IMG/VR virus record: IMGVR_UViG_3300044707_000788
Span: 1-34,763 of that record
Reading direction: 5' to 3' (one strand)
DNA: 34,763 nt
Source: a virus
In this document: piece by piece, positions 1-34,763 of the stretch
How the letters are laid out: the number at the start of each line of letters is the position of its first letter
How positions within the stretch are numbered: position 1 is the first letter of the stretch
The notes under the pieces: generated by a model
Seen by the model: the letters and a program-made list of their open reading frames with translations, nothing else
Told to the model about the DNA's origin: nothing
Database searches by the model: none
Translations under genes and position numbers: made by a program

Positions 1-207
1 GTGCTTTTCCAGCAATTCGGACGCGCGCTTCCACACCGGCGGGATGTAGCCATAGCGGAATGGGTCTGATGCCTCGCGCGCGATCAGTTCTTCGCGTGTT
101 TTGAGATACTTCCAGCCTTCGTCCGGTCCCAGTTTCTCGAGCAAGTCGAGATCGACCTGCATGACAGGGTGCAGCGTGGGCTTGAAGCGTTGTGCGTGCT
201 CGTTCAC
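1..207 (-). CDS. terL: Large terminase subunit, N-terminal fragment (runs off left edge)
   Basis: The 69 visible codons begin at a GTG that overlaps the TAG of the upstream dpdA-like gene by one base. The fragment contains a charged segment ending in a DPFRYGY-IPPVWK type sequence, which in podovirus large terminases sits just before the Walker A ATPase motif; that ATPase core lies outside the window. The product would be the DNA-packaging motor that translocates DNA into the prohead and cuts it. Its place directly downstream of the modification genes, with a portal gene entering from the other window edge on the same strand, supports the terminase call. The assignment rests on a short N-terminal piece and is moderate. 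Confidence 0.6.
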   Translation of the reverse strand, partial: MNEHAQRFKPTLHPVMQVDLDLLEKLGPDEGWKYLKTREELIAREASDPFRYGYIPPVWKRASELLEKH

Positions 208-860
208 TAAGCGGCAATCGCCTCCATGACCATTTGCATGGGCTTATCGTTGCGCGTAGACAGCCTCAAATACCTGCGCAGTCCCTCAATCTGCTCTTGG
301 TCGCCGCGCATCCAGCCGGTGCCGTCACAGGATTCCACGCCATGCTCGTGGCACTGCCAAAGGCGGCGCTCGGTATTGACGCGGCCGACATGGACGCGCT
401 TCCAATGCTTTGCCCAAACCCCAAGCGTAGACCACTTCCAGTCGGTTGATCCTCCGACAAAAATGACTTCAGCGTCGGTCGGCACATCGTGAGGCTCCAT
501 GCCATCTTGGACGACAAAAGCCAGCGGCACATGGGGCGCGGCGGCGCGAATGCGGGCTGACCATTCTGGCCACAGCGCTTTTGTTGCCTCCTTGTCAGCA
601 ACCACGTCTGGAGCCGCAATCCACCTCGGGCGCTGATGTCCGCGTGCTCTGTCGATAAGTTCAAGAAAAGCGCCTTCGTCCCATCGCTTGTTATTTTTCC
701 AAGCAGTGAATGCTCCGTTGTCCAAGGCGTATGGCAGCCAGCTCGGCGGTCGGCGCCATCCACCCGGGCTAATGAGCCATCCGATTCTGCCCTCGTGCTT
801 TCCGGCCAAGTAGCCGATTTCGATGCCCGAGTTATTGGATGGCATTACCAGCATCGGCAA
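207..860 (-). CDS. dpdA: DpdA-like transglycosylase (TGT fold), puts 7-deazaguanine into DNA
   Basis: The 217-residue protein shows the tRNA-guanine transglycosylase pattern in shortened form: LDNGAF around residues 46-51 where TGT has its DSGGFQ block, PDVVAD near 84-89, VVQDG at 116-120 matching the TGT IVQGG strand, VGGS at 135-138, and GVESCDGTGWMR near 174-185 where TGT has the nucleophilic aspartate (here D179). In phages this family (DpdA) exchanges guanine in DNA for preQ0 or a derivative. It follows queC with a 29-bp overlap; an ATG at 845 is an alternative start that overlaps the queC stop by 14 bp. The neighbouring queC and queD, which make preQ0, strongly support DNA modification over tRNA modification. 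Confidence 0.82.
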   Translation of the reverse strand: MPMLVMPSNNSGIEIGYLAGKHEGRIGWLISPGGWRRPPSWLPYALDNGAFTAWKNNKRWDEGAFLELIDRARGHQRPRWIAAPDVVADKEATKALWPEWSARIRAAAPHVPLAFVVQDGMEPHDVPTDAEVIFVGGSTDWKWSTLGVWAKHWKRVHVGRVNTERRLWQCHEHGVESCDGTGWMRGDQEQIEGLRRYLRLSTRNDKPMQMVMEAIAA

Positions 861-1446
861 TCGCTTTCAGTCTGACTTGGCACGCCCCGCATTGACCGCA
901 CGGCTCGTCGCCGCCCGCGTAGCATGACCACGTTTCTTCCAGCGGCACGTTTAGCCGCCATGCAATATCGACCACCTTGGCCTTGGTGCGCACAATGTAC
1001 GGAACGTGAACCTCCATGCGCCGCGTGTGGCAGCACCGCAGGGCAAAATTGAGGTGCTTTATAAAGTCGGCGCGGCAATCGGGATAAACCTCGGCATCGT
1101 CGCCATTCACCGCGCAGGAAACCGCCGTGCATCCGTGCGAGAGCGCATAGCTTGCCGCCATAGCTATCAGCACCATGTTGCGGTTTGGCACTACGGTTGG
1201 TTTCCCGACCAGCGGTTCGGTTCCTGTGGTCAGCGCCGACCGCTCAAATAGCTGCGGCGGCAGGGTAATTTTGTCGTAAGCCACGCCCAGCTTGGCGCAA
1301 GTCGCCTCGGCAAACGTCAATTCTTTGATGTGCCTCTGCCCATAGTCGTAGAGCAGGCAATGGGCTTTGTGGCCTTGATGCAGAAGGTCGTAAAGCAGGG
1401 TGGTGCTATCCAGCCCGCCCGACATGAGATGAGTGAATTTAGCCAT
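832..1446 (-). CDS. queC: 7-cyano-7-deazaguanine (preQ0) synthase QueC
   Basis: This 204-residue PP-loop enzyme converts 7-carboxy-7-deazaguanine to preQ0 using ATP and ammonia. The N-terminus carries the SGGLDS PP-loop (residues 9-14), VPNRN lies at 86-90, and four zinc-binding cysteines occur at C175, C183, C186 and C189 in the family's C-terminal CxxCxxC cluster. Length is slightly below the usual 220-230 residues but no core motif is missing. It starts one base after the queD stop and overlaps the dpdA-like gene, so the three are probably co-translated. Phage QueC normally feeds DpdA with preQ0 for DNA protection against host restriction enzymes. Confidence 0.95.
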   Translation of the reverse strand: MAKFTHLMSGGLDSTTLLYDLLHQGHKAHCLLYDYGQRHIKELTFAEATCAKLGVAYDKITLPPQLFERSALTTGTEPLVGKPTVVPNRNMVLIAMAASYALSHGCTAVSCAVNGDDAEVYPDCRADFIKHLNFALRCCHTRRMEVHVPYIVRTKAKVVDIAWRLNVPLEETWSCYAGGDEPCGQCGACQVRLKAIADAGNAIQ

Positions 1447-1447
1447 A

Positions 1448-1801
1448 TCAGTTCTTGGTCAGAATCACGTTTGAGGTTGGCGTTTCGCGGACTTCGACGC
1501 GGGAAAGCAGCGGCAATCGCGGCTGCAATTCGCGCCAAAGCCACGCAGCAAGGTTTTCGGCAGTGGTCGCGCATGGTAGGATGTCGTTGAGGTTGCGGTG
1601 ATCAAGGGACGCCACGATCGGTTTCACCACGGCGCTGATGTCCGCGTAGTCCTGCACCCACTCGCCGTCGATTGGGCCGGATACGCCAATCAGCACTTCG
1701 TAGCTATGTCCGTGCAGGCGATGGCATTGATGGTCTGCCGGGAGATGTGGCAGCGAGTGCGCGGCCTCAAAGCGGTAGGTTTTAGTAATTTCGTATTTCA
1801 T
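1448..1801 (-). CDS. queD: 6-carboxytetrahydropterin synthase QueD
   Basis: The 117-residue PTPS/QueD-fold protein turns dihydroneopterin triphosphate into 6-carboxy-5,6,7,8-tetrahydropterin, the second step to preQ0. Zinc ligands H15, H30 and H32 are present in FEAAHSL and LHGHSYE, the catalytic cysteine is C26, the DH pair of the catalytic triad is D67-H68 (SLDHRNLND), and the substrate-binding glutamate is in VRETPTS (E106). The ATG at 1801 gives the canonical MKYEITKTYRF start; no clear Shine-Dalgarno precedes it, but a strong hairpin does. QueE and FolE, needed for a full pathway, are not seen in this window and may come from the host or from the missing part. Confidence 0.95.
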   Translation of the reverse strand: MKYEITKTYRFEAAHSLPHLPADHQCHRLHGHSYEVLIGVSGPIDGEWVQDYADISAVVKPIVASLDHRNLNDILPCATTAENLAAWLWRELQPRLPLLSRVEVRETPTSNVILTKN

Positions 1802-1809
1802 TAAATAGA

Positions 1810-1878
1810 TTGGGCGCTGGCTGGTTGGCGCTCGGACCCTCCCCAGGGCCGATTTTGTCAAGCCGAGCCAGCGCCCAA
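1810..1878 (-). promoter_or_regulatory. Nested hairpin in the queD leader
   Basis: A perfect 13-bp inverted repeat (TTGGGCGCTGGCT at 1810-1822 and its complement at 1866-1878) encloses a second stem, TCGG-CCCT pairing with AGGG-CCGA across a CCCC loop (1832-1852). In the minus-strand transcript it lies at the end of the preceding 69-residue gene and stops 8 bases before the queD start codon. There is no U-run, so it is not a classical terminator. It may control queD translation or be an RNA-processing site. I could not fit it to the preQ1-I or preQ1-II riboswitch consensus by eye. Confidence 0.55.
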
Positions 1879-2067
1879 AATGTCCAAAGTCGGATTCTCC
1901 GCAGCAGCGAGCTGGTCGATGCGCGCAGTCAGCCACCGGCCGTTGTCTTCGCGGCAGACGGTGACGTAGTCGTTTTCAAGGCCACCCTGCGCGACAACGT
2001 AGAGCACGCGGCAGGTGCCGATGCCGTCTACCTCGACGCGGAAGTTTTGCGGGGGCCAGGAGATCAT
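1858..2067 (-). CDS. Small phage protein, unknown function
   Basis: The 69-residue product has a beta-rich look, with the pattern LYVVAQGG...DYVTVCREDNGRWLTARIDQL. Short proteins of this 'DYVxVxxxDGRxxTxxxxQL' type are common in phage early regions. It starts with an ATG overlapping the preceding stop as ATGA, and its end forms one arm of the hairpin upstream of queD. There is no membrane segment or catalytic motif. I infer a real gene from the coupling and composition; I cannot assign a function. Confidence 0.6.
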   Translation of the reverse strand: MISWPPQNFRVEVDGIGTCRVLYVVAQGGLENDYVTVCREDNGRWLTARIDQLAAAENPTLDILGAGSA

Positions 2068-2294
2068 ATGAAAAAACGAGACAGGGCCACCGGCATTTCA
2101 GTGCCCAGATGCACATTGGAGCCAGTGATGGTTAGCGTTCCCTGTCTGTCGGCGCCCGCGCTATGCCATTGCTGGCATGGTGCCCCGACATCATCGGGAT
2201 ATTCGCAGCGGACTGCCGGTTTGTTTTGCCGGGAACGGTGCTGCAGCACCTTTTCAGCACGCGGGTTGCCAATCTTGCGGCTCCAGTGGGACAT
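2064..2294 (-). CDS. Hypothetical small protein, start uncertain
   Basis: This reading gives 76 residues starting MSHWSRKIGNP. A GGAG lies nine bases before the ATG at 2294, and the stop overlaps the next start as ATGA, which is the coupling used throughout this operon. The frame stays open further upstream: an ATG at 2393, overlapping a TAA at 2387-2389, would give 109 residues. The product is basic, has two cysteines (in RCEYPDDVGAPC) and no family I recognise. Coding potential is not strong, so the gene is plausible but unproven. Confidence 0.4.
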   Translation of the reverse strand: MSHWSRKIGNPRAEKVLQHRSRQNKPAVRCEYPDDVGAPCQQWHSAGADRQGTLTITGSNVHLGTEMPVALSRFFI

Positions 2295-2386
2295 GGATTT
2301 TAGCTCCATGCAGGCGGATAAACCGTGGATGCCTCCCGAGATCGATGTGGCGGGTCGAAGCCCTGCTTCACTGCCGCTCATCCGTG

Positions 2387-2527
2387 TTACCATGCTGCCC
2401 GGACAAAGAATGTGCAGGCGCCCCACTCGTCTCGCTCGGTGGAGCTGGGCATCCCGGAGATGGTCCGCGGCGTCACACCACATGAACGCCGGCGAGAACC
2501 CGCTTGAGCCTGCAACTTGAAAGTCAT
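2387..2527 (-). CDS. Possible 46-residue protein
   Basis: An ATG overlapping the stop of the upstream 59-residue gene (ATGA arrangement) opens a 46-codon frame beginning MTFKLQAQAGSRRR and ending FFVRAAW. Its TAA overlaps an ATG of the next frame. The only support is the overlap geometry; composition is basic at the N-terminus and there is no recognised domain. This roughly 200-bp stretch has no better gene candidate on either strand. Confidence 0.25.
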   Translation of the reverse strand: MTFKLQAQAGSRRRSCGVTPRTISGMPSSTERDEWGACTFFVRAAW

Positions 2528-2703
2528 TTACATTGTTTGCGCTTGCGCGCGGCGAAGGCGGCGGCGAGGGCGGGCAGGTTGTTGCTTGCGCGGTCGCGGC
2601 CGACTTCGTTGAAAAGTTTGATGGCCTGCTTTAGCTTGGCCCTAATCTCTGGCGTGTCTGTCGGATGACTCGTCAGGTCGTACATGTCTCGGGGCTTAGT
2701 CAT
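2524..2703 (-). CDS. Small basic phage protein, unknown function
   Basis: The 59-residue product begins MTKPRDMYDL and ends in a basic AARKRKQCK tail, with an alpha-helical middle (RAKLKQAIKLFNEV). A strong GGAGG lies about nine bases before the ATG, inside the end of the upstream membrane-protein gene, which it overlaps by 8 bp. The signals for expression are good, but no family is recognised. It may be a small nucleic-acid-binding or host-takeover protein; that is speculation from charge alone. Confidence 0.65.
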   Translation of the reverse strand: MTKPRDMYDLTSHPTDTPEIRAKLKQAIKLFNEVGRDRASNNLPALAAAFAARKRKQCK

Positions 2704-2851
2704 AAATTGTTACCCTCCATAGCCCGATTTGAGCCACCGCATAGCCCAGCCAAATTAGGCCATGCCAGTAGCGGTGCTGGATGAGTCCCAAGTCAATGGC
2801 GACCGTGAAGTAGATCAAGCCGACCAAGGCGATGAGGACGCCGGAGGTCAT
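2696..2851 (-). CDS. Small membrane protein
   Basis: The 51-residue product has two hydrophobic stretches: SGVLIALVGLIYFTVAI near the N-terminus and HGLIWLGYAVAQIGLW toward the C-terminus, separated by a short polar turn. It is therefore likely a two-pass inner-membrane protein. The start overlaps the stop of the preceding coiled-coil gene as ATGA and the end overlaps the next start. The role is unknown; early-operon membrane microproteins in phages can act in superinfection exclusion or anti-defence, but nothing here shows that directly. Confidence 0.65.
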   Translation of the reverse strand: MTSGVLIALVGLIYFTVAIDLGLIQHRYWHGLIWLGYAVAQIGLWRVTIYD

Positions 2852-3105
2852 CGCTTGTTGAGCGCCTCTTTTAAGTCTTGTCGAGTGTAGTGCAGGTCGG
2901 CCAACAGCACCTCGTTGGATTCGCTCATTTCGTTGGCGATCCTTCTGGCCTCGCGCAGCTCCTGCTCAAGGCGCTCAATGTGCGCACACGCTGCGTCGAT
3001 AGCTTCGCCGGCCTTTCCTGGCTGCGGCTGCGGGATGCTGTCATCGCCGCGGCGCCAGCGGTTGAAGTCGCGGAGGAAGGTGACGATTTCCGGCGTGGTG
3101 GTCAT
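2848..3105 (-). CDS. Coiled-coil protein, unknown function
   Basis: The 85-residue protein has an N-terminal segment (TTTPEIVTFLRDFNRWRRG), a proline-rich linker (IPQPQPGK), then about 55 residues of heptad-like helix (IERLEQELREARRIANE...) predicted to form a coiled coil. Proteins of this shape are frequent in phage early clusters and are often annotated only as hypothetical. Both ends overlap neighbouring genes by 1-4 bases, pointing to translational coupling. Confidence 0.7.
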   Translation of the reverse strand: MTTTPEIVTFLRDFNRWRRGDDSIPQPQPGKAGEAIDAACAHIERLEQELREARRIANEMSESNEVLLADLHYTRQDLKEALNKR

Positions 3106-3257
3106 CAGCGCGCTTTGGCGGTCTTGGCAGATGCGCGGAATGCTTTGGCGGTCGGAGCGCCGGCAGAACCGGGCTTGCGCATGCGTTCACCGCTTCCGGC
3201 GGCGATGCGGGCTTTTTTGGCGTGAATGTTGGCGTATAGTCCTGCGGGTTTTTTCAT
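3105..3257 (-). CDS. Conserved basic phage protein (KKPAGLYANIHAKK type)
   Basis: This 50-residue, very basic protein begins MKKPAGLYANIHAKKAR and continues with a GSGERMRKPGS-GAPTAKAF block. I recognise this sequence style as a small conserved protein of many aquatic phages, usually without known function. Its composition (many K, R and A, few acidic residues) suggests nucleic-acid or nucleoprotein binding. Start and stop each overlap neighbours (ATGA at 3254-3257, TGATG at 3103-3107). Confidence 0.75.
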   Translation of the reverse strand: MKKPAGLYANIHAKKARIAAGSGERMRKPGSAGAPTAKAFRASAKTAKAR

Positions 3258-3604
3258 GGTTTGTTTTTTCTGATGGCTTCTCGGAAAAGGTATTGGATCA
3301 AGTAAGCGCCGGTTTCCTCGTCGCTGCTGGTGATGTGCTTTAGGAAATCCTGCACAACGTGATACAGCTCATGGACGAGCGATCCGGTGTCTGAGGCGTC
3401 TTCAATCCAAACGACCGCTTGGCCTCCGCAGCACATCGCCCAGGCGGCGTCGCTGTCGTCGGGCTGGTTGTCGGGGTCTTTGGGGTCAAGCTGGAGAATG
3501 CTCGCACACCGCCGGATCGCCGACGCCTGTGGTGTTCCGCAATAGAACTCCACGACCAAACCAAAGGTCTGCTCTCGGACAACGAACCGGCGGGTGCGTT
3601 TCAT
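3254..3604 (-). CDS. HExxH zinc-metallopeptidase-like small protein
   Basis: The 116-residue product carries HELYHVV, an HExxH zinc-binding motif (about residues 79-83), followed by an acidic stretch and EETGAYLIQYLFREA, whose glutamates could supply the third ligand as in gluzincin-type proteases. It resembles small phage proteins with a lone HELxH...E-E-x-x-Y-x-x-x-Y core. The TAA of the upstream nuclease gene immediately abuts its ATG. Zinc-dependent proteolysis is a motif-based inference; the protein could also be a non-catalytic relative. Confidence 0.65.
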   Translation of the reverse strand: MKRTRRFVVREQTFGLVVEFYCGTPQASAIRRCASILQLDPKDPDNQPDDSDAAWAMCCGGQAVVWIEDASDTGSLVHELYHVVQDFLKHITSSDEETGAYLIQYLFREAIRKNKP

Positions 3605-4378
3605 TTAGGCGGCCTTCTTGAGCCGGAGGTTGGCGTAGTGGAGTGCGAGGCGGGCTTTGAAATTTTCCCACAGCGGTTCCGCGGAGAAGATCCACGACAC
3701 CTCGAAGTCGTCCGGTGACTCTTTGCCGATGCGCACGATCCCGCGGCGCTGGACCTTCATGTCCGGGCGGTTCTCGTTCCAGAGTTGCTCGTAGCCGGCC
3801 AACTGGATCTTGTGCGCGCCGACAATTGCTTTGGATGTCTTCCAATCCAGCAAGACGATCTTGCCGTTGCGGTCGCGGCTGGGCGCATCGATGGTGCCGC
3901 CGTAGAGGTATTCCTCGGAGACCAACTGCACTTCTGGCTCAATGACGGTGAGACCTTCTTCGTCCCACCAGCGCTTGAAGTTGTTGAACGCGATGGTGGC
4001 TTTCTCGACATCCGCGGGGCTGAACTCGGAGAGGTCGGCAACGTGGTTGTGGAGGAAGCACTCAATGAGGAAGTGCGCGATGGTCCCGATGTCGGCGGCC
4101 TTGTCGCGGACCTTGCGGTAGTCTTGGCCATCCATGCCGAGCTTCCATGCCCAATGAATGAGGCCGCTGCTGTCCTCGCCGATTTTGGCGATGGTGCTGG
4201 CGCCGGGAACATCGGTGCCGTCTTTGAGCGGATACTTCTGGTGGGCGCGGGTCTTTTCGAGGCGTACGATTTTGCGTCCGTCCTCAGTGAAGCGATCCGG
4301 CTCGGCGGGCTTGGCGGCTTTGGAAGGGGAACGGCGTTTTGCCGCCCCCCTTTTGACTGTGGTGTTTTTGGCTGGCAT
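3605..4378 (-). CDS. PD-(D/E)XK exonuclease, Cas4/RecB-like
   Basis: The 257-residue protein has a basic, low-complexity N-terminal tail, then the RecB/Cas4-type nuclease pattern: GTIAH (98-102), a glutamate in IEPEVQ (about 147-151), YGGTIDA (159-165, metal ligand D164), LLDWKTSK (176-183, with D178 and K180), and QLAGYEQL (192-199). These are motifs I-III plus the QxxxY element. In phages such nucleases process DNA ends in recombination and replication; CRISPR Cas4 has an added Fe-S cysteine set that is not visible here. The downstream neighbour is a metallopeptidase-like gene and the upstream neighbour is an ssDNA-binding protein, a common pairing. Confidence 0.85.
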   Translation of the reverse strand: MPAKNTTVKRGAAKRRSPSKAAKPAEPDRFTEDGRKIVRLEKTRAHQKYPLKDGTDVPGASTIAKIGEDSSGLIHWAWKLGMDGQDYRKVRDKAADIGTIAHFLIECFLHNHVADLSEFSPADVEKATIAFNNFKRWWDEEGLTVIEPEVQLVSEEYLYGGTIDAPSRDRNGKIVLLDWKTSKAIVGAHKIQLAGYEQLWNENRPDMKVQRRGIVRIGKESPDDFEVSWIFSAEPLWENFKARLALHYANLRLKKAA

Positions 4379-4383
4379 GAGGG

Positions 4384-4956
4384 TTACCAGGTGATCTCTT
4401 CGTCGTCGGTGCCGGTCTTGGCTGCGGCGCGCGGGGCTTCTTCTTCGTTGTCAAACGGCGAAATGTCGCTCGGCGACTTGTGCTGAACCAACTTGGTAAT
4501 GCGGACGAAGCGGGGCTGCAGCGTCACGCCAAGACCAAGGGCGGTGTTCCAAAAATACAACTCAAAGGCCACCTTGCCCTCACTGCCATTGCCAACGCGG
4601 CAAATGACCTCGTTGCCATCGGGCCTAGTGACGTTTGGCTTGCGGTCCCACGGGCCTTTTTTGGTGTTAATGACCGCCTTGACGCGGAACTTGAACTTAA
4701 CAACGCCGTCGTTCGCTTCCCACGGCAACGAAGCGCGCTTGAGCTTGGGTTTGCCGGTTTCTTTGAGTTGATCGGCGTAGTATTCGTCATACTTGGCCGA
4801 AATGGCGTCGATGACGGGTTGGGCGGCGTCTTCATCAACAAGCAAGTCGAGCTTATACTCGCCAGCTTCCTTGTATTTTGTGTCGGGCTGCAGCAGGTGC
4901 GCCCACTCAATGGTGCCAACAGGCGTTTTGATGGTTTCGGGTGTTTTGCTTTTCAT
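4384..4956 (-). CDS. Phage ssDNA-binding protein (DUF2815/gp2.5-like)
   Basis: The 190-residue product has the layout of DUF2815-type OB-fold proteins: TPVGTIEWAHLLQPD at the N-terminus, a lysine-rich central region containing FKFRVKAVINTK and DRKPNVTRPDG, the conserved GNGSEGKVAFELYFWN block, and a flexible acidic C-terminus ending DDEEITW. An acidic tail with a terminal aromatic residue is typical of T7 gp2.5-like proteins, where it contacts replication partners. It lies between the exonuclease and the resolvase/helicase genes, consistent with a role in replication and recombination. Confidence 0.8.
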   Translation of the reverse strand: MKSKTPETIKTPVGTIEWAHLLQPDTKYKEAGEYKLDLLVDEDAAQPVIDAISAKYDEYYADQLKETGKPKLKRASLPWEANDGVVKFKFRVKAVINTKKGPWDRKPNVTRPDGNEVICRVGNGSEGKVAFELYFWNTALGLGVTLQPRFVRITKLVQHKSPSDISPFDNEEEAPRAAAKTGTDDEEITW

Positions 4957-4964
4957 GTGGTTTG

Positions 4965-5312
4965 TTATGTTGTTGGGTTGGTACTAAGGAAATCGGATCG
5001 GCGGACAAGTGTGAGAAAGTCTTGGCCGCGCAGCGTGACCAGCCACTCCTCGCCGTTGCGCTTGTGGGCGACGACTGGGAAGAGCTTGGCCTTGGCATCG
5101 CGGATGGCTTGGGCCATCCAGTCGCGGATCTTCACGACCTGGCAGAACTTTACCTCAAAGTGGAAGTCGGGCAGGCACGGGCAGACGACATCGGGCGAGT
5201 CGCCGAGGCCGCTGAACTGCTGACCGCGGCGGATGCCGGAGTCGCCGAAGGCTTCGCGCAACTCGTCTCTCCACATGCGTTCTCCGCGGGCGCCTTTGGC
5301 TCGACTATTCAT
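4965..5312 (-). CDS. Holliday-junction-resolvase-like PD-(D/E)XK nuclease
   Basis: The chosen ATG at 5312, which overlaps the end of dnaB by 8 bp, yields 115 residues beginning MNSRAKGARGERMW. The core fits Hjc/VRR-type resolvases: an N-terminal glutamate in GARGER (E11), RRGQQFSGLGDSPDVV with D41, and FHFEVKF with E53 and K55. Such enzymes cut branched DNA or nick junctions during phage replication and packaging. A longer frame extends upstream inside dnaB but looks non-coding there. The family is clear; the exact substrate is inferred. Confidence 0.8.
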   Translation of the reverse strand: MNSRAKGARGERMWRDELREAFGDSGIRRGQQFSGLGDSPDVVCPCLPDFHFEVKFCQVVKIRDWMAQAIRDAKAKLFPVVAHKRNGEEWLVTLRGQDFLTLVRRSDFLSTNPTT

Positions 5313-6687
5313 TGATCGCCTCCCAGAGTTGTTTGTCCGGCGCGTAGACCGAGCCATCGCTGTCGCTGGTGCGTCCCGCGGGTGCGGTGCCTTCAAAGCG
5401 GGTGAGCGAGGGACGCCATGTAAGGTTGAGCGTGCCGGTGCGGCCGGCGCGGTGTTTGGCAACGATCAGCTCGGCGTCTTGCACTTCCGGTTCCTCGTCT
5501 TGCACGGCGTAATACGCGGGACGGTGGATCAGGCAAACGATGTCGCTGTCCTGCTCGATGCTGCCGGACTCGCGGAGGTCGCTAAGTTTTGGGCGGTTGT
5601 CGCTGCGGTTTTCGGCTTGGCGGTTGACTTGGGCGGCGGCGACAACCGGGATGCCGAGTTCCATCGACATGGCCTTCAGCCCGCGGGAGACAAAGCCGAC
5701 TTCGTTCTCGCGGGACTGCGCGCCGGAATGGCTGACGAGCTGCAGGTAATCAACGAAGATGCACTTGACGCCCCAGCGGCGGACGGCGAGACGGGCGCGG
5801 CCGCGGATGTCGAGGAGCGTGAGGCCGCCACGATCGTCTACATAGAGGGGTTCTGTGGAAAATTGCGTGGCGGCGTCGAAGATGCGGTGCTTGATGCTGG
5901 CGGTGAGGAAGCCGTTCCGAATGATCTCAGTGTTGGTCTCGGCGCGGCCGAGGACTACGCGCGCGGCGAGTTCGTTCGCGGGCATTTCGAGGGAGAAGTA
6001 AACGACCGGCACTCCGCGGCGGGCCATGTTGTCGGCCATGTTGAGCATCAGTGCGGACTTACCCATGGCGGGGCGACCGGCAACGATGGTGAGCTGTCCT
6101 CCGCGGAGACCGCCGGTGACCTGGTCGAAGTCGCGGATGCCGGTCTGCAGTCCGAGTTTCCGGCCGCCAGACATGAGCGCTTCTAGTTCGTCGAGGAGTC
6201 CGGGGACGATGGCGCTCGGCGCGCGCATGGAGTCGGTGGCGGTGGTCAGCGAAAGGCTCAAGACCGCTTCGCCGGACTGCTGGAGGACGGCGTCGGCATC
6301 GGTGGCCAAGTCCTGCGCGGCGGCTTGCATGGCAACCGAGGCGTCGATGATGCGGCGGCGAGCATGGAGATCTCGAAGGGTTTGCGCGTGATATTCAACG
6401 CCCGCGGGACCGCCGGCAGACTGCGAAAGAAACTCGGTGATGGCGCCGGCGCCGCCAACGAAGTTCAGCTTGTGCTTCGCGTCGATCCGCTGCGTGGTGG
6501 CGATAAGGTTCGGCGTGCCGCCCTCGCTGCGGATTTCGGTGATGGTCTCAAAGACCAGCCGGTGCGCGGGTGTGAAGAAAAGATCGGCGTGAAGACCGGC
6601 GACTTCGTCAACGAGGCGCGGGTCGGCGAGCAGACTGCCGAGGACGGCTTGCTCGACTGCTGGCGATTGGGGCACAGTGCGTTTCAT
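5305..6687 (-). CDS. dnaB: Replicative DNA helicase DnaB
   Basis: At 460 residues this is a full-length DnaB. The N-terminal domain (1 to about 105) contains SPAVEQAVLGSLL, and the RecA-like ATPase domain holds Walker A GRPAMGKS (204-211), the YFSLEM motif near 230-235, Walker B with CIFVDYLQL (D313), the AAQVNRQAE segment, and LRESGSIEQDSD of motif H4. It unwinds the phage fork as a hexameric ring, probably loaded by the initiator-like protein encoded at 8531-9364. The ATG overlaps the upstream small ORF as ATGA. Confidence 0.96.
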   Translation of the reverse strand: MKRTVPQSPAVEQAVLGSLLADPRLVDEVAGLHADLFFTPAHRLVFETITEIRSEGGTPNLIATTQRIDAKHKLNFVGGAGAITEFLSQSAGGPAGVEYHAQTLRDLHARRRIIDASVAMQAAAQDLATDADAVLQQSGEAVLSLSLTTATDSMRAPSAIVPGLLDELEALMSGGRKLGLQTGIRDFDQVTGGLRGGQLTIVAGRPAMGKSALMLNMADNMARRGVPVVYFSLEMPANELAARVVLGRAETNTEIIRNGFLTASIKHRIFDAATQFSTEPLYVDDRGGLTLLDIRGRARLAVRRWGVKCIFVDYLQLVSHSGAQSRENEVGFVSRGLKAMSMELGIPVVAAAQVNRQAENRSDNRPKLSDLRESGSIEQDSDIVCLIHRPAYYAVQDEEPEVQDAELIVAKHRAGRTGTLNLTWRPSLTRFEGTAPAGRTSDSDGSVYAPDKQLWEAINE

Positions 6688-6785
6688 GAGAATCTCCCTT
6701 CGTCGTCGTCATCGCTCATCACTATGACAATGAAGATCAGCGCGCACATCAGCAGGCTGAAGAGCGTGAGTTCGCTGACGCTCAT
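6684..6785 (-). CDS. 33-residue single-span membrane peptide
   Basis: A GGAGG stands about ten bases before the ATG at 6785, and the stop overlaps the dnaB start as ATGA. The product has one hydrophobic stretch (LTLFSLLMCALIFIVIVMS) followed by a DDDDEGRF tail. It overlaps the end of the 72-residue gene in another frame by 77 bp. The ribosome-binding site and clean transmembrane profile make it likely that this microprotein is expressed; function unknown. Confidence 0.5.
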   Translation of the reverse strand: MSVSELTLFSLLMCALIFIVIVMSDDDDEGRFS

Positions 6786-6927
6786 TTTCTTTCTTCCTCC
6801 GGGCGAGCTGCGCGCGGCGCCGCTCCCAGCGGTCGCAGGCGGCATCGACTAAGCGAAATGATTCTTCGAGCCATGGCGTGATGTGGTGTTCGGGCGGTGG
6901 TGGCGGCTGGTATTCGTGGTTAGCCAT
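6709..6927 (-). CDS. Hypothetical protein, proline-rich N-terminus
   Basis: The 72-residue product begins MANHEYQPPPPPEHH, followed by a helical, strongly basic stretch (ACDRWERRRAQLARRKKENERQR). Its last 25 codons overlap the 33-residue membrane peptide in another frame, so the C-terminal part may be constrained by that gene. It is the first gene downstream of the 6962-6987 repeat array and may be the promoter-proximal gene of a helicase-containing transcript. No family recognised. Confidence 0.6.
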   Translation of the reverse strand: MANHEYQPPPPPEHHITPWLEESFRLVDAACDRWERRRAQLARRKKENERQRTHALQPADVRADLHCHSDER

Positions 6928-6961
6928 GACTGGTGACTACTTTCTGTCGTGGCGTGTTCTG

Positions 6962-6987
6962 TAGGCATATGTTGGCAAATGTAGGCA
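6962..6987. promoter_or_regulatory. Operator-like array: three 10-bp phased (T/A)GGCA repeats
   Basis: TAGGCA at 6962, TTGGCA at 6972 and TAGGCA at 6982 lie exactly 10 bp apart in the only non-coding gap of this part of the operon. On the minus strand they read TGCCTA/TGCCAA, the same unit and spacing as the array before 14426. A weak TTGATT -35-like hexamer (minus strand, 6992-6997) lies at the upstream end, so the array would sit across a promoter for the genes starting at 6927 and including dnaB. Binding protein unknown; the RHH regulator at 14069 is the first candidate. Confidence 0.6.
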
Positions 6988-6993
6988 TGGGAA

Positions 6994-7254
6994 TCAAGGG
7001 TTTTTTGGGCGGATGGGCCATTTTTTTAGGTGGCGAAAATCGCGGGGTTCGGTGACCGAGGTGACCTCGCCGCAGACGCCGCAGGTGTCTTGGTGCCAAG
7101 TCGAGACGTGGCCCTTGGGCATGCCGCGGCCGTGGGCTTGGCCGCAGGGGCGGCAGATCCAGTCGGGGTAGGGCGGCGCAAAGATGGTTTCGTAGTTGCG
7201 CCGGTAGCGGTCGCCGTTGACCGGCCGCGGGCTGTCGCCTTTGCCGGCGCTCAT
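6994..7254 (-). CDS. Phage zinc-ribbon-like protein (MSAGKGDSPRPV type)
   Basis: The ATG at 7254 gives 86 residues beginning MSAGKGDSPRPVNGDRYRRNY, a start I recognise from a widespread family of small phage proteins. Two CxxC pairs (CRPCGQ and CGVCGE) with intervening histidines suggest a zinc ribbon. The start overlaps the stop of the upstream gene by a few bases. The frame extends further upstream but there it only shadows the 69-residue gene. Role unknown; a structural zinc site and nucleic-acid contact are plausible. Confidence 0.75.
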   Translation of the reverse strand: MSAGKGDSPRPVNGDRYRRNYETIFAPPYPDWICRPCGQAHGRGMPKGHVSTWHQDTCGVCGEVTSVTEPRDFRHLKKWPIRPKNP

Positions 7255-7460
7255 AGTTCGTGGCCTTCTGGTGAAGCAAACTCGTCTTGCGAGAAGATCG
7301 GCTTGCCAGATTCTTCGAGGAACGGGAAGTGGCGCAAGCAGGCGGACGCGCGGCCGCGCAGCTCCTTGACCGTCTTTGGCCGCGTGCTGTGGTGCAGCAG
7401 GTCGGCAAGGAGCTGGCGGGTGCGGCGTAGCGCCCAGTATTGCTCGTAGCGAAGGCTCAT
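7251..7460 (-). CDS. Hypothetical protein
   Basis: The 69-residue product is mostly helical, with MSLRYEQYWALRRTRQLLADLLHHS followed by a basic stretch and LRHFPFLEESGKPIFSQDEF. The 'KELRxRASACLRHFPFL...GKPIFS' layout is seen in small phage early proteins of unknown role. It overlaps both neighbours by four bases, so it is probably translated by coupling. No catalytic or membrane features. Confidence 0.7.
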   Translation of the reverse strand: MSLRYEQYWALRRTRQLLADLLHHSTRPKTVKELRGRASACLRHFPFLEESGKPIFSQDEFASPEGHEL

Positions 7461-7660
7461 CGGATGGCGGCGGCTTCCTCAATGGCGTCGGACGCCTCGT
7501 CGGCGACTTCGTTGTTGGGCTTGACGCAGCGCTTTAGGACGCGGATGAGGCGATTGTTGCTGCGGATCAGCTCACGGACGCGGTCTTCCAGCGAGGCAGT
7601 GTTGTCTGCGAAGTTGTTGCCGAAGCCGATCTCGCCGACCACCAAGTCGGGCACCATCAT
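7457..7660 (-). CDS. Hypothetical helical protein
   Basis: The 67-residue product reads as two helices (LEDRVRELIRSNNRLIRVLKR and NNEVADEASDAIEEAAAI) after a glycine-containing N-terminus. It may form a short coiled coil. Start and stop overlap the flanking genes by four bases each. No recognised family. Confidence 0.65.
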   Translation of the reverse strand: MMVPDLVVGEIGFGNNFADNTASLEDRVRELIRSNNRLIRVLKRCVKPNNEVADEASDAIEEAAAIR

Positions 7661-7839
7661 TTTGCCCTCCTTGCCGACTTACCGAAGAGCCAGGTGTTGC
7701 GGCGCGCGGCGCTGACCGTGGCCAGCCCGCGGCTCTCAAGGAAGCGGTCGCACGCGCGGTGAATCTGGAGGTGGTGCATCCGCGGGTAACCCGGGACGCC
7801 TTCCTCCAGCTTGATGGGGCGGCCGTTCTTAGCGTGCAT
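7657..7839 (-). CDS. Hypothetical small basic protein
   Basis: The 60-residue product begins MHAKNGRPIKLEEGVPGYPRM and ends in the basic LFGKSARRAK. The middle (LQIHRACDRFLESRGLATVSAARR) could form a helix-turn-helix-like pair, but the match is not strong enough to call. It overlaps the upstream gene by 11 bp and the downstream gene by four. Confidence 0.6.
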   Translation of the reverse strand: MHAKNGRPIKLEEGVPGYPRMHHLQIHRACDRFLESRGLATVSAARRNTWLFGKSARRAK

Positions 7840-8008
7840 CGCGGTCCTCCTGACTCATGGCGAGCTGCGCGACTAGTGCGCGCAAAACCATGATAGTGCT
7901 GATAGCCTCGTCGGCGATCTGCTCGAGGTATTCGACGTTGACGTTGAGTTTGGTTTTCGGCGCCTTGGGGGCGCTCGCCTTTTTCTTGGTGCTTTTGGCG
8001 GGTTTCAT
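7829..8008 (-). CDS. Hypothetical protein with lysine-rich N-terminus
   Basis: The ATG at 8008 gives 59 residues starting MKPAKSTKKKASAPKAPK; a TTG at 8023, overlapping the upstream TGA, would add five residues and fits the coupling style of the operon. The N-terminus is disordered and basic and the remainder is a single amphipathic helix (VEYLEQIADEAISTIMVLRALVAQLA). There is no clear ribosome-binding site before either start. Function unknown. Confidence 0.55.
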   Translation of the reverse strand: MKPAKSTKKKASAPKAPKTKLNVNVEYLEQIADEAISTIMVLRALVAQLAMSQEDRDAR

Positions 8009-8019
8009 AAAATTACTGG

Positions 8020-8526
8020 TCAAATGTACAGGGAGGGTTGGACAACGGCTGTCCTAGACCCCGAATTGGTTAGCGATTCGGCGACATCGTTGAGCAAGTC
8101 CCAGTTACCGGGCTTCCGGTGCTTGTTTGGGTCGTAGCGGACGCTGACGCGGTTGCTGATGTCGTCGAAGGTCCAGAAGACGAACTGATTGAGGTCGGGT
8201 AGGTAGGCGGCGAGCACGTCGAAGTCGTGGATTTCGTAGGGGCGGGCTTTCAGTCCGCCGGTGGCGCGCTTGACGGAGACGTGGTAAGCTCCGCGGTCGA
8301 TAGTGGCGGTCTTGACCTGCACGGCCAGCGGCCGGACGCCGTCTCGGGTCAGTATCACGTCGGCGGTCTGGGCGTGGCCGAAGGGCGTGAAGATCTCCCA
8401 GTCCTGCACCATCGCCCCGGCAATGAAGAGGGTTTCGGAGATTTCTCCTTTGCGGCAGGCGGACAAGACGGCGCCTCCGGTGATGGGGGCGTGGATGCCG
8501 TCTTCGAGGGCGAATAGGTTGCTCAT
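8020..8526 (-). CDS. PD-(D/E)XK endonuclease-like protein
   Basis: The ATG at 8526 gives 168 residues beginning MSNLFALEDG. The nuclease pattern is TADVILTRDGVRPLAVQVKTA: a metal-ligand aspartate (ADVIL) followed by the Q-V-K variant of the (D/E)xK motif, as in PDDEXK_5-like and I-SspI-type enzymes. An upstream segment (SETLFIAGAMVQDWEIFTP) would hold the helix that precedes the core. It may be a small restriction-like or homing nuclease. It lies just downstream of the initiator-like gene. Assignment from motif shape, moderate. Confidence 0.65.
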   Translation of the reverse strand: MSNLFALEDGIHAPITGGAVLSACRKGEISETLFIAGAMVQDWEIFTPFGHAQTADVILTRDGVRPLAVQVKTATIDRGAYHVSVKRATGGLKARPYEIHDFDVLAAYLPDLNQFVFWTFDDISNRVSVRYDPNKHRKPGNWDLLNDVAESLTNSGSRTAVVQPSLYI

Positions 8527-8530
8527 AGGG

Positions 8531-9364
8531 TTAGGCTGCGTTTTCTTTCGCGAACTGCTCGCGCATCTCGGCCAAAGAGCGCTCGAGGGCGGTTTGTTTG
8601 GGTTGGCCCTGCACAGGCAAAGGGATCGGCTGGCGCTGTTGGCGCAGTTTCTGCAGCTCGTCGGGGAAGACGACGCCGGAGTAGTTGTTAACGATGGCGC
8701 GCTCCATCTTTTCGACCGCATCGCGCTCGTTGAACTCGGCCAACTGCTTGAGCAGTCGGCGGGCGCCAATCTCAGTGAGGGGCGACCGCTTCTGGCGCTT
8801 GTGCTCAATTAAATCAACCCAGACCGCAGCGAAACCCGGACCATGCGGCAGGGGCAATGATGCTGGGTCAAATTTGGGAGCGGTGGCGCGTTTTGGTTTG
8901 TCGGCCCTTTCCGAAGAAGAAGGTAGCGAAGGCGATGAAATCGCCGGAGCGGTAGTTAATGACCGTTTTAAGACGTTACTTTGTGTTGGGGTGTCAGAAT
9001 CGGACGGGGGTAATGTCACGCTGACACCGGGGGTAGTGTCAGAATCGGACGGGGGTAATGTCACGCTGACACCGGTCTCATTCTGACACCTGCCCTTAAC
9101 CGGAAGCTGCCAGACCGTGGCGAGGTTGCGCCCGTTCAGCGTTTTGGCGCCCTCAATAGCTGTCAGCTCGCCGCTTGCCTCGAGACGCTTGATGCATCGG
9201 GCAATAGTGCTGCGAGCCAGCTTGGTCTTCTTCTGCATGGTTCCCCAGCTTCCAAAGCACCGACCGCTTTCGTCAGCAAAGTCGGCAAGGGCCAACAAAA
9301 CCAGCAAGTCAGCGCCCTCGGCCCTACTGTCGTACCACGCCCAAGTTGTTGCTTTGACGCTCAT
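8531..9364 (-). CDS. Replication initiator-like protein (lambda O-type, winged helix)
   Basis: The 277-residue product has an N-terminal winged-helix module (about residues 1-90: [48 protein letters not shown]), a disordered repetitive middle with two copies of a 15-residue unit ([13 protein letters not shown]...), and a C-terminal helical part (about 180-277) containing [16 protein letters not shown]. This three-part layout, with repeats inside the gene, resembles lambda O and other phage initiators that bind their own origin and recruit DnaB. A dnaB gene lies in the same operon. Function inferred from layout; no exact family recognised. Confidence 0.65.
8990..9090. repeat. 45-bp tandem duplication with GGTGTCAG iteron-like repeats; candidate origin
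   Basis: Two 45-bp copies begin at 8991 and 9036. Within and next to them the octamer GGTGTCAG occurs five times in both orientations: forward at 8990 and 9035 (the second with A at position one), reverse (CTGACACC) at 9021, 9066 and 9083. The cluster lies in the middle of the initiator-like gene, just where lambda and relatives carry their iterons within gene O. It also encodes an in-frame 15-residue protein repeat, so a purely protein-level duplication is the alternative. Confidence 0.6.
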
Positions 9365-9921
9365 GCGGCCTCCTCTTGCTCAAGCACATTGCGCCGGATG
9401 CCGCTGATATACTTACCCATGTTGACGTCCACGCCGCCAAAGCGCGGAGTGGTGGCGCAAACGGTGTAAGCCTGCTCAATCCACGGGTAGACAACCTCTT
9501 CGCCAAACTCTTGGACGTAGCTAAAAATGATTAGGGCCGTTTTGCGATCAACCTCAGATTTGCCGGTGATGGAGCACCACAACTGCACAAGCGAATTAAG
9601 CCGCGCAGTGCGGTTGGCCGCAGCCTCGGCAGCCGCAGCCGCAGCAATGCGCTGCTCCTGCATTTCTTGGGCAAGCCGCAGCCGATCCGTTTCGGTTGGC
9701 ACGGTTTGTTCAATCCGGTTTCCGGCCTTGCCTTGGTTGCACTCTACGCAGGCCGTAACTAGGTTCGCCTCATCGTTGGTTCCTCCTTGGCAGACAGGAA
9801 CAACGTGATCAATGACTAGCGGCACCCGATCCGACTGCTGGCCGCAATACCGACACGAAAAATTGTCGCGGCTGAAAATTGAAAACCGCAGACGCTTCCC
9901 GATAGACTTGCGCTTACTCAT
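9361..9921 (-). CDS. HNH endonuclease
   Basis: The ATG at 9921 overlaps the upstream stop as ATGA and gives 186 residues. The HNH core is complete: FSCRYCG (C23, C26), VIDHVVPV (D38, H39), GGTNDEANL (N53) and ACVECN (C58, C61), with the zinc-binding cysteine pairs of the McrA-like subclass. The C-terminal 110 residues are helical and unusual, ending [15 protein letters not shown], and may be a separate DNA-binding or interaction domain. It sits directly upstream of the initiator gene. It could be a replication or packaging nuclease or a homing enzyme; the sequence does not decide. Confidence 0.85.
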
Positions 9922-10295
9922 CGACGCCACCGGTTGCGGCGGATACCGTCGCGGTTCTCAAAGACAAGGCGGCCCTCGGCGTCAGCTTTGACGTACACAC
10001 ACTTGATGCGCTCGCCGGCCGACCAGTCCGCGGCATTCTGCACTGAGCAGATCACTGACTCCGACCAGTCCGGCACAGAGACAAACAGCAGGCGTCCGTT
10101 GGGAATCTTCTTGGGGAGGACAGCGCCGGTAACCTCGTCGCCGGGCTGAAGGCCGACCTGCTTGGCGGCCGTCTCGGCGAGCTGCTGGTCGGTCATCGGG
10201 GTGGCCTTGAGAAGATTTTCACTTGGATCTTCGGGCGGTTGACTGATGGGTTGGCTAATGGTTGACTTTGAGGCAGTTAGGATGTGCTTGATCAT
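9918..10295 (-). CDS. Hypothetical protein
   Basis: The 125-residue product has a disordered N-terminus ([13 protein letters not shown]), then a short helix ([15 protein letters not shown]) and a beta-rich domain ([26 protein letters not shown]...) that could be a small barrel. The end is very basic (GIRRNRWRR). A later ATG (about residue 34, MTDQQLAE) is an alternative start that would remove the disordered part. It is the first gene after the 161-bp gap at 10296-10456. No family recognised. Confidence 0.6.
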
Positions 10296-10328
10296 GGCTT
10301 TTTATAAAAAATTCTGTAAGTCGCTATC

Positions 10329-10373
10329 GGTCGGGGGATTACAGCAAATTGATAAAGCTGCATCCCCCCGACC
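10329..10373. promoter_or_regulatory. Strong stem-loop in the 10296-10456 gap
   Basis: GGTCGGGGGAT (10329-10339) pairs with ATCCCCCCGACC (10362-10373) with one bulge, and an inner AGC/GCT pair closes a loop. Neither strand continues with a U-run, so it is not a standard intrinsic terminator. In the minus-strand transcript it falls about 35 bases before the gene at 10295. The same gap holds an imperfect operator-like palindrome (GCATT-ggt-AATGC, 10408-10420) and an AT-rich patch. A leader control element or attenuator is possible. Confidence 0.45.
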
Positions 10374-10456
10374 CCTATAACCCAATACTATCATCAGAAT
10401 ATATAGTGCATTGGTAATGCCCTTGCACATCGGACAGAGGAGTCTCAACAAGGTCA

Positions 10457-11059
10457 TCATGGCTGCGATATAGACGGATCGGATTCCTCTGTAGGCGATA
10501 ATGAGACTGACGGCAGTGCCGCGGCCTTTTGCGCGTCCGGTTCCCGAGGGCCGACCGGTTCAAACGCCACATCGATGACCTGATCGCTCTTCAGCCCGCT
10601 CACAAAGCTGGCCCAGGCATCAGCCGCCGGAGCCATCACATGCTCGACTCGCTGGGTTGCGCCACCGCTCAACAACCCTGCCTTCTCAGACGCCACAGCC
10701 GACATGATGACCAATCCGTGGTCCTTCATATCCGGCACGCGATCAAGGAGTTCAGCCGTGCCCACAGCCGCGAGTGTCTTCCAATTGTTGGCTGCCGTCT
10801 GGCGGGCCTTCTCAAGCGCCTCGGGCCGGTTGCGGATCAGCGCGATGACAGTGTGATAGCTTGTGTTATAGGCTCGAGCGATGCGCGTGGCGGGCATGCC
10901 ACTGACATGCGCTGACAGAATCTCAGCGACCTTGCCCGGAGGCACATCTTCGCCGGTGTGGCCTTGGACGCTGACCAGCTCCTTGCCTGCATCATCCTTG
11001 ATGATCTTGACTCGGTGTCCGCCAGCCTTGGGCTTTGATCGTGTTTTAGGTCTCGCCAT
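10457..11059 (-). CDS. Helix-turn-helix protein, possible small-terminase or regulator type
   Basis: The 200-residue product has a basic N-terminus (MARPKTRSKPKAGGHR) and a clear HTH-like segment, KVAEILSAHVSGMPATRIARAYNTSYHTVIALIRNRPEALEKAR (given here only to locate it, about residues 43-85). The middle is helical and the C-terminus is disordered and acidic or serine-rich (SLSPTEESDPSISQP). HTH-plus-helical layouts occur in small terminase subunits and in phage transcription factors; its place in the early region far from terL favours a regulator. The 161-bp gap downstream of it may be its target. Confidence 0.55.
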   Translation of the reverse strand: MARPKTRSKPKAGGHRVKIIKDDAGKELVSVQGHTGEDVPPGKVAEILSAHVSGMPATRIARAYNTSYHTVIALIRNRPEALEKARQTAANNWKTLAAVGTAELLDRVPDMKDHGLVIMSAVASEKAGLLSGGATQRVEHVMAPAADAWASFVSGLKSDQVIDVAFEPVGPREPDAQKAAALPSVSLSPTEESDPSISQP

Positions 11060-11062
11060 AAA

Positions 11063-11518
11063 TCATTCCTCCGCATCGCCACGCAGCACAGCCGGACGCA
11101 CCCAATTCGGGTCATTCTCGCCACCTTCACGCCCGCTCAATAAAAGCGGCTCCTGCGCGATTTTAACGCCCTTGCTATGGGCTGAGATCTCGTTAAGCGC
11201 GCGGGTCAGACTCCGCACTACGCTTCTGGCCTTGGTCGCCGTGCAATCCATGGCCCAGGCCGTCAAATGTCCGCCTTGCCAAGACCGGAGATAGGGCCGC
11301 GCGCCTTTGATTGTGCGCAGCACCGCGGTCAGCTTCGGCTCGCGGCTTTGGAAGAACCACCGCTTGCCGCCGGTGTTCCAATAGCACAGCGCCGCGGGAT
11401 AGCGCGGGAGGCCGGTCTTTGGGTTGACTGTGTTGCGGACGATGGACGCGCCCAGAGTCGAACTGGGGTCCGGCAGTTGTTTGCGCCGTCGAATCCTGTT
11501 GTCCGCGCCCGAAGTCAT
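11063..11518 (-). CDS. Hypothetical protein
   Basis: The 151-residue product is basic at the N-terminus (ADNRIRRRKQLPDPSS) with aromatic beta-type segments (ALCYWNTGGKRWFFQSREPKL) and a helical C-terminal half (VVRSLTRALNEISAHSKG). No known motif. It follows the lipoprotein-like gene with an ATGA overlap and precedes the HTH gene by four bases, so it belongs to the same transcript. Confidence 0.6.
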   Translation of the reverse strand: MTSGADNRIRRRKQLPDPSSTLGASIVRNTVNPKTGLPRYPAALCYWNTGGKRWFFQSREPKLTAVLRTIKGARPYLRSWQGGHLTAWAMDCTATKARSVVRSLTRALNEISAHSKGVKIAQEPLLLSGREGGENDPNWVRPAVLRGDAEE

Positions 11519-11736
11519 CGCAGCATCTCCCTGTAACTCTGCGTCAAATCATCCCACTCAAATCCCTTCGGCGCCCGCAGCCGCATCCAGCCATCCCGCA
11601 GCGAGTACCAGCCCTCGAGCTTGTAGTTGTACTCCCAAGCTGCCGGCGTGTTGTGCGGTGCGGTCGCCCGCCAGCTCGCCCCGGCGCAGGCCGAGAAGAG
11701 CAGGCAGGCGATGGTCGCTGCGGTCGCCTTGATCAT
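11515..11736 (-). CDS. Small lipoprotein
   Basis: The ATG at 11736 gives 73 residues with a type II signal peptide: MIKATAATIACLLFSAC, with lipobox LFSAC and cleavage before C17. The mature part is about 57 residues, rich in W and Y (WEYNYKLEGWYSLRDGWMRL). It would be anchored in a membrane after lipidation. Lipoproteins in phage early regions may act in superinfection exclusion; nothing here proves that. Both ends overlap neighbours as ATGA. Confidence 0.7.
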   Translation of the reverse strand: MIKATAATIACLLFSACAGASWRATAPHNTPAAWEYNYKLEGWYSLRDGWMRLRAPKGFEWDDLTQSYREMLR

Positions 11737-11882
11737 TTCTTGGCGAAGAGGCGCCGGCAGACCTCGAGGAGTGCGCCAGCAGGCAGGCACGGCGAAGTGC
11801 CGTAGTTGTCCGTGATCTGGGCGCCGCAGTGGCGAGCAACCATCTTCCAGAAGTTAATGTTGTCGATAGTGCGGTGGTTCAT
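11733..11882 (-). CDS. Hypothetical 49-residue protein
   Basis: The ATG at 11882 overlaps the methyltransferase stop as ATGA, which decides this start over the longer upstream frame. The product begins MNHRTIDNINFWKMVARHCG, has two further cysteines (SPCLPAG, LEVCRR) and ends basic. No recognised domain. It may be a small accessory of the methyltransferase by position only. Confidence 0.55.
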   Translation of the reverse strand: MNHRTIDNINFWKMVARHCGAQITDNYGTSPCLPAGALLEVCRRLFAKK

Positions 11883-13066
11883 GGCTGGTGCTCCATCAGC
11901 TCGCCAACGAGAACTCTCCAAGCCCGCTCAACGGTGGGCACGCAGACTCCATTGCCGAGGAGTCGCAGCTCATCGGTGCGATTGTCTGTGGAGACGTGCA
12001 GGACGGCATCGTCCAGCCGATGGGTAAGCCCATCAGCGTCTCGACCCAGCGTGGGTTGAGTTTGCCGCTGCTCCGCTTCATGTCCTCCGGCAGCATCGAC
12101 CTCGCTCCCGATCCGCCGTCCAAGCCGTGGCTGCCGCCGTTGCCGGTGCATGAGGCTGGTGTCGGCCACATTCCATTGACCATCTCCGGCAAGTTCTGCC
12201 CTCGAGATTCCCATTGCTTGCAGGCTTCCGGTGTCGTTGCACCCTTGTGGTCGCAGGCATTGGGCGTTGCCAACCACAACCCTTGGCGGCTCCCAAGCGA
12301 ACTGCTGCTCGCCGGGGCGGCTTGGCCATGGAGTTGCACCGCAATGGTCAGCTGTGTCCCGCATCCGTTGCCGTTGTAGCCCTTGGCCTTCATCGCTTCC
12401 TTGCGCTTGAGCCATGTCTCCGGCGACTCGCCGTCTTGTGAGACTTGGGCGTTGGGCGTTGGCCACCTCGCTACTGCGGCCCCAAGATTTGGGTTCACTC
12501 GATTGCCTTGGGTCGGCCCGGAATCTTTCCAGTCCCGCGCGTTTGTCGCGCGCCAAGATGAAAATCCTTTTCCTCTGGTGAGGCGCGCCGCACTCACTCG
12601 CGCTCGCCACGCACCACGTCGTTCGGTAACCCAGTCCTGCCAAGTCTTGCAGCACGTCGGGAAGCCCAAGGCTGATATGTCCCTCGACGTTTTCAGCGAA
12701 ACAGACACTTGGTCGCATTGCAGCAATTCCGGCTGCGATAAACGGCCAGAGGTGTCTTGGGTCTTCGGCGCCGAGTCGCTTGCCGGCGGCACTGAATGGC
12801 TGGCACGGATAGCCGCCAGAGAGGATGTCCACGCGGCCGTGAAACTCGGCCCATGGGAAGGCTTTAAGATCCGTCCAGATAGGAGCTGGGTCCAAGAGTC
12901 CCGCTTCCATTTTAGAGACCAAGTTCGCGCAGGCGAAGGCTTCGATCTCACTAAAAGCGATTGTGCGCAGGCTTGGGATTGCTCGTTTAAGTCCGAGATC
13001 AATGCCTCCGTATCCGGCACAAAGGCTGACGTGTGTAATGGGCGAGGTAGTATCCACATGGCTCAC
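11879..13066 (-). CDS. dcm: C5-cytosine DNA methyltransferase
   Basis: The gene starts at a GTG overlapping the upstream stop (GTGA), with GGAGG seven bases before it. The 395-residue product has the expected motif order: I VSLCAGYGGIDLGL (13-26), IV GGYPCQPFSAAGKR (C88 is the nucleophile), VI ENVEG (125-129), VIII QRKRIF (164-169), a variable target-recognition region (about 180-340), and IX/X RLLGNGVCVPTVERAW near 356-371. It methylates cytosine in DNA, probably protecting phage DNA from host restriction and adding to the deazaguanine system. Its C-terminal half overlaps a second open frame (11896-13059). Confidence 0.93.
   Translation of the reverse strand: MSHVDTTSPITHVSLCAGYGGIDLGLKRAIPSLRTIAFSEIEAFACANLVSKMEAGLLDPAPIWTDLKAFPWAEFHGRVDILSGGYPCQPFSAAGKRLGAEDPRHLWPFIAAGIAAMRPSVCFAENVEGHISLGLPDVLQDLAGLGYRTTWCVASASECGAPHQRKRIFILARDKRAGLERFRADPRQSSEPKSWGRSSEVANAQRPSLTRRRVAGDMAQAQGSDEGQGLQRQRMRDTADHCGATPWPSRPGEQQFAWEPPRVVVGNAQCLRPQGCNDTGSLQAMGISRAELAGDGQWNVADTSLMHRQRRQPRLGRRIGSEVDAAGGHEAEQRQTQPTLGRDADGLTHRLDDAVLHVSTDNRTDELRLLGNGVCVPTVERAWRVLVGELMEHQP
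11896..13059 (-). other. Open alternative frame inside the methyltransferase gene, possibly dual coding
   Basis: A frame shifted by one base stays open for 387 codons, almost the full length of dcm, starting at an ATG seven bases inside it. From about residue 170 on it has features I associate with phage proteins found next to or fused with methyltransferases: several W-P-T-P or A-T-P-N type repeats (RWPTPNAQ, LATPNACDHKG, MWPTPASC), a GYNGNGCGT-LT block, and LNPRWVETLMGLPIGWT near the end. This may mean overprinting, or descent of the region from a gene read in this frame. Long shadow frames are common in GC-rich genes, so the claim rests on motif resemblance. Confidence 0.4.
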
Positions 13067-13302
13067 GCTGCAACCTCCAATCGCTCACGCTCAACCCGCT
13101 GCATCTCAAACATCCGCGCGTAAGCCGACCGCTGCATGGCGGCCAAGTTCATGTTGTCGTCATTGAGCGCGTCGTTGGTCTGCTCCAGCTCACTGATGCG
13201 GTCGCGCAGTGCGTAAGTCTCCGAGCGATAAAGATCGCGGGCGATGCGCACGCAGCGCAGCAGCTCTTCAAGTTCGGCGATGCGCTTGTCTTGCTCGTTC
13301 AC
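13063..13302 (-). CDS. Coiled-coil protein
   Basis: A GTG at 13302 overlaps the upstream TGA (GTGA) and gives 79 residues beginning VNEQDKRIAELEELL. Nearly the whole protein is heptad-like helix (ISELEQTNDALNDDNMNLAAM...RVERERLEV), so a long coiled-coil dimer is likely. A slightly longer frame would start at 13320 but inside the preceding gene. The gene ends within the GTGA start of dcm. Function unknown. Confidence 0.7.
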   Translation of the reverse strand: MNEQDKRIAELEELLRCVRIARDLYRSETYALRDRISELEQTNDALNDDNMNLAAMQRSAYARMFEMQRVERERLEVAA

Positions 13303-13589
13303 TTTGCACCGCCCTTCCACGATTGAATTGCCCGGTGCGCTTCCAGCATCGCCTCGTAGTACTCAGCCTGGGGCGCTCCTTCGGTGGCCAAGAGCATGCG
13401 CTTCACCAGTTCGCGCGCCTCGTTGCGCTCCTTGATGAGCTTGAGCATCGGCGACTGCAATTGCGGCAGCGTGGCAGCCAGCGCTTCAACCACCGGAATG
13501 ACGGCATCCGCGGGTCCGAGGCACTCGGGATCACCGCACTGGCAGAGAGCGTCTGGGTGATACGGCGCATCAATGGTGAGGTCGATCAT
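13299..13589 (-). CDS. Hypothetical protein with short Cys cluster
   Basis: The ATG at 13589 overlaps the upstream stop as ATGA and gives 96 residues. The N-terminal third has CQCGDPECLG, possibly a small metal site, and the rest is helical (VEALAATLPQLQSPMLKLIKERNEARELVKRML). The 'CxCGDPxCxGP' pattern is found in small phage proteins of unknown role. Part of the operon leading into dcm. Confidence 0.65.
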   Translation of the reverse strand: MIDLTIDAPYHPDALCQCGDPECLGPADAVIPVVEALAATLPQLQSPMLKLIKERNEARELVKRMLLATEGAPQAEYYEAMLEAHRAIQSWKGGAK

Positions 13590-13723
13590 TCCGCACCTCC
13601 GATCTTGTTGATTGCGGTAAGCGCGGCGAAGGCGCCGACAACGAGGACGACCACAACCGTGAAGGTCGGGTCGGTGAGGTGGCTCAATACTTCGAGCAGG
13701 GTGGGTGTGTGGTGTGGTGTCAT
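13586..13723 (-). CDS. Small membrane protein
   Basis: The 45-residue product begins MTPHHTPTLLEVLSHL and has one strong transmembrane segment (FTVVVVLVVGAFAALTAI), then NKIGGAE. Its stop overlaps the next start as ATGA. No good ribosome-binding site is seen before the ATG, which lies five bases beyond the 13728-13753 repeat array. Role unknown. Confidence 0.6.
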   Translation of the reverse strand: MTPHHTPTLLEVLSHLTDPTFTVVVVLVVGAFAALTAINKIGGAE

Positions 13724-13727
13724 AAGA

Positions 13728-13753
13728 AAGGCAAACCTTGGCATTACTTGGCA
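13728..13753. promoter_or_regulatory. Operator-like array: 10-bp phased TTGGCA repeats downstream of the excisionase-like gene
   Basis: AAGGCA at 13728, TTGGCA at 13738 and TTGGCA at 13748 are each 10 bp apart. They span the end of the excisionase-like gene and the short gap before the membrane-protein gene at 13723. The unit and spacing match the arrays on both sides of the RHH gene. The array could control readthrough or a promoter for the operon toward dcm; the last repeat also encodes the C-terminal VAK of the upstream gene. Confidence 0.55.
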
Positions 13754-13938
13754 ACGTGGTTAAAAGTTCGCTGCGCCATGAATTTCTCCACCGCTTGGCG
13801 CGAGATGCGCGTGCCCTTGTGCGGGCCGATGTTGAAAGCCGGAAGCTCTCCGCTCTTGATCCACGCGCGCACGGCGCGTTCGCCGACGCCCATTCCGCGG
13901 GCAACTTGTTTCACAGTCAGTGCAAGGTGGGCATGCAT
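13744..13938 (-). CDS. Excisionase-like helix-turn-helix protein
   Basis: The chosen ATG at 13938 gives 64 residues beginning MHAHLALTVKQVARGMG; the frame is open to 13977 but that part is repeat DNA. The core fits the MerR-like excisionase (HTH_17) family: LTVKQVARGMGVGERAVRAWIKSGELPAFNIG-HKGTRISRQAVEKFM (split here to show the recognition helix VGERAVRAWI and the wing with GTRIS). Excisionases bind direct repeats and direct integrase toward excision. It is divergent from the RHH gene across the 13944-14055 array, so it may be a lytic-side switch gene. A transcription regulator is the alternative. Confidence 0.75.
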   Translation of the reverse strand: MHAHLALTVKQVARGMGVGERAVRAWIKSGELPAFNIGPHKGTRISRQAVEKFMAQRTFNHVAK

Positions 13939-13943
13939 TACTG

Positions 13944-14055
13944 GGCCAAAGAATGCCAAAGACTGCCAATAGCGCAAGAATTATTTTTGGCATTCCTTGG
14001 CGTGGGGTGAAAACCCTATTTGACATCCCTTGGCATCCGTTGGAGTCTATTGGCA
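13944..14055. promoter_or_regulatory. Divergent control region with 10-bp phased TTGGCA arrays
   Basis: Between the excisionase-like gene and the RHH gene lie three groups, each at exact 10-bp spacing: GGCCAA/TGCCAA/TGCCAA at 13944, 13954 and 13964; TTGGCA/TTGGCG at 13987 and 13997; and TTGACA/TTGGCA/TTGGAG/TTGGCA at 14020, 14030, 14040 and 14050. The first group faces the opposite way to the other two. TTGACA at 14020-14025 is also a perfect -35 hexamer for the RHH gene, but its -10 is poor. The layout resembles a genetic switch whose regulator binds one DNA face at every helical turn. Confidence 0.75.
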
Positions 14056-14068
14056 CACGCCAGCACCT

Positions 14069-14326
14069 ATGAGCACCAAGAAAGCCAGATACAAAGAGGA
14101 CACCCGCAAGGGCGTCTTCGCCAACCTCAGCACCGACCTGCATGACCGCATGCACCGGCGGGCCGCAGCCGCAGACCACAAGGCTGCCAAGTATGTCGCC
14201 GTGGCGCTTGAGTTTTACATGGATCTCGAAGACGCCTTCGGAGGCCCGCTCACTGAGCAGTTCCGGGCGATGATCTTGAGGAATGTCGGCGGCATGGCTG
14301 ACAAGATGGAAAAAGCGCTCAAGTAA
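14069..14326 (+). CDS. Ribbon-helix-helix DNA-binding regulator
   Basis: The ATG at 14069 gives 85 residues. After a basic arm (STKKARYKEDTRKG), VFANLSTDLHDRMHRRAAAADHKAAKYVAVALEFYM (split: strand VFANLS, helix 1 DLHDRMHRRAAA, helix 2 AKYVAVALEFYM) matches the ribbon-helix-helix fold of Arc/CopG repressors. RHH dimers insert the strand into the major groove and bind cooperatively to tandem repeats, which suits the 10-bp arrays on both sides of this gene. No CI-like repressor is seen elsewhere, so this is the best candidate lysogeny regulator. No ribosome-binding site is visible. Confidence 0.75.
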   Translation: MSTKKARYKEDTRKGVFANLSTDLHDRMHRRAAAADHKAAKYVAVALEFYMDLEDAFGGPLTEQFRAMILRNVGGMADKMEKALK

Positions 14327-14370
14327 GCGGCCCTCCAAGAACGAGTAACAGCTATTTTTCAAATAATGCG

Positions 14371-14413
14371 TTGACAGTGCCAACAGATGCTAAAGACTGC
14401 CAACAGATTCCAA
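14371..14413. promoter_or_regulatory. Promoter-operator: TTGACA plus four 10-bp phased TGCCAA repeats
   Basis: TTGACA (14371-14376) is followed by TGCCAA at 14378, TGCTAA at 14388, TGCCAA at 14398 and TTCCAA at 14408, exactly 10 bp apart, ending 13 bases before the ATG of the small gene at 14426. The hexamer is the reverse complement of the one upstream of the RHH gene, so this array faces the other way. A convincing -10 cannot be picked. It would control the plus-strand genes 14426-15421 separately from the RHH gene. Confidence 0.65.
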
Positions 14414-14425
14414 CACACCGCAACC

Positions 14426-14566
14426 ATGAACATCACAACCATCGCCCAGACCGCCGCCGCCCTCAAGCTCACCGAGCTTGTCATCCGGCACGCTCACACG
14501 GTTCAATTGGCCCGCGTTCAAACCGCCGATCCGCAGCTCCAGCTACCCATTGAGGGAGCCGAATGA
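14426..14566 (+). CDS. Hypothetical 46-residue protein
   Basis: The ATG at 14426 opens a frame beginning MNITTIAQTAAALKLTELV that continues with RHAHTVQLARVQTADPQLQLP and stops within the ATGA that starts the lipoprotein gene. It is mostly one amphipathic helix. It is the first gene behind the 14371 promoter-operator. The coupling to the next gene supports it being real; function unknown. Confidence 0.6.
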   Translation: MNITTIAQTAAALKLTELVIRHAHTVQLARVQTADPQLQLPIEGAE

Positions 14567-14925
14567 AACCGCTCGCCATCCTTCTCGCCGCAGCGCTCAC
14601 TGGGTGCCAGACCGCACCCGAGCCGCTCGTCCGCCAGGGCATCCGCATGATGCCGGTGCAGGTTGTCACATCGCCGCCCAACGCCATCATCGAGTACAAC
14701 AACGAGGTGGTCGGCGTGTCGCCGTGCGTCATCAAGCTGCCGGCCACACCGGAGGGCAACTGGCGGGACTTTCAGCAGGCGCATGTGCTCCGCGCTGAGA
14801 TGGCCGACTACAGCGACTGGGAGTACAAGGAATACAACGCCGGCGCGCCGATCCCGGAGCGCGTGGTGTTTATCTTGGCTGACGCCCAGCGAGCGTACAT
14901 GCAGGCGCAGCGATGGGTGCGATGA
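14563..14925 (+). CDS. PEGA-like lipoprotein
   Basis: The 120-residue product has a type II signal peptide with lipobox LTGC (cysteine 15 after MKPLAILLAAALTG). The mature part starts with a beta segment resembling a PEGA carbohydrate-binding-type repeat: VVTSPPNAIIEYNNEVVGVSPCVIKLP, with the typical 'P-x-x-A-x-I-x-x-N-x-x-x-G-x-S-P' pattern. A helical tail follows. It would be a membrane-anchored surface or periplasmic protein. In a plus-strand cluster beside a lysogeny regulator, a role in the lysogen is plausible, for example exclusion; this is inference. Confidence 0.7.
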   Translation: MKPLAILLAAALTGCQTAPEPLVRQGIRMMPVQVVTSPPNAIIEYNNEVVGVSPCVIKLPATPEGNWRDFQQAHVLRAEMADYSDWEYKEYNAGAPIPERVVFILADAQRAYMQAQRWVR

Positions 14926-15146
14926 CTAGGCACGACTACCTGCTGACCGGCACGTTCCCCTGGGGCGGCATCCGCCTCGCCGGCCGCCGCTTTGACAGCC
15001 CGGAACTGCTGGCCATGATGCGCCGGCAGTGCCTAAGCGATAGCTGCGTGCGGCACGCGTGCGCGGACCTCGATGTCCTGCCATTCGCCGAGGAGGTTGC
15101 GGGGATTGAGGAGTATATTTGCCGCAGGGAAGCGGCTTATGTATAG
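14922..15146 (+). CDS. Hypothetical protein
   Basis: The ATG at 14922 overlaps the lipoprotein stop as ATGA and gives 74 residues beginning MTRHDYLLTGTFPWGG. The N-terminal half looks beta-rich (LTGTFPWGGIRLAGRRF) and the second half is helical with four cysteines in total. No family is recognised. Co-transcribed with the lipoprotein gene by position. Confidence 0.6.
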   Translation: MTRHDYLLTGTFPWGGIRLAGRRFDSPELLAMMRRQCLSDSCVRHACADLDVLPFAEEVAGIEEYICRREAAYV

Positions 15147-15154
15147 TCTGCGCA

Positions 15155-15421
15155 ATGATTCCGATGACCAAGCGAGTGTCCCGCAAGCGGCTTGAGGCAG
15201 CGTGGTTTGCGCTGGGTCCGCCAGACTATGTGCAGCCAGACAAAACGCAGCGTTTGTTTTGGGCCATTTGGAATGACCCGCCGTATCCCAATCACTTAGA
15301 CTTTGAGACCTACGAAGAATACGCCGCAGCCATAAGGGAGTGTGAGCGAAACGTGGTAAGGCTTTATTCTGATCCAGACGAAGAGTCCCAGACGGACGCA
15401 ACATCCACCTCGCGGTCGTAG
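15155..15421 (+). CDS. Hypothetical acidic protein, overlaps integrase end
   Basis: An ATG at 15155 gives 88 residues beginning MIPMTKRVSRKRLEAAWF; the frame is open to 15119 without a better start. The middle has aromatic residues (LFWAIWNDPPYPNHLDFETYEEYAAAI) and the C-terminus is acidic. Its last 58 bases overlap the 3' end of the integrase gene on the opposite strand. That convergent overlap leaves no room for a terminator between the two transcripts. Function unknown. Confidence 0.55.
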   Translation: MIPMTKRVSRKRLEAAWFALGPPDYVQPDKTQRLFWAIWNDPPYPNHLDFETYEEYAAAIRECERNVVRLYSDPDEESQTDATSTSRS

Positions 15422-16476
15422 ACAGCGTAAAATCTGGCCGTTGTCTGCGGGCTTGCGTGGCCGAGCATGTGCTGCACTACGCTGATCTTTCCGGTGGCGT
15501 TGAGCATGTCGGAGCCAGCTTGGCGGCGCAGCTCGTAAGCTGCCGAGCGCCGGTCTGGCAGGAACTCGCGCACCCAGAGGTTAAAGTTGCGCTCCATGAA
15601 TTTCATTCGCATGCCGGCGGTGCGACCGACAACCATGAAGTCGTCCGCGGCGAGCAACTCTGGCACCATCCATTGCGGCAGCGCCATGACCCGCCCGCGC
15701 TTGTGGCCAGTCTTGAGCGTCAGCTCCTCGTTGGGCCGCTCAATGAGCACCATGACGTGCCGGTCGCCGCGGTCTTCGATCCAGCCCTTGCGGCAGTAGG
15801 CGACCTCCTTGGGCGTCATGCCCAGGTAGCGGGTCAGCAGGAAGGCGCGCCGGGTGGCGCCGCCGATGGCCTTGCTGCTGGCGTCCATCTTTTCCAGCGT
15901 CTCCGGCGGGATACGGATAAAGGTTGAGACCGGCGCCTTCATGCCCTTGGTTGCCGCGGCAAACTTGGCGATGGAGTCCGGCAGCTCAAAGCCCTCCCAG
16001 TCTAAGGGATGGGCGAAGATGGCCCGCGCCGACGCCAAGTTGGTGCGCACGCTGTAGGCGCTGCCTTGAAACTTGGCGCGATACTTGGAGACCAGTGCTG
16101 GCGAGATGACCGAGAGCGGCTTGGCCCGCACAGCGTCATTGTCGCCGCCGAGTGCGGTGCGCAGGACGATGAGGAGGCAATTGACATTGGCGTTGCGGCT
16201 GGCGATTTTGCTGCCCTGCAAATAATGATTGATAGCCTTGCCAACCGGGAGCGCCGTGGCGCGCATAGCGTGGTCCTTGAGAGCGGTCACGCCTTTGGTC
16301 GCCGTGTCATTGAGGATCGCCTTGGCTTTCACCTTGGCCAGCTCGAGGCTCTCGGTGCCAAGCGAGACCCGCTGCCGCTTGCGGATGCCTGGGTTGTAGA
16401 ACTTCAGCTGCCAGCGCGGCGAGGCCGCAGTGGTGTAAAGACGGCCAGAGATGCCGCTGCTTTTGATGGCGTGCAT
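15364..16476 (-). CDS. int: Tyrosine integrase
   Basis: The 370-residue protein has an N-terminal arm-type domain, a core-binding domain (about 75-170) and a catalytic domain (about 190-355). Catalytic residues visible are the beta-hairpin lysine in TGHKRG (K259), ELRR (R317 of box II), HMLGH (H336 and H340) and the nucleophile in ARFYAVYD (most likely Y350). Box I reads LGMTPKEV (218-225) where the family has G-L-R-x-x-E, so the first catalytic arginine appears replaced by T221. It starts 15 bases from the attP arm repeats. Site-specific integration at a tRNA-Thr gene is the likely role; the box I change could lower activity or be balanced by a nearby arginine. Confidence 0.92.
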   Translation of the reverse strand: MHAIKSSGISGRLYTTAASPRWQLKFYNPGIRKRQRVSLGTESLELAKVKAKAILNDTATKGVTALKDHAMRATALPVGKAINHYLQGSKIASRNANVNCLLIVLRTALGGDNDAVRAKPLSVISPALVSKYRAKFQGSAYSVRTNLASARAIFAHPLDWEGFELPDSIAKFAAATKGMKAPVSTFIRIPPETLEKMDASSKAIGGATRRAFLLTRYLGMTPKEVAYCRKGWIEDRGDRHVMVLIERPNEELTLKTGHKRGRVMALPQWMVPELLAADDFMVVGRTAGMRMKFMERNFNLWVREFLPDRRSAAYELRRQAGSDMLNATGKISVVQHMLGHASPQTTARFYAVYDREVDVASVWDSSSGSE

Positions 16477-16491
16477 GCCGACCGTTCGCAG

Positions 16492-16709
16492 AGTTTGGCA
16501 GTGGCGTCAAATAGTTTGGCAAAAGTTTGGCCGATTCTTTGGCAAAAAGATGGGTATCTGTTAGACGTTGTTGGACGCTGTCAGCACCGCCCGTCAGAAG
16601 AATTTGATAGTTCGCCGGCATAGCACAGCGGTAGTGCACCTGATTTGTAAAGAGCTGCCCAGCCCTGTATTCATGCGGGTCTCCAGCCACTTTGGCCGAT
16701 AGTTTGGCA
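16492..16709. other. attP: Phage attachment site (attP) with arm-type repeats
   Basis: The region between integrase and the HNH promoter contains AGTTTGGC(A/C) repeats at 16492, 16513 and 16524 plus TCTTTGGCA at 16536 on one side, and ACTTTGGCC at 16689 plus AGTTTGGCA at 16701 on the other, all in the same direction. Weaker TTAGAC/TTGGAC/TCAGCA copies with 10-bp spacing are at 16561, 16571 and 16581. Between the arms lies a tRNA-derived core (16614-16650). This arm-core-arm order is the standard lambda-type attP plan. The arm motif overlaps in sequence with the TTGGCA operators elsewhere, so excisionase or RHH binding is an alternative to integrase binding. Confidence 0.8.
16614..16650 (+). 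other. 5' half of a tRNA-Thr(TGT) gene, probable att core
   Basis: The 37 bases match a tRNA 5' half: acceptor strand GCCGGCA, TA, D-arm GCAC-AGCGGTA-GTGC, A, anticodon stem CCTGA and loop TTTGTAA (anticodon TGT, threonine). The match ends at the loop's last base. The following bases (AGAGC) cannot pair with CCTGA, and no T-arm or TGCCGGC acceptor complement follows, so it is not a functional tRNA. The D-stem is fully paired, suggesting recent origin from an intact gene. As an attP core it implies crossover in the 5' half, with the phage supplying a new 5' half and upstream region. Confidence 0.8.
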
Positions 16710-16738
16710 TTGACAAACGCCTCTCAATCCGTCATAAT
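16710..16738 (+). promoter_or_regulatory. Sigma70-type promoter for the HNH gene
   Basis: TTGACA (16710-16715), a 17-base spacer, then CATAAT (16733-16738) is a near-perfect sigma70 promoter. The predicted start of transcription is near 16745, five bases before the ATG at 16750, so the mRNA would be almost leaderless. TTGGCC (16692) and TTGGCA (16704) lie just upstream of the -35, so binding of the repeat-recognising protein could repress it or integrase occupancy could affect it. Confidence 0.75.
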
Positions 16739-16749
16739 ATTGGCGGACA

Positions 16750-17376
16750 ATGAGGGAAGGAGCAGAGTGGAAAAAGGGAGATGTCCATGCGCAAAGCGGC
16801 CACATCTTTCAAGGCTACCGCAGGTATCGCCGTCCAGACGGCACCTACAGGATCGCAGAGCGCTGGGCCAGCCCTGCCTGCCAGGCCAAGAACAACAAGG
16901 AAGCGATCCGCGCGGCCAATACCGCTTACTACCAAGCCAACAAAGAGCGCATCCTGCGCAACACGGCCCAGTGGAAAAAGGAAAACCCGGCCAAGTTCGC
17001 CGACCACCGCCGCAAATATCTCCGCAATAGCCCCAAGGCGCGAATCGCCAACAATTCCCGAGACCGTATCCGCCGCATGATTGGAAGCCAAGGCAAGGGC
17101 CGCGGCCGGTCAAATAAGCTTATCGGCTGCGATGCCTATTCACTTTGTCTCATCCTCGAAGCGCAGTTCATGCCCGGAATGACCTGGGAGAACTACGGAA
17201 CCGTCTGGCACGTTGACCACATCATTCCCCTCGCCACCTACGACCTCACCGATCCCACCCAGCAGCGCGAAGCCTTTCACTACACCAACCTCCAGCCGCT
17301 CTGGGCGTCCGCCAACATGGCCAAGGGCGACACGGTGGAGGGCGAGGATGTGGTGCTGGAAATGCTGGCGGCTTAG
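16750..17376 (+). CDS. HNH endonuclease
   Basis: The 208-residue product has a basic N-terminal half with a helical ANTAYYQANKERILRNTAQW segment, and a C-terminal HNH core: WHVDHIIPL (H154, D156, H157), HYTNLQPLWASANMAKGD (N180, N189), the classic H-D-H...N...N pattern. No zinc cysteine pairs are seen, unlike the nuclease at 9361. Phage HNH proteins of this size are often homing or moron-like genes; its own strong promoter and its place between attP and the late operon favour an independent, possibly lysogenically expressed gene. Confidence 0.85.
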   Translation: MREGAEWKKGDVHAQSGHIFQGYRRYRRPDGTYRIAERWASPACQAKNNKEAIRAANTAYYQANKERILRNTAQWKKENPAKFADHRRKYLRNSPKARIANNSRDRIRRMIGSQGKGRGRSNKLIGCDAYSLCLILEAQFMPGMTWENYGTVWHVDHIIPLATYDLTDPTQQREAFHYTNLQPLWASANMAKGDTVEGEDVVLEMLAA

Positions 17377-17385
17377 GCAAAATGA

Positions 17386-17409
17386 AAGGGCCAGCCGTAG
17401 CTGACCCTT
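17386..17409. terminator. Terminator hairpin between convergent genes
   Basis: AAGGG-c-CAGC pairs with GCTG-a-CCCTT around a CGTA loop, giving nine pairs and one mismatch. It lies ten bases after the HNH stop and 27 bases before the end of the late operon. On the minus strand it is followed by a T-rich CTTTCATTTT, so it best fits termination of the leftward late transcript; it can also work in the other direction. Confidence 0.7.
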
Positions 17410-17436
17410 AGTCTCCTTCCGGGCGTGCCGGATGAG

Positions 17437-20400
17437 TTATTTGTTACGCTTTGGCGCAACAAGTTTTTCTGGGAAAAATATCTGAAACGTCACCTCGCCG
17501 CCGTCTTCCAGCCGCAAGCCGTCATATCCTTGAGCGATAAGCTGGTCGGTCGAAAACTTATCTGTCTCATTCCAACCTCCTAGCTTGAGCTTCTTTTCAT
17601 CCAGCAATCGCTCCACGATAGCGCCCTTGCCCGTAGCTGCAACATTGCCCGACTCAATCGAGCTTTTGTCCGTTGTAAACCAAATGGTGCCATCTGCTGC
17701 GCTACTTACGTCAAAACCGGCCTTTGCTATTACCTTAGCCGCCTGCGCGCTTGTGCCGTGGTATATGCGAGTCATCTGCGAGGATGCTACTGTGTCTCTG
17801 CTGCTTACGCCACCATCCGGCATCGCCTGCCCACGCCTCTGCAACGCCCGCTGCAACTGCGGATCTTCCTGCCGTACGCCACGGCGCTCCAGCTCTGCGC
17901 TGATCGCCTCGTTGCGCCGGAGCAGCTCGCGGGTCTGTGCGGCGCCGCCACGCACCGGACGGCCCTCACGCATGCCCAAGGTGGACAGCCCGAGGTAGCC
18001 TTGGTTCTCCTCGTATTGGCGCAGGAGTTGGTCGGTGGGAGCGGACTCAAGGGAGTCCGGCATGGCCTGGGCGCGGATTCCTCGCTCAACCACAAGCTGC
18101 TCGCCCCTCTCTATTGCAGTATTTCGCAGCTCTGACAATTGTGCCTGCGTGATGTTTTTACCATCAGCATACAACTTGCCGGACTCCCTTGCGTTTAGGC
18201 GAACAAATCCTAAGTCCATATAGTCAGCAGTGCTGATGGGAAATTTTCTTCCTTCCAAAATGCCCGCATGACCATGCGCGCCGACATTCAAGAACTTTCC
18301 GTCTGGCGTCATCCATGCGGTTTGCGTTGTCATGCGCGGCTGTGCTCCTCCTAGCCGCATAACAGCGTCTTCAATGATCTGCCCGCGCGCCCCCACATCC
18401 GGCATCCCCTGAGCCTCCCGCGGGATCTGCTGGGGCATGCGGTTGTTGTTGATCTTGTCGTAGTCGAAGGAAAGCCCCTCGCGGCCGGTCGGCGTGAGGT
18501 CGTTGTAGCGGTCGAGGCGGAAGCTGCGCACGCTGCCGCGCGGGTTGAGGTCGCTGAATAGCGGGTTGGCCTTGCGCTGCACGGCGGTGCCGGTGCCGAT
18601 CAAGCCGTTGAGCATGTCCCGCTTGGCTTGTCCGATACCGGCCTCACCCGGCAGTCCGTTGCGATGGTTGCCGAGGTAGGTTCTGAGGTCCGCCTCAATC
18701 ACCTGCATATCATTGTTAAAGATCCCCAGCTCGCCGTTGTTGATCGCCTTCATGGCAGACGCGCGGAAGGCGTTAAGATCCATGAGCACCGTCTTGAGGT
18801 GCTTGTTGCCCGTCAGCTCCCAGCCCACGAACGCCACCTCGCGCTGGATCGCCCGGATGTCGCCTCGGTTGCGGACGCGGTAAACGCCGTCCTTGCCGTC
18901 GCCGATGGCGTTGTAGTCGGCGATGAACGTCATGCCGCGCTCGCGGCTGGCCTCAAGCACTCGGGCAAATTCTCGCATCCATTTGGGGAAGTGGACGAAG
19001 TGGTCGAACTGAGCTGGCAGTGTGGGGCCGCTGACAATCGTGCGCCCAGAGTCTGTCGTGCGCCGACCGAACTCCGTTGAGTTGGGAGCCAAGATGCGCG
19101 ACGGGTTGTACATCGTGTTGGCTTGGGACGTGCGGGAGCGTTCGCGGGTGCGCACCTCGCCAGGACTGCGCCATTGCGTCTTGCCGGTCTCGTCCACATA
19201 CAGAAACTCGTTGCCAACTTGGCCGCCCTTGTCCGGGTCTGGGCGCATCTTGGTGTGTGGCGAGCGGGCCGCGCTGTCAGGCGTGCCATCGACAGACACC
19301 TTGGTGCCGCGGGTCTCCCGCTTGCCGGCGTCCTCTAGTCCGGCCAGCAAATCATTGTAGGCGCGCACATGCTCGATCATCCGCTTGCGCAGCACCGGCG
19401 ACTGGAAGAGCGGGTTGTCGCGGAACAGCACCGAAGGGTTGTCCAGCGGCTTGCCGGTCGTGCGGTCGAACTTGGCGCCCAGCACCTCCAGCACGCGCGC
19501 CGAGGTAGCCAGAGCGCTCTCCAGCACCTTGGGTCCGCCTGCGCGGATGCCGCGGAAGTCGATGCCCTTCGCCTCACCGGCAAACTGCTCGGCTGTTACC
19601 TCGTCCCTTGCCCAGTCGTAATCATTGCCGCCCCTTTCGCGGCTGCGCTGGTTGTATTCATCGATGCGGGCGTCGATCAGCGCATCGCGCTCGGCAGCCT
19701 CCACCGGCTTGCCTTTCATCACGTCCGACATGGTGCGCTTGCCGCTGCGCACGTCGGCAATCTCTTCCGGCGTCAGCGCTACGGCCCCTTCATGCGTGCC
19801 GAACATGATGTCGCCGTCAACGATCTGCGCCATGTATTCGCGCCCGCGCGCCTTGATACCGTCCTCGCCGTAGACCTGCGTGACGTAGTTGCGCATGTCA
19901 GTGCGGATGTCTCCGTCAAGGATGTCGCTGGTCAGGATTGCGTGGGCAATTTCGTGCGGCATCGAGCGGCTCGGCGGCATGTAGTCCACGACCTGCTGAC
20001 CGGCCTTGACCGTGTCGCCGTCATTGACCAGCAGTCGCCGTCCCTTGGGTGCAGCGATAAATTCCGTGCGGCCATCATTCCCGCGGACACGCACCTCGCG
20101 GACGCCATCGCCGCGGTCACGGACGCGCACCTTGCCATCCATTGAGGCTGGCTCGCCGACATTGATGAAGATACGCGCCGTGCCGTTGCTGGCCTTCTCG
20201 ATGAACACACCAGCGCCGGTCTCGTTGCCCGTGGCCCGCACGTCCACATTCGCGCGGTAGTCTGAGGCGCGTAGAGTCACAAAGTCTGTCTTGCCAGCCA
20301 CCACGCCCTGCATCCCGGCGATCTGGCCGAGGCGGTCGCGCCCAAGGGAAATCAGAGCAGGCACATCGCCGTTCACCGCATGCACGTCGATCAGCATTCT

Positions 20401-22059
20401 GGCGATGTCGGCATCTTTGCGAGAGCTGCTACGCCCGAATGCACCGGCAAATGGTCCCGCAAAGGTGCCGAGCGTTGCGGCGCCACCAACAATGGCCCCC
20501 GCTTGCTCTGCGTCCGGCGCCAGCAAGGCGAACGGCGTAGACGCCAGCGTGGCCGCAATACCAGAAGACACGGCGTCATCCGCAAAGCGCACCGCCTGCG
20601 TCACGCCCGCGCCGTCAGCCAGTCGCGCCAGCTTCCGCGTGATCTCCGGGTTGTCGGGGTTTTTGGCCACACGGCCCAGCGTGCTTTCCACGCCATTGGC
20701 GTAGGGTCGCATGTAGGCGGCGTATTGTGGCGGCACGGTGCCGGTGCGCAGCAAATCATCAGCCGCCGCCTGACGCACGGCACCAATATTGCCGGCGCGC
20801 ATCTCGCGCAGCACCATGGCGCCAGTGCCAGCGGCTTGGGAGGTCTTGCGGATCGTCCCGCCGACCAGCTTGTAGGCTGGCACAATACCGCTTACCGCTG
20901 CGACCGGCAGCAGCACGCTGTCCATGCCATCCGTATTGGCCGCCAGCAGACCTGCGCCGCCGCTGACCGCAGCAAGCGAGGCCACCTGTTGCGTTTTGCT
21001 AAGTCCCGTCTTGTCGGTAACGCGCGCAGCGACCCTAGACCCAAAGTCTTCCATGCCGTCCGCAACTCCAGCCAAGCCGCGCTCAACTGCCGGTAACGGC
21101 ATTCCAGTCACTCGAGACAGGCGGCGCAGCACGCGCAGCTTGGAGAATATGCCGGCGCCCATTGGCAGTGCGTTGGTAATATCTAGGCCCATTGCCCCAA
21201 TCGTTGACACCGCCTGCATGGGCTGCTGCCCCAAGACCGTTGTCTGCTCGTTGGGGAAGGTCATTGTCTTCCCGCCCATCGTGGCCTCAGTAATGTTGCC
21301 AGCGTGCGAGCGGGCGTAGCTGTTCTGCTGCAGATAGCGCTCGTAGTCCTGCTCCTTATCCGGGCCGAACGGCGTCTCCTCAAACACACCCTCGTCGCGC
21401 GCCTTGGCGATGGCCGCCATCACGTTGTCGCCATCGACTCTTTCGTTGCCAGTCTTGGGAACTGCGGCGGCGATTTCGCGCATCTTGGCGTCATTGGCGT
21501 TGCCGCGCTGGATGGTGTCGGCGACTTTGTTTTGCCCCCAATTAACAAGCTGCAGCAACTGCACGCCAGCCTTGCGGCCAATCTCCATGCCAGTGGCTAG
21601 GTTACGCGCCGCAAAACGATCTGGGCGGAACATGTTTTCAAACCAGTTTTCGCGCAGCTCTGTGCCGGCATCCATGCCGAGACTTAGGAGGTTGCCCGGG
21701 ACATCCTCGGCGCCTTGAAAGAATCGCGCCACCGCATCATCCTGCTGCTGCCGGTGATCGTACAAGAGCGAGTGCTCCGTATTGGTCAGAATGCGCTGCG
21801 GGTCGCGGCTGGCGACCTCGAGGTCTTGGTAGAACTGCTGCTCTTCCTGCTCCGAGATAGGCTGCGCCGTTGCCGGATCAAACGGCTCATCCAGAGTCGC
21901 CGTCTTCCAGTCAAACTCCGTGTCGATATTGACCGGACCCTGCGTTGGGGCTGGCATTGACCGCTGGCCAAATGTGGTAGCGGTCAGAGTCGCGGAGGGT
22001 TTGTCCTCCTCAACCGGCTGCGCTGTCGTCCAATCGAAATCGGGGTCGGCTTGGGCCAT
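17437..22059 (-). CDS. Giant internal-virion-like protein with HExxH and ADP-ribosyltransferase-like domains
   Basis: At 1540 residues this is the largest and last late gene. Visible parts are: a disordered acidic N-terminus (1-90) with a repeated DFDWTTA/EFDWKTA motif; helical regions with hydrophobic, membrane-seeking stretches near 355-420 and 505-560 (AGAIVGGAATLGTFAGPFAGAFG, split from its neighbours); HEIAHAIL at 702-709, an HExxH metallopeptidase signature; long polar regions; and a C-terminal YHGT (1433-1436) domain with WFTTD and EVTFQIF segments, typical of ADP-ribosyltransferase folds in phage polyvalent proteins. Size and position match T7 gp16-like ejection proteins. Injection with the DNA and action on host proteins is inferred. 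Confidence 0.75.
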   Translation of the reverse strand: MAQADPDFDWTTAQPVEEDKPSATLTATTFGQRSMPAPTQGPVNIDTEFDWKTATLDEPFDPATAQPISEQEEQQFYQDLEVASRDPQRILTNTEHSLLYDHRQQQDDAVARFFQGAEDVPGNLLSLGMDAGTELRENWFENMFRPDRFAARNLATGMEIGRKAGVQLLQLVNWGQNKVADTIQRGNANDAKMREIAAAVPKTGNERVDGDNVMAAIAKARDEGVFEETPFGPDKEQDYERYLQQNSYARSHAGNITEATMGGKTMTFPNEQTTVLGQQPMQAVSTIGAMGLDITNALPMGAGIFSKLRVLRRLSRVTGMPLPAVERGLAGVADGMEDFGSRVAARVTDKTGLSKTQQVASLAAVSGGAGLLAANTDGMDSVLLPVAAVSGIVPAYKLVGGTIRKTSQAAGTGAMVLREMRAGNIGAVRQAAADDLLRTGTVPPQYAAYMRPYANGVESTLGRVAKNPDNPEITRKLARLADGAGVTQAVRFADDAVSSGIAATLASTPFALLAPDAEQAGAIVGGAATLGTFAGPFAGAFGRSSSRKDADIARMLIDVHAVNGDVPALISLGRDRLGQIAGMQGVVAGKTDFVTLRASDYRANVDVRATGNETGAGVFIEKASNGTARIFINVGEPASMDGKVRVRDRGDGVREVRVRGNDGRTEFIAAPKGRRLLVNDGDTVKAGQQVVDYMPPSRSMPHEIAHAILTSDILDGDIRTDMRNYVTQVYGEDGIKARGREYMAQIVDGDIMFGTHEGAVALTPEEIADVRSGKRTMSDVMKGKPVEAAERDALIDARIDEYNQRSRERGGNDYDWARDEVTAEQFAGEAKGIDFRGIRAGGPKVLESALATSARVLEVLGAKFDRTTGKPLDNPSVLFRDNPLFQSPVLRKRMIEHVRAYNDLLAGLEDAGKRETRGTKVSVDGTPDSAARSPHTKMRPDPDKGGQVGNEFLYVDETGKTQWRSPGEVRTRERSRTSQANTMYNPSRILAPNSTEFGRRTTDSGRTIVSGPTLPAQFDHFVHFPKWMREFARVLEASRERGMTFIADYNAIGDGKDGVYRVRNRGDIRAIQREVAFVGWELTGNKHLKTVLMDLNAFRASAMKAINNGELGIFNNDMQVIEADLRTYLGNHRNGLPGEAGIGQAKRDMLNGLIGTGTAVQRKANPLFSDLNPRGSVRSFRLDRYNDLTPTGREGLSFDYDKINNNRMPQQIPREAQGMPDVGARGQIIEDAVMRLGGAQPRMTTQTAWMTPDGKFLNVGAHGHAGILEGRKFPISTADYMDLGFVRLNARESGKLYADGKNITQAQLSELRNTAIERGEQLVVERGIRAQAMPDSLESAPTDQLLRQYEENQGYLGLSTLGMREGRPVRGGAAQTRELLRRNEAISAELERRGVRQEDPQLQRALQRRGQAMPDGGVSSRDTVASSQMTRIYHGTSAQAAKVIAKAGFDVSSAADGTIWFTTDKSSIESGNVAATGKGAIVERLLDEKKLKLGGWNETDKFSTDQLIAQGYDGLRLEDGGEVTFQIFFPEKLVAPKRNK

Positions 22060-22061
22060 TG

Positions 22062-23234
22062 CTAAATCTTGTCGAAGGTTGGTTTTCCTTGTGCATCGTA
22101 TCCGCGGAACCTTGCAGGGCGCCCCTGGCCGTCACGATAGATTTTGCCGGGCTGGAATCCCGGCGCGGCAGCAGCAGGTGCTGGCTGCGCTGATGGCGTT
22201 GACTGGGTTGCCGCCGTGGGGGCGCTTTTGTTGGGGCTTGCGATTGCTTTTTGTTCCTCTGCCTTATTCTTAAACATGTCGTACATGCTCTCAAAAATTT
22301 GAGCATAAGACTCATCGTCGCGGCGATAGTTGAGACCACCCGTTGCGGCAGAACGAAGCATGGCGCGTTCTGTTTCGGTGAAGTTGCCCTGTCCTCGGTT
22401 TGCCTGAGCTTCGGCCAATGCGAGCGTGGACTCTAAAGTGTCATGGTCAACGTACCATCCCACTCGATCTCCCTTTCCACTGCCAAAAACGCTGGCAATC
22501 ATGCCGCTATCGAACGGCCCAACGCGCCCAAAATACTTCGGCGTCTTTTTCTCAGAATCCTTTTCGCCCTTCTTGAATCCGCGCAGGCGGTCCATGATCG
22601 AAAGAATGTCGTTCGACATTTCCACCGTCTTTTGCGCCTTTTCGGCTTCCACTGTTTTAAGCGCCCGCGCCTGCGGTGTCTGCTCCTGCGTTGCAACCCG
22701 GTCTTGCTGCGCGTGCCAATCTTGCACCAGTCCCGCCGCATATTTCGGATCAACCTCTGCGTATCCCTCCGTGCGCTCGTAGACATGGCGCTGCGCTGGA
22801 GACCAAGACTGCGCGATGGGCTTGACCATCTCAACGGCCTTGGCCGGATCGCCGGTCTGCTGGAGCGCCTGCTGGTAGGCTTGGCGGAAGTCGTTGATGT
22901 AGCCGAGGTCAAAGAACGAGCCTTCGTTTTGCAGCGCCGGAGTAGCGCGGCGGACTTCTGTCTCCTGCGTTGTTGAGGGAGCCTGTCCTGCGGTGTCGTC
23001 AATGACGGCCTGGGGCGTGATGCCGGCTTCCTGCTGCGCTCGGGCATACGCTTCGTCATAGGACATTCCGCCCCTAACCAAGTCGTCCACCATCTGATTG
23101 ATGCCGTTCATTTGGCTTATGGCGTCAAGTTGGTCCTGCGACATCACCGGCATGTCCGCGCCCTCACCATCGTCCACCGGCAGTGGCGCGAGGACCGTCA
23201 TCGGAGGAGTCGTTCTGTTGTTTGTTAGTCCCAT
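22062..23234 (-). CDS. Probable internal virion protein
   Basis: The 390-residue product is largely helical and polar, with Q- and A-rich segments (DFRQAYQQALQQTGDPAKAVEMV), a charged middle (FKKGEKDSEKKTPKYFG) and an A/P-rich linker before a C-terminal beta patch (GKIYRDGQGRPARFRGYDAQGKPTF). It ends two bases before the 1540-residue gene. Order and composition resemble the gp15-like core proteins ejected with podovirus DNA. No enzymatic motif is visible. Confidence 0.6.
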   Translation of the reverse strand: MGLTNNRTTPPMTVLAPLPVDDGEGADMPVMSQDQLDAISQMNGINQMVDDLVRGGMSYDEAYARAQQEAGITPQAVIDDTAGQAPSTTQETEVRRATPALQNEGSFFDLGYINDFRQAYQQALQQTGDPAKAVEMVKPIAQSWSPAQRHVYERTEGYAEVDPKYAAGLVQDWHAQQDRVATQEQTPQARALKTVEAEKAQKTVEMSNDILSIMDRLRGFKKGEKDSEKKTPKYFGRVGPFDSGMIASVFGSGKGDRVGWYVDHDTLESTLALAEAQANRGQGNFTETERAMLRSAATGGLNYRRDDESYAQIFESMYDMFKNKAEEQKAIASPNKSAPTAATQSTPSAQPAPAAAAPGFQPGKIYRDGQGRPARFRGYDAQGKPTFDKI

Positions 23235-23240
23235 GGCTGG

Positions 23241-23708
23241 TTAGTTTCCGGTGCCGAAGATTGCGCTGGCGGGAGGAAGGTCGACGCGCGACGTTCCTGG
23301 GCCGCCCTGACTTGCGATATTGGCCGTATTCTTCGTGATTGCGCCGAACACAGGCGCATTTTGCTGCACACCAAGCCGCTGCTTCCCAAGCTGCGCGTTG
23401 GCCATCGCCGGCATCCACGATCCGAAGTTGTCGAGCATCATGCCGGCGTCGTAGTCGTCCATGTCGCCGAACATTGAGCCGTCCATGCCAAAGGTCTCTC
23501 CGGCCATGCCCATGAACTTTTTGAAGTTCTTGCCCTTGGCTTTGGTGCCCTGCATCTGCCCATAAGCCCCAGCCAAGCTAACCAAAGCCCCGCTAATGTC
23601 ATTAGCCAGTTGGACCTTCGCCTGCGCATTCATCTGCGCCGAGTTGACAATTCCCTGTCCGCGGATCGCTCCGCTCGTATCGTTAACTGTTGGATTGTAA
23701 GCAAACAT
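23241..23708 (-). CDS. Virion-associated protein, unknown
   Basis: The ATG at 23708 has GGAGG nine bases upstream and gives 155 residues beginning MFAYNPTVNDTSGAIRG. The product is glycine- and methionine-rich (MGMAGETFGMDGSMFGDMDDYDAGMM) and without cysteine. A longer upstream frame lacks support. It lies between the CxxCxxCC gene and internal virion-like genes, so a small structural or ejection protein is likely. Confidence 0.6.
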   Translation of the reverse strand: MFAYNPTVNDTSGAIRGQGIVNSAQMNAQAKVQLANDISGALVSLAGAYGQMQGTKAKGKNFKKFMGMAGETFGMDGSMFGDMDDYDAGMMLDNFGSWMPAMANAQLGKQRLGVQQNAPVFGAITKNTANIASQGGPGTSRVDLPPASAIFGTGN

Positions 23709-23712
23709 AGTT

Positions 23713-24003
23713 TTATTCCTCCGAGATTCCCGCCGCAGCCCGTGCCTCAAGGCACAGTTGTGATCCCGCCACAAACGCGCGGCAGGCGTTTGGTCGGTTG
23801 TTGTAAATTGAGCAAGAGACGCCGCATCCGACTTCGCCGGCCAGCGCCACGCAGCGGTTGTTGGTCGTCTTCATCAAAGGGTAGTCGTCTCTAAGCATCC
23901 ATTGCGGGATGCCAGCAGCGTCAGATCGGTCTCGTTGTAAGACTGGCCAGCTCCACTTGTGACTGCAGCATGCGCCACACCGTTGACAGTCGAATCGCTC
24001 CAT
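23713..24003 (-). CDS. CxxCxxCC (YkgJ-like) metal-binding protein
   Basis: The ATG at 24003 gives 96 residues with CQRCGACC at 6-13, then further cysteines in NRCVALAGEVGCGVSCSIYNNRPNACRAF (split here for the pattern C...C..C-x-I-Y-x-x-R-P-x-x-C-R-x-F). This is the PF03692 YkgJ-type signature, thought to bind zinc or an Fe-S cluster. Its first 130 bases overlap the PAPS-reductase-like gene in another frame; since the CxxCxxCC block lies in the overlap, the start cannot be moved downstream. The molecular role is unknown; an electron-transfer or metal partner of the neighbour is possible. Confidence 0.75.
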   Translation of the reverse strand: MERFDCQRCGACCSHKWSWPVLQRDRSDAAGIPQWMLRDDYPLMKTTNNRCVALAGEVGCGVSCSIYNNRPNACRAFVAGSQLCLEARAAAGISEE

Positions 24004-24833
24004 GTCGGGCGGAAGCCCTGCGCGTCGCTCTGCAGGTCGATGTATGGTGCTAGATGGCTGATGTTGTTCGTCTCGCATTGATTCTTTGGGCAATAGACGG
24101 TGCCTCCGAGGTGCCGGTTCACGCAGTTCCAGCAGACAGGGTAGTAGTCGCTGTTCGCGCTCTTGTCCTTCCGGTGGCGCCACACGCCGTCCGCTTTCTC
24201 GTAGCGGGTTTCGTCGTTGGGCACGCCTTCGGCTTCCAAGTAATTCCACACGTCCGCATCGCTCCAGTGGCGCATGGGGTAAAATTGAGTCGGAATGCCG
24301 GCCTGCACCAAAACGTCCTGCGCAAGCGGCACATGGCCTTTGATGAGGTCCACATCGGCAGACTTTTGGCCGTGGAAGGCGGCATCCCACGGGAAGTTAA
24401 ACGTGCCGGTCGGGCGCTTCAGAGCGTCCAGCCCGCACAGATAGCGTCCGCTGGCCAGCTCCTCCGGCTGCGGTTCTTCAGTGCCAAGGCAGAGTGACAT
24501 GACCTTGTTCGGCGCCATTTCGTAAAACTTTACAAAGTCAAAACGCGGGCTGCCGGTTTCGATGTCGTGTCCATCGGTGAGGGCGTATCCGCTTGGAGCG
24601 TAGTCATACATCTCTAGGTCCCATTGCGCCGCCAGCCGGTCGCTGTGGACATACCGAGTGCGGAACCGCGGTTCCCGCCACTGCACAACCGGCGTCTTGG
24701 CGCCGACCTTAAAGCGGATCATGTGCAGCATTGCTGTGCTGTCCTTGCCGCCACTCCAAAAAACGACAGGGTTGGTGCAGCCGTCCAGCCACAGCTCAAC
24801 CTTACGACACGTCTCTGCGACTAGGTTTGTCAT
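23874..24833 (-). CDS. PAPS-reductase-family PP-loop protein
   Basis: The 319-residue protein has the adenine-nucleotide-alpha-hydrolase PP-loop SGGKDSTAMLHM (about 27-38), VVQWREPRF, and a C-terminal part with VCWNCVNRHLGGTVYCPKNQC, a Cys cluster that may bind zinc or Fe-S. Phage members of this family are annotated as phosphoadenosine phosphosulfate reductases, but many probably act in other sulfur or adenylation chemistry, such as DNA or tRNA modification. It sits inside the virion gene block, coupled to an internal-virion-like gene by ATGA and overlapping the CxxCxxCC gene. Substrate unknown. Confidence 0.8.
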   Translation of the reverse strand: MTNLVAETCRKVELWLDGCTNPVVFWSGGKDSTAMLHMIRFKVGAKTPVVQWREPRFRTRYVHSDRLAAQWDLEMYDYAPSGYALTDGHDIETGSPRFDFVKFYEMAPNKVMSLCLGTEEPQPEELASGRYLCGLDALKRPTGTFNFPWDAAFHGQKSADVDLIKGHVPLAQDVLVQAGIPTQFYPMRHWSDADVWNYLEAEGVPNDETRYEKADGVWRHRKDKSANSDYYPVCWNCVNRHLGGTVYCPKNQCETNNISHLAPYIDLQSDAQGFRPTWSDSTVNGVAHAAVTSGAGQSYNETDLTLLASRNGCLETTTL

Positions 24834-25837
24834 TAGATGGCAATGCCCACAACGGCCAGACCCGCCGCGGCACCAACGCCACTTCCGATCATGCCCATTG
24901 TAGCCGAGTTGTTGGCCGCGCCGGCCTGCATCCGCGCCGATTGCAGCGCTGACCGGTTGTTCATGAAACTGTTGTAGCGGCTGTCAACCATGTTTGCGTT
25001 AAAGGTTGCGGCGCCGCCGGCCAGCTCTTGCGCTCCGCGCCACGTCTGGCCCATCGCTGAAGTCAGGTTTTGTCCGATCCCGCCGCCGATACCCGCGTAG
25101 CCTAGCGCACGATATTGCGGGTCAATGTTCGCCCGCATCTGCGCGGCGCCTTGGTCAATGTTCGCGCCCTGTGCATAAGCATTAGCCGCGGATTGCTGCA
25201 CCTGTGCGGCGCTGCCCAATAGTCCGGCGGCCTGACCGTAACGATTGAACACGTTGCCGGTCACCATTTGGTTGGTGCTGGCAGCGAAGTTCCGGCGGGC
25301 GCTCTCGCGGGCCTGTGCGGCGGCGTCACGGTTGAGAATTTCTGCGGCGGCGCTTCCCATCGAAGTGCCAAGGCCGCGAGCGGCGAAGGCAGAGCGTGCC
25401 GACTGCTGGGCATCGCGAGTCTCTTCGGCAGACAGCGAGCGGCCGAGAGCAAGTTCAGCTTCGGCTTGCTGGCGTAGAGTGCGCTCAATGGCCGTCTCAC
25501 CGGATTGAGCTTGGAGCGAGCGGCCAATGCCTCCGATCTCACCGGCCATGCCGCGCATGTCGGCGCCAAGGCCACGAATGGTTGAGGCGTCACCGACAGT
25601 GCGGTTCACGCCAGCGAGCGCGTCACGGGTATATTGGTTGTCGAGGTTGGCGGCAATTTTCTGGACTGTTTCCAGTTGCAGCCGCTCTTGCTCAGGATAA
25701 GCCGCGACAGACGCCTGCACTTGCGCCGCCGCCGCTTCAGCCGCACCTTCGTTGGACGCACGCATGAGCGCGACGTAATCCAGCGGCTCCGCCTGTGGTG
25801 GCTCTGATCTTTTCTTAGATTTTTTCTTCTTTGCCAT
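24833..25837 (-). CDS. Probable internal virion protein, alanine-rich
   Basis: A GAGGAG precedes the ATG. The 334-residue product has a lysine-rich N-terminus (MAKKKKSKKRSEPPQ), a long A/Q/R-rich helical body (about 35-310), and a glycine-rich hydrophobic C-terminus (MGMIGSGVGAAAGLAVVGIAI) able to insert into a membrane. This matches gp14-like ejection proteins that form a channel in the outer membrane of the host. Assignment from composition and gene order. Confidence 0.65.
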   Translation of the reverse strand: MAKKKKSKKRSEPPQAEPLDYVALMRASNEGAAEAAAAQVQASVAAYPEQERLQLETVQKIAANLDNQYTRDALAGVNRTVGDASTIRGLGADMRGMAGEIGGIGRSLQAQSGETAIERTLRQQAEAELALGRSLSAEETRDAQQSARSAFAARGLGTSMGSAAAEILNRDAAAQARESARRNFAASTNQMVTGNVFNRYGQAAGLLGSAAQVQQSAANAYAQGANIDQGAAQMRANIDPQYRALGYAGIGGGIGQNLTSAMGQTWRGAQELAGGAATFNANMVDSRYNSFMNNRSALQSARMQAGAANNSATMGMIGSGVGAAAGLAVVGIAI

Positions 25838-25848
25838 AATTTCTCCTC

Positions 25849-26523
25849 TTATTCATACATGACGTTAACCGATCCGGCGTCGAAGGCGTCGGTGCCGTTG
25901 ACAGTGGTGACGAGCACTTGCGTAAGCGTGTCCGACAGCGTCTTTACGCCAGCGGTTTGAGACGTGCTTGAAGTGTTGTTGTCTGTCACAATTCCATGCG
26001 CGACCCATTTGTTGCCGCCCATTGAGTTTATAATCAAGGCGCCTGTTCTATTAGACCCTATGGTTCCGTAGCCTAGCGGAAAACCGGTTGTGAACGGACT
26101 TGTCCCGCTGACGGTTGGGCTGGCGGATTCTGTGGTCTGTATCACGCTTGAGACGTAGCCTGTCGCTTCAACGCCTCCAGCATCCCCTAGCTGAACTTGC
26201 ACTCTGGTTGTGCCATTCGTGCTTACGCCGTCGAACATGACAGTGATTCGCTTCACCCATGACGGAATGCTTGAGAACGTAAAGCTGGTGCCGCTTGTGG
26301 TAGCTTGCGCGGTGCGCAGAGTGAGCGGCTGAGAAAGTTTTGCGGGTGTAACGTTGGCGTCCAAAATCTTTGCCGTGGTCACGCTGTCTGCCGAAAGATC
26401 GGCGGCCACGATGGTCCCGGCCGTCAGCGCCACGGTGGACTGCGCAAGATCATTAAGTTTCGCCGGGGTAACAGTCTCGCCAGAGATGAAAGTTTTGATC
26501 GGAGTGATAGTCAGGGTTGCCAT
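25849..26523 (-). CDS. Tail-fibre or tail-tip structural protein
   Basis: The 224-residue product starts MATLTITPIKTFISGETVTPAKLNDLAQ and holds LSADSVTTAKILDANVTPAKLSQ, the short 'TxAKIxDxxVTxAKL' repeats common in phage tail-fibre N-termini. The rest is beta-rich, low in charge, with T/S/G-rich strands and ends DAGSVNVMYE. It is probably exposed on the virion. It lies just after the tail-tube B-like gene. Confidence 0.65.
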   Translation of the reverse strand: MATLTITPIKTFISGETVTPAKLNDLAQSTVALTAGTIVAADLSADSVTTAKILDANVTPAKLSQPLTLRTAQATTSGTSFTFSSIPSWVKRITVMFDGVSTNGTTRVQVQLGDAGGVEATGYVSSVIQTTESASPTVSGTSPFTTGFPLGYGTIGSNRTGALIINSMGGNKWVAHGIVTDNNTSSTSQTAGVKTLSDTLTQVLVTTVNGTDAFDAGSVNVMYE

Positions 26524-26529
26524 AGTGTT

Positions 26530-28557
26530 TTAAGATGAATGTCGTGTTTCTGTTTGCGGCAGGCTTGCCATAGCGGCTTCAACCGAGACGTTGCGAATCT
26601 CGACGCCCGTTCCGGGGGCGCCCGTCACCGCGTCTCCGGTCGCCATCTCCATTTCGATGTAGTGCGCCTTTTTCCGAATCGGATTTTTCAGCGTGTAATC
26701 TTCAGATAGTCCGCTGGTGTTGGTTTGCCCCGGCACCAAAACAATCTCTTGGTCTGGGTTAAAAGTGTTGGCCTGCACGGAGATTTTCGCGGTGGCCGGG
26801 ATGACCACATCGGCCAGCGAGCGAACGAAACGCTTGTTGTGCATGGTTCCCATGCCGTAACGCCGCGTAACAATGCGCCCCGGCACGCTCGACACGGTCG
26901 GCACAGAGGCATCGACATTCTCGTCGCCCGCTTCGACTTCGTTGAGCAGCATCAGCTTGCCGGCGCGGTTGCTAATCATCAGCCGGCGCTCGTTGGCCAC
27001 ATTGCTGACCAAGAAATCCCCGATGCCAAAGCCATAAATGTCCTGAGTCTCCCATTGCTCGTTGAGCTGATTGTAGATGAAGACGCCGTCCAGCGTGTCG
27101 CCGCCGGCCATCGGGACGGCGAGGTAGTAGCGGTTGTCGTGGTAGACAGCCACAGACTCCTCAATGAGGTTGGCGTTGAGCGTTTGAAGCTGGTTAGCAA
27201 TCGGGTCGGAAAGCGGCAACGTCTGCCCGCGCAACTTGAGGTCAAGTTTGGCGTCAAGCCGGTAGACGCCGCTGTCAGAAAGAAAGTAAATAAATTGCCC
27301 CGCCGTGGCGATTGTCCGACGCGCCGCGCAGCCAATTTCATCGGTCAGCAAATCCAACCGGCTGACCGGAGTGTCGATGCTGAAGTCAGTGCCGTCCGTG
27401 CTGGCAAACTGATTGATCTGCGCCAACCACACCGACTTGCGGCAGAAGACCAAGAAGCTGTTGTCCACCCAAGGATGCACCGCAACGACTAGGTCGTTGC
27501 CGCCCTTGCCTACGCGGAAGCTGGACCAAAAGGGATCGTAGAGGTCTGGGTCAAGAACGTCCGAGATCATCACGTTCTGGCGGCCGTCAGGGATGATGAG
27601 GCGATTGTTGATGTAGCTTGCCCACGGCGTTGACCGCATGCGCCGGTAGGTCGGACCTTCGGCCGGCACGCCTGCGTCTGCCCGCACAAAGTCGCTGGCG
27701 GTCTCACCATCCCAATACAGCGGCGGCTTGACTCGGCGCACCTCAATGTCTGCCGCCGCCTCGCTTAACGTCCCGCTCGGCACCGTAATAGTGAAGCGGT
27801 CACTGTCAACGATGCTCTCAACGCGGTATTCGTGACCGGCAAAGGCCGCGACCGATCCGCCCTCAATGCGCACCGTGGCGCCCGTCAGATAACCGTGGGA
27901 CGCCACATGCACCGTGGCCGTGGTGCCGCTTACGGCGATGCCTTCGGCCGTTGTGAAGCTAGTGCCCCATCCCGGCTGATTCCGGTCGGCCTCGCGCAGC
28001 AGATAGAGTCGGTCGTAGGCTTGCACCATGCTGACCGCGTCAGTCGGCTCAATGGTCTCGTCGGGAGAAGACGGGTAGGAAAGTGTTGGCGGAAGCACGA
28101 TCACGAACAGCTCGTCGCCCAAGTCAGTCACCAAAGAGTCTGCGTCGCTCGCGCCTAGCACGGCGCCGGCGCCGGCCGCCGATACGCTGAGGGCGCTGTC
28201 AGTAATGTAGGTGTAGGCTGCGTCAGGTCCAGCCAGCACCACCGCTTCTGTCGCAATGCTCTCTTCCTGCATCAGCATGACCGCCGAGGCAAAGATGCCG
28301 CCGCTGTAGACCGCTCGGACGACAGGTTCATTCGGCGCGGGCTTTAGGTCGAAGTCCAAGCATAACGGCGTGCCGCTCACGCTGATGTCGCTGGCCAGCC
28401 GCTTGGCGCCCTTGCGCGTCACGGCTACGCCACGGTCCAACCGCATGTTCTGCGAGAGCTGGAGCATTCCAGCGGGCAGGGAAACAGGATTGATCCGCGA
28501 GGCATAGCCCGCGAATCCCATGTCGCCGTCGCGGATGACTTGGTCAGAGAGAGGCAT
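26530..28557 (-). CDS. Tail tubular protein B-like / tail hub protein
   Basis: The 675-residue product begins with RINPVSLPAGMLQLSQNMRLDRGVAVTRKG (split from a longer run), a start typical of podovirus tail nozzle proteins, and is followed by mostly beta structure including WDGETASDFVRADAG, RLIIPDGRQNVMISDVLDP and VWLAQINQF. Repeating blade-like segments (FIYFLSDSGVYRLD, VFIYNQLNEQWETQD) suggest a propeller core as in T7 gp12-type nozzles. It lies downstream of the tail-tube A-like gene as in T7-like order, with lysis genes between. Confidence 0.75.
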   Translation of the reverse strand: MPLSDQVIRDGDMGFAGYASRINPVSLPAGMLQLSQNMRLDRGVAVTRKGAKRLASDISVSGTPLCLDFDLKPAPNEPVVRAVYSGGIFASAVMLMQEESIATEAVVLAGPDAAYTYITDSALSVSAAGAGAVLGASDADSLVTDLGDELFVIVLPPTLSYPSSPDETIEPTDAVSMVQAYDRLYLLREADRNQPGWGTSFTTAEGIAVSGTTATVHVASHGYLTGATVRIEGGSVAAFAGHEYRVESIVDSDRFTITVPSGTLSEAAADIEVRRVKPPLYWDGETASDFVRADAGVPAEGPTYRRMRSTPWASYINNRLIIPDGRQNVMISDVLDPDLYDPFWSSFRVGKGGNDLVVAVHPWVDNSFLVFCRKSVWLAQINQFASTDGTDFSIDTPVSRLDLLTDEIGCAARRTIATAGQFIYFLSDSGVYRLDAKLDLKLRGQTLPLSDPIANQLQTLNANLIEESVAVYHDNRYYLAVPMAGGDTLDGVFIYNQLNEQWETQDIYGFGIGDFLVSNVANERRLMISNRAGKLMLLNEVEAGDENVDASVPTVSSVPGRIVTRRYGMGTMHNKRFVRSLADVVIPATAKISVQANTFNPDQEIVLVPGQTNTSGLSEDYTLKNPIRKKAHYIEMEMATGDAVTGAPGTGVEIRNVSVEAAMASLPQTETRHSS

Positions 28558-28560
28558 ATA

Positions 28561-29298
28561 TTAGGCAGCAACAGCCTTAATTACCGCAAAGTTGATGTCG
28601 GGAGTGTCAGACGCCGTGCCCCCGGTTGTGCGGAAGGTGATCTCAAAACCGCCAGATGACACGGTCGTCACGTCTAGCAGGTACCTGTTCGTGCCAGCGC
28701 GCTGGTTGACAATGACGCAGTCGTTGGGGCCGACCGTGCTGTTGTTGACTGAGAAATTCGCCGCTGTTGCCGATCCCGCCGCCGTGAACATCGTGATGCT
28801 GCCGCACGTTTTGTTGATGGTCACAGGTGTGGTCCGACTGGTGGCCTGCGTCACCGTGCCGCCTGCACCAGTGGCATAGCCAACGCCAGACGAGCCGCTG
28901 CTGGTCACCGCTCCAGTGCTGGCCATTGAGGCAACGCTCGTTGCACCAGCGGACACGGCGCCGCACGTCAGGGCGCCGCCTGTCAGATTTAGCGGAGTGT
29001 TGCCCGCGCCTGATGCAATGAGTCCGACCTCCTGTAAGCTGTCGAGCAGGTCCGCTGTCACCGCCGGCTGATCGACCGGGGTGGCGTTCCAGAAGCCGAG
29101 GAGCTGGTTGGCGTCAGTTCCGATTCGCGTGCCAGTGCTGCTGCTGAGTGCGTTGTTTTTCTGCGCCCGCAAGCAGTCGCCCTTGAGTTGGCCGGCAGTG
29201 ACCTTCTTGGTCACGCCGCTGTCGTCAATAACGAGATTGTCGCTGTCGTCCGGGGTGGCGCCGAGCGCGGTCAGTTGGTCGATTGTTTTGGTTGCCAT
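28561..29298 (-). CDS. Tail or virion decoration protein
   Basis: The 245-residue product starts MATKTIDQLTALGATPDDSDNLVIDDSG, a start that is common in phage fibre-like proteins ('DQLxxL...DxDxLxIDDxG'), followed by a G/A/T/S-rich, low-charge, beta-type body (TSVASMASTGAVTSSGSS, GYATGAGGTVTQATS) and a compact C-terminal domain with NRYLLDVTTVSSGGFEITF. It is probably a trimeric virion surface protein. Receptor binding is possible but unproven. Confidence 0.6.
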   Translation of the reverse strand: MATKTIDQLTALGATPDDSDNLVIDDSGVTKKVTAGQLKGDCLRAQKNNALSSSTGTRIGTDANQLLGFWNATPVDQPAVTADLLDSLQEVGLIASGAGNTPLNLTGGALTCGAVSAGATSVASMASTGAVTSSGSSGVGYATGAGGTVTQATSRTTPVTINKTCGSITMFTAAGSATAANFSVNNSTVGPNDCVIVNQRAGTNRYLLDVTTVSSGGFEITFRTTGGTASDTPDINFAVIKAVAA

Positions 29299-29303
29299 AA
29301 GAT

Positions 29304-29849
29304 TTAATCGTTGTTGACTAGAACGTAGCTGAGAGTTTTGGCGTTGTTGCGTTTGAGTTCGGACTCAGTGAGGGCGATGAAGGCGTCCCACTGTTGAGGC
29401 GGGATCGTCTGGCAGCCCTCCGAGCTGGTTGTCGTGCGGCCGCCTTTGTGAATGTTAATGGCGAAGTGTCCGGTCTCTTCCTTGTCGCCACGCATGACCG
29501 TCACTGGACCAGCCTGCACTAACGCCTTGTAGGGATTGCCGCGACTGATGCCGTGCTGCCCTATTTTGTAGCGATAGACACCGGCCTTGAGCTGGGCCAT
29601 GGGCTTGCGGGCGTTGGCGTTCCAGCCGAGGCGGGACGGATCAACGTTGGCGTTCCAAGCAACGTGCGCGTTGGGCGAAACAAGGATGATAGCATCATCA
29701 TACAAGCCAACGTCATTGCCCTTGGCGCCCATCGTGTTGCTGTAGTAGCCACGAATGCCGACCAAGCACACCGGATCGCTGACACCAGCGGACTTTAACT
29801 GCCGCTCGGTGTCTTGCCGTTGCTGCTGTGGCCGGTCTTTTGGAATCAT
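29304..29849 (-). CDS. L,D-transpeptidase-like cell-wall enzyme, probable endolysin role
   Basis: The 181-residue protein carries HFAINIHKGGRTTTSSEGC (H128, H134, S143-x-G-C146), the His...S-x-G-C catalytic signature of YkuD-like L,D-transpeptidase folds, followed by QTIPPQQWDAF. The segment before it (YRYKIGQHG...ALVQAGPV) would complete the beta fold. No signal peptide is present, so release would depend on holin. It precedes three small membrane or lipoprotein genes, the usual lysis-cassette arrangement. Whether it cuts or links peptidoglycan is not shown by sequence; position suggests lysis. Confidence 0.75.
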   Translation of the reverse strand: MIPKDRPQQQRQDTERQLKSAGVSDPVCLVGIRGYYSNTMGAKGNDVGLYDDAIILVSPNAHVAWNANVDPSRLGWNANARKPMAQLKAGVYRYKIGQHGISRGNPYKALVQAGPVTVMRGDKEETGHFAINIHKGGRTTTSSEGCQTIPPQQWDAFIALTESELKRNNAKTLSYVLVNND

Positions 29850-30193
29850 CGCGTCTTCAGTTCAGCACCGGCCAGATCAACGGTCTTGGGGCCAACAAAG
29901 CCGTCCACCGCGAGCTGGGTGCTCTGGCTGTAGGCATTGAGCATCTTTTGTAGCTGTGTGCCGTAGTCTTTAAGTATGTTCGCTGGTAGCTTGGTCACAG
30001 CGATGTCAATGACCGCCCAGATAATCCCGGCGAGGACGGCTTCATTCAGGCCGAGGGCCGCGACATTAAGGCCCAGCTTTTGCGAGACGTAGGTAATTGC
30101 CGCTGCGGCCAGCGCCGTGACGGCTTTTTGGACGATGGGGCCGCCGCGACTAAGCAGCAGTTTGACTAATTGTTTTTCGATAAAAGATTTCAT
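29846..30193 (-). CDS. Holin-like membrane protein with C-terminal wall-binding-like segment
   Basis: The ATG at 30193 gives 115 residues. The first half has two hydrophobic stretches (VQKAVTALAAAAITYVSQKLGL and LNEAVLAGIIWAVIDIAV). The second half includes QLAVDGFVGPKTVDLAGAEL, which resembles half of a peptidoglycan-binding repeat (VDGxxGPKT). Membrane insertion with a periplasmic anchor is a possible arrangement. The stop overlaps the transpeptidase start as ATGA, supporting lysis function. Confidence 0.6.
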   Translation of the reverse strand: MKSFIEKQLVKLLLSRGGPIVQKAVTALAAAAITYVSQKLGLNVAALGLNEAVLAGIIWAVIDIAVTKLPANILKDYGTQLQKMLNAYSQSTQLAVDGFVGPKTVDLAGAELKTR

Positions 30194-30387
30194 TCGGGTT
30201 TTCTCCATTCCTTGTAGCTGTCGATTAGATTGCCCACGTTCGGGACGTAAGTGACCATGACTTTGATGCTGCCCCAGTCGCCCGGTTCCGCGCTGGCCGT
30301 CTTGACCGGCGGCAGCGGTATGCTCACGCAGCCACCAAGCAACAGCGTGGCGGCCAGCGTAAGCGCAAAACTCGGGCGGCACGTCAT
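30190..30387 (-). CDS. Small lipoprotein, o-spanin candidate
   Basis: The 65-residue product has a signal peptide with lipobox LLGGC (cysteine 20) and a short, proline-containing mature part (VSIPLPPVKTASAEPGDWG...). Small lipoproteins in lysis cassettes of phages of Gram-negative hosts are often Rz1-like outer-membrane spanins. No matching Rz with a periplasmic coiled coil is obvious, so the pairing is incomplete. Both ends overlap neighbours. Confidence 0.6.
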   Translation of the reverse strand: MTCRPSFALTLAATLLLGGCVSIPLPPVKTASAEPGDWGSIKVMVTYVPNVGNLIDSYKEWRKPE

Positions 30388-30560
30388 TAGAGGCGGGCGT
30401 TGTTGTCCTTGGCCTGCACCAAGCCCCAGCCGGCAAGGATCGAAGTGACGATCAGCCCTAGGTCAGGCAGTGCGTCAGTGGCGAGGTATTCTTTGGCGCC
30501 GGTGGCGACGGCAATGATGATCGTCAGCACGCCGATGGTCGTAGTTTTCCAGTTACGCAT
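30387..30560 (-). CDS. Holin-like small membrane protein
   Basis: The ATG at 30560 gives 57 residues starting MRNWKTTTIGVLTIIIAVATGAK, then GLIVTSILAGWGLVQAKDNNARL. The TTIGxLxIIxAVxxxxK...I-x-A-G-x-G-L-x-x-A-K-D-N-N pattern is a recognisable class of phage holin-like or lysis-associated proteins with two membrane segments. It ends by overlapping the spanin-candidate gene. Confidence 0.75.
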   Translation of the reverse strand: MRNWKTTTIGVLTIIIAVATGAKEYLATDALPDLGLIVTSILAGWGLVQAKDNNARL

Positions 30561-30561
30561 A

Positions 30562-30762
30562 TTATTTTTGCTTCTTCTTTTTGAGGTCGTGAAGGACCGA
30601 AAGTAATGTGACAACGCCGACCGCGAGGCCGACACAAAGACCGGCGACTCGGAGGTAGACCTCAAGCTGCGAGACCATAGAGACGGCCGCCGAGCCGAGG
30701 CTGGCAAATGTCCCCAGCACTCCGCGCTCAACCGTGCTCATGTGGCTATGCAGCAGGCTCAT
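30562..30762 (-). CDS. Holin-like membrane protein
   Basis: The 66-residue product (or 59 from the second ATG, MSTVERGVLG) has a hydrophobic stretch GTFASLGSAAVSMVSQLEVYL, then AGLCVGLAVGVVTLLSVL, and a basic tail DLKKKKQK. Two segments and a lysine-rich C-terminus fit class II holins, and two alternative starts are reminiscent of holin/antiholin pairs. Forms a cassette with the neighbouring holin-like gene. Confidence 0.65.
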   Translation of the reverse strand: MSLLHSHMSTVERGVLGTFASLGSAAVSMVSQLEVYLRVAGLCVGLAVGVVTLLSVLHDLKKKKQK

Positions 30763-30764
30763 GG

Positions 30765-31022
30765 CTATTTGCGGTAGGCAATGACTGTGCCCGAGTGCAG
30801 CTTGATCGCACTGAAGAAGCCGTCGATGGTCGTGCCAGCCTTGATCGTGTGCGCGGAGCCTGACGAGGCATTGGCAGCTCCCGTGAGGTTGCCGGTGAGG
30901 ACTTCAAACTTAGTGTCGGTCATCACGTCGATAGAGACGAAGTCGGCGCTGACTTGGGTTGTGTCGGCGATGCTGACGGCGCCGGACGTGCGGTTCGTGA
31001 TGCGTGAATTAGGGAATCCCAT
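30765..31022 (-). CDS. Small virion-associated beta protein
   Basis: The 85-residue product begins MGFPNSRITNRTSGAVSIADTTQVSADFVS and has T/S/G-rich strands (LTGNLTGAANASSGSAHTIKAG) ending GTVIAYRK. It has no cysteine and looks like a small decoration or head-tail completion protein. It lies between the lysis cassette and the tail-tube A-like gene. Confidence 0.5.
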   Translation of the reverse strand: MGFPNSRITNRTSGAVSIADTTQVSADFVSIDVMTDTKFEVLTGNLTGAANASSGSAHTIKAGTTIDGFFSAIKLHSGTVIAYRK

Positions 31023-31034
31023 AGTGTTGGTTAG

Positions 31035-31652
31035 TTAGTATTGGTTGACGCGAGCCGTCCATGTGGATGGCTGGCCCTGCTGGAAATAGTATTTGTCGCG
31101 CTGGGAGATCAGCTCGGACTCTGCGAGCTGTTCCATGGCGAGTGCTTTGTCGGTCTGTCCGTCCTCTTGGAGCAAATCTGCACTCAGCATCAGGCCGACT
31201 GCTTTTGCGATGACGCTAGGAACTGTCGCGGAGAGGTTGCTCGCGCTGTATTCGGTCGGGCGGATGCGGAAGTTGACGTAGACGGTGGTCGGCAGGTCGG
31301 TGCTTTGCGGGAAACGGACGTTGTCGCCAAGGAGCGTGTAGCCGATGGCGCGGGGTGAAACGTGTGTCGCGGGGTTGTCGCGGAGGACACCAAACACTTC
31401 GCCCATGGCGGTCTGGCCGCTCTGCTCGTAGGGAATGAAGTAGCCGGTCGTGTCGTTGCCCTCGACGGTGCGTTCCTCGACGCGCATAAGCTCTGGCCAG
31501 TCAGCCCACTCCCAGCAGTCGCTGATGCGCTCGTTGGCGGCGGCGACCATCATGGTGCGGGCGCCGGAAGGGATGGCGTCGATGGTGGACGCATCGTTGC
31601 CGACACGCTGCCATGCGCGGAGCAAGATAGATTGGAGAGTTACTGTGCGCAT
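31035..31652 (-). CDS. Tail tubular protein A-like (head-tail connector)
   Basis: The 205-residue product (T7 gp11 is about 196) starts MRTVTLQSILLRAWQRVGNDAST and has RISDCWEWADWPELMRVEERTV, TTVYVNFRIRPTEYS and a helical C-terminus (AVGLMLSADLLQEDGQTDKALAMEQLAESEL). This layout, a helical N-terminus, a beta middle and a helix-rich end with charged repeats, is that of gp11-like adaptors that join portal to the nozzle. Its position before the tail-tube B-like gene supports the call. Confidence 0.7.
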   Translation of the reverse strand: MRTVTLQSILLRAWQRVGNDASTIDAIPSGARTMMVAAANERISDCWEWADWPELMRVEERTVEGNDTTGYFIPYEQSGQTAMGEVFGVLRDNPATHVSPRAIGYTLLGDNVRFPQSTDLPTTVYVNFRIRPTEYSASNLSATVPSVIAKAVGLMLSADLLQEDGQTDKALAMEQLAESELISQRDKYYFQQGQPSTWTARVNQY

Positions 31653-32089
31653 TAGCTGTTGAGTGCGTTCATGGCCGACTGCACGGCGGCTTCAAAGGTG
31701 ACGCTGGGATTCGGCCACGATGCTTGCGGCGCCGGATTGGCGGCGAACATGGTGAGGATTGTTTGCAAGTAGGCTTCGACGGCGTCCAGCTCGGCGCAGG
31801 TTTTGCCTGCGGCGGCGAGGGACTGGCGCAGATACAAAAGCGTAGGCTGGCGGTTGCCGCCGAGGCCGACTGCATCGAGGTGTTCTTCGGCGGTGACGCT
31901 GGGCGGCGGCGTGGCGATAAGCGTGCGGCTGGCGGCGTCCCAGATAAGAGTGCCGTTTTGCAAGCCTTCGCCTTGCGCGTCAGTGAGCGGGAGCGCGGTG
32001 ATGCCTGCGGGGAGCGGATCGGCGATGACGGTGCCGATGCTGACGCTTTGGCCGCTTTCGGTGTTATAGAGGAGGTGCCAGTTGTTCAT
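31652..32089 (-). CDS. Tail-associated protein, possible chaperone type
   Basis: The 145-residue product begins MNNWHLLYNTESGQSVSIGT and combines a beta N-terminal half (IWDAASRTLIATPPPS) with helices (HLDAVGLGGNRQPTLLYLRQSLAAAGKTCAELDAVEAYL). Similar start patterns ('WxLxYNxxTGxxVSIGT') occur in small tail proteins. It overlaps the connector start by one base. No catalytic motif. Confidence 0.5.
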   Translation of the reverse strand: MNNWHLLYNTESGQSVSIGTVIADPLPAGITALPLTDAQGEGLQNGTLIWDAASRTLIATPPPSVTAEEHLDAVGLGGNRQPTLLYLRQSLAAAGKTCAELDAVEAYLQTILTMFAANPAPQASWPNPSVTFEAAVQSAMNALNS

Positions 32090-32091
32090 GG

Positions 32092-32937
32092 TCAGACTTT
32101 CGGAACGGCGATGATGCAGGCGTCGTATTTGCTGGGGTTCGCCCCGATGTTGTGGCGGATGGCGAGGCGGCTGCCGGTGGGGATTTCTCGGCCGAAGGTG
32201 TTGAGGCGCAGGGCTGGCACGCTGAAGTTTTCAGTGGCGCCGAAGGCGAAGTTCAATTCGCCAAAACGGACTTCGCTGCCAGCGGCGCCGACGCCGATCT
32301 CGTAGACGGCATCGCCTTGCGAGGCGGTGTCGGTGTCGCTGGCGGACGGGGCGATAACGAAGGCGGTGTAAGGTTGGCTGGTGCTGCTGACGATCTGGAC
32401 CCAAGTGCCCGATGCGCCGCTCATGGCGGTGCCGGTGCTGGTGGCGGTGTCAATGCCGAGAACATCCACAGTGGTCGGGATGAGGGCGGCGTCGGTGGCG
32501 TTGAGGCACTGAAACTCGCGCACACCAAGGGTTGCGGTCTGCGAGGCTCGGACGCCTTGGACGCGGGCAGCGATGCGGCTTCCTGATGCGATTTTGACGG
32601 GGATACGAAACGTCATGCTGGAACATCCGCCGACAGCGATGTTCGGCACGATGACTGTCTCGCTGCCAGCGGCACCAACGCCGATGTCGAGCAGGGTGGC
32701 GCTGTCGGCGGTGGAGACGTTGACGCTACTAACGGCGAAATTTAGCATCGTGGTCTGCGCGCTGGTGGAGGCGATGACCTGCGACCATGAGCCTTTGGTG
32801 TGCGGCGTGGCCGAGGCGGTGAGCGTGACGCCGCTGGTGTTGTAGCCTGCGTTGGTGAACTCGTTGCCGTAGAACCACGGCTTGTCCGCGAAGAGCGGCG
32901 TGGCACCGAGGTAGGCTTTTTGCAGGCTCAAGGACAT
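32092..32937 (-). CDS. Virion surface protein with an internal duplication
   Basis: The 281-residue product is beta-rich and low in charge. Two similar halves both contain a DIGVGAAGSE/EIGVGAAGSE motif and S/T-rich strands, so it looks like a duplicated beta domain. The N-terminus starts MSLSLQKAYLGATPLFADKPWFYG. It could be a head decoration or tail-fibre component; its position three genes after the portal does not decide. It lacks obvious major-capsid features. Confidence 0.55.
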   Translation of the reverse strand: MSLSLQKAYLGATPLFADKPWFYGNEFTNAGYNTSGVTLTASATPHTKGSWSQVIASTSAQTTMLNFAVSSVNVSTADSATLLDIGVGAAGSETVIVPNIAVGGCSSMTFRIPVKIASGSRIAARVQGVRASQTATLGVREFQCLNATDAALIPTTVDVLGIDTATSTGTAMSGASGTWVQIVSSTSQPYTAFVIAPSASDTDTASQGDAVYEIGVGAAGSEVRFGELNFAFGATENFSVPALRLNTFGREIPTGSRLAIRHNIGANPSKYDACIIAVPKV

Positions 32938-32940
32938 GGC

Positions 32941-33477
32941 TTACGAGGGGTCGGTGATGAGGTAGAGGGTGGTGGCGTCGGGGCTGCCGATGGCGGCGTA
33001 TTCGGCGGTGGTGAGGCTGACGATGTTTGTGACTACGTCGCTGCCGCTGCCTGCGGAGGTGTCGCTGACTACGTTGACGCCGGAGCGGTCGGCGGCCGTG
33101 AGCGTGCGGGTCGTGCCGGTGGTGATGCCGGAGAGTTGGAACTTTAGATTCTTGGTGGCGTCTCCGTCGTCGTAGATAAGGAACGAGCTGTCGCTCATCA
33201 CGTCGAAGAAGGACGTGTCGGTGAGCTGGTAGTCGTTGTCGCGGGAGGCGCCGACGATGGCTTTGCGCACATAGACGCCAGCCTGTTTGTAGGACGAAAA
33301 GGGCCACGTTCCGGAATTCGACCGGACCAGCCAGCGGCTATCCAGCGCGGCCGTGCCGTCGAGCGGGAGATCCGCATAGGTTGCCACTTCGCCTGCGAAG
33401 AAGGCAGATCCGCCGCCGCCTCCACCGGAGCCGGTGAAGTCGAAGTTGCCTGTCAGCGGATTGAACTTAATGGCCAT
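32941..33477 (-). CDS. Virion protein with tail-fibre-type start
   Basis: The 178-residue product begins MAIKFNPLTGNFDFTGSGGGGGG, a start and poly-glycine linker I know from tail-fibre and tail-assembly proteins, and continues with LDSRWLVRSNSGTWPFSSYKQAGVYVRK and a beta-rich end. A two-domain protein joined by the glycine linker is likely. It is coupled to the neighbouring small gene at one end. Confidence 0.6.
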   Translation of the reverse strand: MAIKFNPLTGNFDFTGSGGGGGGSAFFAGEVATYADLPLDGTAALDSRWLVRSNSGTWPFSSYKQAGVYVRKAIVGASRDNDYQLTDTSFFDVMSDSSFLIYDDGDATKNLKFQLSGITTGTTRTLTAADRSGVNVVSDTSAGSGSDVVTNIVSLTTAEYAAIGSPDATTLYLITDPS

Positions 33478-33686
33478 TAGCTGCGGGTCACTGTGGCGAT
33501 CTTGGCGTCATCCGAGGACGGCGTGCCGCCGACATAAGTGAATGTCAATGTGGCGACTGTCTGGCTGCCTTCTTTGTAGACTACCGTGGAAAGATTGTTT
33601 GTCGTGGAGACGTAATTCAGCTCAACCGCGTTGTGCTGCGGGATGTTTAGTCCGGCGATGTTTCTGACTGAGACGTTGGGATGCAT
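33477..33686 (-). CDS. Small virion-associated protein
   Basis: The 69-residue product starts MHPNVSVRNIAGLNIPQHNAVEL and is beta-rich with the end TFTYVGGTPSSDDAKIATVTRS. A short 'YVGG..S.D' segment recalls phage tail or neck proteins. It follows the portal gene by 28 bp and overlaps the next gene. Function unknown. Confidence 0.5.
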   Translation of the reverse strand: MHPNVSVRNIAGLNIPQHNAVELNYVSTTNNLSTVVYKEGSQTVATLTFTYVGGTPSSDDAKIATVTRS

Positions 33687-33714
33687 GGGCTAAACTCTCT
33701 AATTTCGCTATAAA

Positions 33715-34763
33715 TTAGGCGGCGGGTTGGGCGGTCATGCCGAGTTGCTGGTCTTGGGCCATCTTTTGGAGCGCGGGTTGCGCGCCGGTGCGGCCGATGA
33801 CGGCGTTTTGCTGTTGTTGCAACTGGAATTGGAAAGCCTGTGCGCGGGCGTCGATCATCTTGCGGAAGATTTCGTCCTGCTGGTAGCGCTGCTGGACGGC
33901 GGGGTTGGACTGAATGATTTGCTGCAAGGTTTGCAGGCGGACTTGGGCGTTTTGTCCGCCTTCTTTAAGCGGCGGCTCGGTGCCTGCGGCGATTTTGGCG
34001 AAGGCGGTTTGTTCGTCTTCTTGCTCGGCCTGGGTAGCGGCGCCGATGTCCTTGATGAGGATGCCGGCGAGATTTGGGTCTACTGCCTGCATCATATATT
34101 GGACCAAGCCAACTCGATCGATAACGCCGAAGCTGTCCAAGGGAACCAAGACTTTGGCGAGGTAGTCTAATTTGGCGCCGAGGGCTTCGGAGTCGAGCAA
34201 CCGGGCGTCGAACTCGCAGGTCACATCGAAGCGGCCGCGGATGTCGGCGGGGCTGGCAGTGAGCGGGAGATTGGGGTTGCCGGTGACGCGGGCGACTTCT
34301 TCCGCGGTCATATACTGCTGACAAAGAGCGAGCGTCTGGACGAGGCAGAGCTTCATATCGAGGAGCCACGAATCGACCAACTCCTGGGTGTGCAGCATGT
34401 AGCGTTGCGGCGGGACGGCTTCGCTGATGCGGCCGAAGTAGTTGTCCACATCGTTGCGGATGGACATCTCGACTTCGATGCTGCCGGCGTCGGGCTGCGG
34501 CGGGTTCATCCAAGTGATCTCGCCGGGGCGGCGCTCGGGGATCTGCACGCCCGGTCCCATGATGAGGTCCATCTTGCCGCGCGCGGCGGGGGTTTTGAGC
34601 GGGGGCAAGGTGACAATGCTGGCGCGGTCGCCTCGCATGTCGCGTTGGATTTTGACTTCTTCCTGGGCGGTCTGGACGATCTCCGGCACGCCGCGGGACT
34701 CCAAGATGGGGCGTGAGGCGCGTTCGCGGGGCAGCTCGACGAAGGGATAGAGCGCGTGGGCGT
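33715..34763 (-). CDS. Portal protein, C-terminal part (runs off right edge)
   Basis: The open frame continues in frame past the last in-window ATG (34704) to the edge, so the gene is incomplete; about 349 codons are visible. It contains PEIVQTAQEEVKIQRDMRGDRAS, KMDLIMGPGVQIPERRPGEITWM and VDNYFGRIS, then a long helical, Q-rich C-terminus (IQSNPAVQQRYQQDEIFRKMIDARAQAFQFQLQQQQ). This combination resembles the clip and crown parts of podovirus portals, where DNA enters the head. The gene is followed by tail genes on the same strand, and a terminase fragment lies at the opposite window edge. Confidence 0.75.
   Translation of the reverse strand, partial: AHALYPFVELPRERASRPILESRGVPEIVQTAQEEVKIQRDMRGDRASIVTLPPLKTPAARGKMDLIMGPGVQIPERRPGEITWMNPPQPDAGSIEVEMSIRNDVDNYFGRISEAVPPQRYMLHTQELVDSWLLDMKLCLVQTLALCQQYMTAEEVARVTGNPNLPLTASPADIRGRFDVTCEFDARLLDSEALGAKLDYLAKVLVPLDSFGVIDRVGLVQYMMQAVDPNLAGILIKDIGAATQAEQEDEQTAFAKIAAGTEPPLKEGGQNAQVRLQTLQQIIQSNPAVQQRYQQDEIFRKMIDARAQAFQFQLQQQQNAVIGRTGAQPALQKMAQDQQLGMTAQPAA

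Follow-up and report, generated by a model that had tools for sequence, protein, structure and literature searches.

The window (the whole 34,763-nucleotide stretch of viral DNA analysed here) carries a gene at 14069-14326 whose product is probably a repressor of the ribbon-helix-helix (RHH) type, belonging to a new family in temperate phages and predicted to act through 10-bp units laid over at least four promoters, including that of the dnaB operon. Comparison of sequences indicates that this regulon is real and well supported, and a role for it as a switch is probable. The gene and the features around it are:

14069-14326, plus strand: gene for the RHH-type regulator, 85 aa, with the predicted DNA-contact strand R13-K-G-V-F-A-N-L20
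14020-14055, plus strand: predicted operator/promoter of the RHH gene, with a putative -35 (TTGACA, 14020-14025), a putative -10 (GAGTCT, 14043-14048) and units at 14030, 14040 and 14050
13987-14002, plus strand: middle block of two units (TTGGCATTCCTTGGCG) between the divergent promoters, with conservation limited to close relatives of the window
13944-13977, minus strand: predicted operator/promoter of the divergent HTH gene, with units at 13964, 13954 and 13944, a putative -35 (TTGCGC, 13977-13972) and a putative -10 (CATTCT, 13955-13950)
13744-13938, minus strand: excisionase-like HTH_17 gene, type A (Pfam HTH_17, PF12728, E=5.6e-13; PHROG excisionase matches)
13738-13753, plus strand: extra two-unit array that precedes the next leftward gene; in HTH-B relatives the corresponding array precedes HTH-B
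14371-14413, minus strand: predicted operator of Pdown, the promoter that follows the RHH gene, with units at 14378, 14388, 14398 and 14408 lying over a putative -35 (TTGACA, 14371-14376, read rightwards)

The earlier note on this DNA had listed 13 TTGGCA-like units around the RHH gene, and all of them lie where it placed them. Seven are exact copies of TTGGCA on one strand or the other (13954, 13964, 13987, 14030, 14050, 14378 and 14398), five depart from it by one base (13944, 13997, 14020, 14388 and 14408), and the unit at 14040 (TTGGAG) is two bases off. The note had also placed all units at multiples of one helical turn from each other. This holds inside the blocks, where the spacing is exactly 10 bp, and fails between them, since the steps from 13964 to 13987 and from 13997 to 14020 are both 23 bp; the strand orientation of the units likewise flips between blocks. 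To its list we add two arrays, one at 13738/13748 and the other at 6960-6989 in the promoter region of the dnaB operon, 7 kb away. Where the array core changes, the site at 14020 (TTGACA) keeps the form TTGAC[A/T]; on this ground we rejected it as an array unit and read it, with better reason, as a -35 element. Beside the 13738 array, the window seems to retain nothing of an HTH-B-like gene except its beginning (the MTPHHT... ORF).

The bare TTGGCA hexamer is mildly enriched (41 copies versus 24.8+/-5.5 expected); what is improbable is the ordered arrays and not the hexamer count. Across 18 non-redundant loci, identical 5-mers recurred 151 times at a lag of 10, compared with 4.6 expected, and 95 and 55 times at lags of 20 and 30 (about 4 expected for each), with counts of 7 and 4 at the off-period lags of 9 and 11. 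A position weight matrix spanning four units scored 45.6 at 14376 and 41.3 at 14018, while the highest score in shuffled sequence was 7.9+/-3.8; this matrix was trained on the same window arrays, and the independent evidence is the conservation in relatives.

Searches found the RHH family in IMG/VR contigs, and close relatives retain arrays on both sides of the RHH gene at the same places. Relatives that keep the RHH gene and lose the repeats, which the earlier note had named as evidence against its reading, did not appear among the IMG/VR relatives: the repeats were kept and the reading was not refuted. Among the matches listed in a scan of the collection for three-unit TTGGCA arrays was L116, on which a distant relative of the RHH gene is encoded. 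Alignments of the RHH protein and the integrase identified no host or integrated prophage among GTDB genomes, and searches with both in a phage collection gave no match.

The arrays coincide with putative promoter elements. At the RHH promoter and at Pdown, units occupy the spacer and also cover the -10 and the start. The RHH promoter pattern TTGAC[A/T]-N17-NANNNT was present in 16 of 19 sequences (the 18 non-redundant loci and the window) versus 0.1 expected, and the Pdown pattern TTGNNN-N16/17-TANNNT in 13 of 19 versus 0.7 expected; the window's own copy, a weak match (AAGACT), is not one of those 13. In the window itself the putative -10 elements are weak, and none of these inferred promoters was called when the region was put through a simple scan for sigma-70 sites. 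In L009, L010 and L013, the last array unit beyond the RHH gene includes an ATG (ATGCCAACA) with which the following gene apparently begins, an overlap of operator and apparent start codon. The distant array stands before the replication genes:

6960-6997, minus strand: predicted distant operator of the dnaB operon, with units TGTAGGCATA TGTTGGCAAA TGTAGGCATG (6960-6989) and a putative -35 (TTGATT, 6997-6992)
6709-6927, minus strand: first small ORF downstream of this operator; the dnaB-containing operon begins at 6927
5305-6687, minus strand: DnaB-type replicative helicase (DnaB_C, E=4.1e-84)

The dnaB operator was present in 10/10 contigs scanned, and in 14 more its core switches with the RHH class. 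Predicted operators over early and replication promoters, together with one over the regulator's own promoter, are what a CI-like role calls for. Because units overlap putative -35 or -10 elements at all four promoters (RHH, HTH, downstream and dnaB), the best reading would be autorepression combined with repression of early and replication genes, and the covering of regions contacted by RNA polymerase argues for repression by occlusion.

We infer an RHH fold for the 14069-14326 product, on good grounds, because distant members of the family show strands like SVTISL and KVTVSL at the RHH position and because one of them, L252, matches Pfam HicB (PF05534) above the cut-off (E=5.7e-5). A second distant member, L258, falls just below that cut-off, and the alignment shows an alternating strand followed by a helix-rich region. 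The window protein has no Pfam or PHROG match, and the weak family matches are to the antitoxin-type RHH domains HicB and FitA. Profile searches of the PDB returned weak matches, none convincing, one of which was the RHH protein ORF56 (E=0.63). Two AlphaFold2 runs, with alignments of 12 and 13 sequences, reached a pLDDT of about 60; the strand was missing in the first model, neither model was usable, and a Foldseek search with the second gave no match.

Very probably it is this RHH protein that binds the arrays, because the array core tracks its strand and not the divergent HTH protein. A V-[F/Y]-A-N strand goes with TTGGCA arrays in 35/35 contigs and a V-T-x-S or V-H-A-N strand with (C)GGACA arrays in 21/21 (L257, SVTISL, and L239, SVHANL, have GGACA arrays), so that in 56/56 contigs of these four clear classes the operator core follows the strand class, the comparative pattern expected if the strand sets specificity. 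Two odd contigs, L370 (RATVTL; TGTCCAT-like arrays) and L378 (GIYLNL; a TTGGC pair), were classed by eye. The dnaB operator behaves alike, and in 24/24 cases its core is the one that goes with the RHH class of that phage: it is of the TGCC[T/A]A type in ten VFAN/VYAN phages and L379, and of the TGTCCG/TGTCCA/GGACA type in 13 phages whose strand is VTxS, VHAN or RATVTL. Since the VHAN strand retains N19 yet goes with GGACA arrays, position 17 is indicated, and we predict that changing F17 to H or T would shift binding from TTGGCA to GGACA arrays. The correlation between residue 17 and the operator rests on few independent events, the array class having changed once on the RHH tree. The suggestion that an RHH-type protein is the array-binding regulator, made in the earlier note, thus gains comparative support.

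The divergent gene was described there as excisionase-like, and the Pfam match confirms it as an HTH_17 gene. It exists in two mutually exclusive forms, A and B, one per phage (L147-L180). Contigs with TTGGCA arrays carry HTH-A in 11 cases and HTH-B in 24, which argues that the HTH protein does not set the core. A contig with HTH-B and the RATVTL RHH protein (L380, the same contig as L370) has TGTCCAT arrays, with three units at its dnaB promoter; HTH-B therefore occurs with both array classes. On the integrase tree we count two changes of HTH type and on the RHH tree five, as would be expected of a small winged-HTH excisionase or recombination directionality factor (RDF) co-inherited with its integrase. 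Because it follows the integrase tree more closely, the HTH gene appears to travel with the integrase, like an Xis gene, and the promoter arrays with the RHH gene, and the HTH_17 protein is probably the Xis/RDF partner of the nearby tyrosine integrase. The integrase and its presumptive site are:

15364-16476, minus strand: tyrosine integrase, a context gene (PF00589 over cut-off)
16480-16720, no strand: attP-like region (context), with a stretch resembling tRNA-Thr, copies of the Int arm-type motif TTTGGC(A/C) and, at 16549-16578, a weak 10-bp array

Together these two support a temperate module; ARAGORN called no tRNA in the attP-like region. The 10-bp array at attP lies between the tRNA-like core and int in the window, and is also found upstream of int in L252, L257, L258, L265, L279 and L289. 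Its core is GTCC or TGCC in HTH-A phages and TTTGATCTGG in several HTH-B phages, a difference that suggests Xis sites. In HTH-A phages the attP array resembles the promoter arrays, and HTH-A and the RHH protein may therefore share or compete for sites.

This resemblance bears on whether HTH_17 instead of the RHH protein binds the promoter arrays, in the manner of Cox or Apl, or whether the two compete like Cro and CI. Either is rather improbable. In HTH-A phages the attP array (TGCC or GTCC core) does look like the one at the promoters of that phage, and the recognition region of HTH-A is likewise different from one array class to the other, which makes site sharing in these phages conceivable. 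However, promoter arrays remain TTGGCA under either HTH type, HTH-B pairs with both TTGGCA and TGTCCAT promoter arrays, several HTH-B phages have the different attP core given above, and the HTH type tracks the integrase tree more than the RHH tree. Nor does the HTH protein hold up as co-owner of the promoter arrays, a part that the earlier note had left open to it, since it has been exchanged between phages without a change in those arrays.

The attP-like core is also flanked by the TTTGGC(A/C) copies (16494-16545 and 16690-16709), whose motif changes with the integrase clade (GCCAAA, GGCACA, GCCAGA). They look like integrase arm-type sites, and because they vary with the integrase clade we rejected them as part of the promoter arrays. 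Their likeness to Int arm sites is what speaks for taking the promoter-array repeats themselves as arm-type sites or as chance or compositional features, an explanation to which we give next to no credence. For the promoter arrays it is refuted by an exact 10-bp periodicity far above shuffles, by conservation in relatives and by a core that tracks the RHH protein, whereas the arm-like repeats at attP vary with the Int clade instead.

Between the RHH gene and int lies a stretch of about 1.1-3.5 kb in L147-L180, with int in either orientation, that looks like a variable accessory-gene slot under Pdown control. Elsewhere in the window are homologues of QueC and QueD/PTPS (832-1446 and 1448-1936, both on the minus strand), suggesting 7-deazaguanine modification of the phage DNA, a 1540-aa ORF with no PHROG match (17437-22059, minus strand) and a protein with weak similarity to a PAPS-reductase domain (23874-24833, minus strand).

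The earlier note had seen no CI-like repressor in the window, and a wider search agrees: HTH_3/CI-type proteins were absent from 33 records and S24 LexA/CI-type peptidases (Peptidase_S24) from 15, so neither family feature of CI/LexA-type repressors was found. We propose that RHH dimers instead fill two to four tandem 10-bp units cooperatively, one per helical turn (with the TTGGCA/TGCCAA core in this phage). At four or more promoters the stacked units would cover the spacer, the -10 and the start: those of the RHH gene itself, of the divergent HTH gene and the early leftward genes, of the variable genes downstream and, 7 kb away, of the dnaB replication operon. Arrays occupied in this way would exclude RNA polymerase, so that the RHH protein would limit its own level and hold off early and replication genes, maintaining lysogeny and immunity. 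High levels would give a silent prophage and low levels early gene expression, replication and excision through the HTH/Xis protein. Repression as opposed to activation, occlusion, cooperativity and the part played in lysogeny are all inferred, and a lysis-lysogeny role for this RHH switch is plausible.

The RHH protein could alternatively be an accessory regulator, antitoxin-like or devoted to the downstream variable genes, with another, unrecognised protein keeping lysogeny. Pdown does precede variable genes between the RHH gene and int, many small early proteins lack an assigned function, and the family's weak matches are of the antitoxin type. We nevertheless consider this unlikely, as the same operators stand at the dnaB operon and the early leftward promoter in all phages examined, no conserved toxin gene was seen adjoining the RHH gene, and the searches for HTH_3 and S24 proteins, in 33 and 15 records, revealed no CI-type candidate. 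Moreover, the RHH and HTH genes occur together in the Int loci that have either of them, four truncated loci aside.

Returning to the RHH protein as the main repressor, we are evenly divided on a broader proposal: that a temperate-phage lineage runs its whole immunity and early switch on an RHH protein and 10-bp arrays; that two or more operator groups (TTGGCA and GGACA) have arisen within it through changes at contact residue 17 (F/Y versus H/T), with separated operators changing in concert; and that HTH forms A and B are exchanged with the integrase, so that immunity and recombination modules reassort. The family would then be a natural repressor/operator series in which a predicted contact residue and dispersed operators changed together, and two immunity groups are predicted among uncultivated phages. 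These data suggest that lysogeny regulators can be overlooked if only CI-like helix-turn-helix proteins are sought; 10-bp arrays offer a DNA signature for finding such switches.

Phages are known to encode RHH repressors, namely Arc and Mnt of P22, of which Mnt helps maintain lysogeny. These differ in controlling an antirepressor region beside a classical C2 repressor, from operators that are not known to form 10-bp tandem arrays across early promoters. In phages of the P2 Cox/Apl type, a small HTH excisionase gene comes first in the early operon, divergent from the repressor gene; here, by contrast, the exchangeable HTH protein does not appear to set the promoter array sequence, and the RHH protein does. 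Reg of p576, from the clade II plasmids of the pLS20 family, is a predicted RHH repressor whose operators flank several promoters, including its own (PMC8708921), but it governs establishment genes of a conjugative plasmid and no phage switch (PMC8708921).

In the ParR/parC systems of R1 and pB171, RHH dimers stacked along the DNA bind 10-11-bp direct repeats near a promoter and regulate their own synthesis (PMC9426499, PMC5016525). Because ParR proteins are RHH proteins that act on direct repeats flanking a promoter and are autoregulated (PMC9426499, PMC5016525), the phage protein might be ParR-like and its arrays the centromeres of a plasmid-like prophage. We find this very unlikely. A parC site is a centromere for partition with the ParM motor, whereas the phage has several separate small arrays dispersed over promoters, including the distant dnaB promoter, along with a tyrosine integrase and an attP-like region. 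No ParM/StbA (PF06406) match was found in 15 records, a weak negative, as the family was also missed in control genomes.

The F55 protein of SSV1 is an RHH repressor of lysogeny in an archaeal virus that acts on tandem repeats (ATAGATAGAGT) (PMC5569661). As we predict for the phage protein, a small RHH dimer binds tandem repeats that overlap the promoters of early genes and of its own gene (PMC5569661), and F55 maintains lysogeny in an integrating virus (PMC5569661), the role for which we propose the phage RHH protein as counterpart. It differs in belonging to an archaeal fusellovirus with BRE/TATA promoters and two tandem repeats per site, where the phage has two to four units in a strict 10-bp period; we show no sequence kinship between the two. 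In a limited open-access literature we found no bacteriophage described with an RHH protein as its main repressor. Given F55 (PMC5569661) and ParR/parC (PMC9426499), the earlier note's description of a new type of phage switch was too strong. By analogy, SSV1 F55 is the closest known system in logic and ParR/parC the closest in repeat geometry.
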